From NCBI RefSeq assembly GCF_028649655.1, contig NZ_JAQSLN010000004.1:62001-126000 (forward strand): DNA of 64,000 nt, in the 5' to 3' direction. The notes under the pieces were generated by a model. It ran no database searches and was not told the origin of the DNA. It saw nothing but the letters and a program-made list of their open reading frames with translations. Every line of letters starts with the position of its first letter. The first letter of the stretch is position 1. Source of the stretch: Halobacteriovorax sp. GB3. Lineage in GTDB: Bacteria; Bdellovibrionota; Bacteriovoracia; Bacteriovoracales; Bacteriovoracaceae. Below, piece after piece: positions 1 through 64,000 of this stretch. A program made the position numbers and the translations under genes.

Positions 1-150
1 AGATAAAGAAGAGAACTTTCCGAGTAGATTTTCGTTTAAGACATCTCCCGCTTTTAAAACGCAGACACGTTTTCCTGATGCTTTTTTCCAAAAAACATCT
101 GCCGGAGAAATTTTGAAATTTTTCAAAGTGTCTATTGAATCAAATTGCAA
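1..150 (-). CDS. Unrecognised protein, N-terminal 50 residues (cut by window edge)
   Basis: An open frame runs off the left edge on the minus strand. I place the start at a TTG (148-150) because a GAGGA Shine-Dalgarno sits six bases upstream and a stop lies close upstream in frame. The visible protein is MQFDSIDTLKNF followed by a motif around SPADVFWKKASGK and VLKAGD. I do not recognise the family. The terminator at 239-267 separates it from the opp operon, so it is probably transcribed on its own. Confidence 0.6.
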   Translation of the reverse strand, partial: MQFDSIDTLKNFKISPADVFWKKASGKRVCVLKAGDVLNENLLGKFSSLS

Positions 151-238
151 TGTAAAGTCCTCAAAAAGTTAGAACGTTCTCCTTAACTTTTCGGCTCATC
201 TCCATTGAATTTAATGATAAAAATGATTTACTCAGGCA

Positions 239-267
239 TAAAAAAAGCCTCCTTAACGGAGGCTTTT
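239..267 (-). terminator. Rho-independent terminator of the opp operon
   Basis: Perfect 8-bp stem AAGCCTCC / GGAGGCTT (245-252 and 258-265) with a five-base loop. Read on the minus strand the stem is followed by a run of T. It lies just after the oppC stop. Confidence 0.9.
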
Positions 268-277
268 AGTTGGTTAT

Positions 278-1177
278 TTATGATTTACCTTTAAGCTTTG
301 GATCAAGTGCATCTCTTAGGGCATCCCCTAAAAGGTTAAAAGAAAGAACAACGACAAACATAGCAAGTGTTGCTCCAGCTAATTGCCACCATACTCCCCT
401 AGCAAGCTCAAGTTTTGCATCATCAATCATCGTTCCCCAACTTGGACGCCCTTGAACACCTAGTCCAAGGTAAGAGAGGATTACCTCTGATTTAATCGCC
501 GTTTGAAAAAGAAGAGAAAATTGAATAATAACAATATGAAACACGTTTGGAAGAATGTGTCTAAAGAGCTTTCTAAAGTTTCCACCACCAATAGAGGCAG
601 CAGCTTGAACATATTCTCTTTCCTTATGTCTCATAACTTCACCACGAATGAGGCGGCATACGTTTACCCAAGTTGTTAAACCTAGAGCAAGATAAACCGA
701 AGTTAAACCCTTCCCTAGAACATAAGTAATCGCAACAAGAAGCATGATATATGGAATAGATGTAAAAACAGTGTAAAACCAAACGATGAACTCATCGATT
801 TTACCACCAAAGTAACCAGCAGTTGCTCCTAGAACAACACCAATTGTAACAGCAATAGTCGCAGAGATAAGCCCTACAGACATCGCCACTTCTGTTCCCT
901 TTAAAACTTTAGAAACAACATCACGACCAAAAATATCTGTTCCAAGAAAGTGCTCAGCAGATGGTGGCATATAAGAAGAACCTACTTCTTGGGCCCAATC
1001 ACCAGCAACAATCCCTAGTCCAGATAGAAGTGCAATAAGTGCATAAAGAGTAACAATTGTAAGTGATACAATTGCAATTCTATCTTTCTTCAGTGTATCC
1101 CAAGCATGTCCCCAAAGAGATTTGGAATCTGCGATTTTCTTTTCTGTCGTCAATTTTTCAGCTACAGCTACAGACAT
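278..1177 (-). CDS. oppC: Peptide ABC transporter permease, OppC/DppC type
   Basis: Inner-membrane permease of an oligopeptide/dipeptide importer (299 aa). A cytoplasmic N-terminus precedes a first membrane helix at about residues 35-58. A periplasmic loop contains HFLGTDIFGRDV, typical of OppC/DppC, and about five more helices follow. The EAA loop that docks to the ATPase is visible as EYVQAAASIGG...HILPN. The gene follows oppB by 11 bases and is last in the operon. No OppD/OppF ATPase gene follows before the terminator, so the ATPases must be encoded elsewhere. The exact substrate (oligopeptide, dipeptide or other) cannot be read from sequence. Confidence 0.93.
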   Translation of the reverse strand: MSVAVAEKLTTEKKIADSKSLWGHAWDTLKKDRIAIVSLTIVTLYALIALLSGLGIVAGDWAQEVGSSYMPPSAEHFLGTDIFGRDVVSKVLKGTEVAMSVGLISATIAVTIGVVLGATAGYFGGKIDEFIVWFYTVFTSIPYIMLLVAITYVLGKGLTSVYLALGLTTWVNVCRLIRGEVMRHKEREYVQAAASIGGGNFRKLFRHILPNVFHIVIIQFSLLFQTAIKSEVILSYLGLGVQGRPSWGTMIDDAKLELARGVWWQLAGATLAMFVVVLSFNLLGDALRDALDPKLKGKS

Positions 1178-1188
1178 CTTCTCTCTCC

Positions 1189-2130
1189 TTATTTAAGACG
1201 AATTCTTGGATCAACAACTGTGTAGAGAACATCAGTAATGATCGTAAAGATAATATAAGCGACAGCAGATAATACTGTCATGGCCTTAATTACTGGGAAA
1301 TCAGATGCGTTAACCGCAGTAATTGTCATTGCCCCAAGACCAGGAATTGAAAAGAAACTCTCTAATAGAAGAGCTCCTAAAATCAAAAATGGTATTTGAA
1401 TAATGACATAAGTAATAATTGGAATCATTGCATTTTTTAGAATGTGCTTGAAAAGAATCTTCTTTTCACTCAATCCTTTAGCACGCGCTGTTCTTACATA
1501 GTCCTGGTAAACTTCATCAAGCATTACAGTTCTAAAGAAACGAACATCTGGACCAATCGCAAGAAAAACCCAAATCGTTACAGGTAGAATGATATAAGGA
1601 ACAAAGTAAGGAAATCCTGACTCATATCCTGAAATCTCAAACAGCCCTAACTCATAAGCAAAGAACCACTGACCAAAGAGAATGTAGGCAAGTGACGGAA
1701 TACTCATAAGTGCGACACATGTAATAACAGTTACACGGTCGAGAGCAGATCCTCTAAAGAATGAAACCATCAGTGAAATGATAATGGCCAAAATCGTAGA
1801 AATAACAAACGCTGGAACAGTCATTGTCATTGAAGGTACAGCTCCGAGTTTAATCATTTCGATAATCTCTTGTTTCGTTTGCCAAGAGCGTCCGAAGTCA
1901 AAAGTAAAAGCTGACTTAACAATATCAATATATTGTTCCCAGTATGGTTTATTCAATCCTAACTCACGTCTAACTTCTTCCATTTGCTGAAGAGTCGCAT
2001 GTTTTCCTAATAAGGACTGCGCCGGATCAGGAGCACAGACGTTGAAGATAAAGAAGATAATAAAACATACACCCAGGATTACTGGGATAACGTATAAAAT
2101 TCTTCGAAAAATGTATGACCAAATGTTCAC
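1189..2130 (-). CDS. oppB: Peptide ABC transporter permease, OppB/DppB type
   Basis: Inner-membrane partner permease of OppC (313 aa). The N-terminal helix YIFRRILYVIPVILGV is typical of OppB, and the EAA loop is DYVRTARAKGLSE...HILKN. About six membrane segments are visible. It lies between oppA and oppC in the same direction. The order oppA-oppB-oppC, binding protein first, is the usual one for the family. An imperfect hairpin sits in the oppA-oppB spacer (2150-2174). Confidence 0.93.
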   Translation of the reverse strand: MNIWSYIFRRILYVIPVILGVCFIIFFIFNVCAPDPAQSLLGKHATLQQMEEVRRELGLNKPYWEQYIDIVKSAFTFDFGRSWQTKQEIIEMIKLGAVPSMTMTVPAFVISTILAIIISLMVSFFRGSALDRVTVITCVALMSIPSLAYILFGQWFFAYELGLFEISGYESGFPYFVPYIILPVTIWVFLAIGPDVRFFRTVMLDEVYQDYVRTARAKGLSEKKILFKHILKNAMIPIITYVIIQIPFLILGALLLESFFSIPGLGAMTITAVNASDFPVIKAMTVLSAVAYIIFTIITDVLYTVVDPRIRLK

Positions 2131-2149
2131 ATGTTCACCTTTGTCGCGT

Positions 2150-2174
2150 TAACGATATTTTAAAATAGCCGTTA
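2150..2174 (-). promoter_or_regulatory. Intercistronic hairpin between oppA and oppB
   Basis: TAACG (2150-2154) pairs with CGTTA (2170-2174), enclosing ATTTT/AAAAT, so the spacer between the binding protein and the permeases can fold. Such spacers often raise the level of the abundant binding protein by mRNA stabilisation or partial termination. That role is inferred here. Confidence 0.45.
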
Positions 2175-2178
2175 GGCC

Positions 2179-3948
2179 CTAAAGTTTCTTTAGGACCTCA
2201 GCTTTAGCTTTTAGATCAATATCAAGATACTGAGCTTGACCAGCGTCAAAGTCAGTAGGGATAAAGTTTTTAAGAAAGCTATGCTTAACAGTAAAGTTTT
2301 GTCTGTGAACACCGTAAATAAGAGGGACTTCTTCAGCTGCCATTCTATTTAGCTTTTCATAAAGAGCTGTTCTCTCAGGTAAATCTTGCATAACTGTTGC
2401 TTTTTCGAAAAGTCTGTTGAAATCAGCATTATCGTATCCTGAACCGTTTGCACCTGGTGCTCTGTTTGGTCCATATAGAAGTTGAAGAAAGTTTTCAGCA
2501 TCTGGATAGTCTGCACCCCAAGCAATCCCCCACATCTGGATAGAACGCTTTTGAATTTTCTTTTGAAGCTCTGGCCAAGTATTTTGGATAACTTTGATGT
2601 TGATTCCAAGTTCAGCCATTTGCTTTTTAAAGTGCTCTGCTTGCTGTCTTGAAACTGTTGAACTTGGACAGTCGTAAGTAATCTCTGGAAGACCTTTACC
2701 CTCAGGGTATCCAGCTTTTGCTAAAAGTGCTTTTGCTTTTTCTAGGTCTTTTTCTCTATAAGGAGAAGTAAAGTTTTTCTCGTAACCAGCAATTCCCGGA
2801 GGAACGATTGACTGAGCTGGAAGAGACTTTCCATTGTAGAAAAGTTTATTTGACTCATGAACATCAACAGCAAGGGCCATGGCACGTCTCAAGTTAACAT
2901 TTTGGAAAAGCTTTAGATCGTGGTTGAACGCAGTGTAAGTAACATCTAGTGATGGAAGAATAGCAAGTTCAATTCCAAGCTTTGCAAGGTTACCTGTTAG
3001 TCCATTGTCAGGAGTAATTGCAGAATCAAAGTTATCCTTAGGAACCGAGATATAGTCGATTCTTCCCTTTTGGAAGTTAAGCCATCTTGGTTGAGATTCT
3101 TTCATTAAGTTTACAATTACTTTTTCAACTAGAGGAAGAGTCTTACCCTTGTTAGCTGCTTCAATTTCTTTGAATTGCTCAGAAGCACCTGTTGGGAAAA
3201 GTTTCTTTCTAAAATTTGGGTTCTTTGTATAAACAATCTTATTAGACTGTTGGTAAACAGGAAGAACAAATGGTCCTGTACCAACTGGGTGGTTAATAAA
3301 TTCCTTTCCATATTTTTCAACCGCTTCTTTTGCAACTGCAAATGTAAATGGCATTGCAAGAGAGTAAAGGAATTGTGGAAATGGCTTTGTAAGTTTAAAT
3401 TGAAGTGTATACTTATCTAGTGCTTGAAGACCTTCAATTTTCTCGCTGTAATCAACTGAATCTTTTTCAGCATTTTTTGCACGCCACTCATTAAGGCCAG
3501 CAATTTTACCGTCGATCATCCACCAACCAAGTCCTTGAAGTTTTGGATCTGCAAGTCTTTTGATTGAGTAAACGAAGTCTTCAGCAACGAGTTCACGTCC
3601 TTTTCCTTCTGGAAAAGCTGCATCGTCATGAAAAAGAACACCTTGTTTAATTTTAAAAGTATACGTTAGACCATCTTCTGAAACTGTTGGCATTGCTTCA
3701 GCAAGGTTTGGTGTAAGAGTGTATGGTCTCTGTAAGTAGTGATACTCAAGGAGCCCCTCGTAAACACGAGCAACTTCGCTTGAAGAGTAAAGGTCGTTGG
3801 CATAGATTGGATCTAGACCTTTGATTTCAGCAGTAACTGCTAAGTTAAGTACTTTCTCATCTAGGTTTTGTTTCTTAGTACAAGATTGGAACCCAAGAGT
3901 AAGTAGAAGTGAAAGAGCAAGAAAGCTCAAGTTTTTCAAATTTCTCAT
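2179..3948 (-). CDS. oppA: Peptide-binding lipoprotein of the Opp transporter (SBP family 5)
   Basis: Extracytoplasmic solute-binding protein (589 aa) that captures peptides for OppBC. The N-terminus is a lipoprotein signal peptide with lipobox LGFQSC, so it should be lipid-anchored. Family features include LNLAVTAEIKGLDP near the start, ARVYEGLLEY, TYTFKIKQGVLFHDD and a C-terminal YPDAENFLQLLYG region, all typical of the OppA/DppA/nickel-binding superfamily. The start ATG is preceded by GGGATGAG. It is first in the oppABC operon. Confidence 0.93.
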   Translation of the reverse strand: MRNLKNLSFLALSLLLTLGFQSCTKKQNLDEKVLNLAVTAEIKGLDPIYANDLYSSSEVARVYEGLLEYHYLQRPYTLTPNLAEAMPTVSEDGLTYTFKIKQGVLFHDDAAFPEGKGRELVAEDFVYSIKRLADPKLQGLGWWMIDGKIAGLNEWRAKNAEKDSVDYSEKIEGLQALDKYTLQFKLTKPFPQFLYSLAMPFTFAVAKEAVEKYGKEFINHPVGTGPFVLPVYQQSNKIVYTKNPNFRKKLFPTGASEQFKEIEAANKGKTLPLVEKVIVNLMKESQPRWLNFQKGRIDYISVPKDNFDSAITPDNGLTGNLAKLGIELAILPSLDVTYTAFNHDLKLFQNVNLRRAMALAVDVHESNKLFYNGKSLPAQSIVPPGIAGYEKNFTSPYREKDLEKAKALLAKAGYPEGKGLPEITYDCPSSTVSRQQAEHFKKQMAELGINIKVIQNTWPELQKKIQKRSIQMWGIAWGADYPDAENFLQLLYGPNRAPGANGSGYDNADFNRLFEKATVMQDLPERTALYEKLNRMAAEEVPLIYGVHRQNFTVKHSFLKNFIPTDFDAGQAQYLDIDLKAKAEVLKKL

Positions 3949-4001
3949 ATCTCATCCCCATGAAGTTTTGGTTCAATAAAGAACAATTAGGAATCTATAT
4001 A

Positions 4002-4019
4002 AAAAAAGTCACCTTTTTT
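4002..4019 (-). terminator. Weak terminator-like hairpin after the 4057 gene
   Basis: AAAAAAG / CTTTTTT (4002-4008 and 4013-4019). On the minus strand the loop is GTGA, a GNRA tetraloop, and T residues follow. It is mostly A-T paired, so it may terminate weakly. It lies between the small lipoprotein gene and oppA. Confidence 0.45.
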
Positions 4020-4056
4020 CCACTGAAAATATTAGTGTTAGGAAACCGTGCGCCAT

Positions 4057-4752
4057 TTATTGCGCATAGCATTTCGACATGAGAAGCTCTAAACGAAGGG
4101 AGGAACGCCAATCCTGGTTAGAGTCAAAATATTTAATATCGATTTTTTCGGCATGCGTAGCGTTGAGATTTTCTAGTTTAACTTCAAATTTTCCAAGAGC
4201 GAGACTACGACTCAAAGCAAAACTCTTCTTATCTTGACTCAGCACATAAACCTTATTTTCAAAAGTACACGAGTCACTCTCCTTGCAAATTGCAAGTTTC
4301 GGACTTTGAAGTAAGCGGATAAATGAATTGAGTTCTTTTAAAAAGATCATGGCCTTTTTCTTTTCGCTTCCACTTAGCTTTTTGATTGTTGCTGGAAATG
4401 AGCCTTTCACGAATTGTTTTTTAGGATCGAGTGAAATTTCAATATCCTCTTCTCCATGTAAGGGAAAAAAGACCGACATGGCCCAAAGAGACTTTTCTTT
4501 TTCTAAGAACGTTTCATAGGAAAAGACCTGTTTACTGTCTTTGTAGGAAACTCGTCCCTTTCCTTCTTGGTTAGAGCAAAAATAAGAAAGCCCCTTCTGT
4601 ATATCTAGGGGCTCTTTAATAGTAAATTGAGTACATGATTGGATGAAAAGAAGGCCAGTAAGAATTAGTCCTCGATTGAAGCAGGAAGACGCAAGTTCTC
4701 TAGTGCTTCTAGTTCTTTGATTACATCTGCTTTTTCTGAATCGAGTTTGCAA
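4057..4752 (-). CDS. Putative small lipoprotein of unknown function
   Basis: Unrecognised 231-aa frame. A basic N-terminal stretch leads into GLILTGLLFIQSC, which looks like a lipobox. The remainder is polar, with CKESDSC in the second half and a C-terminal MSKCYAQ. The only ordinary start upstream of the signal peptide is a TTG at 4752 with GGAGG ten bases before it, which makes the gene overlap the end of the TPR gene by 88 bases. A start closer to the signal peptide would need a rare codon, so the N-terminus is uncertain. The close overlap suggests translation coupled to the TPR lipoprotein. Confidence 0.7.
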   Translation of the reverse strand: MQTRFRKSRCNQRTRSTRELASSCFNRGLILTGLLFIQSCTQFTIKEPLDIQKGLSYFCSNQEGKGRVSYKDSKQVFSYETFLEKEKSLWAMSVFFPLHGEEDIEISLDPKKQFVKGSFPATIKKLSGSEKKKAMIFLKELNSFIRLLQSPKLAICKESDSCTFENKVYVLSQDKKSFALSRSLALGKFEVKLENLNATHAEKIDIKYFDSNQDWRSSLRLELLMSKCYAQ

Positions 4753-6542
4753 TTTCTTAATGCCTCCACATAATATTTCTTCGCTTGATCGTATTTTTTC
4801 ATTTCTTTATAGATCATGGCAAGGTGTTTGGAGATAACTGAGTCTGATTTATCTACTAACTTCCACGCTTTCTTAATTTCGCGGTATGCCTTCTTAATAT
4901 TGCCTGTTTTGTAATAGTACCATCCTAAAGAGTCACGAATATAGCCATCATCAGGTTTAAGCTGAACGGCTTTAGCAATATACTCAAATGCCTTTTTCAA
5001 ATCATCACCGCGCTCTAGCATTGAGTAACCAAGAAAGTTAAGTGCATTTGCATTATTTGGATTGAGTTCCAACATTCTTTTAATAATTGTTCTAGCTTTT
5101 AAGAACTCATTATTCTTTTCATAAAGAGCTGCAAGATAGTAATCGTGACCTTCATTAAAGTCTTTCTCTGTTTTTACAGACTCAACAGCGCTAATGGCCT
5201 CTGCAAGCTGATGATTATTTTCATAAAAACCAGCGAGAATCACTTTCATCTCAACTTTAAGTTCAGCGTGAGCACCGGCTTTCTTTTCAACAAATGATTT
5301 GAAGCGATCAATCTCTGCCGTTTCTCCCTTTTCCATATCTCTATGTGCAAAAACATTGAGAATCTGAGCAATTTGAAGCGAACTATCCATATAAAGACTG
5401 CTCGTTTCAGGAATACGGTTAAAGTATTCAAGAGATTTTTCAAATTCTTTTGTTTGTTGATAGAGAGAACCTAGGTAGTAAAGAATTTTATCTGAATCAG
5501 GTACTGAAGCGAGAATCTCTTTAAAGACACCTTTAGCATCATCATATCTTCTAGCGTCAGTATAGAGAATCCCTAGGCGAACCTTTAGGTTTAGATCATT
5601 TGAGTCTAAATTAGATAGTCTTTCAGCATAAGGAATGACTTCTCTTATCTTCCCTTCTTCAAATAGCAGATTCACCATGCGAGAAAGTACACTATAGCTA
5701 TTCTTATTTCTCTTTAAGAATTCAGTATAAAGTTTCTGTGCTCTTTTTGAGTCACCTTTTTCTTCATAGTAAATTCCAAGTGCATTAACAGCTTGGTAAT
5801 AATCTGGATCTACTTTTAAAGCTTCACGAAAGTATTTCGCTGCTCTTTCGAATTTCTTCTCAGTTACAGCAATCTTTCCTTTATAGTAAGAGAAAATTGC
5901 TTTTCTTTCATGTTTCTGACACTTCGATAAAAGGCTCATTGCCTTCTTATAGGCCTTATCGATAGCATAGGACTTAGCAAGAAAGACGCAAGCTTCTTCA
6001 TTGCCCTTATCTTTAGTAAGTATTTCTTTATAAGTTTTCTGTGCAAGCTCCGCATCATTTGTCGCAGTATAAACACCTGCTAAAATAAGTGAGAGTGTTT
6101 CATCAAAATGTCTCTCTTTCTGTAAACGAACGAGAAGTTTTTTCGCTTCATCCATTTGGCCCGAGCGAATAAGCTCAACTGCATAGCGCTTTCCAATATA
6201 AGTATCTTTTGGATTTAATGCATAGACATGCTTAAAGATAATTGAAGCCGCTTTCGAGTCTCCACGAACCGAAGCGTCACTTCCCTTAATAAATAAATCA
6301 CCCGATAGAAATTTAACCGCTGGAGGTCCTTGTGTTCTGGCCTCTTCAACAACTTTTGAGAGTCCATAATCGACACTCTCCCAAGACTGTTGAACGATAT
6401 TTCTCTTCACTTCGGCCTTAGATTTAAGATCTGGAGTTTTTAGACTTTCACTCTTGTTTGACTGAAGGCCTGAGCAGCCAACTGCAATAAGAAGAAGTGA
6501 TGTGAATTTAATTGATTTTTCGATTTTTGTCTTAAAATGCAT
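4665..6542 (-). CDS. TPR-repeat lipoprotein
   Basis: Tetratricopeptide-repeat protein (625 aa from the chosen start). I start at MHFKTKIEKS (6542) because AAGGGAA lies just upstream and this gives a clean lipoprotein signal peptide ending LLLIAVGC; a start 16 codons earlier would bury it. TPR motifs recur throughout, for example AVNALGIYYEEKGD, YYLGSLYQQTKEF, ALNFLGYSMLERGD and IRDSLGWYYYKTGN. TPR arrays are protein-docking scaffolds, and a lipidated one probably works at the cell envelope. The partner is unknown. It appears to form a two-gene unit with the downstream putative lipoprotein. Confidence 0.9.
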   Translation of the reverse strand: MHFKTKIEKSIKFTSLLLIAVGCSGLQSNKSESLKTPDLKSKAEVKRNIVQQSWESVDYGLSKVVEEARTQGPPAVKFLSGDLFIKGSDASVRGDSKAASIIFKHVYALNPKDTYIGKRYAVELIRSGQMDEAKKLLVRLQKERHFDETLSLILAGVYTATNDAELAQKTYKEILTKDKGNEEACVFLAKSYAIDKAYKKAMSLLSKCQKHERKAIFSYYKGKIAVTEKKFERAAKYFREALKVDPDYYQAVNALGIYYEEKGDSKRAQKLYTEFLKRNKNSYSVLSRMVNLLFEEGKIREVIPYAERLSNLDSNDLNLKVRLGILYTDARRYDDAKGVFKEILASVPDSDKILYYLGSLYQQTKEFEKSLEYFNRIPETSSLYMDSSLQIAQILNVFAHRDMEKGETAEIDRFKSFVEKKAGAHAELKVEMKVILAGFYENNHQLAEAISAVESVKTEKDFNEGHDYYLAALYEKNNEFLKARTIIKRMLELNPNNANALNFLGYSMLERGDDLKKAFEYIAKAVQLKPDDGYIRDSLGWYYYKTGNIKKAYREIKKAWKLVDKSDSVISKHLAMIYKEMKKYDQAKKYYVEALRNCKLDSEKADVIKELEALENLRLPASIED

Positions 6543-7047
6543 CCAATTCCCTTTGGCCATAAGCGGATTCCATGTATGCTTTTCGACCAAATCCTATCAA
6601 ACTTAACCCTTTTCTTTAGCTTGTAGCGCGCCATTCCAAAGGCTTTTACTCAGGTTTTATTCTAACACCAAAACCAAGGAAACATTTCAATTCCATGTCA
6701 ATCTTGTGTAAATAGCTGTTTTTAACGCAATAATAAAAAAATCTGATGCGGTGTAAGAAAAAAGCCTCCATTTGATCTTGACAGTATTCTCGCAAAACTG
6801 CTAATCATTGGGGCGCCAAACAAAAGGATCGTGTTGATTTATTTAGTGGCTCTAGGTGAGCTGTAACTATATGAAATCTAAAGAATTTCTTAGCGAGTTC
6901 TTTTTACAGGTGTGAATTGAAAATTATACACTTCGCTTTCGACAGTAAGCACTACATGCTATCTAATGTTCGCGGGGTTAGCTACTACTAAACATATATT
7001 TAGTAATTTCGTTTTTAGGATAAAATCTTTCGACATAGGGGAAGGAA
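6543..7047. other. 505-bp non-coding gap
   Basis: No convincing coding frame on either strand. Visible elements are: a perfect TTGACA on the plus strand (6778-6783) and one on the minus strand (6696-6701), neither with a good -10 at 16-18 bp; an AAAGAA/TTCTTT hairpin followed by T residues (6880-6905); a TACTAAA/TTTAGTA hairpin (6986-7005); and a nine-base direct repeat CTTTCGACA (6936-6944 and 7027-7035). It must hold the divergent promoters of the TPR gene and the PhaR-led operon. It could also encode a small RNA. Confidence 0.6.
6986..7016 (+). promoter_or_regulatory. Hairpin with T-run in the leader of the PhaR-like gene
   Basis: TACTAAA (6986-6992) and TTTAGTA (6999-7005) form a perfect 7-bp stem with a six-base loop. 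GTTTTT (7011-7016) follows shortly after. It lies 30 bases upstream of the start codon and could be an attenuator, an operator or the end of a small transcript. The function is not determined. Confidence 0.4.
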
Positions 7048-7431
7048 ATGAACGACGTTAGAATTATCAAAAGATACCAAAACCGTAAGCTTTATGACAC
7101 TCATCAAAGCTGCTATGTGACTCTTGAAGAGATCGCTCAGATCATCAGAGAAGGTCACGAGATTCAAGTAATCGATAACAAGACTAAGAACGACATTACA
7201 TACATGACTCAAATTCAACTTCTTTTTGATCAAGAAAAGAAATCGACTAAAGCTGGTGATGTAGATCTTCTTAAAAGAGTTATCCGTTCAGAAGAAGGGA
7301 CATTTACAGGACACATTAGAGGTCTTGAAGGTACTTCAACTGAAGTTACTCCAGAAGTTAACGAGTTCAATGCTTTCCAAGCAAATACAGAACTAAACTC
7401 TTCTATTGAAACACCGAGCACTTTGAACTAA
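7048..7431 (+). CDS. PHB/PHA accumulation regulator-like DNA-binding protein (PhaR family)
   Basis: 127-aa protein whose first 60 residues match the PhaR DNA-binding domain: IIKRYQNRKLYDT, then YVTLEEIAQIIREG, then IQVIDNKTKNDIT. In PHA producers PhaR represses phasin genes and senses the polymer. Here no PHA synthase, phasin or depolymerase gene is nearby, so a broader regulatory role is likely. The C-terminal half is short, Thr/Glu-rich and not conserved. GGGGAAGGAA lies directly before the ATG. It is the first gene of the seven-gene operon to 13821. Confidence 0.85.
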   Translation: MNDVRIIKRYQNRKLYDTHQSCYVTLEEIAQIIREGHEIQVIDNKTKNDITYMTQIQLLFDQEKKSTKAGDVDLLKRVIRSEEGTFTGHIRGLEGTSTEVTPEVNEFNAFQANTELNSSIETPSTLN

Positions 7432-7473
7432 TATTATCTTAATATTATTAGTTTTTAGTCGAGTGTTTTCAAT

Positions 7474-8145
7474 ATGTTAAAAAAGACAAACAAAGTTCTA
7501 AAAAATATCATAACGCCTGCCTTCATTCTTTGTGCAGGCGTTTCTTTTGCCAAACCAACGATCAAAGGTCTTACTTCAGGAAATAAAGCCGAGCAGGTTA
7601 AATCTGATGTAAAAGACGCCAAACGCAGAGCTGAGCGCCGTATTCCTGGCAAGCTTAAAGTTCATTCTGCTGGTCTAGGTATAGGTCAAACATTCCTTGC
7701 AGGTGATTTTGATGACAATGGTGATGATAAAATCACTTTTGATCTCTTCTATAACTACTCTGCAAGTTACTCATTTGATTTCATGGCCAATGCCCACTAC
7801 TCTTCTCACAAATTCAAAGGAAGAAAAGTAGAACTCTCTGGAGTTGCCCTTGGTATTAAAGGAAAGGTTTTCCAGATGGATGCCTTCTCACCATTTGTTT
7901 ACGGTGGTCTAGGTTTCTACCAACCAAAAGTAAGAAGAATGCAAGCTGATGAGCTCATGGATTCTGAGTCGAAGGTTGTCTTTGGATACCACTTTGGAGC
8001 TGGGATTGATCTAGAACTTAACAACAGATTTACTGTTGGAGTTATGGCCCACCTTCACAATCCATTTGATGTTAGCCAAGAAAATCAAGAAGAAGTTGAA
8101 GGAGCTTATCACAAGCTCATGATGACTTGCTTCTACAAGTTCTAA
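7474..8145 (+). CDS. Outer-membrane beta-barrel protein
   Basis: 223-aa protein with a Sec signal peptide ending at SFA|KP (about residue 26), a charged linker rich in Lys/Arg, then alternating aromatic beta-strands (FDLFYNYSASYSFDF, FSPFVYGGLGFYQP) and a C-terminal Phe in CFYKF, the usual BAM recognition end. The size fits an eight-stranded OmpA/OmpW-like barrel. The substrate is unknown. It lies 42 bases after the PhaR-like gene and six before the first ArsA-like ATPase. Confidence 0.8.
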   Translation: MLKKTNKVLKNIITPAFILCAGVSFAKPTIKGLTSGNKAEQVKSDVKDAKRRAERRIPGKLKVHSAGLGIGQTFLAGDFDDNGDDKITFDLFYNYSASYSFDFMANAHYSSHKFKGRKVELSGVALGIKGKVFQMDAFSPFVYGGLGFYQPKVRRMQADELMDSESKVVFGYHFGAGIDLELNNRFTVGVMAHLHNPFDVSQENQEEVEGAYHKLMMTCFYKF

Positions 8146-8151
8146 GGAACG

Positions 8152-8955
8152 ATGGCCTCGCAAGCTAGAATCTACATTTTCACCGGTAAAGGTGGTGTGG
8201 GAAAAACAACTCTTGCCGAGGCCATGACTCTTCATCTCCACCAGCAAGGTAAAAAAGTTTTCTATTCAGATTTCGACCAAGCTCAAAATCGAGAAACTCT
8301 AAAAAAGTTGAATATACCGACTCTCGATCTCAATATTGAAGACTCGGCCCTCGAATATATTGCGAGAAAACTGAACTCTAAAACAATTGCTAGCTGGATT
8401 ATGAAGACTCCTTTCTTCTCTTCCCTTTTTAAAATGGTTCCTGGTCTCGCCAACATGATCTTATTAGGTCATATGATCGACCTTTTAGAATCTGATCCCG
8501 ATCTAACCATTGTTTTAGACAGTCCTTCTTCTGGACACGCTTTAACAATGCTTGAATCTCCCTTTAACTTTAAAGATATGTTCGGCTCAGGACTCATTGT
8601 TGAAGATATAATGCGTATGGAACGTTTTATAGCTGGAGATAATAACTTTTCAATTTCAATTCTTTCACTACCAAGCCTGATGGCCGTAACTGAAGCTGTA
8701 GAATTACAAAAGTCAATTCAGTCGCTTGGTTTTAAAGATACAAATGTCATTGCCAACGATATTTACAGCCTTTCTCAGGAAATTATTGAGAATAAAGATG
8801 AGCTTCCAGAGTTTATGTTAACGAAACTTCAACTTGAACAAGAGGTTTCAGCAACACTAAAAGAGACAAAGAAATTAGAGCTACCTCATTATTTTAATAA
8901 CAATAGTTCTGAAGTCGTTAAAGAGATTTCCCTAAAACTGGGAGAGATACTTTGA
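8152..8955 (+). CDS. ArsA/Get3-like ATPase, first copy
   Basis: 267-aa P-loop ATPase of the SIMIBI class. The deviant Walker A FTGKGGVGKTT is at about residues 10-20, the switch-like aspartate in YSDFDQ, and the ArsA signature region appears as LDSPSSGHALTML. It is shorter and more divergent than the next gene. Related proteins drive arsenite efflux (ArsA) or tail-anchored protein delivery (Get3). No arsB, arsC or arsR is present, so arsenic resistance is not supported. It overlaps the next gene by four bases (TTGA), so the pair is translationally coupled and may form a heterodimer. Confidence 0.85.
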   Translation: MASQARIYIFTGKGGVGKTTLAEAMTLHLHQQGKKVFYSDFDQAQNRETLKKLNIPTLDLNIEDSALEYIARKLNSKTIASWIMKTPFFSSLFKMVPGLANMILLGHMIDLLESDPDLTIVLDSPSSGHALTMLESPFNFKDMFGSGLIVEDIMRMERFIAGDNNFSISILSLPSLMAVTEAVELQKSIQSLGFKDTNVIANDIYSLSQEIIENKDELPEFMLTKLQLEQEVSATLKETKKLELPHYFNNNSSEVVKEISLKLGEIL

Positions 8956-10025
8956 GTTTCGAACTAAAAAATAATAAGCCAATTGAGATTTTCTGTGGAA
9001 CTGGTGGAGTTGGAAAAACAACTCTTGCTACTTCTAGAGCACTTTTTTTAGCGTCGATTGGAAAAAAAGTTCTGCTTATTACAATCGATCCTGCAAGAAG
9101 ATTGAAACAGATTCTCCACCTTGAAGAGTCATCTGCAGGTGAAACAGCCACTGTCCCGCTCTCTATCTTTGGAGAAGGTTACGGTGAAAAAACTCTCGAC
9201 GCCCTTCTTATGAATCCGGCCAAAACTCTCAAAAGACTCGGAGAACAATCTAAGACCGAAAAAGAATTTGAGAATAGAATTATTAAAATTCTCTCGCGCC
9301 CTCATGGTGGAATGAATGAGATTTTGGCCACTGTTGAAGTTCAATACCAACTAAACCAAAAGATCTATGATACGATCATACTCGACACTCCTCCAGGAAA
9401 ACACTTTCTCGACTTTTTAGATGCCTCTCATAAAATCAAACAATTTTTTGATTCAAGTTTTGTCGATATTTTCAAGTTTCTAGGAAAGAATTTTGAAAAT
9501 AAACCATCGAAGGCAAAGAAGATTATGGGTCTTATTGTATCTTCTGGAATTAAAAAACTTTTGAGCTATCTTGAAAAGGTAACGGGACCTGACTTTGTTA
9601 ATACATTTGTTGATGCTATCGTTGCTCTTTACAAAAACAAAGATCAATTCCTCTATGCCTTAGATTTCCAAGAGGGCCTAACGAAAAAAAGCACATCTAA
9701 TTGGTACCTTGTAACCTCTGCTGAACAGAATAAAATTAACGAGGCAAAAGACCTGCAACACCATGCAAAAATATTTCTTCACGAAGATAGCTATCTCGCA
9801 ATCAATAAATGCTTAAGCCCTTATTTAAACCAATGGAAAACTGACAATTCTCGGACACTAACTCATGTTAAGAAGACTATGCTAGAGCGAGAAAATAGGT
9901 TAAAACAAATGGCACACCAATCGTTTGCCAAAACTCTGGATTTTCCAGAAGTTTTAGGGCCCACTCCTGAAGAGCATGTCCAAGAACTATCAAAAGCATG
10001 GTCACAATGGGAGTCGCCCCAATAA
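8952..10025 (+). CDS. ArsA/Get3-like ATPase, second copy
   Basis: 357-aa ATPase with Walker A CGTGGVGKTTLA at about residues 15-26, the DPARR motif in ITIDPARRL, and the ArsA-family signature as LDTPPGKHFLDFLDA. It begins at a TTG that overlaps the stop of the first copy. The tandem arrangement resembles the two halves of ArsA split into separate genes. The proteins may act as a pair on a membrane or redox target linked to the sulfur-metabolism genes downstream; that link is inference from operon position only. Confidence 0.87.
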   Translation: MSFELKNNKPIEIFCGTGGVGKTTLATSRALFLASIGKKVLLITIDPARRLKQILHLEESSAGETATVPLSIFGEGYGEKTLDALLMNPAKTLKRLGEQSKTEKEFENRIIKILSRPHGGMNEILATVEVQYQLNQKIYDTIILDTPPGKHFLDFLDASHKIKQFFDSSFVDIFKFLGKNFENKPSKAKKIMGLIVSSGIKKLLSYLEKVTGPDFVNTFVDAIVALYKNKDQFLYALDFQEGLTKKSTSNWYLVTSAEQNKINEAKDLQHHAKIFLHEDSYLAINKCLSPYLNQWKTDNSRTLTHVKKTMLERENRLKQMAHQSFAKTLDFPEVLGPTPEEHVQELSKAWSQWESPQ

Positions 10026-10039
10026 AAAAGGGATGACAC

Positions 10040-11257
10040 ATGAGCTATCAAATCAACAACAAAGAAGAACTTGAACACTTCGTCACAGAAAATTGGAACA
10101 ACATTAACGAATATCTTGATCAAGAAATGAATGGACTACCAAGGCCTATTTATTCAAGTGTTGATATTCGTGAAAGTAAGACTAAATTTGCGCCAGTAGA
10201 TCACAACATCTATCCGGCAGGTTTTAATAATTTATGTATGCTTGATCTCGATGCAGCGACAAATGCATTTGGCAAAACGATCAAAGAAAAGAGCCCAGGG
10301 GCCAAGACTGTAGCGATTCTTCCTGAATCGCATACTAAGAACACTTTCTACTTAGACAATATCGCTATTCTCGGTAAGGCGATTCGTGATGCTGGCTATG
10401 AACTACTCTTTGTTTCGCTTGATGAAACTCTTTTTGAAAGTGAAACACTAGAACTCGTTAGTGCATCAGGATACGATGTCGTTATCCACAAAGGTCGCTT
10501 CAATGAAAATGGAGAGCTTCTCGCGGGAGATCAAATAGTTGATTTCGTCGTTTTAAATAACGACCAATCAGATCCAATTGAAGCCAACTGGAATGAAATC
10601 AAAACTCCCATTCACCCAAGTCCAAAAATTGGTTGGTTTGCCCGCCAAAAAATTATGCACTTTGAGTATTACAATAAAGTTGTACAAGAGTTTGCTTCAA
10701 AATTCTCAATCAATCCTGATCTTCTGGAAGCTCGTTTTAAGAAAGTTGAAGAAGTCGACTTTTCTGGAAAACAAGGCCTTGAGAAAATTGCCAGTGCAGT
10801 GGATGAGCTTCTCTCTCCCCTACCTGATGGGACGAATGCTTTTGTAAAGGCTTCCCAAGGAACTTATGGCATGGGAATTAGTGTCGTCTCTTCTGGACAA
10901 GAGATTCTTGAAATGAACCGCAAAGGGCGCAACAAAATGGATGTAGGAAAGAACAAGATAAAGTTCACAACAATCCTTGTTCAAGAAGGTGTTGAAACGA
11001 CTCTTAAATATGAAGATATGCCAGCAGAAGTTGCAATATATCTTGTTGATGGCCACAGTGTTGGCGGTTTTATGCGCGCAAATTCGCAAAGAGATAGTAA
11101 GGCAAACCTCAATAGTCGTGGTATGGTTTTCAAGAAGTTCTGCATCAGTGAAATCCGCGAGAATCAAGACCATAAATGTAAAGAAGCGGTCTATTCAATT
11201 GTTGCCAGACTTTCAACTCTTGCCAGTTGCTACGAATTAAAAGAACTCACAGTTTAG
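10040..11257 (+). CDS. gshA: Glutamate-cysteine ligase, proteobacterial ATP-grasp-like type
   Basis: 405-aa enzyme predicted to join glutamate and cysteine to gamma-glutamylcysteine, the first step of glutathione synthesis. It resembles the ligase type first described in Acidithiobacillus, not the E. coli enzyme. Recognisable parts include NIYPAGFNNLC, ILPESHTKNTFYLDN, VKASQGTYGMG and GGFMRANS. It sits directly before a cystathionine beta-synthase and a gamma-lyase-type gene, which supply cysteine. No glutathione synthetase (gshB) is in the window. Confidence 0.85.
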   Translation: MSYQINNKEELEHFVTENWNNINEYLDQEMNGLPRPIYSSVDIRESKTKFAPVDHNIYPAGFNNLCMLDLDAATNAFGKTIKEKSPGAKTVAILPESHTKNTFYLDNIAILGKAIRDAGYELLFVSLDETLFESETLELVSASGYDVVIHKGRFNENGELLAGDQIVDFVVLNNDQSDPIEANWNEIKTPIHPSPKIGWFARQKIMHFEYYNKVVQEFASKFSINPDLLEARFKKVEEVDFSGKQGLEKIASAVDELLSPLPDGTNAFVKASQGTYGMGISVVSSGQEILEMNRKGRNKMDVGKNKIKFTTILVQEGVETTLKYEDMPAEVAIYLVDGHSVGGFMRANSQRDSKANLNSRGMVFKKFCISEIRENQDHKCKEAVYSIVARLSTLASCYELKELTV

Positions 11258-11272
11258 AGAGGGAGAAATATT

Positions 11273-12655
11273 ATGATGAAAGGTGCTAAACCAAACGTAC
11301 TTGAAGCTATTGGAGGAACTCCAATTGTAAAACTTAATCACGTAACAAAAGACATCGATTCAGAAGTCTATGTGAAACTTGAGTACATGAACCCAGGTGG
11401 ATCAACAAAAGACCGTATCGGTGCCTATATGCTTGATCAAGCAGTCAAAGAAGGAAAACTTAAGCCAGGTGGGACAATCATCGAAGGGACATCAGGTAAC
11501 ACTGGTGTTGGTCTAGCGATGTGGGCCGCAATTCATGGTTATAAATGTATTTTCGTTCTTGCAGACAAGCAATCAAAAGAAAAAATCGATAACCTAAGAG
11601 CATTTGGAGCGAAGGTTGTTGTTTGTCCAACAAACGTTGAACCTGAAGATCCAAGATCATATTATTCGGTTTCTAAAAGACTAGCGGATACAATTCCAAA
11701 TTCTTTCTATGTTAACCAATACGATAACCTTCACAATAGAAATACTCACTACAATTGGACAGCACCTGAGATGTTTGAACAAACTCAAGGTGATTTCGAT
11801 GTTTTCATGGCCGGTGTTGGTACAGGTGGAACAATCACAGGTTGTGGAAAATTCTTTAAAGAGAAAATGCCAAATGTAGAGATCGTAGGGATCGACTGTG
11901 TTGGATCAATTATTGCTCACTACCACAAGACAGGTGAAATCTGTGAGGCTCACTCATACGTTCTTGAAGGTGTTGGAGAAGACTTTATTCCAGAAAACTA
12001 CGATTTCAGTGTTATTGATGACTTTGAAATCGTTGGAGATAAAGAATCATTTCTTATGACAAGAAAACTTCTTAAATACGAAGGGATCTATGCTGGTGGA
12101 TCAGCAGGTGCTGCGATTTGTGGGGCCATTAAATATGCACAAAAGCAAAAGACTCCAAAAAAGATTCTTGTTCTTCTTCACGACTCTGGAAATAGATACG
12201 CTTCGAAAATTTATAACGATGATTGGATGAGTGACAATGGTTACCTTGATGCTTCATTCAATGTTCAAATTGCCGATGTACTTCAAGAGCTAGAAAAAAA
12301 TAATAGTGTTGAGACGATTAAAGACAACGCGACAATTGGTGAAGCGATCTCTCTGATGGATGGAAAAGGTTTTACTCAAATTCCTGTTCTAAATAATGCT
12401 GGAGATATCGTAGGTCTCGTTTCTGAAAAGCATCTTGTTAAGCCAGTTCTTATGGGAGAATTCCAAAGAGATGACAACATCTCACTTGCTTTCTCTAATA
12501 AGTACAAAGTTGTCGATAAAAACGAACTCCTTGAAAATGTAGCAGAAGCCCTTCTTAAAAAAGAAGTTGCTCTTATTACTGAAAATGGAAAGCTTGTAGA
12601 TATTCTTACTGAGATTGATGTTCTTCATTACTTCTCTAAGAAAGATAGAATTTAA
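11273..12655 (+). CDS. Cystathionine beta-synthase with C-terminal CBS domain pair
   Basis: 460-aa PLP enzyme of the CBS/cysteine synthase fold. PLP lysine 46 lies in GGSTKDRIG, the substrate loop is EGTSGNTGVG, the phosphate-binding loop is GVGTGGTITG, and a serine-type PLP contact is in YAGGSAGAA. Residues from about 335 form two CBS motifs (GFTQIPVLNNAGDIVGLVS and EVALITENGKLVDILTE), a regulatory module found in cystathionine beta-synthase and in some cysteine synthases. With the next gene it makes a reverse transsulfuration route from homocysteine to cysteine. Its stop overlaps the next ATG. Confidence 0.88.
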   Translation: MMKGAKPNVLEAIGGTPIVKLNHVTKDIDSEVYVKLEYMNPGGSTKDRIGAYMLDQAVKEGKLKPGGTIIEGTSGNTGVGLAMWAAIHGYKCIFVLADKQSKEKIDNLRAFGAKVVVCPTNVEPEDPRSYYSVSKRLADTIPNSFYVNQYDNLHNRNTHYNWTAPEMFEQTQGDFDVFMAGVGTGGTITGCGKFFKEKMPNVEIVGIDCVGSIIAHYHKTGEICEAHSYVLEGVGEDFIPENYDFSVIDDFEIVGDKESFLMTRKLLKYEGIYAGGSAGAAICGAIKYAQKQKTPKKILVLLHDSGNRYASKIYNDDWMSDNGYLDASFNVQIADVLQELEKNNSVETIKDNATIGEAISLMDGKGFTQIPVLNNAGDIVGLVSEKHLVKPVLMGEFQRDDNISLAFSNKYKVVDKNELLENVAEALLKKEVALITENGKLVDILTEIDVLHYFSKKDRI

Positions 12656-13821
12656 TGAAAAAGAAAGACCTACTCAAGCTTGATATCGCTTCAAAATGTA
12701 TTCACGTTGGTGGACATCCAGATAAAGAAACGGGGGCCATTATGCCCCCTATCTATCAGACCTCGACTTACGTTCAAGAGAGCCCTGGTAAACACCAAGG
12801 TTATGAATACTCTCGCTCTCACAACCCTACGAGAACGAGGCTAGAAGAATGTCTAGCGGGGCTAGAAAATGCTAAGCATGCTCTTGTCACAGCGAGTGGT
12901 CTTTCTTGTGAAATGCTCATCATGCATGCCCTTCCAGTTGGCTCTACGATTCTTTGTAGTGATGATGTCTATGGAGGGACTTACCGTCTCTTCACAACTG
13001 TTTTCAATCATATTCACAATTACATTTTCATCGATACAACTGATATTTCAAATGTTGAAAATGCAATCAAGGAACACTCTGTGGCCCTTCTTTGGCTTGA
13101 GTCTCCAACTAATCCTCTTTTAAAAATATCTGATATTCAAAAAATATCGAAGATCGCTAAAAAGAATAAAGTAAAGACTGTTGTCGATAACACTTTCATG
13201 AGTCCTTACTTTCAAAATCCTCTCGACTTAGGTGCCGATATCGTCCTTCACTCAATGACTAAATATATCAATGGTCATAGTGATGTGGTTGGAGGAGCAC
13301 TCATGCTCAATGACAAGAAGTTTTACGAAAAACTTTGGACTCTACAGAACTCGACAGGACCTAGCCAATCGCCTTTTGATTCATGGCTCGTCTTACGTGG
13401 AGTGAAAACCCTGGCCATTAGAATGGAAGCTCACCAAAAGAATGCAATGAAAGTTGCAAAATGGCTCGAGTCTCATCCGAAAGTAGAAAGAGTGATCTAT
13501 CCAGGACTAAAATCTCATCCTCAGCACAAGCTTGCAAAAAAGCAAATGCATGGTTTTGGCGGAATGATTACCTTCTTTCTAAAAGGTGATATTAAAAAGT
13601 GTAAGAAATTTCTCTCTAGTGTTTCAATGTTTGCTCTCGCCGAGTCTCTTGGCGGAGTTGAATCACTCATTGAGCATCCTGCCATCATGACTCATGCTTC
13701 TGTTCCAAAGAAAACGAGAGAGGCCATCGGTCTTACCGATAACCTCATACGACTTTCTGTTGGTATTGAAAATTATAATGATTTAATTTCTGATTTAGAC
13801 AAGGCCTTTAGTAAGATCTAA
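12655..13821 (+). CDS. Cystathionine gamma-lyase / gamma-synthase family PLP enzyme
   Basis: 388-aa Cys/Met-metabolism PLP enzyme. Lysine 203 in HSMTKYINGHSD is the expected Schiff-base residue, and YSRSHNPTR, WLESPTNP and SLGGVESLIEHPA are family hallmarks. Context with cystathionine beta-synthase and gshA favours gamma-lyase, which releases cysteine, over gamma-synthase; sequence alone does not settle it. The ATG overlaps the upstream stop (TAATG). It is the last gene of the operon and meets the next gene convergently with a four-base overlap and no obvious terminator. Confidence 0.88.
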   Translation: MKKKDLLKLDIASKCIHVGGHPDKETGAIMPPIYQTSTYVQESPGKHQGYEYSRSHNPTRTRLEECLAGLENAKHALVTASGLSCEMLIMHALPVGSTILCSDDVYGGTYRLFTTVFNHIHNYIFIDTTDISNVENAIKEHSVALLWLESPTNPLLKISDIQKISKIAKKNKVKTVVDNTFMSPYFQNPLDLGADIVLHSMTKYINGHSDVVGGALMLNDKKFYEKLWTLQNSTGPSQSPFDSWLVLRGVKTLAIRMEAHQKNAMKVAKWLESHPKVERVIYPGLKSHPQHKLAKKQMHGFGGMITFFLKGDIKKCKKFLSSVSMFALAESLGGVESLIEHPAIMTHASVPKKTREAIGLTDNLIRLSVGIENYNDLISDLDKAFSKI

Positions 13822-14420
13822 AAGTCTTCAGGTGCTGCATTAGGATCAAGAGAAGAAGCTGCCTCAGTTTGAGTTGGACTCTTTTCAACAGGATGATCAG
13901 GCGAATAAGTTCTAAATAAGTGATTCGTAAAATCTGAATTTTTATTGAAAACGACACCATCATTTAAATAAGCATTTAAAACGAGAAAACTACAATACAC
14001 TCTACCGTGATCAGAACTTAAGTTCTCTTTTTCCCCTTGAGCAAAAATAAGACCATCATCTTGAATGATTTTCTTAAGAGTTTGGTACTCTTTACAAAAT
14101 TCATCCCTACTCTTATCACACATTTCAATTCGTTTAATAACATCAACAGAACCAAGAGTCTTTTTCAAGTGAACAGGTCCTCTACAAATATCAATCGTCC
14201 AAGTTTTTTTTAAGTACTTAAACTTCTCATGAGAGATATCGATTTGACATCCATCTTTGCTTATTACGAGCTTTCTTTCTAATAGGCCAAAAATATCCGC
14301 TTTATGAATGATCTCAGATGTAAAATTTGACTGAATACAATCATTGTCTGAAAACATCGCATTGGATGTTAAGGCCATAAAAAAAAGAATGATTGTCGTA
14401 CTAAACTTGAACGATGACAT
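13818..14420 (-). CDS. Secreted protein of unknown function
   Basis: 200-aa protein starting at MSSFKFSTTIILFF; the ATG at 14420 has GAGGT eight bases upstream. The signal peptide ends near SNA|MF. The mature part has about eight cysteines (for example NDCIQS, DICRGP, EMCDKS, EFCKEY, VYCSF) consistent with periplasmic disulfides, and a Pro/Ala-rich acidic tail. Not recognised. The start overlaps the end of the upstream gene by 20 bases, so it is coupled to the pseudo-receiver/PP2C-like protein. Confidence 0.75.
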   Translation of the reverse strand: MSSFKFSTTIILFFMALTSNAMFSDNDCIQSNFTSEIIHKADIFGLLERKLVISKDGCQIDISHEKFKYLKKTWTIDICRGPVHLKKTLGSVDVIKRIEMCDKSRDEFCKEYQTLKKIIQDDGLIFAQGEKENLSSDHGRVYCSFLVLNAYLNDGVVFNKNSDFTNHLFRTYSPDHPVEKSPTQTEAASSLDPNAAPEDF

Positions 14421-15525
14421 TTCCACCTACCTCTAATGACATGACTGTCGCATCGAATTCTAGGAAGCTCGATTTTCTATTACGTTTCATTTGAAAGAAT
14501 AACTCATTAATAATCGATCTGGCATCATTTTGTTCAAATTTCTCATTCACAAAGCTTCTGACATCTCTACCCTCGACTTCACTACCAGTATTAGCAAATA
14601 CCCCAGGACTTAAGATGATATAATGCCCTGATCTTTCGAGCTTAGATTGGAACTTTGCAGCCTCAAGAAATGTCGAACTAAACTCATAGTTATTTGAGCT
14701 AAATAATGACCTACCTTCCTTTGAGATACAATCATAGTCACCAAAGATGAATCCTTCGACATCAAGTGAAACTCTATCAATACAAAAAGCACAAACATCC
14801 AATCTTAGGTTCTTACGAGAAGAAGATTGAGCCTGAGCAAATTCGTTGAACAACTCTTTTAGAACATCGCTCAAAACTTCTGCACTGAAATTTGTTTTAT
14901 CCTTCAAAAATTCCATTTGCATAAGAATTGAACTTGATAATAAGTATGAGTTACTTTTAGACATGAAAACGATGACTTTTCGCTCTGATTCAAAAAAGTC
15001 AAAGAACTCACCACCAGTAGACTCTCCAGCAGCAAATTTACTTAAGATATCGATTCCCTTGTAAGAATCTGTTCTCATTGGAACGAATTTCTCATAGAGT
15101 CTTTTCACTCTTGTTAATTCACTGTCGGCAACTTCTAATGCTGAGTCGATTTTATCTTCGATCATTAAGACACATGAAAGGTTATAAAGATTATCAAAGG
15201 CCTTTTCCAAAAACAGTTGATTACCATCGATATCTACAAAGTTTAGAAAGTTTGGAATTGAACAAGCTTTTTTAACATCAGTAGAACTAATCTCCTGTCC
15301 AGAAACGATGAGAGCAAAACTTTTAAAATGATGTGATAGCTCTTCAACGGTTAGGTCCTTGAGACAATCTGCCATAATGAAGGAGCAACCTGTGAAATGT
15401 CTATCGAGGGCAACCTCATGAAGTCTCCAGTCGATGACTTCATAATTAGCTTTCTCTAGTAAAGTAATCGCTCTATTGGCGTGGTCTTTATCACGATAAA
15501 TTAAGTTTACGCTTTTTTTCAACAT
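14401..15525 (-). CDS. Degenerate receiver plus SpoIIE/PP2C-like protein
   Basis: 374 aa. Residues 1-115 have the strand/helix pattern of a response-regulator receiver (VNLIYRD, CSFIMADCL, FALIVSG), but no clear phospho-Asp/Lys set. Residues 135-374 resemble SpoIIE-type PP2C phosphatases: the usual GGDFYD metal site appears as GGEFFDFF (171-178), and the second metal-binding DVSGHG-like motif is replaced by FMSKSNSY. With key acids lost it is probably a non-catalytic protein-binding relative. A link to the neighbouring chemosensory/HD-GYP signalling genes is inferred. Alternative reading: a highly diverged active phosphatase. Confidence 0.6.
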   Translation of the reverse strand: MLKKSVNLIYRDKDHANRAITLLEKANYEVIDWRLHEVALDRHFTGCSFIMADCLKDLTVEELSHHFKSFALIVSGQEISSTDVKKACSIPNFLNFVDIDGNQLFLEKAFDNLYNLSCVLMIEDKIDSALEVADSELTRVKRLYEKFVPMRTDSYKGIDILSKFAAGESTGGEFFDFFESERKVIVFMSKSNSYLLSSSILMQMEFLKDKTNFSAEVLSDVLKELFNEFAQAQSSSRKNLRLDVCAFCIDRVSLDVEGFIFGDYDCISKEGRSLFSSNNYEFSSTFLEAAKFQSKLERSGHYIILSPGVFANTGSEVEGRDVRSFVNEKFEQNDARSIINELFFQMKRNRKSSFLEFDATVMSLEVGGNVIVQV

Positions 15526-15689
15526 GCACCTCTAACTCTAATAAATAAGTACTTTTAAGAGTAACAGAAGGAGCAAAAAAGACAAATTAAGTAAATAATT
15601 TCCGTCATTTACTGCCATCTTTGTTTGGCAAATCAGTCCCTAAGACTTCGTCCATAAATGCTTTAAATCATGATTTAACTCAAGCAATG

Positions 15690-15697
15690 GCCGATAA
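15690..15697 (+). promoter_or_regulatory. Possible sigma-28-like -10 element
   Basis: GCCGATAA, an exact match to the flagellar sigma-28 -10 consensus, 63 bases before the HD-GYP start; a partial copy ACCGATAA follows at 15699. No good TAAA-type -35 is found at the expected spacing, so support is partial. Confidence 0.3.
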
Positions 15698-15760
15698 AAC
15701 CGATAAGTCCCTAGACATGCGGATAAAATAGATTATGACGTGTAACCGGACTAAATAAAT

Positions 15761-16486
15761 ATGACAAAAAAGAATAATGTGATTTCTATTCCTGAGCTCG
15801 TTAAAAATGTCACTTTACTGAGACTAACAGGAGAAGTTGAGTCACTTAAAAGACAACAGAAAGAGATTTGTGAAATGGCGGCTAGAAGTATCCTTCTCGC
15901 CCTAGATTGCAAAGATCACTATACATACGGCCATAGTACAAGAGTTGCTTACTACAGTGTTACTCTTGGTAAAGAGCTAGGTCTAAGTGAAGAAGAGCTG
16001 TACGATCTCGAATTATCTGCGCTTTTCCATGATATTGGAAAAATTGGTGTTCCAGACTCTGTTCTTTTAAAGCCGACAAGACTAACTGAAGAAGAGTTTC
16101 TCCTTATGAAAAGTCATCCGACGAAATCATATGAAATTCTAAAAGACTTTGAACCATTTCAAGATATTGCCCTCTATGCTAAATCGCACCACGAGCGATA
16201 TGACGGAAGAGGATATCCAGATGGACTTAAAGGTGAAGATATCCCCCTCTATTCTAGAATTATCCTAATCGCAGATACATTTGATGCCATGACATCAACG
16301 AGACCATACCGAAAAGGACTTCCTTACGAAGTAGCTTTTAACGAACTTGAAGAGTTCTCAGGTTCTCAATTTGATCCAGAGCTCGTTGTTCACTTTATCA
16401 AGGCCATGCAAAAAGAAGAGGCTAAAGATGAGAAGACCTTTAAATTAACTATTATAGATGGTGATTTCGAAAAACAAGCAGCATAA
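15761..16486 (+). CDS. HD-GYP domain protein, probable c-di-GMP phosphodiesterase
   Basis: 241-aa single-domain protein with the full HD-GYP set: HSTRV, HDIGKIGVPD, KSHP, HHERYDGRGYPDGL and IADTFDAMTSTRPYR. These ligate the di-iron centre that hydrolyses cyclic di-GMP. A short N-terminal helix (about 40 residues) precedes the domain and no receiver or membrane segment is present, so partner proteins probably control it. No strong Shine-Dalgarno is visible before the ATG. It stands alone on the plus strand, converging with the chemosensory block. Confidence 0.92.
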   Translation: MTKKNNVISIPELVKNVTLLRLTGEVESLKRQQKEICEMAARSILLALDCKDHYTYGHSTRVAYYSVTLGKELGLSEEELYDLELSALFHDIGKIGVPDSVLLKPTRLTEEEFLLMKSHPTKSYEILKDFEPFQDIALYAKSHHERYDGRGYPDGLKGEDIPLYSRIILIADTFDAMTSTRPYRKGLPYEVAFNELEEFSGSQFDPELVVHFIKAMQKEEAKDEKTFKLTIIDGDFEKQAA

Positions 16487-16516
16487 AAAAAGGGAGATTT
16501 AAATCTCCCTTTTTTA
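16484..16516. terminator. Bidirectional terminator
   Basis: Palindrome of AAAAAAGGGAGATTT and its complement, giving a GGGAGATTT stem flanked by A- and T-runs on both sides. It serves the convergent HD-GYP and CheA-like genes. Confidence 0.93.
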
Positions 16517-16520
16517 TTCC

Positions 16521-19094
16521 TTATGATGCTCTTGATAATCTTTCTTCGTATTGCTCCACTTCTTTACTAACTGAGATCTTCTTGTAATTGGCCACAAGAT
16601 ATTCTGTATCAAGTACCGTTACGGTCTTTTCATTGATATAGATTGTTCCCTTGATTCCTTCTCTATCAATAGTATTGTCATGTAACTCTTGATCTGACTT
16701 TCCTATATCATTAATCTTAGAAACCAGTATTCCATATTGTTTTTCATTTTTCTCGATAACGAGGAGATTGAGAATATCATCATTTTCAACTACCTCTTGC
16801 ACTGATGTTGGAGAAAATCCTAAGAGCGTTTCAGGATGAATGATTGGGAGAAATTTCTCTCTATATCTAAGGATCGCTAGCTCGCCCGAATAAGAGATTC
16901 GACTGGCTTCAATTTCTTCTAATCTAAAAACATCATCTAAAGAAATACAGAAGTTCTCTCTCGAGAAAAGGTTAAATTGCATATACTCTTCTTCATTCAC
17001 AACTGCCTGCTCTGTTTCAAATCGTTTGTATTCAAGAGACTCATCTTCAACATCTATTGAAATTTCGTTCAATTCAGCAAGCCCATTTGGATCGAGAATA
17101 AGGGCCAAGTCACCATCACCAACAAGAGTTGTTCCCATAAAGGCAATACAATTTTTCAATTGGTGAACAAGCTTTTTAACAACAACTTCCTCAATATCAA
17201 GAACATTTTCGACTATAATTCCAAATTTAAGTCCTTCACCAGTTAGAATAACAATCTCATTTTCATTTCGAAGATTTGATTCATCACTAAGACCCAGTGT
17301 CTTTGATAAATCAACGAGAGGAATTATTTCTTCATGATGTCTTAATACTAAAGAACCTTCCATATTCTGAACTTTACTCATTTCTTTTGCTTTTCCGAAA
17401 TTTACAACTTCAGCAATATTATCAAGAGGAACAGAGAAGTGCTGATCAGCAGACTCAACCATCAAGGCCTTCATGATGAGGACAGATCTTGGAATTGGTA
17501 AAATGAGAACAAACTTTGAACCTTTTCCTTTTTCAGAATCAATTAAAATCTTTCCACCAGCATCGACAACGGAACTCTTAACCATGTCCATACCAACGCC
17601 ACGACCGGAAATATCGGTTACAACTTGAGCAGTACTAAACCCTGGCTCAAATATTAAATTATAAACGCGATGCTTAGACATGCGCTCTAATTCATCATAC
17701 TCATAAAGACCTTTCTCTAAGGCCTTCTCTTTAATTTTTTCAGGATCAAGTCCATTTCCATCGTCGACAATTTCAACGACAATATTTTCACCTTCTTCAT
17801 AAGCATTAAGCTCTAAGTGACCCGTCTGGCTTTTGCCTTTTTCAAGTCTTGCTTCTGGTGTTTCAATACCGTGATCAATACCATTTCTAATTAAGTGTAC
17901 GAGTGCATTATTGAGAACTTTACCAATTGAAGTATCTACTTTTAGGGCCTCCCCCTTAGTAAAAAATTCAATTTCTTTACCTAAGTTTTTAGAAGCATCT
18001 CTAACAACTCTTTTCATAGGACGAAAAACATTTTCCAATGAAACTTTTCGCATTTCAGAAATTTCAACCTGGAGCTTAGAAGATACCTTATGCATTTCTT
18101 CTAATGACTCATTGAGAACATCGACATCGCGATCTCCCATATATTTAGATTCAATCTTAGTAGCACTTTTAAGAATCATATTCCTAAGAACAGTTAATTC
18201 GCCGGAAAGTTCCATGAAATTGTCTAGGATACTAACTAATACATTAATCTTTTCTTCATCTTGCGTAGGAGCTTTTTGTGCTTCACCAACACTTTGCTTC
18301 TTAATGGCCTTTTCAGCTACGGCTTCTGTCGATGTAAAATCTCTATCAAATATTTTAATCTTCTCTTCAATGTCAAATTCGGAACCTGCACCTGAAGAAA
18401 TTGAATCATACATTGTTTTTAATTCATCAAGTCCAGCAAGAAGTACATCAATAACTAGCTTATTTACTTTCTGCTCACCTGATTTTAACTTTCCAACAAG
18501 ATCTTCGTATTTATGAGTATATGCAGGAACTGTTTTTAGACCTACACATGAAGAAGTTCCTTTAATCGTATGAAGAAGTCTAAAATATGTATTAAGTGCA
18601 ACGACATCTTCTGGATCATCTTCGAGAATCAGAATAAGATCCTCGATCTCTTCTAGCATTGGAAATGATTCCTCTACAAATGAGCGTATCATCTCATTTT
18701 CTTCTTCTAAACTAGCTTGTCGAGCAGGAATACTTTCATTGGCAAGTTCGATTAATTTATCGCTATTAAATGGCTTTTCGACAAATGAAATTATTTTTAA
18801 CTTCATTCCTCGAGTGGCCATTTCTTTATTGTAATATCCAGTAACAAGAGCAAAAGGAATATCTCCACCAGCTTCTAGAACTTTCTCTCTGAATTCAAAA
18901 CCATCCATTTGTGGCATAGAAAAATCAGAATAAATAAATACAATATCGTTTGCATGAACTGCAACATAATCAGAAGCTTCATTTGGATCAGAAAATGTTA
19001 CAATCTCGTATGGGAGATCCCCTAGCGCCGTTTCATAGATACTAAGAATTTCTACTTCATCATCAACACAAACAATTTTATAATTACTATTCAT
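16521..19094 (-). CDS. CheA-like hybrid histidine kinase: receiver-HPt-kinase-CheW-CheW
   Basis: 857 aa. An N-terminal receiver has acidic D11/D12, phospho-acceptor D57 (SDFSMPQMDG) and K107. The HPt domain carries H175 in LLHTIKGTSS. A dimerisation region (about 285-350) precedes the HATPase with N-box HLIRNGIDHG (N404) and glycine boxes DDGNGLD and GRGVGMDMV. Two CheW-like domains end the protein (from about 540 and 690). All kinase motifs look intact, so it should autophosphorylate. A receiver in front of the HPt is unusual for CheA, which normally lacks one or carries it at the C-terminus. It lies 18 bases after the HPt-receiver gene. Confidence 0.9.
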   Translation of the reverse strand: MNSNYKIVCVDDEVEILSIYETALGDLPYEIVTFSDPNEASDYVAVHANDIVFIYSDFSMPQMDGFEFREKVLEAGGDIPFALVTGYYNKEMATRGMKLKIISFVEKPFNSDKLIELANESIPARQASLEEENEMIRSFVEESFPMLEEIEDLILILEDDPEDVVALNTYFRLLHTIKGTSSCVGLKTVPAYTHKYEDLVGKLKSGEQKVNKLVIDVLLAGLDELKTMYDSISSGAGSEFDIEEKIKIFDRDFTSTEAVAEKAIKKQSVGEAQKAPTQDEEKINVLVSILDNFMELSGELTVLRNMILKSATKIESKYMGDRDVDVLNESLEEMHKVSSKLQVEISEMRKVSLENVFRPMKRVVRDASKNLGKEIEFFTKGEALKVDTSIGKVLNNALVHLIRNGIDHGIETPEARLEKGKSQTGHLELNAYEEGENIVVEIVDDGNGLDPEKIKEKALEKGLYEYDELERMSKHRVYNLIFEPGFSTAQVVTDISGRGVGMDMVKSSVVDAGGKILIDSEKGKGSKFVLILPIPRSVLIMKALMVESADQHFSVPLDNIAEVVNFGKAKEMSKVQNMEGSLVLRHHEEIIPLVDLSKTLGLSDESNLRNENEIVILTGEGLKFGIIVENVLDIEEVVVKKLVHQLKNCIAFMGTTLVGDGDLALILDPNGLAELNEISIDVEDESLEYKRFETEQAVVNEEEYMQFNLFSRENFCISLDDVFRLEEIEASRISYSGELAILRYREKFLPIIHPETLLGFSPTSVQEVVENDDILNLLVIEKNEKQYGILVSKINDIGKSDQELHDNTIDREGIKGTIYINEKTVTVLDTEYLVANYKKISVSKEVEQYEERLSRAS

Positions 19095-19112
19095 AATCGC
19101 TACCCTACTAAT

Positions 19113-20066
19113 CTATCGAATATCTTTTAGTTGCTTTCTCATTTCCAAAATCGTTTGAAGTTCATCGCGCAAACTTATACGTAGTCGATCCTTACCTTTC
19201 TGTTCCAAAAAAGAGTCGAGATCACTAAATTGATACATAATGAAATCAATTGAACGATTGAGAAGCTTCATCGCTCTTTTTCTTGAGATAAGAATATTAC
19301 AAATATTTAAAACTTTATTTTCATTTATTGGCTTTTCAATAAAACCTTGTGCACCACTATTTAAACTACGAAGCATAATCTCTTTCGTAATAAATCCAGA
19401 GATGAAAATTAAAGGAAGATCTTGATCAATTTCTCTTACCTTATCAAGTAGCTCCTCTCCATCCATTTCAGGCATACTAATATCTGATAAGATCAGATCG
19501 GGGTATTCACCATCAAGAGAATTTAAAAGGTCTTGTGCTTTAGTAAATGTTTTAGTTACATAACCTGCATCACTAAGCATATCATTAATAAGAGCAACGA
19601 TTTCAGATTCGTCATCTACAATATATATGAATCCACGTTCTTTTTTTTCTTTCTTTTCTGCAAGCTCTTCCTTCTTCGCAACCAGAACCTCTTCTTGAAT
19701 TGGTTCAGTAGGGTCCTTTTTTAGATCTTCAAAATTTGAGACATGACGAAAAGCAATCTCTTCTCCTGAAAGTATCTGCTTGGCAGCATCAATACCATTT
19801 AAGAAGTAATCAATTTGCTCTTTCTCAATGGTTCCATCATTCTTTTTTTCTTCAAATAAACTTTCGAGTTTATGCATGTGACTTTGAAGAGCATCAAGTC
19901 CAAACATTCCAGCAGCACCCTTTAAGCTATGGAAGGCCCTAAAGACAGCGTTGTAGTTGTCCTGAAAATCTGAACCCTTGTCCATTTCAAGTAGTCCGAT
20001 TTCAGCTTCCTCAATAATCTCTTCCGCTTCAATCATAAAATCATGTAGTATCGTACTATCTTCCAT
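19113..20066 (-). CDS. HPt-receiver phosphorelay protein
   Basis: 317 aa. An N-terminal HPt domain has H46 in RAFHSLKGAAG. A Lys/Glu-rich linker (about 118-144) precedes a receiver with D151/D152, phospho-acceptor D195 (LSDISMPEMDG) and K245, and a C-terminal helical tail follows. It has no kinase or output domain, so it probably shuttles phosphate between the neighbouring CheA-like kinase and another partner. Its HPt start (HDFMIEAEEIIEEAE) resembles the CheA P1 domain. First gene of a two-gene unit with the 857-aa kinase. Confidence 0.88.
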   Translation of the reverse strand: MEDSTILHDFMIEAEEIIEEAEIGLLEMDKGSDFQDNYNAVFRAFHSLKGAAGMFGLDALQSHMHKLESLFEEKKNDGTIEKEQIDYFLNGIDAAKQILSGEEIAFRHVSNFEDLKKDPTEPIQEEVLVAKKEELAEKKEKKERGFIYIVDDESEIVALINDMLSDAGYVTKTFTKAQDLLNSLDGEYPDLILSDISMPEMDGEELLDKVREIDQDLPLIFISGFITKEIMLRSLNSGAQGFIEKPINENKVLNICNILISRKRAMKLLNRSIDFIMYQFSDLDSFLEQKGKDRLRISLRDELQTILEMRKQLKDIR

Positions 20067-20239
20067 TTCCCATTCCTAAAGTGAGTTCTCCAAAGTCTTT
20101 ATCGTCTAAAATTTCTAATAGATTAAGAATCACTTACATAAGAAAATCTTAATTAAATTTTTCCTACTTTCCTGAGTAATATTATCCGCTAAAATAGTGT
20201 GGCCCCCTAATAAAATTCAGATAAAGATGCGGAGTAAGC

Positions 20240-21742
20240 TTGTTAAAAACGGCATTTAAATCACTAAAACTATTGAAAAATATTAAAATCCTAACAAATG
20301 AAAATAGTGACGATCTCATCCAAGAAAAGGCAAAAAGAACAATTGCTCAGCTATTTTTAAGTGAAAAAGGAATTCTCCAAAAGATAGGTCAAAATTTTGA
20401 TTTAGATATTGATTTTGATCATGAACTTAACGAAAACGATTTTCTCAAATTGGCCATTGGAAGAAATGATATTGAAGCTATTTTGAAAGACAATTTCCCC
20501 CAATTCTACGATGAAATTGAACTTACAGATGATATCTTCCTTGGTTCTATTGCCCAGGTAGTTAAGGCCAGATATAAAAACAGAGAGATTGCATTAAAAA
20601 TCAAATTTCCAAATATTGATCAGAAGATCAAAGAGCAATTACAACTATTAAATCTAGGCTCATTTCTTGGTAATTTAATTAATAAGAAATTTGAAATGGA
20701 AATGAGGACACTTGTCCAAGATATTGGAGCGAAACTTTCACTTGAATTAGATTTTAAGAGAGAAGCTCAGACGATAAAGGAATTTAAAAAGCTATCGGTT
20801 TCGAGAACCGTAAAAACACCATCAATTGTTGAAGAATTATCAAATGAAAATATTATCGCTATGGAATGGATTAATGGTGAAAGTATTGAGCAATTTGAAA
20901 ACTTAACTAACAAACAGTTATCCAAAGCGATTGGTGCAATTTTTGAAAACTATCTATTAAATCTATTTCAAGATGGTCTCATTCAAGGAGATAATCATCC
21001 CAGTAACTATTTGTTAGGAGATGAAATCTTTCTAATAGATTTCGGTCACACAATTAGACCAAAACCTGAATTTAGAAAAGCACTCTATCTCCTCATACGA
21101 TCCGTTATTAGAAAAGAGAATATAAATTATCTTGAAGCCTATTCATATCTAGGGTTCGATAGGGGGAAACTGAAAAATATTGAGCCATATCTTAAAATGA
21201 TAACATTAACATTATTTGAACCTTTTACACATTACGGCGCTTATTCCTTAAAAAACTGGGATGTGAATAAGAAGATCGACTTTATACTCGGTGACTTAAA
21301 GTGGTGGTTTAGAAGCTCTGGAAGCAGTGAGACCTTCCAATTTTTGCGAAGCCTTTATGGAATACTTAATGTAATTGAGCAATCAGACACTAAACTTTGT
21401 TATATGGAGCATTTTTTTAATTCTACAAATAGCTTTACTCCTTGGTTGGAATCTCTCAAGCTCTCCCCTCCCAATAGTAATTCTGAAGATCACAAGCTAA
21501 GTGAAACGATTGTGATACAAGTTCTTGAAGACAAGAAAGTTAAAGCAAGAGTCTCTCTTCCTATTAATTGTTTATATGAACTTGAAAGTTATATTTCTGA
21601 ATCGACATTGAAAGAGATAGAAAAGAATAAGATTAATTTGAACGAGGTAATTAAAGAAGCTTTCTCCAATTCTTTAAAGCCTGGACAATTATTTTATTTT
21701 AAAGACGATAAAAATAAAGAATATGACATTTCACTAAAATAG
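20240..21742 (+). CDS. ABC1/UbiB-family atypical kinase-like protein
   Basis: 500 aa. The ABC1 kinase fold shows the Ala/Ser-rich nucleotide loop GSIAQVVKARY, a Lys in IALKIKFP, the catalytic segment QGDNHPSNYLL and the metal-binding LIDFGHT. UbiB/AarF relatives support ubiquinone or lipid metabolism by ATPase activity. No C-terminal membrane helices are obvious; instead there is an extra 80-residue polar tail (ETIVIQVLEDKKVKARVSL). It starts at a TTG with GGAG five bases upstream. It is the only plus-strand gene between two minus-strand chemosensory blocks, and its codon use looks especially AT-rich. Confidence 0.83.
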   Translation: MLKTAFKSLKLLKNIKILTNENSDDLIQEKAKRTIAQLFLSEKGILQKIGQNFDLDIDFDHELNENDFLKLAIGRNDIEAILKDNFPQFYDEIELTDDIFLGSIAQVVKARYKNREIALKIKFPNIDQKIKEQLQLLNLGSFLGNLINKKFEMEMRTLVQDIGAKLSLELDFKREAQTIKEFKKLSVSRTVKTPSIVEELSNENIIAMEWINGESIEQFENLTNKQLSKAIGAIFENYLLNLFQDGLIQGDNHPSNYLLGDEIFLIDFGHTIRPKPEFRKALYLLIRSVIRKENINYLEAYSYLGFDRGKLKNIEPYLKMITLTLFEPFTHYGAYSLKNWDVNKKIDFILGDLKWWFRSSGSSETFQFLRSLYGILNVIEQSDTKLCYMEHFFNSTNSFTPWLESLKLSPPNSNSEDHKLSETIVIQVLEDKKVKARVSLPINCLYELESYISESTLKEIEKNKINLNEVIKEAFSNSLKPGQLFYFKDDKNKEYDISLK

Positions 21743-21755
21743 GGCCCGAAGGCCC
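21742..21755. terminator. Short GC hairpin between convergent genes
   Basis: GGGCC / GGCCC with CGAA loop (TTCG on the minus strand). On the minus strand TATTTT follows, so it probably ends the cheY operon. It lies directly at the stop of the ABC1-like gene. Confidence 0.55.
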
Positions 21756-21760
21756 ATAAA

Positions 21761-22120
21761 TTAATCAATTACTAATTCGATTTTATTGAAAAGAATATCA
21801 CTTGTGAAAGGCTTCATGATGTACTCAACCGCGCCTAACTCTAGTGCACGCTTAATATAATCAGGTTTATTTTCCGTGGTCATCATTACAATTGGAGCTT
21901 TTGTAACTTCCTCAGCTTGATTCTTTTCTAAGAACTCAACACCGCTCATATTCGGCATATTCCAGTCTAAAAGAATTAACTCGATATCACTCATTTCACC
22001 GAGTTTCTCACATGCTTTAACACCATCTTCGGCCCACACAGCTTCGTGTCCACCATCTTCTAACATTTGCGATACCATCATAAAAATCGCTTTTGAGTCA
22101 TCAACTACAAGTATTTTCAT
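21761..22120 (-). CDS. cheY: CheY-like single-domain response regulator
   Basis: 119 aa, one receiver domain and nothing else. D7/D8 form the acid pocket, D52 in LLDWNMP is the phospho-acceptor, the switch Thr lies in VMMTTEN and K103 is in IMKPF. As the last gene of the cheA-cheW-mcp-cheB-HPt-cheY operon it should be the diffusible output of that CheA. No flagellar motor gene is in the window, so its target is unknown. Confidence 0.9.
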   Translation of the reverse strand: MKILVVDDSKAIFMMVSQMLEDGGHEAVWAEDGVKACEKLGEMSDIELILLDWNMPNMSGVEFLEKNQAEEVTKAPIVMMTTENKPDYIKRALELGAVEYIMKPFTSDILFNKIELVID

Positions 22121-22130
22121 AAGTCTTCAC

Positions 22131-23219
22131 CTAGCCATTCAATAAGTTTTTAATTTTCTTAATATTATTAGTATAACGTATTTTTTGTTCTTCAATCGAC
22201 CAAAATTCTAGTTCATTTCCTGCAGAATGGATTGCTCCTCTTAAGTCCCAGAGAATATCAATACAATCTTCAAGACAGGTTAAGTTATCCTTAACCCATT
22301 TTATGAGTTCATTATTTGGAAGTTTAAATAACTTCTCTAAAAGTTCTTCAGTTACATCTAGTAACTTTTCAGAAATTTTTAGATCAGCTAAGCAAGCTGC
22401 TCCTTTTGTTATATGGAGTTCTCGATAAAGGCTGTTCATGATGTTTGCAACATCACTTCCAGATTCAGCTGTTGAATAAATCATCCCTACAACTTTGGAC
22501 ATTTTCTTATAAGTTTTATCAGTAAAGGTATCGAGATATTGTGAAACAAAGCCCTCAATTTCTGTCGAATTTGAAGAAGAATTATCCGACTCAGTAGTAG
22601 ATGCGCCTGCACTACTTTCTAATTCATTTAAAATATCACTGCTAACGCCACCTATTTCTTTTAACGATTCCAAGGCAGCGGCACTTATTTCAATCTCACC
22701 TTCATCACTAGTTTCTTCATTAACAGAAGAAGCACTAGCTACAGAGACTTCTGCTTTTAAACTTGAATCATCAATTCCTAATTCACGTAGAGACTCTAAA
22801 GCAGCATCACTAATTTCAACCTCATCACTTTCGGCGGAGATAGAAGATTCAGGTTTAGAAGATTGTATATCACCAGCATTTAAAAATTCCTCATAATGCT
22901 TATTGATATCTTCAGCAGAGAGAATGCTTTTCTCGACAAGAATTTCAATAAAGTTAGGACGACTCTCTTGCATCTTCATAATCACAGATTCACATTCATT
23001 CTGGGCCAAGACATCAGCATCTAGACATGCATTTAAAAAAGAAATCTTCTTCTCATACATTATATGAATAGCTTTAGAAAGATTCATTTTTTCAAAGAAA
23101 CTCTCACCTTGAATAATTTCGAAGACTGATTTCGTACTATTTTCTTGATCAGCAAGGACTTCCAATAATTGTCCTCTCGAAATTATATTTTTTGATAATA
23201 GATATTCACCAAAAAACAT
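22131..23219 (-). CDS. Chemosensory-operon protein with N-terminal GspE-N-like and C-terminal HPt domains
   Basis: 362 aa. The first 60 residues (FGEYLLSKNIISRGQLLEVL) resemble the N-domain of GspE/PilB-type ATPases. Two copies of an acidic motif follow: VEISDAALESLRELGID at about 134 and IEISAAALESLKEIGG at about 176. The C-terminal third is an HPt domain with H269 in LHITKGAACLA. I know of no standard chemotaxis protein with this layout. It lies one base after cheB and ten before cheY, so it probably relays or buffers phosphate within this pathway. Confidence 0.75.
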   Translation of the reverse strand: MFFGEYLLSKNIISRGQLLEVLADQENSTKSVFEIIQGESFFEKMNLSKAIHIMYEKKISFLNACLDADVLAQNECESVIMKMQESRPNFIEILVEKSILSAEDINKHYEEFLNAGDIQSSKPESSISAESDEVEISDAALESLRELGIDDSSLKAEVSVASASSVNEETSDEGEIEISAAALESLKEIGGVSSDILNELESSAGASTTESDNSSSNSTEIEGFVSQYLDTFTDKTYKKMSKVVGMIYSTAESGSDVANIMNSLYRELHITKGAACLADLKISEKLLDVTEELLEKLFKLPNNELIKWVKDNLTCLEDCIDILWDLRGAIHSAGNELEFWSIEEQKIRYTNNIKKIKNLLNG

Positions 23220-23220
23220 A

Positions 23221-24294
23221 CTATATCCTCTCCGTTACTTTATTTAACAAGGATGAAAAACTATCAAGCGTAAGTGTTTTTACATCAATCCCAGTTCTTG
23301 AAACCGCCCCAGGCATTCCCCAAACGATAGAACTCTCTTTATCTTGAATAAATTGATATGCGCCTTTATCTGAAAGTGCTCGACAACCTCTTGCACCATC
23401 CTCACCCATTCCTGTTAGAATGATTGATAGGACTTGGTCATTATAGTTTTTAGCAACAGACTCAAAAAGGACATCTACCGCTGGTCTAACAAAACAGACT
23501 TTTTCATCTTGATTGAGCTTAACGATCATATTCTTATCAATTGTCATATGATAATCACCAGGGGCAACATAACACATACCATTTTCAACTTTCATCCCTT
23601 CTTTTGCTTCAACGACATCCACTGGAGAGATTTTATCTAACATACTTGCAAGCTTTTCTGTAAACATAGGCGGCATATGTTGAACAAGCAAAATTGGATA
23701 ATTTGGTTTTTTATTTAATCCTCTAAAAATTTTAGAAAGTGCTTCAGGACCACCTGTTGAGCATCCAATACAAACAAGTTTTGGTTTTACAGTCATTGAG
23801 CCAACAATATCCTCCAATGAAGAACTTGTATCTTGCCTCTCAGCAGTACTAACTTGTTGTATGATTTTCTTAACTTCTGATCGCTTCGTTGTACGAGAAG
23901 CAAAGGCTTTGATCTTATGAACAAGTTCCTTTTTGATCATCTCAATACTTTCTTCAATACTATTTCCGCCTTCAACCTTAGGAACAAAGTCATCGGCACC
24001 AGCACTTAGAGCATCGATCGTTTTTTCCGCACCCCTTGTCGTAAAAGAAGAAAAGACAATAATATTCACATCTCTGTTAAAAGCACGAATATTCTTCAAT
24101 GTCTCAATTCCATCCATTACAGGCATCTCTAAATCAAGCGTAATCAGATCGATATCTGGATTTTGCTTTAAAAAATCGATTGCAATTTTACCATTGCTAA
24201 CTGCTTTAAATACCTCGACCTCAGGCACATCATTAAGTGCCTGAGAAATAGCCGAGCGGTATACAATTGAATCGTCAACGATCATTATTTTCAA
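23221..24294 (-). CDS. cheB: Chemotaxis methylesterase/glutaminase CheB
   Basis: 357 aa. A receiver (D7/D8, D54 in LDLEMPVMDG, K106) is joined by a linker to the CheB catalytic domain. Catalytic S179 is in GCSTGGPEA, H206 in LVQHMPP, and the aspartate in GMGEDGARG. It removes methyl groups from receptors when phosphorylated by CheA. The partner methyltransferase cheR is absent from this operon and from the whole window. Confidence 0.95.
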   Translation of the reverse strand: MKIMIVDDSIVYRSAISQALNDVPEVEVFKAVSNGKIAIDFLKQNPDIDLITLDLEMPVMDGIETLKNIRAFNRDVNIIVFSSFTTRGAEKTIDALSAGADDFVPKVEGGNSIEESIEMIKKELVHKIKAFASRTTKRSEVKKIIQQVSTAERQDTSSSLEDIVGSMTVKPKLVCIGCSTGGPEALSKIFRGLNKKPNYPILLVQHMPPMFTEKLASMLDKISPVDVVEAKEGMKVENGMCYVAPGDYHMTIDKNMIVKLNQDEKVCFVRPAVDVLFESVAKNYNDQVLSIILTGMGEDGARGCRALSDKGAYQFIQDKESSIVWGMPGAVSRTGIDVKTLTLDSFSSLLNKVTERI

Positions 24295-24308
24295 AAGAAT
24301 CTCCTAAC

Positions 24309-25865
24309 TTAATCTACTTTTAGCTTCTCAACATATCCTTGAAGAAGATCGGCCATAGAACTAAGCTTCTTAGCTGCATCTTGTGCGCTAAGTGCGTCTT
24401 TACCAGTAACTGAAGCCGCTTCTGATACTTGAGAGATGTTTTCATTAATTTGTCGAACACCTTCTGCTGATTCTGTTACAATTCTTGTCACTTCGTTAGT
24501 CGTTGCTGCTTGCTCCTCTACAGAGGCTGCAATATTTCCTGCATATCCGTTTACTTTTTCAATAGCAGTTGAGATTTCACCGATTGCATTTACTGCATTC
24601 TTAGAGTCAGCCTGAATTGTTTCAATTTTCTTTGTAATATCAGATGTTGCTTTTGCTGTTTGCTTTGCAAGCTCTTTAACTTCATTGGCAACAACGGCAA
24701 ATCCCTTACCTGCTTCTCCAGCTCTTGCCGCTTCAATTGTTGCGTTTAGAGCAAGAAGGTTCGTTTGTTGAGCGATTGAAGAAATAACTTTGATAACATT
24801 TCCAATATCCATACTAGACTCACCTAGCTGGTTGATAATTGAATTTGTTTCTTTTGCCATTTTCATCGCATCATTAGACATATTAGAAGCTTCATTTGTA
24901 GTCTTCGTAATTTCCTTAATTGCAGCAACCATTTCTTCCATACTTGAAGCAACAGTTTGAACACCGGCATTAACCTCTTCTGAAGCTGAGCTTGCAGTAT
25001 TGGCCTGGGCAGAAGTTTCTTCAGCTCCTGCAGAAAGACTATTTGAAATTTTAAGAAGATTTTCAGATGCACCAGTAAGCTCGTCAGCACTTCCAGTAAG
25101 TTCTTCAACAAGCTTTAATTTGTCACTAATAACTTCCCAAGTAACCATAGGCCCTAGATAATTTCCATTATTATCAACAATTGGAGATACCAGAAGATTT
25201 AATTTCTCAGGTCCAACTCCAATGATCGCTCTATGTGGAAGGTTATTAGGATTGGCGATAATTTTTCTTTGAACCTCAGGATTTTTATGAAGTATATCAA
25301 TACTCTGACCCATTAAATTTTCTACAGAATCAGGTAGAAACTGCTCTAAAGTTTTAAGTGTTCTTCTTGAACTTTCATTCATATACATAAGAACACCTTC
25401 TGGTGTAGCCATCATTGTATTAATTGGTGATTTATCTACCATCTGGCTCATTCGCGCCATTGTCTCTTCACCCTCTAGTTTTTTAGTAACAACATCCCAT
25501 GTAACCATTGGCCCTAGATAATTTCCTTGATCATCTTTAATTGGTGATACAAGCAGATCTAATTTTTCCGGACCGACAGTAATAATAGCTTTATGTGGAA
25601 GGTTGTTTGGGTTTCCAATAATGCGTCTTTGAACTTCTGGATTTTGATGAAACCAATCAATACTCTTACCGATTAGGTTTTCAACCTTATCAGGAAGAAA
25701 TTGTTCGAGAGTTCTTAACGTCTTCTTTGAATTTTCATTCATGTAAGTAAGAATACCTTCGGGAGTAGCCATCATCGTATTGATTGGCGACAAATCTATC
25801 ATTGATCCAAAGTTAATCTTAGCTTCATTTCCACTGTCTACAGGGTTTAGGTTTACCTTGTTCAT
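24309..25865 (-). CDS. Soluble methyl-accepting chemotaxis protein with tandem PAS-like domains
   Basis: 518 aa with no membrane segment, so it is a cytoplasmic receptor. Two PAS-like repeats (about residues 26-135 and 146-250) share [12 protein letters not shown] and PMVTWE/D and are roughly three-quarters identical, which points to recent duplication. The signalling hairpin is complete, with the kinase-contact tip [18 protein letters not shown]. Being encoded between cheW and cheB it is presumably the dedicated receptor. No haem, flavin or metal ligand is recognisable in the PAS copies. Confidence 0.93.
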
Positions 25866-25882
25866 AGCTTCTCCAATTGGAA

Positions 25883-26341
25883 TTAGTTTTCGTTCAATAT
25901 CTTTTCAAAATCTAAAAGAATTAATAAATTTCTATCTTGTTTATAAACACCACTGATATATTTCTTTATCTTTGGATTTAAAGTCTCAGGAGTTGTTTCA
26001 AATGTACTCTTATCAATATCCATTACATCGAGGATCTCATCGACAATTAATGAATAAAGACTGTCCGCAGAACGAACAATAATATTCATATGTTCTTGTT
26101 CATTCTCTTTTTCAGGTAATCCAAAGAGTGTTCTAAGCGAAATTGATGTTACAATTTGACCTCTTAAATTGATTAGTCCTTTGACATAATCAGGTGCGAG
26201 AGGAACTGGTGTTAAATGTTGAGGCTTAATCACCTCTTGTACTTCGAGAACAGAAATTGCATAGTGACCGTTTCCAATTTTGAAACCACACAGTTGCTCT
26301 AGTTCTTGACCTACCACTTTCATTTCTTCTTCATTCATCAC
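25883..26341 (-). CDS. cheW: CheW coupling protein
   Basis: 152-aa CheW domain: [19 protein letters not shown], then [18 protein letters not shown] and the ILLDFEKIL end. It bridges receptor and CheA in the signalling array. It lies ten bases after cheA and 17 before the receptor gene. Confidence 0.94.
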
Positions 26342-26351
26342 TATCTCAATG

Positions 26352-29093
26352 TTATAAAGTCATTACGTTATTAATCGCTTCTTGAAATGCTTGTTGATTT
26401 AATTTTTCAATCATCATCTTAAATCCAGAACGTATTCCTTCATCAAGATCCCTACTTTTAATTGTTCCTGACATAGCAATCACTGGAATATCACCGAAGT
26501 CGGCAACATGCTCTTTTACAAATTTAACGAACTCCCACCCATTACAAACAGGCATTTCAAGGTCTGTCACAATGATATCAAATTGATGTCTTCGACTTTT
26601 TAGAATCTCAATTGCCTCCTGCCCATGATTCGCCTCAACAATTTCAAAACCTAAATCACTTAAATGTTCTTTTTGAATTTTCTTATAAAGAACAGAGTCT
26701 TCTACAAGAAGAATCTTTCCTCTATTTGCTTGAGCTGTCTTCTTTTTAAGATTCTGACCAATCGGTTGCATATCAATTATATTATGGCAATCAATGAGAG
26801 AAACTGTCGTATCATTCACATAGATTGTTCCAAGGATTCCGTCTCGATCTACAGTATCAGAGTCAATAATATCCTCATTTAAAGCAATATCTCTGATCTC
26901 ACTAACAATAAACCCAAAAAGAGAATTTCGAATTGATACAACTACACATGGAAGCATCTTTTGATCTTGATCCATGAGATTTGACGTACCGTTAAGCTTC
27001 ATTGTCTTTTCTAAATTGATAAGCGGCATTGGTTTATTACGATAACGAATGAGAGGTTGATCACCACTCCATTCGATGTCAGTCTTTTCAAATTCTTCTA
27101 ATCTATTAACAAGACAAAGTGGAATAGAATAATGACGTCCATCTCCTAAACGACAAAGAAGTACCTCATCAGTTTCATTTTTTAGCGTATTAACAGATTC
27201 CTGAACAACCATCTGGCTCGCTTTTTGACTATGCCCTTTATCTACATAATTTAAGAATCCAAGAGCATCAACAATCAGGGCTACTTTTCCATCACCCATA
27301 ATTGTTGTTCCCCCATAGATTGAAAGATCTTTCAATTTACGACTTAATGCTTTAACAACAATCTCTTCTGTATCGAGAACAGTATCCACAATAAGTCCAT
27401 AAACTTTACCTTCGGCATTGAGAATAACAATATTCAGAAAATCTTCTTCGTATTTCTCTTTTTCTTTTAATTTCTGTTTTTTAAGACCAATACTCTCACT
27501 CAGCCTAAACACAGGAATGAGATCGCCTCTTAATCGATAAAATTCAGATTCGTGTAATTTCTCAATTTGAGTGGAGCACTCATCACCCTCGAGCCTCACA
27601 AGCTCAACGAGATTGATCTGTGGTATTGCAAATGTTTCAACTCCACTTTGAACAACAAGAGCAGGAACAATTGCTAATGTAAGTGGGATCTTTAATTTAA
27701 ACGATGTACCCTCACCAACTTTAGAGTCGATATCAACAGAGCCACCAATTTTTTCAATATTACTTTTAACAACATCCATTCCAACACCTCTGCCAGAGAT
27801 GTTTGTAACTTGTTCTGCTGTTGAAAAACCGGGAAGAAAAATGAGATTTAAAATATCTTTCTTTCCCATTTGAGCTGCACGCTCGGGAGTAACAAGACCC
27901 TTATTAAGTGCTTTCTCAAGTATTTTATCTGGATCAATTCCATTTCCATCATCTCTGATTTCAATCGTAACCTGCCCACCTTCATGATAGGCTTTGATTA
28001 AAATAGATCCCTCTTCATTTTTACCTGCAATTTTTCTGGCATCAGGAGTCTCAACACCGTGGTCGACAGAGTTTCGAATGAGGTGGGTCATCGGGTCTCT
28101 AATTGCCTCTAATAGAGTTTTATCCAATTCAGTTTCTTTACCTGAAATAGTTAATTTAATTTTCTTTTTCTGAGACCTGGCGAGATCTCGTACAATTCTT
28201 TCAAACTTTCCAAGAACACTTCCAACTGGCTGCATTCTTGTTGTCATGATATCTGTCTGAAGCTCTGTTGTAATAACGTTTAATTCTTGAGCCAAACGAT
28301 TGAGTTCTGGAGCATCTTCATTATTTGCAAATTGAAGAATCTGGTTTCTATTTAAAACCAACTCTCCAACTACGTTCATAATTTTATCGAGTAATTTCAC
28401 ATTTACTCGAACAACACTATCTGAAATATTTCCTTGCCTAGCCGCCGCAGGTTGCTCAACAGTTTTTTCTTCAGTCATTTTCTTCTCATTCTTCATTTGA
28501 GGTTTAGAAATTATTGGTTCTTTTGGTTTCTCTACAGGACGAACTTCTTTAACAGGCTCTTCCTTTTTCTCAACGACTTTTTGAACTGGCTTCTCTTTTT
28601 TAGGAGTAGCAACGACAGGAGCTTCAACTTTTATTGGTAGTGGTGCTAGTTGTCTATCACCAATATAGTTTTCATATGGAAAGTAATCATCAATTCTCGG
28701 AAGTTCGACATCATGTGATCCGCTATATTTTTTTAGAATATCTTCATAACTTTTTTCAGGCTCATTTCCTGATTCTTCGATACTTTTAAGAATTTCAATA
28801 CAAGCATCAAATGTCTCTAAAAGTAAATCTACGTGATCACCAGTTAATTTAACTTCACCTTCTCGAATAAGGTCGAGGAGATTTTCTCCTTCGTGAGTAA
28901 TTTCTTGAAGTTTATGAAGACCCAAAAAGCTTGCAGAGCCTTTGAGTGTATGGACTTTTCTATAAATAGAATTTAGTAATTCAGAATCTGTAGGAGTTTT
29001 CTCATACTGAGTAAGCTCTTCACTTATCCCAGTTAAGTTCTCAAATGACTCAATTAAAAATTCTTGTACAATGACTGAATTTGGATCGACCAT
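26352..29093 (-). CDS. cheA: Hybrid chemotaxis kinase CheA: HPt-kinase-CheW-CheW-receiver
   Basis: 913 aa. The HPt domain carries H48 in RKVHTLKGSAS. A Pro/Lys/Glu-rich linker (about 165-215) replaces the usual P2 domain. Dimer helices, then an HATPase with HLIRNSVDHGVETP, DDGNGID and GRGVGMDVV, are intact. Two CheW-like domains follow, then a C-terminal receiver with LVEDS, phospho-Asp in VTDLEMPVCNG and a late Lys. The doubled CheW module matches the other kinase in this window, so the two are related. First gene of the chemosensory operon; AAAGG lies six bases before the ATG. Confidence 0.95.
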   Translation of the reverse strand: MVDPNSVIVQEFLIESFENLTGISEELTQYEKTPTDSELLNSIYRKVHTLKGSASFLGLHKLQEITHEGENLLDLIREGEVKLTGDHVDLLLETFDACIEILKSIEESGNEPEKSYEDILKKYSGSHDVELPRIDDYFPYENYIGDRQLAPLPIKVEAPVVATPKKEKPVQKVVEKKEEPVKEVRPVEKPKEPIISKPQMKNEKKMTEEKTVEQPAAARQGNISDSVVRVNVKLLDKIMNVVGELVLNRNQILQFANNEDAPELNRLAQELNVITTELQTDIMTTRMQPVGSVLGKFERIVRDLARSQKKKIKLTISGKETELDKTLLEAIRDPMTHLIRNSVDHGVETPDARKIAGKNEEGSILIKAYHEGGQVTIEIRDDGNGIDPDKILEKALNKGLVTPERAAQMGKKDILNLIFLPGFSTAEQVTNISGRGVGMDVVKSNIEKIGGSVDIDSKVGEGTSFKLKIPLTLAIVPALVVQSGVETFAIPQINLVELVRLEGDECSTQIEKLHESEFYRLRGDLIPVFRLSESIGLKKQKLKEKEKYEEDFLNIVILNAEGKVYGLIVDTVLDTEEIVVKALSRKLKDLSIYGGTTIMGDGKVALIVDALGFLNYVDKGHSQKASQMVVQESVNTLKNETDEVLLCRLGDGRHYSIPLCLVNRLEEFEKTDIEWSGDQPLIRYRNKPMPLINLEKTMKLNGTSNLMDQDQKMLPCVVVSIRNSLFGFIVSEIRDIALNEDIIDSDTVDRDGILGTIYVNDTTVSLIDCHNIIDMQPIGQNLKKKTAQANRGKILLVEDSVLYKKIQKEHLSDLGFEIVEANHGQEAIEILKSRRHQFDIIVTDLEMPVCNGWEFVKFVKEHVADFGDIPVIAMSGTIKSRDLDEGIRSGFKMMIEKLNQQAFQEAINNVMTL

Positions 29094-29138
29094 GATCTAC
29101 CTTTACGCTAATTCCTTTTAACGATTGGTAGAATTTTA

Positions 29139-29167
29139 TCATATACAAGCGTAGATAATAGGGTCAG
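29139..29167 (-). promoter_or_regulatory. Probable sigma-70-type promoter of the chemosensory operon
   Basis: Minus strand: -35 CTGACC (29162-29167, four of six), 17-bp spacer, -10 TATGAT (29139-29144, five of six), about 45 bases before the cheA ATG. Confidence 0.45.
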
Positions 29168-29220
29168 AAATTTCCCTAACCCTTTATTTTTCCTCAAGAT
29201 ACTTTAGGTTTTCCTAATTT

Positions 29221-30249
29221 TTATTTGCATCCCTCTGGAGTCTGAACAGTATTAATATAGTGGACTTGAACGATACGACAATCCTTGAAACTGCTATAAA
29301 CTTTTTCCGTCACACAGTTTGGAGCCTTTCGATTCTCACTACTCCACTCTTGATGCTGACGACATTGTAGATAAGGAGTTCGATCAACACAAGCCCAGTG
29401 CTTTTCTTTGCAATTATAAACTAAACCTTTTCCATATTGCTCGTAACTAGGTGCCTCAATAAAAGGAGCTTTTTTCTCGGCCTTTTCTAACTTCTCAGTG
29501 ATTTGATTCAATTTGTTTTCAAGGTCATCGGAAGTCAGATCATCAACAATATTTTCGCCACTTGTTTCTGACTGATTAATATCATTTTCTACAACAGGAC
29601 TTTCAACTACTGGTTCCTCTTGTGTAACTTCTTCGACTTCTTGCTGCTCCTGAGGCCGTGCAACTTCTTGCACAGGAGAATTTTCTTCAACAGGCATATT
29701 CTCTTGCTCGGCGGCTTCTACTGGTTCATTTTCAACAGGTGTCTCTTGAACTTCAGGTGCTTTTTCAACAACCTTCTCTTGTTCAGCAAATGGATTTTCA
29801 TTTTGAACTTGAGCTTCTTCCTTTTTAGGTTTTTCAACAGGCTTCTGTACTTTCTTTCTAACTCGTCTCGGTTTCTGACGGTTCATAACCTGAACTTCCT
29901 CACCACCCTGATCGGGATTGAGAACAAACATATCGAGTGCGACGTAACCACCAATGGCCACGATAAGAAGTCGAACTAGGAGCTGCTTTCTGTTCTTAGC
30001 TGCTTGGTCTTCACTATCTTCTTCTTCCTCGTCTTCTTCATCAGCCTCTTTGTCATCCTCTTCTTCAGATTCCTCATAAAGTGCTTTTTTATCAATTTCA
30101 TGATCAGCAGTAACTTCATCTTCAGTGACGTCTTCATTCTCATCGTCATCTTCGTACTCATCGTCACTTTCGCCACGAAATTTTTCTGGTAATAGTTGTT
30201 TTAATTTAGCAAGATTGCTATTAAGTTTATCCTTGAGATCGTCAAGCAT
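29221..30249 (-). CDS. Acidic single-pass membrane protein with Cys-rich C-terminal domain
   Basis: 342 aa from the ATG at 30249, which has AAGG at a workable distance; the ATG three codons earlier would have none. Layout: a very acidic cytoplasmic region (about 30-85, runs of Glu/Asp), one membrane helix near 92-112 (LLIVAIGGYVALDMFVL), a basic stretch, a long Pro/Glu/Val-rich linker (about 130-240) like periplasm-spanning linkers, a short coiled coil and a C-terminal domain with six cysteines (NCKEKHWAC, QCRQH, NCVTE, DCRIV, GCK). Not recognised. It probably reaches across the periplasm. It precedes cheA on the same strand. Confidence 0.78.
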   Translation of the reverse strand: MLDDLKDKLNSNLAKLKQLLPEKFRGESDDEYEDDDENEDVTEDEVTADHEIDKKALYEESEEEDDKEADEEDEEEEDSEDQAAKNRKQLLVRLLIVAIGGYVALDMFVLNPDQGGEEVQVMNRQKPRRVRKKVQKPVEKPKKEEAQVQNENPFAEQEKVVEKAPEVQETPVENEPVEAAEQENMPVEENSPVQEVARPQEQQEVEEVTQEEPVVESPVVENDINQSETSGENIVDDLTSDDLENKLNQITEKLEKAEKKAPFIEAPSYEQYGKGLVYNCKEKHWACVDRTPYLQCRQHQEWSSENRKAPNCVTEKVYSSFKDCRIVQVHYINTVQTPEGCK

Positions 30250-30315
30250 AGACAGCATCCTTAAGTAGTGTTGCTATAAGTAGTTAACTTATCGAAAATC
30301 CATGGAGAATATTTA

Positions 30316-30948
30316 GTGGTAATTGATGATGGTGTAATAAAATATGACACAAGCGGCTTTCAAAAGAGCGAACCTCTCTCACTGAGGGAGTTTGAGTCAC
30401 TCGAAGCTTGGAGAAAAAAACTTTACCAACTTAATCTAATTGGCGAATACCCAATTGAAAAAGTCGGCTTTGGCAACCTCTCCTGCCTTCAAGATTATCA
30501 ATCTTTTATGATTAATGATAAACCTCAATTTGTTATCACAGGCACACAAACGGGAAAGCACAAGAACCTTAGTGGAGATCACTATACTCGAGTTCTCGAC
30601 TACGACCTCCACAAGATGACAATGAAAGCGATGGGCCCAGTTATGGCTTCAAGCGAAGCTCTTAGCCATGCTTCTATTTATCTATGCAGTAAAGAGATCA
30701 CATCGGTTTTTCATATTCATAGTCAAAGTATATGGAATGGAATGATAGAACAGAATATGGATTCAACGCCATCGGATGTCCCTTACGGAACTTACGAAAT
30801 GGCCCTTGCTGTTGAAGAATGTGTTGGAAATAAGAAATTTGGTACATTTGTCATGAAAGGCCACCAAGATGGTGTCATGATTTTCGGCCGATCAAATGAG
30901 GAATGTGGAGAATTAACATTAAAGTTAAATGAAAGATTTAATTCCTAG
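30316..30948 (+). CDS. Class II aldolase/adducin-family protein
   Basis: 210 aa starting at GTG with GGAG eight bases upstream. The zinc-site histidines of the FucA/AraD fold are visible as VFHIHSQSIW and, later, VMKGHQDGVMIFG. The N-terminal part has GNLSCL, equivalent to the substrate phosphate loop GNxS. Family members are sugar-phosphate aldolases, epimerases or dehydratases. The specific substrate is not clear, and the usual acidic catalytic residue is hard to assign. Its 3' end overlaps the convergent ATP-grasp gene by 24 bases. Confidence 0.75.
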   Translation: MVIDDGVIKYDTSGFQKSEPLSLREFESLEAWRKKLYQLNLIGEYPIEKVGFGNLSCLQDYQSFMINDKPQFVITGTQTGKHKNLSGDHYTRVLDYDLHKMTMKAMGPVMASSEALSHASIYLCSKEITSVFHIHSQSIWNGMIEQNMDSTPSDVPYGTYEMALAVEECVGNKKFGTFVMKGHQDGVMIFGRSNEECGELTLKLNERFNS

Positions 30949-31974
30949 GGTGTTAGCTAATTCATCTTCGCTATCAAATCCACCTCGAATATAAAAAGAT
31001 AAAAATCTTGTCTTTGGTGGTGATGTTATAAAGACATCATCTCCAAATCTTTCATTTATATCTCTAAGAATGTCACTATAGTGTTCTTCTTTAATTTTCT
31101 TTGGAACAATAAACCAACGACCGTGACCAAGAGACTCATCTAGATTCTTAATAACAAGCCCCATCGTCTTTCTATAGTTGATCTCGCACATTGGCATAAA
31201 TCTCATCGTTCCATCAAAGTCCTTAAAAAAGAAAGTATCAATTTGAATAGAATCAAAAACTCCAAGAAGCAATAATCTTTCTTTGTAAAAATCGATAAGA
31301 TCGTCTAGATTCAACCCTAGTGGTTTTAAAAGGTCTATCATTTTCTGTTTAGTTATTAATTCTCCACCAGAAAAACGACCATAGAGTCCATTAAAGTTTC
31401 GTACATAAAAAATATTTTCTCTAGACTCTATCGTTATACCAACATCAAAGATCCTCTCATAAAAAGGCTCTAGAAGGTATTCTTCACCCTTAAGATTCAA
31501 AATACTTTGCTTAACTTCACTACGAGCTAATACTCTATTTCCAGAACCTGAGACACCAAAGGCACTTTTTATAATGTATTTTTCATAGGGAGATGCATTT
31601 AGAAAGAGCTCTATTTCCTGCTCTTCAAAAGTGTTTAATAATTGTGGAAATTGAGCGAGGATCTCCTCAAAGATATGGCGAACTTTTGTCTTGGAATTTA
31701 GTAAAATTTTCAATTCTTTATTTTGAAGACTTCCCCACCAAGGGGAACAATCAGTTGAATTCGAATTAAGTCCAGGAATTACCATTCCAAATTTTTTAAG
31801 ATGATTAAGATAGTCTTGTGAGTACTCTCTATGATTTTTCATCATCGAGCTCTCATCTTTATTTACAAGAAAATAAATGTACTCAAACTCACTAATGATG
31901 CTTTGAGATCTTTTCTCATTAACAACACCGTTAAGAGCATCTTCATAGTCAAAATTAACAATATCAGTTTTCAC
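30925..31974 (-). CDS. ATP-grasp-like enzyme of unknown substrate
   Basis: 349 aa. Features of ATP-grasp ligases: the Lys and glycine-rich loop YIIKSAFGVSGSGNRVL (about 130-150), the acidic pair in EYLLEPFYERIFDVGI, and a late MCEINYRKTMG segment expected to bind Mg-ATP. ATP-grasp enzymes join a carboxylate to an amine or thiol through an acyl-phosphate. It overlaps the DUF455 gene by 11 bases, so the two are coupled. The substrate is unknown; a peptide or amino acid is a guess. Confidence 0.65.
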   Translation of the reverse strand: MKTDIVNFDYEDALNGVVNEKRSQSIISEFEYIYFLVNKDESSMMKNHREYSQDYLNHLKKFGMVIPGLNSNSTDCSPWWGSLQNKELKILLNSKTKVRHIFEEILAQFPQLLNTFEEQEIELFLNASPYEKYIIKSAFGVSGSGNRVLARSEVKQSILNLKGEEYLLEPFYERIFDVGITIESRENIFYVRNFNGLYGRFSGGELITKQKMIDLLKPLGLNLDDLIDFYKERLLLLGVFDSIQIDTFFFKDFDGTMRFMPMCEINYRKTMGLVIKNLDESLGHGRWFIVPKKIKEEHYSDILRDINERFGDDVFITSPPKTRFLSFYIRGGFDSEDELANTLGIKSFI

Positions 31975-32791
31975 TTTTCCAGCTCTTGCGATTTGTTAAC
32001 TTAAAATTGTCTCTATAATTCTCGATTGAATCGATATAGTGATCATCTAGACCAGCTCTTTGTCTTGCTTCGATATTTAAAACAATTCCCTTGGCCCTTG
32101 CAGGAGTTAGATTATCTGGCAGGTTTTCTAAATAATAATCCCAAAGACTTTTACTTTGTTTCCATGTATTGAGCCAAGTTCTTCCAAAAGCGACGTGAGA
32201 AATTTCATCTTCAAAAACAATATCCATTATTCTTGCAGATTTTTCATCTCCATATTCGGCAAAGATATGCCTATAAAAGTCAGCAAAATCTAAGTTCGCT
32301 TGCTCGAATGTTAAGGCCATGACACTAAAGAACTGCGAAGGATTATCTATCTTTGGCATTTGTCGCCAGAAGAAATCATTTAAAGGAACATCACCAAAAT
32401 TAAGACCAAAGTCTTTCATGCGATTTACATACAATTTAAAATGTTTTTGTTCATCAGCAATTGTTTTTAGAAGACCCTTTTTCAGTTTTAAGTCTTCTTC
32501 GCTTTCACCCGGAAATTTTAATATTGCTGCGGCCATCATTTCAATTGCCAGTAGTTCATGATTGGCAAAGAAATGCATTGCAAGAGCTCTCTTTTCAGGT
32601 AGATGAAGCTTTCCCTTTCCGGGAAATCTAACCTGTTCATCTGAAAAGGCAATTGATTCATCTCTTCCAGGGTACAATGGCATATCATAAGGTGTATTAT
32701 TATGAGTTATATCAATATTAACAGGAGCAAGCAGCTTATCTTCTAAGCTTGTTCCCATTAATAATGTTTCAGCATAATCATAAATATTCAT
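31964..32791 (-). CDS. DUF455 ferritin-like protein
   Basis: 275 aa helical protein of the ferritin-like DUF455 family. Probable di-metal ligands are in the repeated motifs ANHELLAIEMMAAA, IADEQKHFKLY, LTFEQANLDFADFY and FEDEISHVAFG, two E/ExxH-type sets as expected for a carboxylate-bridged di-iron site. The biochemical role of the family is not established to my knowledge. It lies two bases after the SUV3-like helicase and overlaps the ATP-grasp gene, suggesting an oxygenase-ligase pair. Confidence 0.82.
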   Translation of the reverse strand: MNIYDYAETLLMGTSLEDKLLAPVNIDITHNNTPYDMPLYPGRDESIAFSDEQVRFPGKGKLHLPEKRALAMHFFANHELLAIEMMAAAILKFPGESEEDLKLKKGLLKTIADEQKHFKLYVNRMKDFGLNFGDVPLNDFFWRQMPKIDNPSQFFSVMALTFEQANLDFADFYRHIFAEYGDEKSARIMDIVFEDEISHVAFGRTWLNTWKQSKSLWDYYLENLPDNLTPARAKGIVLNIEARQRAGLDDHYIDSIENYRDNFKLTNRKSWKSEN

Positions 32792-32793
32792 TT

Positions 32794-35466
32794 CTATTTA
32801 GTCGTTTTTCTCTTTCTTGAAGGACGTTTTCTTTTTCCACCAAAGCTTTTTTCGCCAGGTTTGCCATAGCGGCTACGCCCCTTAAATTTTCCAGAACGTC
32901 CACTGTTCTCACCTTTTGAATCATCGCCTCTTCGACCTTGATTATTTCCAGTACGTCGTCTTCCACTGAAACGTCTCTTTTTGAAACATTCTTCACAAAT
33001 AGGAAAGCGTGAGTCTTCAGGTAATTTACATCCACAACTTGAACACGTTGGAACAATTTTATCTGAAAGCAGAGTATTCAACTTATCAATTGCCTCTTGT
33101 TTATTATGAAGAAGGTCATTTTCATCAAACACAAAGTGCTTATTATTAAAGTGCCTTGAAAGCCACTGATAAAGCTCCACACATTTAATTGATGTTTCGA
33201 GATAATCGATATCATTCGATGTTGAATCAATGGCCTCGTTTGTAATTGGGCTTTCACTAACATAGTGAGTGAGAATCCAAACGAAATATTGAACGTGTTC
33301 CATTAACCCTTGATTAACTGGTGCACAAGAGAACCCAAAAATTTCAGCATCAGTTAGTTTAGCATCAGAATCTGCATCTTCTACCATTTCTGCAAGTTCA
33401 ATCATTTCATTTAATTCAACACAGAAGAATGGTTTTTGGAAAATCATTGTGTTGAAAAGTCTAAGAAACTCAGAAAGTTTTAGTGTCGGTAGAGCATTAT
33501 CTTCAAGTGCTCTGTTAACTTGATTAAAAATATCTAGATCAGGACCAACCATACATTGAGTACTTTGATCTAATGTTGCTCCTAATGCCTTATTAACGGT
33601 ATCAATTCCATCTTCTACTTTTGTCAGACATGAGACATAACCCGTAGGGAATCTTTTGTAACGTCCAGCACGACCTGCAATCTGTTTGATTTCACTATCA
33701 GAAATAACAAATTCTTGTGAGTTAATAAATTTTGAAAGAGTAGAAAAAACGATTCTCTTAATTGGTAAATTCATTCCCATAGAAATGGCATCTGTTGAAA
33801 CGATTACATCTGTTTCACCTTCATCGAATTTACGGGCCTGCTCTCTTCGAACTTCAGGACTGAGTCGTCCATATACAATTGATACTTTGAAACCAAGTCT
33901 CTCGAGGTCTCTCTTATAGCGAAGAGCATTTCGTCTAGAAAAGACAACAAGAGCATCGGACTTTTGCATTTCACTAAGAGCAATTGGCTTCTTTAAAACT
34001 TGAAGTTCAGTCATTCTTGTATAATTTTTAATTTCTAATTCATCACCACATAATTCAACGATCTTCTTAATAAGATCTAGTGCTGAAGGATCACCACAGA
34101 CATGAATTTCAGGGGAGAAGATATTAACAAGAGCTCTCGTCCATGCCCAACCACGTTGAGAGTCAGTGATCATTTGAATTTCATCAATAACACAGCAATC
34201 AAATTCTTCTTGAAACCTAGCCATCTCAATTGTTGAACTATAGTGAGTTGCACCCTCAGTTTCGATAACCTCTTCACCTGTTAAAAGAGATGTCTTAACT
34301 CCACTAGCATTAAGTGTATCGTAAAGTTCTCCAGCAAGAAGCCTTAAAGGAGCTAAGTAGCATCCTTTATCAGCACCTTTAAGCGCCTCAATGGCATGAT
34401 AGGTTTTACCAGAGTTTGTTGGTCCCATATGATAGACAATTTTTCGTTTTAATTGTCTCGCACTTGAGTGAACCCAGAACTCTCCAAGATATTCCTGAAG
34501 AATCTTTGAAGAGACATCCTTCTTTTTAAGAACAACTATCGACTTGATGAATTTTTTGAATTCACGCTTTAAGTACTTCTCACCTCTCCAAAAATTGTTA
34601 GCAAGAGTTTGGAAGTACTTTTCATATTCTTCTTCTGTTACGAGATCATTTGAAAATTCCATCGCTTCTAGTTGATTATCAAAATATAGAGCGAGGTTTC
34701 TTTTATGAAGAACTGAAAGTTTTGATGGGTAATGAAATTTCTCTTTGAGAATATTTTTCACTTGTACTTCTAATCGATTAAGGGAGCTTCTCTTCAGTTT
34801 AAAACGAACCTTGTAAAAAGTTTTATCAAGTTCCTTCTGCATTTTCTGATAGAGTTCACTAACAAATTCAATTCCGTTATCAATATTGTTTTCAATTGAA
34901 GAATATGATGTTTCGATGACTTCTTTACATGTATCAAAAACAAAATCCCTCAAGCGGGCCCTGAAGTCAGCAGAACATTTAACACATGGACACTTAAGTT
35001 CATTAGCTTTCAACTCAAGATTAAAGTTTTCGAGAATCAACTCTTGAGTATTTTCGTGATGCTTTAATTTATCTCGGCACCATCTTTCAATTCCAGTTAA
35101 ATGTATTTTCAGAATTTTTTCATTTAGCCCACCATCTTGACCAAAATAATAGAGTTCCTTTTCTGGAAATAAACAATCATCGAGAAAAATAGTTTCTAAT
35201 ATATAGTCTCTTTTAAAAAACTCATGTACCGAAAGATACTCCGTAGAAAATAAATTTGCTAAAGATGGAGCTTTTGAAAAAAGCTGAAATAAATGTGTCT
35301 GAAACTCTTCAATAAAGTCTAATACGATTCCTGCATCTTCTATTGTACGAACATATTCGTCGCTATCAGAGAAGTTGTTTACTTTTATTATCGTTTTGCG
35401 CTCAGTTTCTAATAATGATCGAATATCTTTGAAATCTGCTAGCACCGGAATTGTTTGGTTAGACAC
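32794..35466 (-). CDS. SUV3/SUPV3L1-type ATP-dependent RNA helicase
   Basis: 890 aa. Helicase motifs typical of SUV3: Walker A HMGPTNSGKTYHA (about 345), Walker B VIDEIQM (about 428), and motif VI QIAGRAGRYKRFP (about 595). The N-terminal 340 residues include CPCVKCSAD, a possible extra metal site. The C-terminus has a zinc-ribbon-like CSSCGCKLP...CEEC (about 812-832) followed by an Arg/Gly/Lys-rich tail that should bind RNA. In mitochondria SUV3 works with PNPase in RNA decay. It starts at GTG with AAGG upstream, first of a unit with DUF455 and ATP-grasp. Confidence 0.88.
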   Translation of the reverse strand: MSNQTIPVLADFKDIRSLLETERKTIIKVNNFSDSDEYVRTIEDAGIVLDFIEEFQTHLFQLFSKAPSLANLFSTEYLSVHEFFKRDYILETIFLDDCLFPEKELYYFGQDGGLNEKILKIHLTGIERWCRDKLKHHENTQELILENFNLELKANELKCPCVKCSADFRARLRDFVFDTCKEVIETSYSSIENNIDNGIEFVSELYQKMQKELDKTFYKVRFKLKRSSLNRLEVQVKNILKEKFHYPSKLSVLHKRNLALYFDNQLEAMEFSNDLVTEEEYEKYFQTLANNFWRGEKYLKREFKKFIKSIVVLKKKDVSSKILQEYLGEFWVHSSARQLKRKIVYHMGPTNSGKTYHAIEALKGADKGCYLAPLRLLAGELYDTLNASGVKTSLLTGEEVIETEGATHYSSTIEMARFQEEFDCCVIDEIQMITDSQRGWAWTRALVNIFSPEIHVCGDPSALDLIKKIVELCGDELEIKNYTRMTELQVLKKPIALSEMQKSDALVVFSRRNALRYKRDLERLGFKVSIVYGRLSPEVRREQARKFDEGETDVIVSTDAISMGMNLPIKRIVFSTLSKFINSQEFVISDSEIKQIAGRAGRYKRFPTGYVSCLTKVEDGIDTVNKALGATLDQSTQCMVGPDLDIFNQVNRALEDNALPTLKLSEFLRLFNTMIFQKPFFCVELNEMIELAEMVEDADSDAKLTDAEIFGFSCAPVNQGLMEHVQYFVWILTHYVSESPITNEAIDSTSNDIDYLETSIKCVELYQWLSRHFNNKHFVFDENDLLHNKQEAIDKLNTLLSDKIVPTCSSCGCKLPEDSRFPICEECFKKRRFSGRRRTGNNQGRRGDDSKGENSGRSGKFKGRSRYGKPGEKSFGGKRKRPSRKRKTTK

Positions 35467-35564
35467 TTAAAAAACCTTGTTTAGAGTACACTTTTATATT
35501 ACCTCACTAAAAGACATGGGTAAACACTAGGTTAAGAGCTGAGTCATTTATTTATCGATTCATC

Positions 35565-35592
35565 TTGAGACCTTTTTGTGAGAAAATATGTT
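35565..35592 (+). promoter_or_regulatory. Possible promoter of the nitronate monooxygenase operon
   Basis: -35 TTGAGA (35565-35570), 16-bp spacer, -10 TATGTT (35587-35592), 30 bases before the GTG start, which has GGAG upstream. Confidence 0.45.
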
Positions 35593-35622
35593 GTCTAAAC
35601 ACATCAATGAAGGAGATCTGTT

Positions 35623-36618
35623 GTGATCAAAACATGGCTCACAGAAACATTTAATATTAAGTATCCAATTATCATGGCACCAATGTTCTTAGTCTCAAAT
35701 AATGAGATGCTTATCGAAGCAGCAAAGGCCGGAATCATGGGTTGTATCCCTGCTCTCAACTGGAGAACACCAGAAGAATTTGAAAAGGGAATCATCGAGC
35801 TTCATGAAAAATGTGATGGCCCATTTGGAATCAACCTCATCGTAAATAAATCTAATATCCACCAAAAAGCTCAAATTGATATTCTCGAGAAACATCCTCC
35901 AGCATTTATCATCACTTCTCTTGGAAGCCCTGAAGAAGTTATCAAAAGACTTTCTCCTAAAGGGACTAAAATCTTCTGTGATGTTGTAGATGTTCAATAT
36001 GCTAAAAAAGTTGAATCCCTCGGTGCTGATGCTCTCATCGCGGTAAATTCAGGAGCAGGTGGTCATTGTGGACCAATTCCATCAACCATTCTTGTTCCTC
36101 TCCTTCAGAAAAATTGTGAGATTCCTGTTATTAGTGCCGGAGGTATTGGTACAGGAGCTGGTCTACTAAGCACTCTCGCGCTTGGAGCTGAAGGTGTTTC
36201 TATGGGAAGCCCTTTCATCGCAACAAAAGAAAGTGGTGTTAGTGATGCTTACAAACAGGCCTGTGTTGATTATGGAGCAGAAGACATTGTTCTTTCAGAC
36301 AAAGTGTCAGGAACACCTTGTACTGTCATCAATACTCCCTATGTTGAAAAAATTGGAACCAAACAAAACGCTCTAGAAAGTTTTCTAAATAGTAATAAAA
36401 AAGTAAAAAAATATGCAAAAATGCTTACATATTACAAAGGAATGAAGGCCATTGAAAAAGCGGCTTTCTCTGCTACATACAAAACGGTATGGTGTGCAGG
36501 ACCTTCAATTGAATTCATCGAGAAGATTGAACCTGTTCATGTAATTGTAGAAAGGCTCATATCTCAGTACGACGAAGCTGTCTCTAAATTTGATAAGTTA
36601 AAAAATGTTGAAAGCTAA
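35623..36618 (+). CDS. Nitronate monooxygenase-family flavoprotein
   Basis: 331-aa TIM-barrel FMN protein of the NMO/2-nitropropane dioxygenase/FabK superfamily: IIMAPMFLVSN at the N-terminus, GGHCGPIPS, and the FMN phosphate loop VISAGGIGTGAGL followed by LGAEGVSMGSPFIAT. Family members oxidise nitronates or reduce enoyl-ACP; which applies is uncertain. It starts at GTG with GGAG upstream and overlaps the MFS gene by one base. Confidence 0.82.
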   Translation: MIKTWLTETFNIKYPIIMAPMFLVSNNEMLIEAAKAGIMGCIPALNWRTPEEFEKGIIELHEKCDGPFGINLIVNKSNIHQKAQIDILEKHPPAFIITSLGSPEEVIKRLSPKGTKIFCDVVDVQYAKKVESLGADALIAVNSGAGGHCGPIPSTILVPLLQKNCEIPVISAGGIGTGAGLLSTLALGAEGVSMGSPFIATKESGVSDAYKQACVDYGAEDIVLSDKVSGTPCTVINTPYVEKIGTKQNALESFLNSNKKVKKYAKMLTYYKGMKAIEKAAFSATYKTVWCAGPSIEFIEKIEPVHVIVERLISQYDEAVSKFDKLKNVES

Positions 36619-37877
36619 TGATCAAACTTCCTAAGATTTTAAAATACCCTAATTTTTCTAGATTGTATTATGCCGGGCTCACAAGTGAGCTCGGTTCTTT
36701 TGTTACCGAGACAGCTCTTATGTTGTTAGTTTTTAAATTAAGTGAAGGCGACAAATCGAAACTTGGTATTATTAGGGCCTCATTTCTCTTCTTCCTAACA
36801 ATGGGATCTCTTTTAGGTGGACCAATTGGCGAAAAATTTAATCGCAGAAATGTTCTAATCTTCGCCAATATCATTCGAATCCCAATTATTACGGTTCTTT
36901 TTTTTAGTAAGGATTTTTATTCAATCTTGCTAGTCAATGCGATGGTTGCTTTTTTTACAGGAATTTATAATCCTTCCCGACAAGCAATGATCAATGACAT
37001 TGTTCCACAAAAAGAAATAAGTATAGCCAACTCACTCTTTGGCTCAACAATGGCGATTCTCCACATGGTTGGCCCTTTTATTGGAGCGCTTGTCTTTTCA
37101 AAAATGCAGGGAATCGATGAAATTCTAACATTTGACCTTATTACGTATTTCCTTGGAATAGCATTGATTTCGACAATAAACTATCGTCCTCCTAAAAAAG
37201 AAAGCGTAGACAATGTTCAAACAAGTCTTTTTTACGATTTAAAGGAAGGGTTACGTTATGCTCAGAAAAGAGAAGACCTGAGGGCACTTTTATTCAATTG
37301 CTCTATCGCAGGTTTTTGTATTGGTGTTCTTATCCCCCTACTTCTTCCATTTGTAACAGAAGTTCTTCATCTTTCAGATAGAGAATATGGATTAATGCTC
37401 TCTGTTTTTGGGCTTGGTGGTTTCTTTGGTGGAATTATCTCGCATCGACTAACGAGTAAGCACAGACCAGGAAAACTCATTGTTTCTTCAATCGCTTTTG
37501 AACCTTTACTGATGCTACTCTGGTTACTTATTCCAGTCTTTATTCCAAATTTGATCATCTTCTTCTTTTGGGGAGTTATCGTTTTTATTCGCATCCCTTC
37601 TCAACTAAATTATGTTTCAGAAACAGTTGAAACAGAATATCTTTCAAGAATCCATTCAATTCTTGATCTATCATTTGTTGTTCCAAATATTAGTGGGGGA
37701 ATTATCATCGCTTTTATTGGAAATTCCTTTACGACAATGGAGATGCTTTTTTGTACAGCAATTCTCTTTGTCATACTTATTTTCTTTAAAATGTTTACTA
37801 GTTCATCAAAAGCACTCTTTAAAAGTGAAGCAAAAAGAGTCACTCGCGATCAATCAATACAAGATGGTATTGCTTAA
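36618..37877 (+). CDS. MFS transporter, EntS/MFS_3-like
   Basis: 419 aa with about 12 membrane helices. The cytoplasmic loop GPIGEKFNRRNVLIFANIIR is the MFS A-motif position, and the segment PSRQAMINDIVPQKEISIANS is characteristic of the EntS-like drug and siderophore exporters. The substrate is unknown. It overlaps the upstream stop (TAATG) and precedes the saccharopine dehydrogenase-like gene by 12 bases. Confidence 0.85.
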   Translation: MIKLPKILKYPNFSRLYYAGLTSELGSFVTETALMLLVFKLSEGDKSKLGIIRASFLFFLTMGSLLGGPIGEKFNRRNVLIFANIIRIPIITVLFFSKDFYSILLVNAMVAFFTGIYNPSRQAMINDIVPQKEISIANSLFGSTMAILHMVGPFIGALVFSKMQGIDEILTFDLITYFLGIALISTINYRPPKKESVDNVQTSLFYDLKEGLRYAQKREDLRALLFNCSIAGFCIGVLIPLLLPFVTEVLHLSDREYGLMLSVFGLGGFFGGIISHRLTSKHRPGKLIVSSIAFEPLLMLLWLLIPVFIPNLIIFFFWGVIVFIRIPSQLNYVSETVETEYLSRIHSILDLSFVVPNISGGIIIAFIGNSFTTMEMLFCTAILFVILIFFKMFTSSSKALFKSEAKRVTRDQSIQDGIA

Positions 37878-37889
37878 AAAGGATATTAT

Positions 37890-38948
37890 ATGGCATCAAT
37901 TTGGTTAAGGTCAGAAACAAAGGCCCATGAAAAAAGAACCCCACTTACACCGAAAAATGCAAAAAAACTCATCGATAAAGGAGTTGAAGTCTTTGTCGAA
38001 GAATTCCCAGATCGAATTTTCCCCATTAATCAATATGAAGAAGTTGGCTGTACGATTGTTCCAGAAGGCTCTTGGAAAAAAGCTGATACGAAACACTATA
38101 TTTTAGGACTTAAAGAAATCGAGCAAAAAGAAGACTTTCACCACAAGCATATTTACTTCGCCCATGTATTCAAAGGTCAAGACGGATCTAAAGATATTCT
38201 CTCACAATATAAGAATGGCGGGGGTACACTTTTTGATTTGGAATATCTTACAAATGAACAAGGTAGACGTATTGCTGCATTTGGTTTTTGGGCCGGTTTT
38301 GTAGGCGCAGCAGTTGGACTTAAAGGCTACTATTTTCGAGAGAAACATGAAACAAGTATTCCAGCAATCAGCTCAGTAAATGATCAAGAAATTCTTATTT
38401 CAGAACTTAAAGAACTGAGCAATAAAAGTAGCTCTACTCCTAAAGCGATTGTTATTGGAGCAAAAGGTAGATGTGGACAAGGAGCAAGTTCACTTTTTGA
38501 AAAAGTCGGAATCCAAGTCACAAAGTGGGATATTGAAGAAACAAAGAAAGGTGGCCCATTTAAAGAAATTCCTGAACATGAAATCTTTGTAAATACTGTC
38601 TTAATGCAAGTAAAGATTCCACCTTTCATTTCACCTGAAATTATATCAACAGAGTCGAAACTCAAAATTATTTCTGACGTTAGTTGTGATCCTAACTCAG
38701 ATTTAAATCCAATCCCTCTCTACGATAAAATTACTTCATGGGATGAGCCTTTTGTATCAAAGGTAATAAATGATCATAGCTTGGATATCTTGGCCGTTGA
38801 TAACCTCCCTTCCCTTCTTCCTAAAGAAAGTAGTGAAGACTTTTCTGATCAACTCTTCCCTCATCTAGAAAACTTATTACTTGGAAAAGGTGAAGAAGAT
38901 ATTGTTTGGAGTAATGCTAAAGATGTTTTTTTGAAAAAGAGAAATTAA
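37890..38948 (+). CDS. Saccharopine dehydrogenase (lysine-forming type)-like protein
   Basis: 352 aa resembling the single-domain LYS1 group: IWLRSETKAHEKRTPLTP at the N-terminus (the alanine dehydrogenase/SDH substrate site), IYFAHVFKGQDG, GTLFDLEYLTN, and the dinucleotide loop VIGAKGRCGQGAS. LYS1 converts saccharopine to lysine and 2-oxoglutarate with NAD. No lysine-pathway gene lies nearby, so the direction and true substrate are unsure. Last gene of its operon, ended by a strong terminator. Confidence 0.8.
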   Translation: MASIWLRSETKAHEKRTPLTPKNAKKLIDKGVEVFVEEFPDRIFPINQYEEVGCTIVPEGSWKKADTKHYILGLKEIEQKEDFHHKHIYFAHVFKGQDGSKDILSQYKNGGGTLFDLEYLTNEQGRRIAAFGFWAGFVGAAVGLKGYYFREKHETSIPAISSVNDQEILISELKELSNKSSSTPKAIVIGAKGRCGQGASSLFEKVGIQVTKWDIEETKKGGPFKEIPEHEIFVNTVLMQVKIPPFISPEIISTESKLKIISDVSCDPNSDLNPIPLYDKITSWDEPFVSKVINDHSLDILAVDNLPSLLPKESSEDFSDQLFPHLENLLLGKGEEDIVWSNAKDVFLKKRN

Positions 38949-38976
38949 AAAAGGGAGCTTAAAGCTCCCTTTTTTT
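38947..38976. terminator. Bidirectional terminator
   Basis: AAAAAAGGGAGCTT (38947-38960) with its complement (from 38962) gives a GGGAGCTT stem between A- and T-runs. It lies between the saccharopine dehydrogenase-like gene and the convergent small gene. Confidence 0.93.
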
Positions 38977-39214
38977 ATGCAGCATATCGGTGCATTAGAA
39001 TTCGTTTTTTGTCTTCAAAAAGAACTTCAATATTCTTTTGATTCGACTCTTCAACAAACCCTCTCCCGAAACTTGCATGCACTAAATAATCACCTTTCTC
39101 AAATTCTTCTTTCATTTTGTAAGTCTTAAAATCAGTATGATGCATGAGAGTTACTCTCTCCCAATCGACAACTGGCTTTTTAACTCTTCTTTTTCTTCTC
39201 TTTTTTTCCGCCAT
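38975..39214 (-). CDS. Small basic protein with Tudor/SH3-like domain
   Basis: 79 aa. The N-terminus is strongly basic (KKRRKRRVKK); the C-terminal 40 residues (GDYLVHASFGRGFVEE ... VLFEDKKRILMH) look like the small barrel at the end of UvrD/PcrA helicases and similar Tudor-like modules. It could bind nucleic acid or RNA polymerase. The start has AGGGAG seven bases upstream. Confidence 0.7.
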   Translation of the reverse strand: MAEKKRRKRRVKKPVVDWERVTLMHHTDFKTYKMKEEFEKGDYLVHASFGRGFVEESNQKNIEVLFEDKKRILMHRYAA

Positions 39215-39344
39215 AAAAACTCCCTTCGTGGCTAAACCACAGTTTTAAAATAATGAATGTAAGCTTGGTTAATCAAGGCATAGTCTTATTATAGGAGTAG
39301 TTTTAGATGTATTAGAAAATAAGGCAGTTAGAGGCGAAAACTCA

Positions 39345-39368
39345 GGCCAATCCATGAAAGAATTGGCC
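39345..39368 (-). terminator. Possible terminator of the M3 peptidase operon
   Basis: GGCCAAT / ATTGGCC (39345-39351 and 39362-39368) with a ten-base loop. On the minus strand it is followed by GAGTTTTCG, so the T-run is short. Confidence 0.4.
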
Positions 39369-39388
39369 CAAATTTGTGTTTTTAAGAT

Positions 39389-41419
39389 TTAAAGAAGACC
39401 TGCTCTTCTTAAAAGAGCATCAGTTGAAGGCTCTTGCCCTCTAAATTTCTTATAAAGCTCCATTGGGTGCTCAGACCCACCTCTTGAGAGAACATTATCA
39501 TGAAATTTAGCAGCAATTTCTTCATTGAAAATTCCGTTTGTTTTGAAATATTCAAATGCATCAGCATCAAGAACTTCGGCCCACTTGTATGAATAATATC
39601 CAGCTGAATATCCTCCAGCAAAAATGTGTCCAAAAGAACAAGATGTATTTGTTCCATCAACAGGGCTTAAAAGTGCAACTTCTTTCGTCGCTTCTTTTTC
39701 AAATTGATCTACGTCTGAAACATCAGAAGGGTTTCCAGCATGCCATGCAAGATCTAGTAAACCTAATCCGAGTTGTCTAAGAGTTGCTCTTCCCTCTCCA
39801 TAATTTGATGAGTCTTTCAATTTTTGCACAAGATCCGTTGGAATCAATTCACCTGTTTCATAATGTTTTGCAAAGAGATCTAGACATTCTTTTTCATAGG
39901 CCCAGTTTTCAAGAACCTGTGATGGAAGCTCTACAAAATCCCAAAATACATTTGTTCCTGCAATAGACTTATAAGTACATTTAGAAAGCATACCGTGAAG
40001 TGCGTGTCCAAACTCGTGAAAAAGAGTCGTTACTTCATTAAAAGTTAGTAGAGATGGCTTCGTTTCAGTTGGTTTTGTAAAGTTACAAACAATAGAAACA
40101 TGTGGTCTCATGTCTTCACCATTATCTACTCTTTGCTCTCTAAAGAGAGTCATCCAAGCTCCACCTCGCTTTCCAGCACGTGGAAAGAAATCAGCATAGA
40201 ATACAGAAATATGCTTACCATCTTTATCTTTAACTTCATAAGTCAGAACATCTTCATGGTATTTAGGAATATCGTTTCTCTGCTCGAAAGTCAGACCAAA
40301 AAGTTTCTTAGCGACAGTAAAGACACCATCGATAACATTCTCAAGCTTAAAATATGGCTTAAGCATTTCATCATCAATATTGAATTTTTCTTTTTTCATT
40401 TTTTCGAAGTAGAAAGCGTAGTCCCAAGACTTTAATTCTTCAATTCCATCTATCTTCTTAGCATAGGCCTTAACATCTTCCATATGCTCTTTTCCAGCAT
40501 CTAGAGCTTTATCTTTAAGCTCATTCAATAGATTGAAAACATTTTCAGGTTTCTGTGCCATTCTCTCTTCAAGAACAAAATCAGCGTGAGTGTTGTAACC
40601 AAGAAGATTCGCTCTTTCATAGCGAAGTGATGCAATTCTCTTTACGATATCGCGATTATCTCTTTCGTTTCCTTTGAAGGCCTTTGAACCAAATGCTCTT
40701 GCCATCTTTTCACGAAGTTCTCTTTTAGATGAATACATAATAAAAGGAACATAACTTGGGTATTGAAGAGTAAAGGCCCACTTGCCTTCTTCGCCTCTCT
40801 CCTTTGCTTCCATTGCAGCAGCTTCACGAACACCTTCAGGTAGTCCTTCAAGATCAGATTCGTTTTCAACAAACATAACAAATTCATTTGTTTCTTTTAA
40901 AACGTTATCACTAAACTGAACTCCAAGAGTTGATAATTCTTTATCAATTTCTCTTAGCTTTTCTTTTTTATCTTCCGAAAGTAAAGCTCCGTTTCTAGAA
41001 AAGCTTTTATAAACTTTATCAAGTAGAGTTGCTTGTTCTTGATTTAGTCCAAGAGTCTCTCTTTTGTCATAAACTGCTTTAACTTTTTCAAATAGTTTCT
41101 CATCAAGAGAAATGTCATTTCCAAAAGCTGTAAGCTTAGGGCTGAACTCTTTTGAGATTTCAGTCATCTCGTCATTTGTTTCAGCGCTTGTAAGGTTAAA
41201 AAATGCTAGTGTTACAGAGTCTAGAAGAAGGTCTGAATTTTCCATCTCGAGAATAACATTTTCAAAAGTTGGCTCTTCAGTGTTCGCTTTAACTGCTTCA
41301 ATTTTTTCTTTTGCTATCTTGATGGCTTCATCAAGAGCTGGCATGAAGTGTTCATTTTTTAACTTATCAAATGGAATTGTTCCAAATGGTGTATCGAATT
41401 TTTCCAATAATGGATTCAT
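39389..41419 (-). CDS. M3-family oligopeptidase (PrlC/Dcp-like)
   Basis: 676-aa zinc metallopeptidase. The catalytic HEFGH lies in TLFHEFGHALHGML (about 468-480) with the third ligand Glu downstream (FVELPSQVLENWA). FYADFFPRAGKRGGAW is another family signature. No signal peptide, so it acts in the cytoplasm, degrading short peptides from protein turnover or from imported prey peptides. The length matches oligopeptidase A. Last gene of the DtxR-led operon, 14 bases after the transporter. Confidence 0.92.
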   Translation of the reverse strand: MNPLLEKFDTPFGTIPFDKLKNEHFMPALDEAIKIAKEKIEAVKANTEEPTFENVILEMENSDLLLDSVTLAFFNLTSAETNDEMTEISKEFSPKLTAFGNDISLDEKLFEKVKAVYDKRETLGLNQEQATLLDKVYKSFSRNGALLSEDKKEKLREIDKELSTLGVQFSDNVLKETNEFVMFVENESDLEGLPEGVREAAAMEAKERGEEGKWAFTLQYPSYVPFIMYSSKRELREKMARAFGSKAFKGNERDNRDIVKRIASLRYERANLLGYNTHADFVLEERMAQKPENVFNLLNELKDKALDAGKEHMEDVKAYAKKIDGIEELKSWDYAFYFEKMKKEKFNIDDEMLKPYFKLENVIDGVFTVAKKLFGLTFEQRNDIPKYHEDVLTYEVKDKDGKHISVFYADFFPRAGKRGGAWMTLFREQRVDNGEDMRPHVSIVCNFTKPTETKPSLLTFNEVTTLFHEFGHALHGMLSKCTYKSIAGTNVFWDFVELPSQVLENWAYEKECLDLFAKHYETGELIPTDLVQKLKDSSNYGEGRATLRQLGLGLLDLAWHAGNPSDVSDVDQFEKEATKEVALLSPVDGTNTSCSFGHIFAGGYSAGYYSYKWAEVLDADAFEYFKTNGIFNEEIAAKFHDNVLSRGGSEHPMELYKKFRGQEPSTDALLRRAGLL

Positions 41420-41433
41420 AGATTCTCCTATTT

Positions 41434-42696
41434 TTATTTATCATCCGCGATCAATTTAGACTGCAGATTAAAGAGTGGAATGAGTATTAATAACCATAAA
41501 ATCAGGCAAATGGCCAACAAGGACTCGACAAAGACAATGGATTGCACAAAGATCAGGATGAAAGAAATAAGTCCTTTTGAAAAGCGATAGACAACCATAT
41601 CAACAATGTACTTCGCACCATATTTCTGCTTTGCATCCAACGGAAAGTAAAGCATTTCCTTGGCCGCTGAGAAAATCGAATAATCAAATCCCTTATAGAG
41701 AACAAACATCGCTGCGACAGGTAAAAGTCCATTAGATCCACCAATTAGTGAAAAAACAAAGAAACTCATATAAATCACAGGAATGATGAAGTGAATGCGA
41801 CTATTTTTAACTAGTTTAAATAAAATTGGGATAACGAAGATTTGAATGAGAAGACTAACTGTACTAATGATAGAATAGAGTCTTCCTAAATAGCTTGCCT
41901 TCTCAACTTCTCCAAAAACAAATTTCTCAAACTCTACATTGAATTTAAAGTTCGCCAAATTGATACAGAATTGAGTCAAGATAACAAGAGTTGCAATACC
42001 ACAAACATAATAGCGAACTTCGTAAATGGACTTTAAAGGCGAATCTTTTTTATGCTTTGCTTTGTCCTCTTTTAAAACAAACTCTTTTTGCTCGAAGAAA
42101 ATAAAAGCACTGATGAGAACAAGAAGTGCTCCCATTAAGTTTATACTTGCAAGATTTCCCACATCACTAAAAAAGACAAATGACTTTGTTAATAAAGAAG
42201 TAACTTGTCCCCCAAGGATACTTCCAATACTTCCAATGGCCCCTAGAGGACCATAGATGATCTTAGCTGTTTCATAATCTAGAATTGAGTTCATATACCC
42301 TAAGGCCATATGCACACAAAGAACGATATAAACTTCTTTCCAGACAAACAGCGGATAAACCCAATATTCAAAGCCCTGTACTACAAAGTGGTTAAAGAGA
42401 ACAAATAGGACGAAGCTCAATATCGAAACCGTTGCGTAAAGTTTATGAACAGAATGTTTCACTTGAAATTTATTAAAAATAACAATGGCAAAACTTAATG
42501 TGATTACTGAATAAACCCAGACTTGAGGTGTACTTTTGGCCTTGAAAACTTCTAGGAATAGAGCCGTCGATGTCGCTCTAATGAGAGGATATGAGAAAAA
42601 AAGAGAAAACAACGTTAGACATATTCTCGTTAAACTTTTTTTCTGATCACTATTTAAACCTAAAAACTGAGTCTTTATTTCTGATATTATTTTCAA
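41434..42696 (-). CDS. Npt1/Npt2-like nucleotide transporter-family membrane protein
   Basis: 420 aa with about 12 helices. It resembles the ATP/ADP translocase (TLC) superfamily: LDYETAKIIYGPLGAIGSIG, then AAKEMLYFPLDAKQKYGAKY and VVYRFSKG, the signature region near helix 9-10. Classical members exchange ATP/ADP or import nucleotides in intracellular bacteria; many homologues in free-living bacteria have unknown cargo. It is somewhat short and the key charged residues of true ATP/ADP exchangers were not verified. A predatory lifestyle would fit nucleotide uptake. Confidence 0.72.
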   Translation of the reverse strand: MKIISEIKTQFLGLNSDQKKSLTRICLTLFSLFFSYPLIRATSTALFLEVFKAKSTPQVWVYSVITLSFAIVIFNKFQVKHSVHKLYATVSILSFVLFVLFNHFVVQGFEYWVYPLFVWKEVYIVLCVHMALGYMNSILDYETAKIIYGPLGAIGSIGSILGGQVTSLLTKSFVFFSDVGNLASINLMGALLVLISAFIFFEQKEFVLKEDKAKHKKDSPLKSIYEVRYYVCGIATLVILTQFCINLANFKFNVEFEKFVFGEVEKASYLGRLYSIISTVSLLIQIFVIPILFKLVKNSRIHFIIPVIYMSFFVFSLIGGSNGLLPVAAMFVLYKGFDYSIFSAAKEMLYFPLDAKQKYGAKYIVDMVVYRFSKGLISFILIFVQSIVFVESLLAICLILWLLILIPLFNLQSKLIADDK

Positions 42697-42708
42697 TGAA
42701 TCCTCGAG

Positions 42709-43422
42709 TTAGCGAATATACAGATAATAATCAAATGACAAACTTGTCTCTTCGCTATCGTAGTTAAGACCTTGCGAGAGAGAGAGCTCTCTATTTTTAT
42801 TTTTGATTTCATCTTTCATGCTACCAAGATTAACTTTCTTATTTTTAACTGTAGTAATTGTCGTAGTAAGCATGGATCGTCCATAATCTCTCTCTAAGCT
42901 GAGACTAATTTCATACCCTGAATAGCCTCTCTTATTGCACGTCATATAGTATTCATTTCCATCCATTCTAAACATTCCAGGCTTTCCTACACCAAGGAGT
43001 AACTGCGAGCGTGAAACTTGCCCTCCCCCTTCGCGCACCTCTAAAATCTTAGTCTTATTTCCAACTTGTACTTTTCGCTTCACAGTTCTCTCTCGACTAA
43101 CTCTTTCAATCTCGAGTCGGCATGATTCTAATCGTCCAGATCTTTGAATTTGATTAGAACTCTGTGTAACAGGAGGGAGAACTTTATACTGACCAGATAT
43201 GATTTTTTTAATTAAATCTCTTCTTGCTAGTGATAAGACCCTCACACGAACACAATGTCTTTGTTCATCTAATTGAGACCCTTCTCCTGCGAGAAGAAAT
43301 GGTTGAATGGAGTTTTGAACCTGCTTTAAAGAGGTTTGTTTTTCAAAGCAATATAATTCTTGAGAATAAGACTTCACTCCTATAAATAGGCTTAGAAGTC
43401 CAATCCAAATTAATTTAAACAT
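42709..43422 (-). CDS. Secreted protein of unknown function
   Basis: 237 aa with a signal peptide (IWIGLLSLFIGVKSYSQ). The mature part is basic in its centre (RVSRERTVKRKVQVGNK) and ends in a beta-rich region. It has four Cys (LYCFEK, RHCVRV, ESCRLE, MTCNKR), which could form two disulfides. Not recognised. Second gene of the DtxR-led operon, 24 bases after the regulator and 12 before the transporter. Confidence 0.75.
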   Translation of the reverse strand: MFKLIWIGLLSLFIGVKSYSQELYCFEKQTSLKQVQNSIQPFLLAGEGSQLDEQRHCVRVRVLSLARRDLIKKIISGQYKVLPPVTQSSNQIQRSGRLESCRLEIERVSRERTVKRKVQVGNKTKILEVREGGGQVSRSQLLLGVGKPGMFRMDGNEYYMTCNKRGYSGYEISLSLERDYGRSMLTTTITTVKNKKVNLGSMKDEIKNKNRELSLSQGLNYDSEETSLSFDYYLYIR

Positions 43423-43446
43423 ATCGCCTTCCTTGGCCCGTCTAAA

Positions 43447-43977
43447 TTAGTCTTCAGACGAAAGGTATTTATCACCTTCTTGCTTTTCCATAAATTCTTC
43501 AGCGTCATCAAATTCACACAAATCAAGCGCTGTCTTAAATTCAGGAAGCTTATCTCTCTCACCACAAGCGCAAGCAAGATTCTTCATGAACTCAAAAAAC
43601 TTTAAGCTAGTCTCTGGACTCATTAAGTGTTCCATCATACATGAATCTTTCTCTGCGACTTCCTCATCGACTCCAACGAAGTCTCTTAGAAAATAGTAAA
43701 GAAGTGTTCTTGAAGAGAGAATTCTGTGAACTTCATCATGACCTAAGTCTGTTAGAACAAGAAATTTACAATCTTCTTCCTCAGTAACTAGACCTCTTTT
43801 TTTAAGGTTATTTAGTGCTGTTGAAACACTTCCCTTAGTAAGGTTTAAGTCCTTAGCAATATCCGTAACACGGGCAAAGCCTCTATTCTCTTTTAACTTA
43901 TGAATCGTTAAAAGGTAGTGGACCATAGAGTGTGAAAGTTCAGTATCTTTGTTTTTGTCTTTTGATTTTGTATTCAT
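43447..43977 (-). CDS. DtxR/MntR-family metal-dependent regulator
   Basis: 176 aa from the ATG at 43977 (MNTKSKDKNK). A winged helix-turn-helix (MVHYLLTIHKL ... DLNLTKGSVSTALNNLKKRGLV) is followed by the metal-binding/dimer domain with HDEVHRIL, EKDSCMMEHLMSPET, the usual ligand-rich E..C..EH set, then CACGERD. Family members sense Mn(II) or Fe(II) and repress uptake genes. An alternative TTG start at 44013 is unlikely because it would lie inside the operator. No Shine-Dalgarno is visible and the promoter -10 ends only seven bases upstream, so the mRNA may be leaderless. Confidence 0.87.
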   Translation of the reverse strand: MNTKSKDKNKDTELSHSMVHYLLTIHKLKENRGFARVTDIAKDLNLTKGSVSTALNNLKKRGLVTEEEDCKFLVLTDLGHDEVHRILSSRTLLYYFLRDFVGVDEEVAEKDSCMMEHLMSPETSLKFFEFMKNLACACGERDKLPEFKTALDLCEFDDAEEFMEKQEGDKYLSSED

Positions 43978-43984
43978 AACATTA

Positions 43985-44013
43985 TTTGTAGCAACACTGT
44001 TTGACGCAGTCAA
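43985..44013 (-). promoter_or_regulatory. Promoter of the DtxR-led operon
   Basis: Minus strand: -35 TTGACT (44008-44013, five of six), 17-bp spacer, -10 TACAAA (43985-43990, four of six). The ATG follows the -10 after seven bases. Confidence 0.5.
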
Positions 44014-44015
44014 AC
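43999..44015. promoter_or_regulatory. Probable autoregulatory operator of the DtxR-family gene
   Basis: Perfect inverted repeat GTTTGAC-GCA-GTCAAAC. It overlaps the -35 hexamer of the predicted promoter, the classical position for a repressor site. The shape fits DtxR/MntR boxes; recognition is inferred. Confidence 0.7.
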
Positions 44016-44174
44016 GTCAATAATTCTTTGCAGTTATAATTCCATGATCTCTTGATTCAAACAACCCTAAGTGCCTAAATTTACGTCACTCAAGACAGGC
44101 AATTAATGTTCTTGCCCCTAGAAAGAGGTAACCTAGTGCTAAAATAGCTAAAAGATCACTCTATTGGAAATACT

Positions 44175-45827
44175 ATGAAACAATCTCTTAATTTACTCAT
44201 TCTCTTTTCATTGCTCTTCTCTAGTGCAAGCTATGGTCAAGCAATCCAGCACACAAGCACAACAACATCAGAGGACAACCTGACAGATCAAGAAAAAGTC
44301 TTGAGTGAGACGTATATGCACGATGGCCGTTCAAACAGAATTTTAGAGGAAGCCTGTAAGAATGGGAGCAAAAAAGACTTAGATATCTGTAATGGCCAAG
44401 ATCCTAACCGTAGTAAAGCGGCCATGATGAAGGCCCTATCCCAAATGTATACGCTAGTCGTTTCTTCAATTCCCGACATGAATTCAATTGAGACGAGTTA
44501 TCCATCAAAAGATGACGCTCCAACAGCTGATGTTAAGCCAAAAAAACCTGCAGTTGAAGGAGAACAAGCAGCAAATGATGCCAAACCCGACGAAGCAGCT
44601 GAAGAAAGCGACACTGTACACGATTACTGTCGCTATATTGCCTCGGGAACTGAAGCTGTGGCCCTTTTCCAGCAACAACTAGCTCAGCAGGATATTGGAA
44701 TGAATCTCAACGAAGACTCCGCTCAGAGACAGGCCCTTGAAAAAGCCTACCTCTCTCACAAAGAGAGAGCAAAGACAGCTAAAGTTCAATACGTTGGTTG
44801 GGGATCAACGACAGCTTGTTATGTGGCCATGGCCTGGAAGCCAATGGCAACAGGTGGAGCGAGTTGGAAAACTTATTTAAAAACGGCAGCAGCAGCAACT
44901 CTTACAGCTTACTACAAAGGAGTTGTTGATGACCAAGAAAGTTACATGAGTAAAGTTAACTCTATTAAAGACAGACTCCCTAAGGTCGGAGATTGTAACC
45001 CTGTTACAAATAAAGACTGCTATTGTTCAGAGCCATCGACTCAATATGATCCAAACTATTGTATGGATAAAATTCGTGAAAAGCAGATTGCTGAAAACTC
45101 TGTTTACGTTAGTTGTTTAGATGAAAATCTAAAAGTAGATGAAGATTGTAGCTGTGATAAAACGGATTCTTGTTACAGTAAGAAATTTCTCAATACTCTT
45201 TCTTCATTTGAAGGAGCGGGAGTTCTTCCAGCAAATGCCTTTAAATCATTCAACTCTCTAACGAATGGTGAACTCATCAATGGTCAGTTATCCGGTGTTC
45301 CAGATAGCCAACTTCTTGCCATTGCCAACAAGGCGCTTAAAGATAAAAAAATTAATATCAAGTCCAAAGTTCCTCTAACAAACGATCAGAAAGAAGTTTT
45401 TGAAGGTCTTCAGGCCCTAGGACTTTCAAAAGATGTTGCAAGCTCTCTTGCCTCAGTTCCCTACTCTAAAGAAGCCTCAGCCAATACAGCGAAATTTGGA
45501 GGATCTAATGCTAAAAATGTTGTGAAGGCCAAGTACAATTCTTCAAAAGGAAGGGGGAATTCAAAAGTTCTCACATTCTCAGGTGGAAGTGGGATCAATG
45601 CTCCAACACAAAAAAGTAAAAGCTCAAATGATTTTAATTTTAATAAAATGCTCGATAAATTTAAGAAGAAATCAGGTAAAACCAACAATGGTAATGTTCT
45701 TAAATTTGCAGAAAGAGCAGGAAACAACGCTCAAATTACAAAAGATAGCTCGCGTCCAATCTTTGATATCATCTCAAGAAGATACAGAGTCTCTGGTTGG
45801 AAGAAATTAGAACTCGATCAAGAATAA
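44175..45827 (+). CDS. Large secreted protein of unknown function
   Basis: 550 aa. Signal peptide ends near SYG|QA. An Ala/Lys/Glu/Pro-rich region (about 110-150) precedes a helical part with a weakly hydrophobic stretch (TAAAATLTAYYKG), then a Cys-rich block (GDCNPVTNKDCYCSEP, YVSCLDENLKVDEDCSCD, DSCYSKK) that should form several disulfides, and a Ser/Lys/Asn-rich tail. I do not recognise it. The tail is basic and low-complexity. Confidence 0.75.
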   Translation: MKQSLNLLILFSLLFSSASYGQAIQHTSTTTSEDNLTDQEKVLSETYMHDGRSNRILEEACKNGSKKDLDICNGQDPNRSKAAMMKALSQMYTLVVSSIPDMNSIETSYPSKDDAPTADVKPKKPAVEGEQAANDAKPDEAAEESDTVHDYCRYIASGTEAVALFQQQLAQQDIGMNLNEDSAQRQALEKAYLSHKERAKTAKVQYVGWGSTTACYVAMAWKPMATGGASWKTYLKTAAAATLTAYYKGVVDDQESYMSKVNSIKDRLPKVGDCNPVTNKDCYCSEPSTQYDPNYCMDKIREKQIAENSVYVSCLDENLKVDEDCSCDKTDSCYSKKFLNTLSSFEGAGVLPANAFKSFNSLTNGELINGQLSGVPDSQLLAIANKALKDKKINIKSKVPLTNDQKEVFEGLQALGLSKDVASSLASVPYSKEASANTAKFGGSNAKNVVKAKYNSSKGRGNSKVLTFSGGSGINAPTQKSKSSNDFNFNKMLDKFKKKSGKTNNGNVLKFAERAGNNAQITKDSSRPIFDIISRRYRVSGWKKLELDQE

Positions 45828-45840
45828 AATGGAGTAAGAC

Positions 45841-46209
45841 ATGGATGTCAAAACAGCAACTCTCTTCTTTGATAACGAATGCCCTCTTTGCTTAAGATTT
45901 AAGCAAGCACTTGAAAGGCTACCAGGAACAGAACATATTCAAATGATTTCAATTCATAGTGAAGAGTTAAAAAACTTCCCTATGATTGATATTGAAGAGT
46001 GTAAAAAACAAGTTCATCTTTTAACTGAGGATAACGATGTTCTTGTGGGTCAAGATGTAGCCGAATATCTCATCCAATACATTCCAGGCGTTTCTAAATT
46101 TGCTTGGCTTCTCGATACGGAAGTTGGGAAAAGGGCCATGACAAAAATTTATCGCCTCTCTGAAAAGTACAGAAAAGCGGTCATGAAAACTTGTCCAAGT
46201 TGCCGTTAA
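45841..46209 (+). CDS. DUF393/DCC-family thiol-disulfide-like protein
   Basis: 122 aa with the DCC-family motif DNECPLCLRFKQALE near the N-terminus (residues 11-17 hold the CPxC pair) and an additional CPSC at the end. The fold is thioredoxin-like. The biochemical role of the family is poorly known. It lies 13 bases after the secreted Cys-rich protein, which invites, but does not prove, a redox link. Confidence 0.82.
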   Translation: MDVKTATLFFDNECPLCLRFKQALERLPGTEHIQMISIHSEELKNFPMIDIEECKKQVHLLTEDNDVLVGQDVAEYLIQYIPGVSKFAWLLDTEVGKRAMTKIYRLSEKYRKAVMKTCPSCR

Positions 46210-46293
46210 GACAAATGTCCAACTAACGTCTAACTTTCAAGACTTTATCAATAAGAAACTAAGAGATAGCCTCTATTTATAAGGAGGCTATCA

Positions 46294-46827
46294 ATGAATA
46301 AAATCATTTTCACATTCTCGCTAATCTTTTTATCGCTCAATCTACAAGCTAAAACTAACGATCACTTGGATACTGTTCCCTACGTAAATTTAAAAGACTA
46401 CCTTGGAACTTGGTATGAGATTGCTCGCTTTAGAACGCACTCTTTTCAAAAGGGATGTCTTCAAACAAAAGCGGAATACTCTCTCAAGGGGCATTTTATT
46501 CACGTTAAAAATACGTGTGTAAAAGAAGATGGAAAAGTCAATGTTGCCAAGGCCCTAGCAACAGTAAAAGACAAGCAAACGAATGCAAAACTTAAAGTCA
46601 GCTTCGTTCCTATTTTAAATCTCTTTGGCCTCTTTGCTGGAGACTACTGGATTTTAGAGGTAAATGAAGACGAATACTCTTTAGTTGGAACTCCAGATAG
46701 AAAGTATTTATGGATACTAAGTCGATCTAAAGAGCTAGATGAAAAGATCTATCAAAATCTCGTTGCACGAGCAAAAGAACTTGGATTCGATACTTCATTA
46801 ATAGATAGAACAAAGACTTGGGAATAA
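46294..46827 (+). CDS. Lipocalin (Blc-like)
   Basis: 177 aa with signal peptide MNKIIFTFSLIFLSLNLQA. The lipocalin first signature is GTWYEIARF (about 40-48); a second conserved region is DYWILEVNEDEYSLVGTPDRKYLWILSR. Blc proteins bind fatty acids or lysophospholipids in the envelope. Unlike E. coli Blc there is no lipobox Cys, so the protein is likely soluble in the periplasm. GGAGG lies six bases before the ATG. Confidence 0.9.
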   Translation: MNKIIFTFSLIFLSLNLQAKTNDHLDTVPYVNLKDYLGTWYEIARFRTHSFQKGCLQTKAEYSLKGHFIHVKNTCVKEDGKVNVAKALATVKDKQTNAKLKVSFVPILNLFGLFAGDYWILEVNEDEYSLVGTPDRKYLWILSRSKELDEKIYQNLVARAKELGFDTSLIDRTKTWE

Positions 46828-46858
46828 AAAAAGCAGCCTGATGGCTGCTTTTTTTTTT
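46826..46858. terminator. Bidirectional terminator
   Basis: A-run plus GCAGCC, loop TGAT, GGCTGC plus a T-run of ten. Serves the lipocalin and the convergent membrane-protein gene. Confidence 0.95.
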
Positions 46859-47528
46859 ATCTTTCAAATGATTTTCTAGAATAAATAATTCGATTGTAAG
46901 GTGCAAAAATGAGTAGTGTAAAAACCCAACAACCTGCGAACTCTAGGATCTCTCCCTTCTTTCCGCCTTCAATCAATTCAACAAGTCCAACTAAAATTAG
47001 ATAGACAACAATATGAAATACCTTAGGAACAGGTATAGCGAATGAATCTATAAGCGTTTTAACTTTCTCTATCTTTCTATAAAGAACAGGAAGAACGAGA
47101 AAATAAAGGCCGACAAAAATTCCTAGAATTGTTCCAAAGATGATTTTATTAATCTTCTTTCCACCAACAATCAAATTGTGAATATTCGTTTCACCCTGAG
47201 AGTTGTGTGTCTGAAAAAACTCAGGAGATTGAATATTAAAAATTCTCTGCCCCCAAGAAATCTCCTCTCCTGCACCAAAAATTAAAATGGCAGCGAGAAT
47301 AACCAAACAAATAGAGAACCATGTTCCTCTAAAAGGCTTTAAAATATAGGCCCTATAAAGGGAAAGAAATGCTCCAGAGAGAAGCGCTACAACAGTAAGC
47401 CACTCAACAAAACCATCTTCTCTTACATAGACACCTTCATAAAAAGGAAGGTCAGTCCAAGAGAAGTAAACACCAACAATTGCCACCAAAAAAACCAAAG
47501 GGTAAGCAATCTTTTCAAGCATCTTCAT
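46857..47528 (-). CDS. Membrane protein with EEISWGQR motif
   Basis: 223 aa with about six membrane helices. Conserved-looking polar motifs are AGEEISWGQRIFNI followed by NSQGETNIHN, on one side of the membrane between helices three and four. I recall uncharacterised membrane proteins with this pair of motifs but cannot name a function. It starts on the last base of the rpiB stop, so the two are coupled. Confidence 0.75.
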   Translation of the reverse strand: MKMLEKIAYPLVFLVAIVGVYFSWTDLPFYEGVYVREDGFVEWLTVVALLSGAFLSLYRAYILKPFRGTWFSICLVILAAILIFGAGEEISWGQRIFNIQSPEFFQTHNSQGETNIHNLIVGGKKINKIIFGTILGIFVGLYFLVLPVLYRKIEKVKTLIDSFAIPVPKVFHIVVYLILVGLVELIEGGKKGEILEFAGCWVFTLLIFAPYNRIIYSRKSFER

Positions 47529-47968
47529 TATACGTCTTCTCCAATATCATTAAACAAAGCGATTCGCTCACTATGGCGACCACCTTCGAAATCTGTCTTT
47601 AGCCAGACAGTAATCATTTCTTTTATTTCATCCATCGAGCTAATTCTTCCGCCAAGGCAAAGAACATTAGCATCATTGTGCTGGCGAGAAAGTTTCGCCT
47701 CTTCAGTACTTCTACAAAGAGCTGCGCGGATACCTTTAAATCGATTTGCCGCCATAGAGACGCCAATACCTGAACCACAAAGAAGTATTCCCAACTCATT
47801 TGCATGAACGACAGACTTAGCCAATTTGATCGCAAATTCAGGGTAATTAGCTCTTTCTGAAGAACTGGTACCAAGATCAACGACTTCGTGACCTAGATCT
47901 TTCAAAAATTCTTTTACTTCTTCTTTTTGCTCAAAAGCAGCATGGTCAGTTGCGAGAAATAATTTCAT
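47528..47968 (-). CDS. rpiB: Ribose-5-phosphate isomerase B
   Basis: 146 aa. LFLATDHAAFEQKEEV (active-site region with D7/H8), LLCGSGIGVSMAANRF (catalytic Cys) and RSTEEAKLSRQHNDANV are all RpiB hallmarks. It interconverts ribose-5-phosphate and ribulose-5-phosphate in the pentose phosphate pathway. It lies downstream of ahcY beyond a terminator, so it probably has its own promoter or depends on readthrough. Confidence 0.95.
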   Translation of the reverse strand: MKLFLATDHAAFEQKEEVKEFLKDLGHEVVDLGTSSSERANYPEFAIKLAKSVVHANELGILLCGSGIGVSMAANRFKGIRAALCRSTEEAKLSRQHNDANVLCLGGRISSMDEIKEMITVWLKTDFEGGRHSERIALFNDIGEDV

Positions 47969-47986
47969 TTTGACCTACCTGTAAAA

Positions 47987-48009
47987 AAGGGCCCAACAAG
48001 TGGGCCCTT
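47987..48009 (-). terminator. Terminator after ahcY
   Basis: AAGGGCCC / GGGCCCTT stem (47987-47994 and 48002-48009), loop AACAAGT. Read on the minus strand it ends in TTTTTT. Confidence 0.9.
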
Positions 48010-48014
48010 AAAAT

Positions 48015-49310
48015 TTAGTATCTGTAGTGTTCTGGCTTAAATGGTCCTTCTTTTGGAACATTTAAGTACTCAGCTTGCTCAGCAGTTAGAGAGTCAATAC
48101 GAACATTGATTCTCTCAAGGTGAAGACGAGCTACTTTTTCATCAAGGTGCTTAGGAAGCATGTAAACTTTGTTTTCATACTTATCAGAGTTATCCCATAG
48201 TTCCATTTGTGCCATAACTTGGTTTGTGAATGAGTTAGACATAACAAATGATGGGTGACCTGTAGCACATCCAAGGTTAACAAGACGTCCTTGAGCAAGA
48301 AGAATAATTCTCTTTCCTTCTTTAGACGTATACATATCAACTTGTGGCTTAATATTATCTTCTGTGTAGTTATTGTGAAGGTGCTTGATGCTAATTTCTG
48401 AATCAAAGTGACCAATGTTACAAACGATCGCTCCATCTCTCATGTTATCGAGGTGGCTTGCGTTGATTACATCTACACAACCAGTAGTTGTACAGAAGAT
48501 GTCACCGATTTTTGAAGCTTCATTCATAGTCATAACTTCAAAACCTTCCATAGCTGCTTGAAGAGCGCAAATTGGATCGATTTCAGTTACAACAACTCTT
48601 GCTCCTAAACCTTTAAATGATTGAGCAGAACCTTTACCAACATCACCGTAACCAGCAACAACACATGTTTTACCAGCGATCATAACATCAGTTGCTCTCT
48701 TAATACCGTCAACAAGTGACTCTCTACAACCGTAAAGGTTATCAAACTTAGACTTCGTTACCGAGTCATTGATATTGATAGCAGGCATTTTAAGAGTTCC
48801 CTTTTGAACTCTTTCATAAAGTCTATGAACACCTGTAGTCGTTTCTTCAGAAAGACCTTTAATAGCTTCAATTAGCTCAGGATATTTATCGTGAACCATA
48901 TTTGTAAGATCTCCACCATCATCAAGGATCATGTTAAGACCTGAACCATCTGGCCACTTAAGAGTTTGCTCAATACACCAGTCAAATTCTTCTTCAGTAA
49001 GACCTTTCCATGCAAATACAGGGATTCCTGCAGCAGCGATTGCAGCAGCAGCTTGATCTTGAGTTGAATAAATATTACATGAAGACCATCTTACTTCTGC
49101 ACCAAGCTCAACAAGAGTTTCAATAAGAACGGCCGTTTGAATTGTCATGTGAAGACAACCAGCGATTTTTGCACCTTTTAGAGGCTTTGACGCACCAAAT
49201 TCTTCACGAAGGGCCATAAGTCCTGGCATTTCACTTTCGGCGATCTTGATTTCTTTTCTCCCCCAATCAGCAAGAGAGATGTCTTTTACTTTGTAATCAT
49301 TAAAATCCAT
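48015..49310 (-). CDS. ahcY: S-adenosylhomocysteine hydrolase
   Basis: 431 aa, close to family length. NAD site [15 protein letters not shown] (about 217), catalytic regions [14 protein letters not shown] and [15 protein letters not shown], and the C-terminal [11 protein letters not shown] ... FKPEHYRY end. It splits S-adenosylhomocysteine to adenosine and homocysteine, feeding homocysteine to the transsulfuration enzymes at 11-14 kb. GGAGG lies before the ATG. Confidence 0.97.
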
Positions 49311-49357
49311 ACTTCCTCCAAGAAGCGTTATTTATTTAGTTCCATTAAATCCGTGAC

Positions 49358-49386
49358 AGTATAACATTGCAAAAATTCACTAACAA
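49358..49386 (-). promoter_or_regulatory. Probable ahcY promoter
   Basis: Minus strand: -35 TTGTTA (49381-49386), 17-bp spacer, -10 TATACT (49358-49363, five of six), about 48 bases before the ahcY ATG. The short leader leaves no room for a SAH riboswitch and none is seen. Confidence 0.5.
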
Positions 49387-49447
49387 GGTTAGGCTTGCCA
49401 AGAATTTTAAGATATATCAACGCGACAAATCATTTCTAGGCAAATTT

Positions 49448-50389
49448 ATGGGTGATTATACAAAACTGAATGACGACATGGCGCATTCTATTCTTCAATT
49501 ATATGGAATTGAAAATTACGTTTCTTTAAAACCACTCTCCCTTGGAATTTCAAACTCAAATTATAGAGTCCAGACTCAAGATCATGTTTATCTACTTAAA
49601 GTTTCTAACGATAAGAGCTATGAGGACCTACACAATGAACAAATCCTCCTTGGGAAGTTGAAAGAACTCAACTACCCTCTCTCTCTTCAGTGCTACAAGA
49701 CCCTGAAAGGTGAATTAGTTTATCAATATAAAAACCTTTATGGGGTACTTTTTCCTTTTATTAAAGGTATTCCTCCTGGACCAAGTGACCAGACTTGCCG
49801 TGAAATCGGCTACGCTCTAGGACTTCTCCACGATAAAACAAAGAATGTTTCCAAAGGTGATATTCGAAACTATAGCGATATTGGCCACGATGCTTCTTCA
49901 ATAGCCAAATTCACAGAAGAACCTAGTTGCCCAAAAGACTTCAAAGACGCTTTTGATCTCATGCTCGCTAACAAAATCGATCAATATCTTAAGGCCAATA
50001 AATCATATTCGATCATTCATGGTGATCTTTACTACGACAACACTCTCTTTCAAGAAGAGAAAGTTGCGGCAATGCTCGATTTCGAGCAAGCAGGCCATGG
50101 TGAAGTGATCCTCGATCTTGGGATATCAATCTCTGGTAGCTGTATCGAAAAGGGGCAAATTAACCCCGATCTAGTAAAGTCTTATCTAGAAGGTTACGAA
50201 AAGGCATATACATTAAACAATGAAGAAAAGCTGTTTATAAACGAGGCTATTTTACTTGGTCTCTTTTCTATTGCTCTTTGGCGAATTAAAAGGTTTAAAG
50301 AGGGCGATCTCAATGCTCGCTTAGAAAATAGCTATCAAGACTTGATTGCAAAAGCTCATAATTATTTTGAGCTCATTAATAAGGAATAA
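49448..50389 (+). CDS. Homoserine kinase ThrB2-like / aminoglycoside phosphotransferase-fold kinase
   Basis: 313 aa from the ATG at 49448 with AGG seven bases upstream; a TTG at 49367 would add 27 residues that look non-domain and overlap the ahcY promoter. The APH kinase fold shows SLGISNSNYRV (nucleotide loop), a Lys in VYLLKVSND, the catalytic IIHGDLYYDNTLF and metal-binding AMLDFEQAG. It resembles the non-classical homoserine kinase group, but choline- or other small-molecule kinases are possible. Confidence 0.75.
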   Translation: MGDYTKLNDDMAHSILQLYGIENYVSLKPLSLGISNSNYRVQTQDHVYLLKVSNDKSYEDLHNEQILLGKLKELNYPLSLQCYKTLKGELVYQYKNLYGVLFPFIKGIPPGPSDQTCREIGYALGLLHDKTKNVSKGDIRNYSDIGHDASSIAKFTEEPSCPKDFKDAFDLMLANKIDQYLKANKSYSIIHGDLYYDNTLFQEEKVAAMLDFEQAGHGEVILDLGISISGSCIEKGQINPDLVKSYLEGYEKAYTLNNEEKLFINEAILLGLFSIALWRIKRFKEGDLNARLENSYQDLIAKAHNYFELINKE

Positions 50390-50392
50390 ATT

Positions 50393-51625
50393 TTGAAAAA
50401 ATCTCAAGGACTCTCTACATTTTTTGCTTCTTGCCCAAGAGAAATGGAAACTATGCTCGATCAAGAGCTCGACCAATTTGGAATTGAGGACAGAGAAGTA
50501 AAAAAAGGCGGTGTTCGCTTTAAAGCAGATGACCTAACAGGGATTCAATTTCTTATTCATACTCGTCTTGCAAGTAGGGTTTTCAAGAGTTTCGCTTTTA
50601 TGAAAGTAAGAAATGAAAAGGACCTCTATAATAAAGCTAAAACAGAGCCATGGTTAAAGGCCCTAACTCTTAATCAGACATTTAAAATTCAAACTCTTTT
50701 TGATCACAAATCAAAGGCGTTCTTTAAAAACTCTGTCGCTGTTTCTCAAATTCTAAAAGATGCTATTGTCGATCACTTTAGAGAGAAAAAAGGTGAAAGA
50801 CCAAGTGTTGATACAAAAGATGCTGATGTAAACTTTCTCCTTCGTATTGAAGGTGGACGCGGAGACAAGGGATGGAACTGCTCGGTGTTTATTGATCTTT
50901 GTGGTTCTCCTCTTTCAAATAGAGGTTATAGACAAAGAGGTCACAGCGCTCCGATTAGAGAAAACCTAGCGGCGGCACTAGTCATCGCGAGTGAATTTGA
51001 TGGAGAGGAAGATGTTTTCTATGATCCAATGTGTGGGTCGGGAACAATTCTCATTGAGGCCATCTTAATCAAAGGAAAGATACCTCCGACTTATCTTCGT
51101 ATCCTCAGAAATATAGAAAGAAAAGAGAAGACTTTTGCTTTTCTTGAGCAAGTTTGGTTCAAAGAAAAAACATTCCTCACAAGAGACGTTAAAGAATATC
51201 TTCAACAAACTTATGAGCAAATCAATAAATCAATTGATGAGCTAGAACACTTTCAATTCTATGGAAGTGACATTCAAGCAAGAAACTTAAATCTTTGTAG
51301 AGAGCACTTAGAGAATGCAGGACTTCCAGCAGATATCGTTGAACTAGAAAAAGGCGATGCAACGAAGTTAACTCTAGAGATCGAAGCACCAGGTGTCGTT
51401 GTAACAAATCCTCCTTATGGAGAAAGACTTGGAGCAACTGATGAAGTTAAAGAGCTTTATTATAATCTCGGGGAAAATCTGAAGAATAACTACAAAGGAT
51501 TTAGAGCTTTTATTTTAACGTCTAATCCTGAACTTAGAAAAAAGATAGCGCTTCAGACGGCCAAGCGAATTCCATTTTTCAATGGTAATATCGAATGTCG
51601 CCTTCTGCGCTATGATATTCGTTAA
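50393..51625 (+). CDS. THUMP-domain rRNA guanine-N2 methyltransferase, RlmL-like
   Basis: 410 aa. A THUMP RNA-binding region fills about residues 1-165, followed by the UPF0020-type link LSNRGYRQRGHSAPIREN and the Rossmann methyltransferase with DPMCGSGTILIEA (about 211) and VVTNPPYGERLG (about 338), where NPPY is the N-methylation motif. RlmL methylates G2445 of 23S rRNA in E. coli; here the second (RlmK) half is absent. TTG start three bases after the kinase stop. Confidence 0.88.
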   Translation: MKKSQGLSTFFASCPREMETMLDQELDQFGIEDREVKKGGVRFKADDLTGIQFLIHTRLASRVFKSFAFMKVRNEKDLYNKAKTEPWLKALTLNQTFKIQTLFDHKSKAFFKNSVAVSQILKDAIVDHFREKKGERPSVDTKDADVNFLLRIEGGRGDKGWNCSVFIDLCGSPLSNRGYRQRGHSAPIRENLAAALVIASEFDGEEDVFYDPMCGSGTILIEAILIKGKIPPTYLRILRNIERKEKTFAFLEQVWFKEKTFLTRDVKEYLQQTYEQINKSIDELEHFQFYGSDIQARNLNLCREHLENAGLPADIVELEKGDATKLTLEIEAPGVVVTNPPYGERLGATDEVKELYYNLGENLKNNYKGFRAFILTSNPELRKKIALQTAKRIPFFNGNIECRLLRYDIR

Positions 51626-52446
51626 GTAAAGTTTCCGGCCAATTTCATTGCAAACGTTGGTGAAGAATACTTCATCAACGCCATTTTATTTTTGACCTTA
51701 TCCTGATGTTTATTAGAACAACTAAAAAAGTAACTTCCAATCTCTGGATCCTTCAAAAAGATTGTATGACCTTTTCCAGAAAACTTTCTAATGATGTAAT
51801 CAGAATCAAGAAAACAAACTTCTCTAATCATTAAATTCTTAGCAATATAAATCACAACACAATATTCACTTAATTGAACGAGAGACTTTCTGACCTTCAC
51901 ACCTTTTGGTGAAGAAGCATCTCCCCAGTGAACCTTTACTTCTACTCTCTTATCTCCGAGATAAAAGTCGAATCCTCTTTGAGAGCTAGATTTAATTTGC
52001 CTTAAACCAAAGATCGTTTTGGCATACCACTCTCCCAGTTGAACAGGAAGTTTCTTACCATTGTGAAGAATATTTTCATTCCTCAAGATCTCATACATCT
52101 TGTTAACAGTTTCGATAGCATCAAAGATGGCCTTATTATTAGGTCGATGTAATATCGTCATCGACTTAATGGCCGTCTTCTTGAACTTTCTTGAGTACTG
52201 ATACTCAAACCAATTTTCAAAATTCTCTGGAGTATACAACTCAAACGAATCGTGAACAAATCCAAAGTTATAAAGATCATCGATTGTAAAACCATCTAAC
52301 TTTTTTAATAAATATCCAAGGGGAGCAAGTGACTTACCATCATCTCCCACAACGTAAATATCATCTTTGTAATAGTCAGTGTTTCCATGTTTCTCGGAAG
52401 AGAACTGCTCTATTAACTCTTCTATTTTTGCCGCATCCATAGCCAA
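51622..52446 (-). CDS. Uncharacterised protein with PD-(D/E)XK nuclease-like core
   Basis: 274 aa. I do not recognise the whole protein. The C-terminal half contains LGEWYAKTIFG (helix with E139), then GFDFYLGDKRVEVKV, giving D160, E169 and K171: the D-(x)n-ExK core of the PD-(D/E)XK nuclease fold, followed by a strand-rich segment (EYCVVIYIAK). The N-terminal 130 residues look helical. It follows the acyl-CoA dehydrogenase gene by 19 bases and meets RlmL convergently with a four-base overlap. The catalytic reading is inference. Confidence 0.65.
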   Translation of the reverse strand: MAMDAAKIEELIEQFSSEKHGNTDYYKDDIYVVGDDGKSLAPLGYLLKKLDGFTIDDLYNFGFVHDSFELYTPENFENWFEYQYSRKFKKTAIKSMTILHRPNNKAIFDAIETVNKMYEILRNENILHNGKKLPVQLGEWYAKTIFGLRQIKSSSQRGFDFYLGDKRVEVKVHWGDASSPKGVKVRKSLVQLSEYCVVIYIAKNLMIREVCFLDSDYIIRKFSGKGHTIFLKDPEIGSYFFSCSNKHQDKVKNKMALMKYSSPTFAMKLAGNFT

Positions 52447-52465
52447 CTTCCACTCCTCACTGCAG

Positions 52466-54193
52466 TTAAACTTCCATCTTAGTTAAATCTTCTTCAAAAT
52501 TTAAAACACTATTTCCAAGACCAATATTTCTCGTTAATTGATATTGGCAAAAGATTTTGAAGTCATTTATCTTCGATTGGTAAAACTTCTTTTCCTCTTC
52601 ACTAGCACCATCCATCTTATTTACAGCAATGCATGCGTGCTCCAAGAGAAGCCAAGAAACGACTAGATTACCACAATAAGACAAAAAGTCAGTGGCATAT
52701 GAAAGAACACCATTAGTATTTTTTGCGGCCATTAGTTTACTAAAACGCTCAAGCATTTTTTCAGACATCTCCATCGATTTTCCAATCATAGAGATTTCAT
52801 GTGAGAATTGCTTTGCTTCTTCTTTGTTCATTGTATTTTGGATTTTCTTTCCAACAGCAAAGAACGTCTTAGCATTATCTTTTAAAATCTTTCTCATAAT
52901 AAAGTCGATCGCTTGAATTCCGTTAGTTCCTTCATAGATCGTTGCAATTTTTGTATCTCTCGCAAATTGCTCAATTCCATATTCAGTACAATAGCCATAT
53001 CCACCATGAACTTGGATTGCATCAACAGAAACATTAAATCCTTCGTCAGAACAAAAGGCCTTACAAATTGGAGTAAAAAGAGCAATTTCAGCCTCAGCTT
53101 CCTTATCTCCTTTATCTGCCTTATCAAAAAGGTTTGCAGTATAGTAAGACAGAGCTCTCAGTCCTCTTGCCGTCGATCTCATTTTTAAAAGAGTTCTCTT
53201 TACATCTGGTAGGTGAACAAGCTCAGCTCCAAACTGCTTTCTCTCTCTTGCATATTGCTCTGTCATCATATAGCAAAGATTAGCTTGCGCCTCTCCCTGA
53301 AGACCACAGAGTAGTCTTGCTTCGTTCATCATGATGAACATATTTGTCATTCCATCAAATTCTTTACCAATCAGTTCACCAACAGACTCACCTTCATCAC
53401 CAAATGTTAATTCACAAGTGGCAGAACCATGGATTCCCATTTTCTCTTCAATCTTAGTACAACGAACGTTGTTGAATGCACCATTTGTTCCATCTTTATT
53501 GATAAGGTTTTTTGGAACAATAAAAAGAGAAAGTCCTTTCGTACCCTCTGGAGCTCCTGGAGTTCTAGCAAGAACTAAGTGAATATTGTTATCGTAAAGA
53601 TCACTGTCACCACTAGAAATAAAGATTTTAACACCTTTAATATTGTACTTTCCATCTTCTCTTGGAGTCGCAACAGTTTTAGCATTTCCAACATCTGAAC
53701 CTGCTTCCGGCTCAGTTAAACACATTGTTCCACCCCATGTTCCAATCATCATTGGAGGAATGTAGAGGTCTTTTTGTTCTTTCGACCCAACTTTTTCAAT
53801 TACATTCATAGCACCCTGTGAAAGACCATAGTACATTGAGAAACCAACGTTTGCTCCAATGGCCATAGAACTACACGCAATCTTCAAAGCATGAGGAGAT
53901 GGCATTCCACCAATTTCTTCATCATAACCAAGAGCGTACCAACCATTGTCATAGAAAGCTTTATTGGCCTTATGAAAACATTCAGGAACAATGACACCCT
54001 TGTCAGTTAACTTAACCCCAATGTGATCACCTGGTTCACGAGTAGGAAAGATTTCGTTTTCAGTGAACTTATTAAATTGCTCTAAGATATCTTTTAACTC
54101 GGCTTCACCAAGACCAAAGTCATTTTCTTGAATGTTACAAAAGTCGAAGAGATTAAAGTGAACATCATTTAAATCTGTTTTGTAATTGGCCAT
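52466..54193 (-). CDS. Acyl-CoA dehydrogenase
   Basis: 575 aa FAD enzyme. Family signatures: GTWGGTMCLTEPEAGSDVGNAKT (first pattern), EARLLCGLQGEAQA, and the second pattern VHGGYGYCTEYGIEQFARDTKIATIYEGTNGIQA with the catalytic Glu. The extra C-terminal helical region matches the longer FadE12/AidB-side subgroup used in fatty acid beta-oxidation. Likely substrates are acyl-CoAs; chain length is not determinable. A TATAAT -10 lies upstream at 54230-54235. Confidence 0.93.
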   Translation of the reverse strand: MANYKTDLNDVHFNLFDFCNIQENDFGLGEAELKDILEQFNKFTENEIFPTREPGDHIGVKLTDKGVIVPECFHKANKAFYDNGWYALGYDEEIGGMPSPHALKIACSSMAIGANVGFSMYYGLSQGAMNVIEKVGSKEQKDLYIPPMMIGTWGGTMCLTEPEAGSDVGNAKTVATPREDGKYNIKGVKIFISSGDSDLYDNNIHLVLARTPGAPEGTKGLSLFIVPKNLINKDGTNGAFNNVRCTKIEEKMGIHGSATCELTFGDEGESVGELIGKEFDGMTNMFIMMNEARLLCGLQGEAQANLCYMMTEQYARERKQFGAELVHLPDVKRTLLKMRSTARGLRALSYYTANLFDKADKGDKEAEAEIALFTPICKAFCSDEGFNVSVDAIQVHGGYGYCTEYGIEQFARDTKIATIYEGTNGIQAIDFIMRKILKDNAKTFFAVGKKIQNTMNKEEAKQFSHEISMIGKSMEMSEKMLERFSKLMAAKNTNGVLSYATDFLSYCGNLVVSWLLLEHACIAVNKMDGASEEEKKFYQSKINDFKIFCQYQLTRNIGLGNSVLNFEEDLTKMEV

Positions 54194-54229
54194 CTTAAAA
54201 TCCTTTTTTTTAATGAATATACCATTAAT

Positions 54230-54235
54230 ATTATA
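54230..54235 (-). promoter_or_regulatory. -10 element of the acyl-CoA dehydrogenase gene
   Basis: Perfect TATAAT on the minus strand 37 bases before the ATG. The -35 is weak (CTGCAG at 17 bp). Confidence 0.4.
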
Positions 54236-54286
54236 TAGGATTTTTGGATTCTCTGCAGGGCCAATTGCAAGGGGAAAAAAAGAAAA

Positions 54287-54305
54287 GGGGAGCAGAACGC
54301 TCCCC
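54287..54305 (-). terminator. Terminator after the 54324 lipoprotein gene
   Basis: GGGGAGC / GCTCCCC with loop AGAAC (54287-54293, 54299-54305). On the minus strand it is followed by a T-rich run. Confidence 0.85.
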
Positions 54306-54323
54306 TATTAATAAATCGTTTTT

Positions 54324-55037
54324 TTAGTAATCTAGAGGAAGAAGACCATCAAAGTATCTCATTCCATCTTGCCCACCATAACTGTTATAGTCGATCTCTA
54401 GAACAGGGTTGGCTCCAGCAGGTCTCGACAAGTCGAGAAGTCTATAAGTATTCCCATCAATGAGAACAAGTTGAGTTCCACTGATTTGAGATTGATCACT
54501 ATTGTCAATCATAGCAATTAGGTCAGTTAAATGTTGAGCTCTCGTTCCAGAACTTGTCATGACAGATTCAACTTGTCCTGCACTTGTCTCGTAACTTAGA
54601 TTCTTAGCTGTACTTGAACACTTATTTTTATAGTAATCAAGGAATCCAAAAATCTCACTCTTTTTAACAGTACAATTTGATTCTTTATGAGTTAGTTTGT
54701 AACGACTTACACTTGAAGGTGCAGGAAGATTATTTCCATTTATTCCATACTTTAACCAACATAACTGTAGGTTAGACTTACATTCATTATATGAATTAGT
54801 ATATAAAGATCTCGCCGATACAAATTTTCCATTTGAAACAGCCGAACGATATTCAGAAACTGTTGTCGGCCTAGGAACTGAGTTTAAATCAACTCCTTCA
54901 TTTGTTACGACAGTATTATCTGTAACCGTTCCTGTATCAGGACTTGATTGAACTACGTTTTTTGAATCGCTGCCACCGCAACTTGCTAACTGGAATGCCA
55001 TTAGAAGCATTAATAGCCATTTAATATTTGTTTTCAT
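54324..55037 (-). CDS. Lipoprotein of unknown function
   Basis: 237 aa from the ATG at 55037, which has GGAGGAG five bases upstream. Lipoprotein signal peptide ends LASCGG. The mature protein has Cys in ECKSNLQLC, NCTVKK and NKCSST, and a C-terminal beta region (QLVLIDGNTYRLLDLSRP). Not recognised. It is divergent from the delta-60 repeat lipoprotein, separated by the palindrome region. Confidence 0.78.
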   Translation of the reverse strand: MKTNIKWLLMLLMAFQLASCGGSDSKNVVQSSPDTGTVTDNTVVTNEGVDLNSVPRPTTVSEYRSAVSNGKFVSARSLYTNSYNECKSNLQLCWLKYGINGNNLPAPSSVSRYKLTHKESNCTVKKSEIFGFLDYYKNKCSSTAKNLSYETSAGQVESVMTSSGTRAQHLTDLIAMIDNSDQSQISGTQLVLIDGNTYRLLDLSRPAGANPVLEIDYNSYGGQDGMRYFDGLLPLDY

Positions 55038-55052
55038 AACTCTCCTCCACAA

Positions 55053-55403
55053 GCAGTTATTAAAAATTCTTTTGCTAATGTAGAAGCAAAGAGCGTGCCA
55101 AATGGAAGAGCTACTAAGTGACTAAAAGTAGGTATGTAAAAATATCCTAGGCCGTCTAAAGTTTAGACGTATGTTTTCTATACGACAGAGAAAATTATTC
55201 CGAGAGAAATTCTAAAGAAAATTTGTGATTTGACCGACAGATTTAATCGATGGGTTATTTTGAAAAAATACGAGTATTTATCTCACTTAGCCAATTTATC
55301 GGCGATTTAAAAAAATAACTTAGTATTTTTTTGAAAACATTATTTTTTTTAAACAATCAAGTAATCAGGAACGATTGCTTAAACATTTTACATAGGGTTT
55401 AGA
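55053..55403. other. 350-bp divergent intergenic region
   Basis: Very AT-rich, no coding frame. It holds the palindrome at 55153-55169 and overlapping shorter repeat, described separately. The promoters of the two flanking lipoprotein genes should lie here; none matches consensus well. Confidence 0.6.
55153..55169. promoter_or_regulatory. Perfect palindrome, possible operator
   Basis: CGTCTAAA-G-TTTAGACG, an 8-1-8 inverted repeat. A second inverted repeat CGTAT-n7-ATACG (55168-55184) overlaps its end. It is typical of a dimeric regulator site. The regulator is unknown. Confidence 0.55.
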
Positions 55404-57011
55404 ATGAGAATTATCCTCTTATGTCTTCTTTTCACTTCGTGTATCTCTGAACTCCAAGTTCCTTCCGAGGATGTTGTTCTTGTCTGCACCAACGACGGGT
55501 GTCCCAAGAAAAAGGCCCCTGAAGGCCAAGGAGCAACTGATAACAACTCAGATGACAGTTCTGATGACTCAACCCCTGTGCCTACAGTCCCGGATACAGG
55601 TCTGGCCATTGACGATACCTTTGGATCTAGTGGTGAATTAGATATCACCAACTACACGAATAAAATGGTCATTGATAGCAGTGACAATATTTATCTCTCA
55701 AAGTTTATAGTCGACTTTGCAAGTATAAACGCTATGGGTGGATTTGGTGATATGGATCAAAATGAAATCCAAATTGAAAAATATAATGGAAATGGAACCA
55801 CATCACTATTCACTTTTCCAACAACCCCGGGAACTGTTGCAATCAACAACAATCGAGCACAAATCGCTCACAACATTCCAAGCTCTCTTAAAATAACAAG
55901 TACTAATAGGTTACTTTCAACAGTTTCAATGCCACTTGTTGCCTTTCAAGTTTCTTTTGAAATTTTTGGTGGGCTGCTCTTAACAGATACCAGTGGTGTT
56001 CTCGACACAAGTTTTTCAACAACAGGAATTTTAAACTTTGAGAACCATGTTGATCATATTGGTAATCCATTTCCTCCAAACCCACTTTTACCAATTCCAG
56101 CTACAACTCTCGTGGGTGGACCAGCACCAGCAGGAAAACCAACGACCAATTTTGCCTTCTTAGATTCAGTTGAAATTGGCGGTAATTTCTATATTGCGGG
56201 CTTTATCGAAGACGGTGGAGCGATGTCTTATCCAAATGACTATGGAGATGCAAGTAATATTGAAAAGAGAATTCTCTATAAGCTTGATTCTTCAGGTGCT
56301 GTCGATACAACTTTTGGACCGACAAATACGGGTTACTCATTTATGCAGTCAAATGAAGTTGGTGTTGCCACTAGAGCAAATAAAATTGAGGCCCATAGTA
56401 CAGGAGTTATTATTGGAGGAACAAAAGTCTCTAGTGGTTCAAAGTCACTTTATGTTGAAAAATACAATCTCAGTGGTGCCCTTGATACGAGCTTTGGAAC
56501 AGGGGGTATGAGTGAAGTTGGAACACAGACGGCCAATAACGATTTTCGTCTTATCGATATGATTGTCGATGGAACAAATATCTTTCTCGTTTCTCCAAAT
56601 AATATTTACAAACTAGATGCTAGTGGAAGTCTCGTCGGATCATTTGCAACTTCTGGTGTTTTTACAACAGAAAATACTCGCTATTCAATTTATGACGTAG
56701 AAGTTGCTAACTCGAGAGTCTATATCGCTGGTCGCGACACCCAAGATTCACGGGCCTTTGTTATGATTCTCGATCAAAACGGAGCTCCATTAAATGATAT
56801 TGGAAATAGCGGCACGAACTCTAGTATCTATCAATTTTCTGATGCACTAGGAACATTTACGATACCAACAGATGTATCAGCTACGACAGAATTCTATAGT
56901 AACATTACACCGATTTCAATTGGTCTTCAAAGTGATGATGACATCATTGTTTCTTATTATTTAGCGGGATCAAATACAACGCGAGTTGTTCGACTCAACC
57001 TAGTTGAGTAA
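55404..57011 (+). CDS. Lipoprotein with delta-60 repeats (beta-propeller-like)
   Basis: 535 aa. A very short lipoprotein signal peptide (MRIILLCLLFTSC) is followed by a Ser/Asp/Pro-rich linker and repeats with the delta-60 hallmark: VLDTSFSTTG, AVDTTFGPTNTG, ALDTSFGTGG, each about 60 residues. These sequences build beta-propeller-like folds in surface proteins of deltaproteobacteria. The function is unknown; surface binding is likely. Two Cys follow the anchor (CTNDGCPKK). Confidence 0.85.
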   Translation: MRIILLCLLFTSCISELQVPSEDVVLVCTNDGCPKKKAPEGQGATDNNSDDSSDDSTPVPTVPDTGLAIDDTFGSSGELDITNYTNKMVIDSSDNIYLSKFIVDFASINAMGGFGDMDQNEIQIEKYNGNGTTSLFTFPTTPGTVAINNNRAQIAHNIPSSLKITSTNRLLSTVSMPLVAFQVSFEIFGGLLLTDTSGVLDTSFSTTGILNFENHVDHIGNPFPPNPLLPIPATTLVGGPAPAGKPTTNFAFLDSVEIGGNFYIAGFIEDGGAMSYPNDYGDASNIEKRILYKLDSSGAVDTTFGPTNTGYSFMQSNEVGVATRANKIEAHSTGVIIGGTKVSSGSKSLYVEKYNLSGALDTSFGTGGMSEVGTQTANNDFRLIDMIVDGTNIFLVSPNNIYKLDASGSLVGSFATSGVFTTENTRYSIYDVEVANSRVYIAGRDTQDSRAFVMILDQNGAPLNDIGNSGTNSSIYQFSDALGTFTIPTDVSATTEFYSNITPISIGLQSDDDIIVSYYLAGSNTTRVVRLNLVE

Positions 57012-57053
57012 CCCTATATTCCTCAAAATAGTACTGCGATTTAGATTGCAGTA

Positions 57054-58841
57054 CTATTTCTGAAAACTTGGTGGTAATTCTGTTTGAAGGCCTTCATCTC
57101 TAGAAACAGAAGGACTAAACCCGCTTGGTACTTTCTCTGGGTGAGATAAGTCATTTCCTAAAAGACCAACAGAAGTAGATTTTTTATCCCAAAGACCAAA
57201 AGCGATAAACTTTAAAAGATAATCAATTTCCATAGTGCTTAACTTCAAAGGGAAGTGACTATTTGATGGGTTCTGTAGTTTGTAATCGACAAAATTTTGT
57301 GCGTAATAAGGAATGAGCATATCCTTTTGTAAGTATTCATCAAAAAAAGGCTTATGAACATTTCGTCTATTATAGAGAGATGGATTCACTGGTCCTCGTA
57401 AATGGTATTCAATCACATTTTTAAGGGCCGCCAAGCTTCTCTTTTTGAGATCCCCTTCAGTTGTTCCTAGCGCACGTTCAGTACCATGATGATAGTAAGG
57501 ATAAGTTTCTATAATATTTCTAAGAGGTGGTATTCTAAATTTAAAACAATCATCACTCTTGAAAGAACCATTGGCCCTACCAATATCAGGAGCGTAGTTT
57601 GAAGTCTCTAAAACAGAGATTCCTTCAACATGACATTCTGGAACGAGTCCTCGTTGAACGCGTGGTCGACTAAAGAAGCCAGAATCTAAACTTGTTGATT
57701 GAGATTTCTGAGAGAGGGGGCTTCGAACATCAGATTTAACTCCAAGTGAAGAAAAACCATTCCCACCAAAAGTAGCTGTGTCATGACAGTTAATACAACC
57801 GGCTCCCACAACTTCTTTATCTCCAACCTTAATTTTCTTTCCTTGTTCACTCATAAAAATGACAAGGCCTAAGAGCTGATCACGATCTAAACTATTTTCA
57901 CCTTTCATGAATTGGTCATAGGGCGTACGGTTAGAGACATGAGTTAAAACAAAGGCGGATAAAGCCTTCGCAAGATTTAAATCAGTAACCCCACTCTCTC
58001 CGTAAACTTCTTTAAAGGTCTTTTTGTAATAAGGAACCTTTCTAAGTTTTGCGATGGTAATGGCCAGGCATTCATTTCGATTTGGAATCGAACGTGCTCC
58101 ATTTTTTCGATAAAATGGGATTCCACTAATTGCTTCTTTTTGAGCGTTAAAAAAGCCTGTATCAGCTCCAGTATAGTCATCATTAGAGTTACTATGATTG
58201 ATTTTAACGGGAGTATCAAACAAAGGACCTCCACTCGCAAAGATATTTTCTTTGTTATCATTCAAACTGATTGGATTTTTTCCGCACATCTCTTCAGGTG
58301 TATGAATTGGAAGTAAAACTTGAAAATGAATCTTTCCGAATCGGCCATCGTGAAAAAGTCCCACATCTGTAGAATTATTCACTCGATAAACAACATTCAC
58401 AGTGGAAAGACTATTTCTAAACATGAAGTTTCTTCCATGAAATCCAAACCCATCTTGTCCTAAGGTACGATCTAATGAAAGCACTCCTTCACCAAAACCC
58501 TTACCTACGGTATCTCCATTAGGACCACCAACACCAAGCGTTCCAATATTAATCGAATTTCCATCGGCAAAGCCATGATTAGAAAGATGGCAAGTAGCAC
58601 AGCTAACATCATTATTTCGAGATAAAATGGTATCGTTAAAAAGAAAACGGCCAAGCTCCAATTCTTTCGTACTTGGTTTCCTTCCAATGATCTCATAGAG
58701 ATTTGGTTCTTTAAGAACAGGAAGTGTTTTTTTAAAAGATTCACGAATTTCTTGAGATAACTTCTCCTCTTTGAAAGTCTGGCGATCAATACAACTAAAG
58801 AGGAGAAATAATGGAATTAAAAATAAAATTATTTCTTTCAT
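57054..58841 (-). CDS. Di-haem cytochrome c peroxidase/MauG-family lipoprotein
   Basis: 595 aa. Lipoprotein signal peptide with lipobox LLFSC. Haem 1 CATCHLSNHGFADG (C81-H85) and haem 2 GCINCHDTATFGG (about 345) match the two sites of bacterial di-haem peroxidases. Family members reduce peroxide or, like MauG, oxidise amino acid side chains. It is about 200 residues longer than classic CcpA, like the RoxA/MauG-extended types. The ATG overlaps the stop of the prepilin-like gene, so it belongs to the same operon. Confidence 0.85.
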   Translation of the reverse strand: MKEIILFLIPLFLLFSCIDRQTFKEEKLSQEIRESFKKTLPVLKEPNLYEIIGRKPSTKELELGRFLFNDTILSRNNDVSCATCHLSNHGFADGNSINIGTLGVGGPNGDTVGKGFGEGVLSLDRTLGQDGFGFHGRNFMFRNSLSTVNVVYRVNNSTDVGLFHDGRFGKIHFQVLLPIHTPEEMCGKNPISLNDNKENIFASGGPLFDTPVKINHSNSNDDYTGADTGFFNAQKEAISGIPFYRKNGARSIPNRNECLAITIAKLRKVPYYKKTFKEVYGESGVTDLNLAKALSAFVLTHVSNRTPYDQFMKGENSLDRDQLLGLVIFMSEQGKKIKVGDKEVVGAGCINCHDTATFGGNGFSSLGVKSDVRSPLSQKSQSTSLDSGFFSRPRVQRGLVPECHVEGISVLETSNYAPDIGRANGSFKSDDCFKFRIPPLRNIIETYPYYHHGTERALGTTEGDLKKRSLAALKNVIEYHLRGPVNPSLYNRRNVHKPFFDEYLQKDMLIPYYAQNFVDYKLQNPSNSHFPLKLSTMEIDYLLKFIAFGLWDKKSTSVGLLGNDLSHPEKVPSGFSPSVSRDEGLQTELPPSFQK

Positions 58842-59716
58842 TATTTAATAATAATAACACCTGATTCATGAACACCGGTCTGACTGGCGTCACCTCTAAG
58901 GTGCTTCATTGCAACAGGAATTTGTTTATTACAGTTTTTCTTACGTCCAATACAAGGATTTCTTATTGAAAAGATATAAGTTGAAAAGGCGAAAGGATCT
59001 TTGTTTCTATTGAAATATGTCGTAAATCCAGTTCCAAGTAGATAGCGATCATCACCTTGCCCAGGAAAAGATCTTAAAGCCCCTCTTTTAAAAATAAATG
59101 TACGAACACGGTATCTGTCCTCAGGCTCTGCTACAGGACGATTTGAACAGCTTGTCGATGAATTCATCTTACAACACTGAACTGAAAACTGACCATTAGA
59201 TTTCTTATAGAGAAATGGAGCATATTCCAGATCCACAGCTTCTTGAGCACTATATTTTGTGAAGAAATCATCCTTTTCTACACAACGAGTTGCAATGAAT
59301 CCTTTTTTAGTAGGATCTTCTTCATCTACAATTTCATGTGTGAATGAGTTTCTAAAAAAGCTTACGTTAGCACCTGTATCAGTTTTTGTTAAAACCGCTA
59401 GTTGATTAACGTTAGTAACAGAATCGAGATCAGCGATAGTCCATTCTGTCTTTTTTGCTAATTCTAAATCTCCAGACGAATAGAACGATTGATCAAAATT
59501 ATAATTTGACCAAATCAACTTACCACCAACACTATTCATATTTCTCGCAATATCAGTCATTGTTTGGTTTTGAATCGTCTTAGCTTCTGCCTTCTTCTTA
59601 ACATTGTTCATAAGGCCCATACCGTAATTAGCAACAACAGCAATGAAACCAATTATACCAGCAGTAACAACAACTTCCGCGAGAGTAAACCCTCTCTGTC
59701 TACGATGCCCTTCCAT
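58841..59716 (-). CDS. Prepilin-like protein
   Basis: 291 aa. The type IV prepilin site is RQRG|FTLAEVVVTAGIIGF with Glu5 in the right place and a hydrophobic helix after it. The C-terminal globular part has Cys pairs (QCCKMNSSTSC, NPCIGRKKNCN) for disulfides. It is a likely minor pilin or pseudopilin assembled by PilD-type processing. No pilus assembly ATPase or PilD is in the window. Fifteen bases before it is the giant prepilin gene. Confidence 0.85.
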   Translation of the reverse strand: MEGHRRQRGFTLAEVVVTAGIIGFIAVVANYGMGLMNNVKKKAEAKTIQNQTMTDIARNMNSVGGKLIWSNYNFDQSFYSSGDLELAKKTEWTIADLDSVTNVNQLAVLTKTDTGANVSFFRNSFTHEIVDEEDPTKKGFIATRCVEKDDFFTKYSAQEAVDLEYAPFLYKKSNGQFSVQCCKMNSSTSCSNRPVAEPEDRYRVRTFIFKRGALRSFPGQGDDRYLLGTGFTTYFNRNKDPFAFSTYIFSIRNPCIGRKKNCNKQIPVAMKHLRGDASQTGVHESGVIIIK

Positions 59717-59730
59717 GGACGAATCTCCTC

Positions 59731-62700
59731 TTAATTCGATACTCTAAATAAATCGTAATCACGTAATCCAGCTAAAGCAAAAAGCACCATAAATTCCTTA
59801 GAGTCTCTTACTTCAGAATACTTAACTTCTCTTTCACAGAAAGATTTAAAACCTTTTTTCTCAATAGAACCACGACGATTGTAACATAGTTTGAAATCTG
59901 TTCCAGGAGCTTTAACGCTCTTTCCTTCACTAAAACCTAGTTCACTGGCCGCACCATTTACACCAAATTCGATTCCAATAAAAGAATTCTCAGAGGCATC
60001 TAATGAAGAGATAGTAATTGTTTTACTAACTCCAGTTAAGCCTTTCTTATCAGAGCTCATCACAGCTTCGCCTGAAGCAGCGCTGTTAAACATTGAAATA
60101 ACTTCTTCAACTGTATAATCTTTATCTGCTGTACCAGCTTCATTGAACTTAATTTCGATTGTCTTTCTTCCATTAAGCTTTACTTTGAAAATTGAATCAG
60201 GCTTCATTGTAACTTTGATAAAATTACCACCTTCAACCTTTGCTCTTGGGAATCTGAAATGTCCTCTTCCATCAATAACTCGATGATCTCCATCTGATGA
60301 TTCAGGAGAATATTTCGCATTACTCCATAACTTCTCATTTCCTTCAATTGGATATGGTAGCCAAGAGTCATTTGTAACAGTTGAATTAGGCGTTGAAATA
60401 GCGACCCAAACACCATTCACTTCACTAGCTTCATCTATATTTGGATCATGAAATGGAAAATCATGATCAAATTTCTCAACGAGCATCATGGCCTTAAGCC
60501 AACCAAGAGGTGTCGTAGGTGGAACAAATACCCCTCCACTTAACTTACAGCGCTCTTCACCTCTATTAAGATCATTTGCTCCAGAACGACTCAAAAAGAA
60601 ATCATGTGGATAACTCTTCTTACGACATAGAAACTTCATTGCCTTACCAGAAGTTCTTGGAGAATTTGGCTTAATAATTTGTAAACCTTTATATTTAAGA
60701 TGATTTGTTAACATCATTCCATAAGGACCAGAAGCAGGAAGGCTATCTAAGTCCATTTCAAATGAATAATTCTTATAAGCTAATTTACCACTTCCATCGA
60801 AATAGAGAGCAAAATTAGATTTCTTAGATAAATTCGCAACCGCTGGTAGATCTGCAATGACTTGCTTATCCCCATCACGCTTTAGAGCAACCCAAAATTT
60901 CGTTGATGTCGGGATAGAATGCTTCTTAGTCCATCTCTTATAATCCATAACATCTTTACTTGTTTGTGGTGCAAAGAAGAATCCCTGTTGAGCGAGGTTG
61001 ATAAAATCATAATTCGCACCATTTGTTGGAAATGGTAAAGAACTTGATTCCATATAATCATTCAACTCAGCAATAGGAGTTTGCTCCCGCCCCATTTTAA
61101 AACAACGGTCATAAGCTGACTGATACTTAACCTTTGAAATACTTTCAGCTGTACGTGTTACATCTCTAGCGAGAAGATAAGTTCCATAGTTGTAACACAT
61201 AACAGGAAGGTCTTGATCACAATTTTCGTTGAAAAGGACAAGTCCATCACCACTAGCATTCAACTGAGCAGCAATACAAGTTTTTGAAGAATCGGCCCAA
61301 TTTCCACCATCTTTTGTATTATTCTTAAATGGCTGAAGATCCAATACAACATCATTAGGTTCTTTTAAAGAACACTCAGGGATAATTGAGTCTAAAGGTT
61401 GATTTGGTTGCTTATTCATTGGACCAAAAGTACCTAGACCAAACTGATCACAGTTCTTCATATAACAAGCTGTACATCCAACTTGTTCAGTCGTTGATTG
61501 ATTGAAAACCTCTCCTTTAAAATCAGAGAAGGCATAGGAAAGAAAAGGTGCGAAACGCTGTAAATAATCTGAGCCATTTGTATTGTAGTTTGTATTTTCA
61601 TTACAAATATTTCTACAAACATTATTTGCCGATTGAGTTCCTGCACGATCAGTCACTTTTACAACAAGCTCATGTGAACCGCGAACACGAACGGGCATAT
61701 TTTTTTCGGATTTAGCCTTTGATATATCTGCTTGGTCCTCTGGAGAAGCATCGAAGAAGTAATTAACGTGGTAACTTCCTGGACTTTGTCCATTGTCTCC
61801 ACCCTTTTTAATTCTAAATCGGAAGAATGGGTCCATAGAAGTAGAGTTTGTTAACACATTATCTCTGTTATATGAAAGATATGTTTGGTACTCAATGGCA
61901 CCATACTCTCTTTTATTTGAGCTTTCTTGAGGACAACGAAATTTAACCTCATTACATGAACCAAAGATATTTTTCGATGTATCTGTTGTAATAAACTGCC
62001 CAGACTCATCTAAAACTCCCTCCTGAGCCTGACTTCTTCTAAAAGAGATATCAAGAGGGTCTCTTTTGTTTCCAGAGAAACCACTTCTGTTATAGACAGT
62101 ATTTCCATCAGGATCTGAAGCACCTGTACCTGAAAGAGATAATTTAACTGTTTTCCCATTTGAAAGTTTATAATCACAAATACCAACATTTGGTGCCCAA
62201 ATGTAGTTTTTAAGATCTTTTTGAGTTCTAGTTGTTTTCCCTTCTTCAGTGTAATAGACAACAGAATCAACGATAAAACCTACGTTCTTTACATCGGTAT
62301 CAGACTTTAAATATTTCGAAGTTAAAGGTTCAAAAAGACCAATCCCAAGTTTAGCATTCATACTAACTGGCGTAATTTTAACATTAGCAACGAGATCTAA
62401 GTTCTTAAGTTGTTGCTTGGAAAAGCTTAGAGCGTTATCAGATGAAGGTTTAAAACACTTACTCCAAGTATTTTTCATCTTACAATCTTTGGCCGAAGAC
62501 TCTACCCAATTTGGTAAAAAAGTTTCCCAGCGCTTGCCGTTAAAAAGCTTTTCATGATTTTTTAAATTGATATAAATACTTCCCACACCAGGTGAAGAGG
62601 CATCAGATGAGACAAGAGAACAGATCCCTTGATTTCTTAATCCTGTTTTATCTTCTGAAAGAGTTAAGGCCCTTAAAGCTCCCCTAACAATTTCCTGATT

Positions 62701-62859
62701 AATGTGTGAAACAGAAGTTGAGTCTTTGGCCGTTTTCTCGTGTGTTGCAACAAACTTTGATGAATTAACAGCAATATAAGCCCCAGCACCTATTACTCCT
62801 AATGCAACAATCGTTTCGAGCATACTGAAACCAGACTGTTTTTTTCTAAAAGACCACAT
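59731..62859 (-). CDS. Giant prepilin-like multidomain protein
   Basis: 1042 aa. A prepilin leader (FRKKQSG|FSMLETIVALGVIGAG) with Glu5 anchors the protein. The rest is many times a usual pilin: an Ig/cadherin-like end near 400 (HELVVKVTDRAGTQSAN), Cys-rich stretches, two segments that resemble C-type lectin folds (about 560-760 with FWVALKRDG; about 765-865 with GVWVAIS) and at about 880-980 a module like the inserted domain of flagellin/hook proteins (TVEEVISMFNSA, AASELGFSEG). The lectin and flagellin readings are by eye only. Probably a pilus-tip adhesin. Confidence 0.75.
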   Translation of the reverse strand: MWSFRKKQSGFSMLETIVALGVIGAGAYIAVNSSKFVATHEKTAKDSTSVSHINQEIVRGALRALTLSEDKTGLRNQGICSLVSSDASSPGVGSIYINLKNHEKLFNGKRWETFLPNWVESSAKDCKMKNTWSKCFKPSSDNALSFSKQQLKNLDLVANVKITPVSMNAKLGIGLFEPLTSKYLKSDTDVKNVGFIVDSVVYYTEEGKTTRTQKDLKNYIWAPNVGICDYKLSNGKTVKLSLSGTGASDPDGNTVYNRSGFSGNKRDPLDISFRRSQAQEGVLDESGQFITTDTSKNIFGSCNEVKFRCPQESSNKREYGAIEYQTYLSYNRDNVLTNSTSMDPFFRFRIKKGGDNGQSPGSYHVNYFFDASPEDQADISKAKSEKNMPVRVRGSHELVVKVTDRAGTQSANNVCRNICNENTNYNTNGSDYLQRFAPFLSYAFSDFKGEVFNQSTTEQVGCTACYMKNCDQFGLGTFGPMNKQPNQPLDSIIPECSLKEPNDVVLDLQPFKNNTKDGGNWADSSKTCIAAQLNASGDGLVLFNENCDQDLPVMCYNYGTYLLARDVTRTAESISKVKYQSAYDRCFKMGREQTPIAELNDYMESSSLPFPTNGANYDFINLAQQGFFFAPQTSKDVMDYKRWTKKHSIPTSTKFWVALKRDGDKQVIADLPAVANLSKKSNFALYFDGSGKLAYKNYSFEMDLDSLPASGPYGMMLTNHLKYKGLQIIKPNSPRTSGKAMKFLCRKKSYPHDFFLSRSGANDLNRGEERCKLSGGVFVPPTTPLGWLKAMMLVEKFDHDFPFHDPNIDEASEVNGVWVAISTPNSTVTNDSWLPYPIEGNEKLWSNAKYSPESSDGDHRVIDGRGHFRFPRAKVEGGNFIKVTMKPDSIFKVKLNGRKTIEIKFNEAGTADKDYTVEEVISMFNSAASGEAVMSSDKKGLTGVSKTITISSLDASENSFIGIEFGVNGAASELGFSEGKSVKAPGTDFKLCYNRRGSIEKKGFKSFCEREVKYSEVRDSKEFMVLFALAGLRDYDLFRVSN

Positions 62860-62905
62860 AACGTACAGCTCCCTTTATATAAACTAAAAACTTTAAATGA
62901 TTATT

Positions 62906-64000
62906 CTAATGCGGTGGACTTACATAGATAGTTGTCGTTGTTTCATCCAACTTACCTTTAATCTCACCATTTTCAGTTACAACCTTTTCATTTAATCTAA
63001 AAGGCTCAATGTTAGATAGCGAGGAAATCGCATCTAGTTTATAAACGACTCTTCCCGCAGGTTCAGAGTGTTGCGAAATTGACCTATTAGAATTAGCAGA
63101 ATTTTGACCTCTACCAACAATTGTCTTTGTAACTTTCTTTACAAACGTTCCACAAGGAACTCTATCGTTCCAAGTTTCTTTATGGTCTGGTGGGATGTAG
63201 TCAGTTAGAGGAATTTCCACTTTTTCATTAGCAGGAACATTATCGGCCTTTATTCCACTATCGAATACAACCCTTCTTTCATAATCTAGATCGTAAATAA
63301 CACCTGGACCTTGGTTGTAAGTAATGATTTCAATATCAGTCTTAGTATTATTATCGATAGAAAAACGACCACGACAAGCTGGATTCAAATGTTCACTTAA
63401 AGATGTATTACATTGACTCTGACAAGAAGAGCTTCTCACTTCAATTTTTGGAATAGCTATTGGACGTTTAAATGCACCTGCACCTTGAACAGTCATTTCT
63501 TCTCCAGACTTTCCTGGAATCTTAACTTCTGATTGAACAAGAACAACATAATGGTCACGATCAATAAATTTAACCTCTTCTGGAATATCTCCAATAGCGG
63601 CCTTTAGGGAATCATTCTTATTAACGTCAGCTAATCTAAAACGAACACTAGATGGATACTTGATATTATTTGAGTTTTTATTTGCACGACGAGTTTCAAG
63701 ATCAAAGACAAGATCACCTTTGTTATAACGCAGGTTCTTCAATCCAAATTCTTCAGGACGGTAGTTCTTATCTTTTTGTTGTCCCATCCACTTACATTGA
63801 TTCTTCTCAGAACCATCTCCCCACGCATCTTGCTTACAAAGAATGAGATTATTTGAAATGAGAAAACCACTAAGACCAAGAATCTTTTGAGACTCAACTC
63901 TTCCCTTTTCGTATTTAATTTCTTTAACAGCATCTTGTTTTGAATCATCAAGTCTTTTAATCAATAAGTAAGACCCTCCAGCAATAGCACCTAAGACCAT
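62906..64000 (-). CDS. Prepilin-like protein, N-terminus cut by window edge
   Basis: 364 residues visible. The window edge falls in the hydrophobic helix VVLGAIAGGSYLLIKRLDD..., so the type III leader and cleavage site lie beyond 64000. The body is polar with CQSQCNTSLSEHLNPACRG. A Ser/Thr/Arg-rich end finishes at TTTIYVSPPH. It precedes the giant prepilin by 46 bases in the same direction, giving three consecutive prepilin-like genes. Confidence 0.7.
   Translation of the reverse strand: MVLGAIAGGSYLLIKRLDDSKQDAVKEIKYEKGRVESQKILGLSGFLISNNLILCKQDAWGDGSEKNQCKWMGQQKDKNYRPEEFGLKNLRYNKGDLVFDLETRRANKNSNNIKYPSSVRFRLADVNKNDSLKAAIGDIPEEVKFIDRDHYVVLVQSEVKIPGKSGEEMTVQGAGAFKRPIAIPKIEVRSSSCQSQCNTSLSEHLNPACRGRFSIDNNTKTDIEIITYNQGPGVIYDLDYERRVVFDSGIKADNVPANEKVEIPLTDYIPPDHKETWNDRVPCGTFVKKVTKTIVGRGQNSANSNRSISQHSEPAGRVVYKLDAISSLSNIEPFRLNEKVVTENGEIKGKLDETTTTIYVSPPH

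Follow-up and report, generated by a model that had tools for sequence, protein, structure and literature searches.

The window analyzed here, a 64,000-nucleotide stretch of DNA from Halobacteriovorax sp. GB3, carries on its minus strand two overlapping genes, one coding for a protein of the DUF455 family (PF04305) and the other for an ATP-grasp ligase. The features of the locus are as follows.

31964..32791, minus strand: gene of the DUF455 ferritin-like protein, ATG start, 275 aa (PF04305, AlphaFold2 model).
30925..31974, minus strand: gene of the ATP-grasp ligase, GTG start, 349 aa (ORF, family alignment A1, profile and fold of homologues).
31964..31974, minus strand: overlap of 11 bases, the ATP-grasp start lying within the DUF455 end.
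32540..32542, minus strand: codon of E84, candidate iron ligand in helix 1, invariant in alignments A2 and A5; E79 is likewise invariant.
32441..32452, minus strand: codons of E114-x-x-H117, candidate iron ligands in helix 2, invariant in A2 and A5.
32303..32305, minus strand: codon of E163, candidate iron ligand in helix 3, invariant in A2 and A5.
32195..32206, minus strand: codons of E196-x-x-H199, candidate iron ligands in helix 4, invariant in A2 and A5.
31237..31239, minus strand: codon of D246 in the ATP-grasp protein, candidate Mg ligand, invariant in A1.
31171..31185, minus strand: codons of E264-x-N266-x-R268, the ATP-grasp E-x-N motif, candidate Mg ligands, invariant in A1.
32794..35466, minus strand: neighboring gene of a SUV3-like RNA helicase (PF22527, E 7e-63).
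30316..30948, plus strand: class II aldolase-like gene (PF00596), a convergent neighbor that overlaps the ATP-grasp gene by 24 bases.

These positions agree with the sequence-only reading, which had described the 11-base overlap and had placed a SUV3-like helicase two bases upstream of DUF455; the helicase frame indeed ends at 32794. The overlap recurs in relatives (median -12 bp), as does the gene order across the window's family, and elsewhere, in other families and phyla, a single protein contains both domains, so the arrangement is not a product of chance.

Co-occurrence of the two genes was examined in 291 genomes sampled across the phylum, 97 of them from the window's family, and counted by hand from tables. 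Within the family, 79 genomes possess both genes, 17 possess neither the ATP-grasp gene nor a strong DUF455 match, one has the ATP-grasp gene alone, and none has DUF455 alone (Fisher p = 5e-18, a value that ignores kinship). In the sampled family genomes, a strong DUF455 of the paired type is always accompanied by the ATP-grasp gene (79/79); two of the 17 genomes match, less strongly, a different DUF455 subtype that appears to be shorter. The joint absences are scattered across about 15 genera. Among the 75 family genomes with listed coordinates, DUF455 lies immediately upstream of the ATP-grasp gene on the same strand in 72, and the two remain side by side in relatives despite a drift of the ATP-grasp sequence to about 25% identity. 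The genome-wide co-occurrence analysis that had been proposed as a check therefore gave a positive answer, and the claim that the two genes belong together is upheld by co-occurrence, adjacency, and the fusions found in other phyla. The sole family genome with the ATP-grasp gene but without DUF455 (G036) carries the same ATP-grasp subfamily in an 879-aa fusion with a CmcH/NodU-type carbamoyltransferase (PF02543/PF16861; L105:9335-11974).

Outside the window's family, the ATP-grasp profile led to ORFs of 594-802 aa that have DUF455 as their N-terminal half. Such fused ORFs exist in at least seven other families of the phylum (f3, f8, f12, f14, f20, f22, and f23), and the one at L100 is represented by two overlapping frames in its assembly. 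We gathered 85 fused proteins from Bdellovibrionota, Verrucomicrobiota, Latescibacterota, genomes labeled Gemmatimonadota, and SAR324. A genome scan with the fusion alignment yielded 80 essentially full-length loci from Verrucomicrobiota, Latescibacterota, Gemmatimonadota-labeled genomes, SAR324, Oligoflexia, and others, among which labels like Akkermansia or Klebsiella in the titles of MAGs are clearly unreliable. The fusion, typically of about 700 residues, thus occurs in several bacterial phyla, and its distribution is widespread but patchy: among the phylum genomes sampled around G295, one of them the genome of a Latescibacterota locus, each of the 21 strong DUF455 matches falls in a frame of 616-776 aa, the SAR324 sample has DUF455 in four long and seven stand-alone frames, and the Verrucomicrobiota sample has the fusion in 5 of 195 genomes. 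When the fused row was taken out of the ATP-grasp alignment, the resulting profile still detected all 85 fusions (E <= 1e-5) and none of 85 shuffled sequences, and a profile-profile comparison linked the split ATP-grasp proteins to the fusions with 99.8% probability. In the DUF455 tree, split and fused domains lie together on one side of the branch that separates them from stand-alone DUF455 (support 100/99), and the split DUF455 proteins of the window's family form one group (98/98). Most simply, the pair would have derived from one splitting of the fusion in the window's family, a reading of the tree grouping made with the root not fixed. Because the domains are joined into a single protein elsewhere, DUF455 and the ATP-grasp ligase almost certainly work together on one product.

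The DUF455 protein matches PF04305 with 168.2 bits (E 3.2e-49) against a gathering cut-off of 34.3, and its AlphaFold2 model, built with 27 fusion domains (pLDDT 92.7), is a ferritin-like four-helix bundle with helices at 65-92, 98-127, 151-179, and 183-210, in line with the original assignment. A di-iron site had also been expected, and at the sequence level the protein keeps a complete set of candidate ligands in the order E, ExxH, E, ExxH, with one element per helix: E84 (or E79), E114/H117, E163, and E196/H199. Ferritin-like chains resemble the model at Z about 14. Aldehyde-deformylating oxygenase (ADO) reaches Z 14.3 over 186 residues, the most among the matches listed, and bacterioferritin reaches Z 14.3 over 148 residues; bacterioferritins and Dps in general score like ADO over about 145 residues. 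A modeled likeness of Z about 14 between helical bundles is one of arrangement, not kinship, being near the values of unrelated bundles. MiaE-like tRNA hydroxylases, which may be closer folds, are absent among the fold matches listed. Although cyanobacterial ADO has the same ferritin-like four-helix di-iron fold, it works with acyl-ACP reductase, whereas DUF455 is coupled to a ligase. The window protein stays below the cut-offs of the ADO models PF11266 (16 of 28 bits) and TIGR04059 (14.7 of 222.65).

Stand-alone DUF455 proteins belong to the same Pfam family and have the same iron-ligand positions as the paired type, but they constitute the separate clade mentioned above, have no ATP-grasp partner, and diverge from the paired type around helix 1 (LHDLASIELQAME versus HFFANHELLAIE); the paired type also carries a C-terminal extension. 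In Sinorhizobium meliloti and Sphingomonas parapaucimobilis, a stand-alone DUF455 gene directly follows a peroxiredoxin gene (L212:4300-5612 and L213:4342-5618), which suggests a peroxide link. A third, short DUF455-like subtype of 177-181 aa without N- and C-terminal extensions was also encountered (L232:4386-4931 and L233:4702-5235), and the source genome of the latter also has the paired type.

Recognition of the ATP-grasp half from the single sequence is weak. ATPgrasp_ST (PF14397) gives 17.1 bits, below its cut-off of 31.4, and no Pfam or NCBIfam family exceeds its cut-off. PF18604 (PGM1-type PreATP-grasp) is not among the matches reported for the window protein and gives 15.8 bits, against a cut-off of 27.5, for one fusion. 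Single-sequence searches of the PDB returned no close relatives, and profile matches there are weak (PurK, E 3e-4; SAOUHSC_02373, E 0.02). The assignment made earlier nevertheless becomes firm through homologues, that is, through invariant residues, the profile link to the fusions, and the fold of a fused homologue. Across 24 relatives (alignment A1), D246, E264, N266, and R268 do not vary, and E599/N601/R603, the fusion counterparts of the last three, are invariant in 30 fusions. Since the candidate di-iron ligands and the ATP-grasp K, D, E, N, and R positions are invariant in all 30 aligned fusions, both halves look catalytically intact.

For the fold, a fusion of 704 aa (L145) was modeled with 30 sequences (pLDDT 92.7, pTM 0.89). 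Its residues 269-700 are most similar to PGM1 (3WVR; Z 28.8, rmsd 3.1, 373 aligned), followed by a Streptomyces ATP-grasp peptide ligase (8YND, Z 26.1), BesA (25.6), and SAOUHSC_02373 (24.9); in all, hundreds of chains with the ATP-grasp fold exceed Z 8. PurK-type ligases, which also have the ATP-grasp fold, score about 20, clearly under the peptide and amino-acid ligases. The fold thus comes from the fused homologue, to which the window protein is, like to the other fusions, only about 20% identical, and the E-x-N motif comes from the window protein itself; together they place it in the ATP-grasp superfamily. The suggestion that it is a ligase is backed by the resemblance of the fused homologue to amide-forming ligases. 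PGM1 (3WVQ, 3WVR), BesA (8YI6), and SAOUHSC_02373 (7R8P/Q), the latter two of which are dipeptide-forming ligases, resemble the fusion in overall ATP-grasp architecture, down to the pre-ATP-grasp domain (338-377 residues at Z 24-29), and share its E-x-N motif. They are, however, 12-16% identical, and the coupling or fusion to DUF455 and the lack of a surrounding biosynthetic cluster set the pair apart.

More remote relatives of the ATP-grasp half stand alone. Single-domain relatives exist in Bacteroidota, with no constant context in the two examined. Distant solo relatives (E 1e-12 to 1e-15; L211 by tblastn, E 6e-8) adjoin acyl-carrier-protein genes (L125 and L211) or a PLP decarboxylase and a KAS III gene (L103), neighbors that fit activation of an amino-acid or related carboxylate. 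At L125:6527-12080 (G133), a second, distant ATP-grasp copy is accompanied by genes for an acyl carrier protein, a fatty-acid-desaturase-like protein, and a glycosyltransferase, a group that, judged from its genes, looks like a small biosynthetic cluster. At L103:4-5563 (G109), a PreATP-grasp/ATP-grasp gene adjoins KAS III-like genes and an ornithine/DAP-type PLP decarboxylase, possibly an uncharacterized biosynthetic cluster, and a probable one at L211:7173-14353 on a Streptomyces plasmid comprises radical SAM, acyl carrier protein, ATP-grasp relative, Gfo/Idh oxidoreductase, and condensation-domain protein genes.

The genes around the pair bear on whether its substrate is an RNA, as would be the case if the pair acted with the SUV3-like helicase. 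The helicase gene lies directly upstream in most genomes of the window's family and was found in 17 of the larger family loci. Conservation in the family extends, however, to a long block of surrounding genes, among them those for the helicase, the aldolase, and a nitronate monooxygenase-like protein, so the helicase adjacency is not specific. SUV3 is kept in 10 of 10 tested family genomes without the pair, and in two of these pairless genomes (G022 and G017) it is directly convergent with the aldolase gene at the place where the pair would be expected; the pair therefore comes and goes as a unit. Moreover, none of the 85 fusion loci has a SUV3 gene nearby. We consider modification of RNA with the helicase highly improbable and discarded the link as background synteny, and both the SUV3-like helicase and the class II aldolase-like gene are judged to be outside the system. 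Thus, of the earlier proposal that the pair tailors a small molecule, a peptide, or RNA, the first two options stand and the last falls. A role in anti-phage defense was likewise set aside, as PADLOC gave no relevant match. Elsewhere in the window, ORF translations indicate a chemotaxis group at 24309-29093 (a receptor with two similar N-terminal repeats, a CheW-like protein, and a CheA hybrid with a C-terminal receiver-like domain).

Two points are established: the genes function as a unit, and this unit has two conserved active sites, one of ferritin-like and one of ATP-grasp type. The explanation we prefer, with a probability of roughly 0.55, is that it represents a split bifunctional enzyme in which di-iron oxidation by DUF455 and ligation by the ATP-grasp half serve one pathway. 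To judge from sequence and model, the DUF455 half would be a di-iron protein that most likely activates O2 and oxidizes a small molecule derived from an amino acid, or some other carboxylic compound. Like ligases of the PGM1/BesA type, the ATP-grasp half would turn a carboxylate into an acyl phosphate and couple this with an amine or, possibly, with the thiol of a carrier; both reactions would belong to one pathway and probably be sequential. An oxidation by O2 that is linked, within a single pathway, to the making of an amide (or thioester) is likely; we infer the activation of O2, the amide chemistry, and the order of the steps. A similar logic is found in E-64 biosynthesis, where an oxygenase produces an acid that an ATP-grasp enzyme condenses with an amino acid (PMC12568646). 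The E-64 system is not homologous as a system, however: it pairs an Fe/2-oxoglutarate oxygenase with a fungal ATP-grasp enzyme of glutathione-synthetase-like architecture, and its genes are clustered and unfused. Across lineages, the fusions have no recurrent neighbor; a gene that looks enolase-superfamily-like occurs near 12 fusion loci, mostly Latescibacterota-labeled, and no neighbor is shared beyond single lineages. This lack of a constant third gene suggests that the substrates are drawn from general metabolism. A tentative extension, which we hold with less confidence, is that a widespread and hitherto undescribed bifunctional family of di-iron oxidase and amide ligase, secondarily split in one Bdellovibrionota family, converts common metabolites into a conserved small molecule or cofactor and needs no gene cluster to do so.

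Other explanations differ in the target or in the chemistry of DUF455. The pair might modify a protein or ribosomal peptide, the ATP-grasp enzyme ligating an amino acid or introducing a cross-link and DUF455 oxidizing the same site. PGM1, the nearest fold, couples a non-proteinogenic amino acid to the core of ribosomal peptides (PMC8939145), and the absence of constant metabolic partners of the fusion is what would be expected if the target were a housekeeping protein. The operon, however, has no room for a precursor gene, given the overlaps, the helicase two bases upstream, and the aldolase gene overlapping downstream: none lies between the genes or directly up- or downstream, although a location elsewhere is possible, and no constant small gene was found near the fusions among ORFs of at least 70 aa. 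We regard a peptide or protein target as rather unlikely. Carrier proteins can be loaded with amino acids, as is described for BtrJ in butirosin biosynthesis, and the ATP-grasp enzyme could act in this way with DUF455 oxidizing the carrier-bound residue. The carrier-protein and PLP decarboxylase genes beside the solo relatives favor such a scheme, but those relatives are the distant ones, and no carrier-protein gene lies beside the pair or the fusions, which makes it improbable. Some ferritin-like proteins store iron or serve as peroxidases, and DUF455 might protect or regulate the ligase as an iron-binding, peroxidase-like, or structural domain, leaving the ATP-grasp half as the sole site of chemistry. 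The equal nearness of its fold to bacterioferritin and Dps, together with the peroxiredoxin gene preceding stand-alone DUF455 in the two alphaproteobacteria, speaks for this. Against it are the C-terminal extension of the paired type, the longest alignments, among the matches listed, being to ADO, and the invariance of the candidate ligands across very divergent members; we find such a role similarly improbable.

In the openly searchable literature, we found neither a function for PF04305/COG2833 nor a report of a ferritin-like/ATP-grasp fusion, with a mention in the amidoligase survey of Iyer et al. 2009 being possible; both superfamilies are known, and it is their coupled or fused combination that has no description there. 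Because the fusion supplies the partner chemistry, it provides a concrete hypothesis for DUF455, namely oxidation followed by ligation or the reverse. The orphan family DUF455 thereby gains a testable function, and the single-chain homologues from several phyla can be directly expressed and assayed. If the split bifunctional enzyme is real, it would represent a new enzyme family and point to a metabolite outside the classical biosynthetic gene clusters, one that genome-mining tools would miss.
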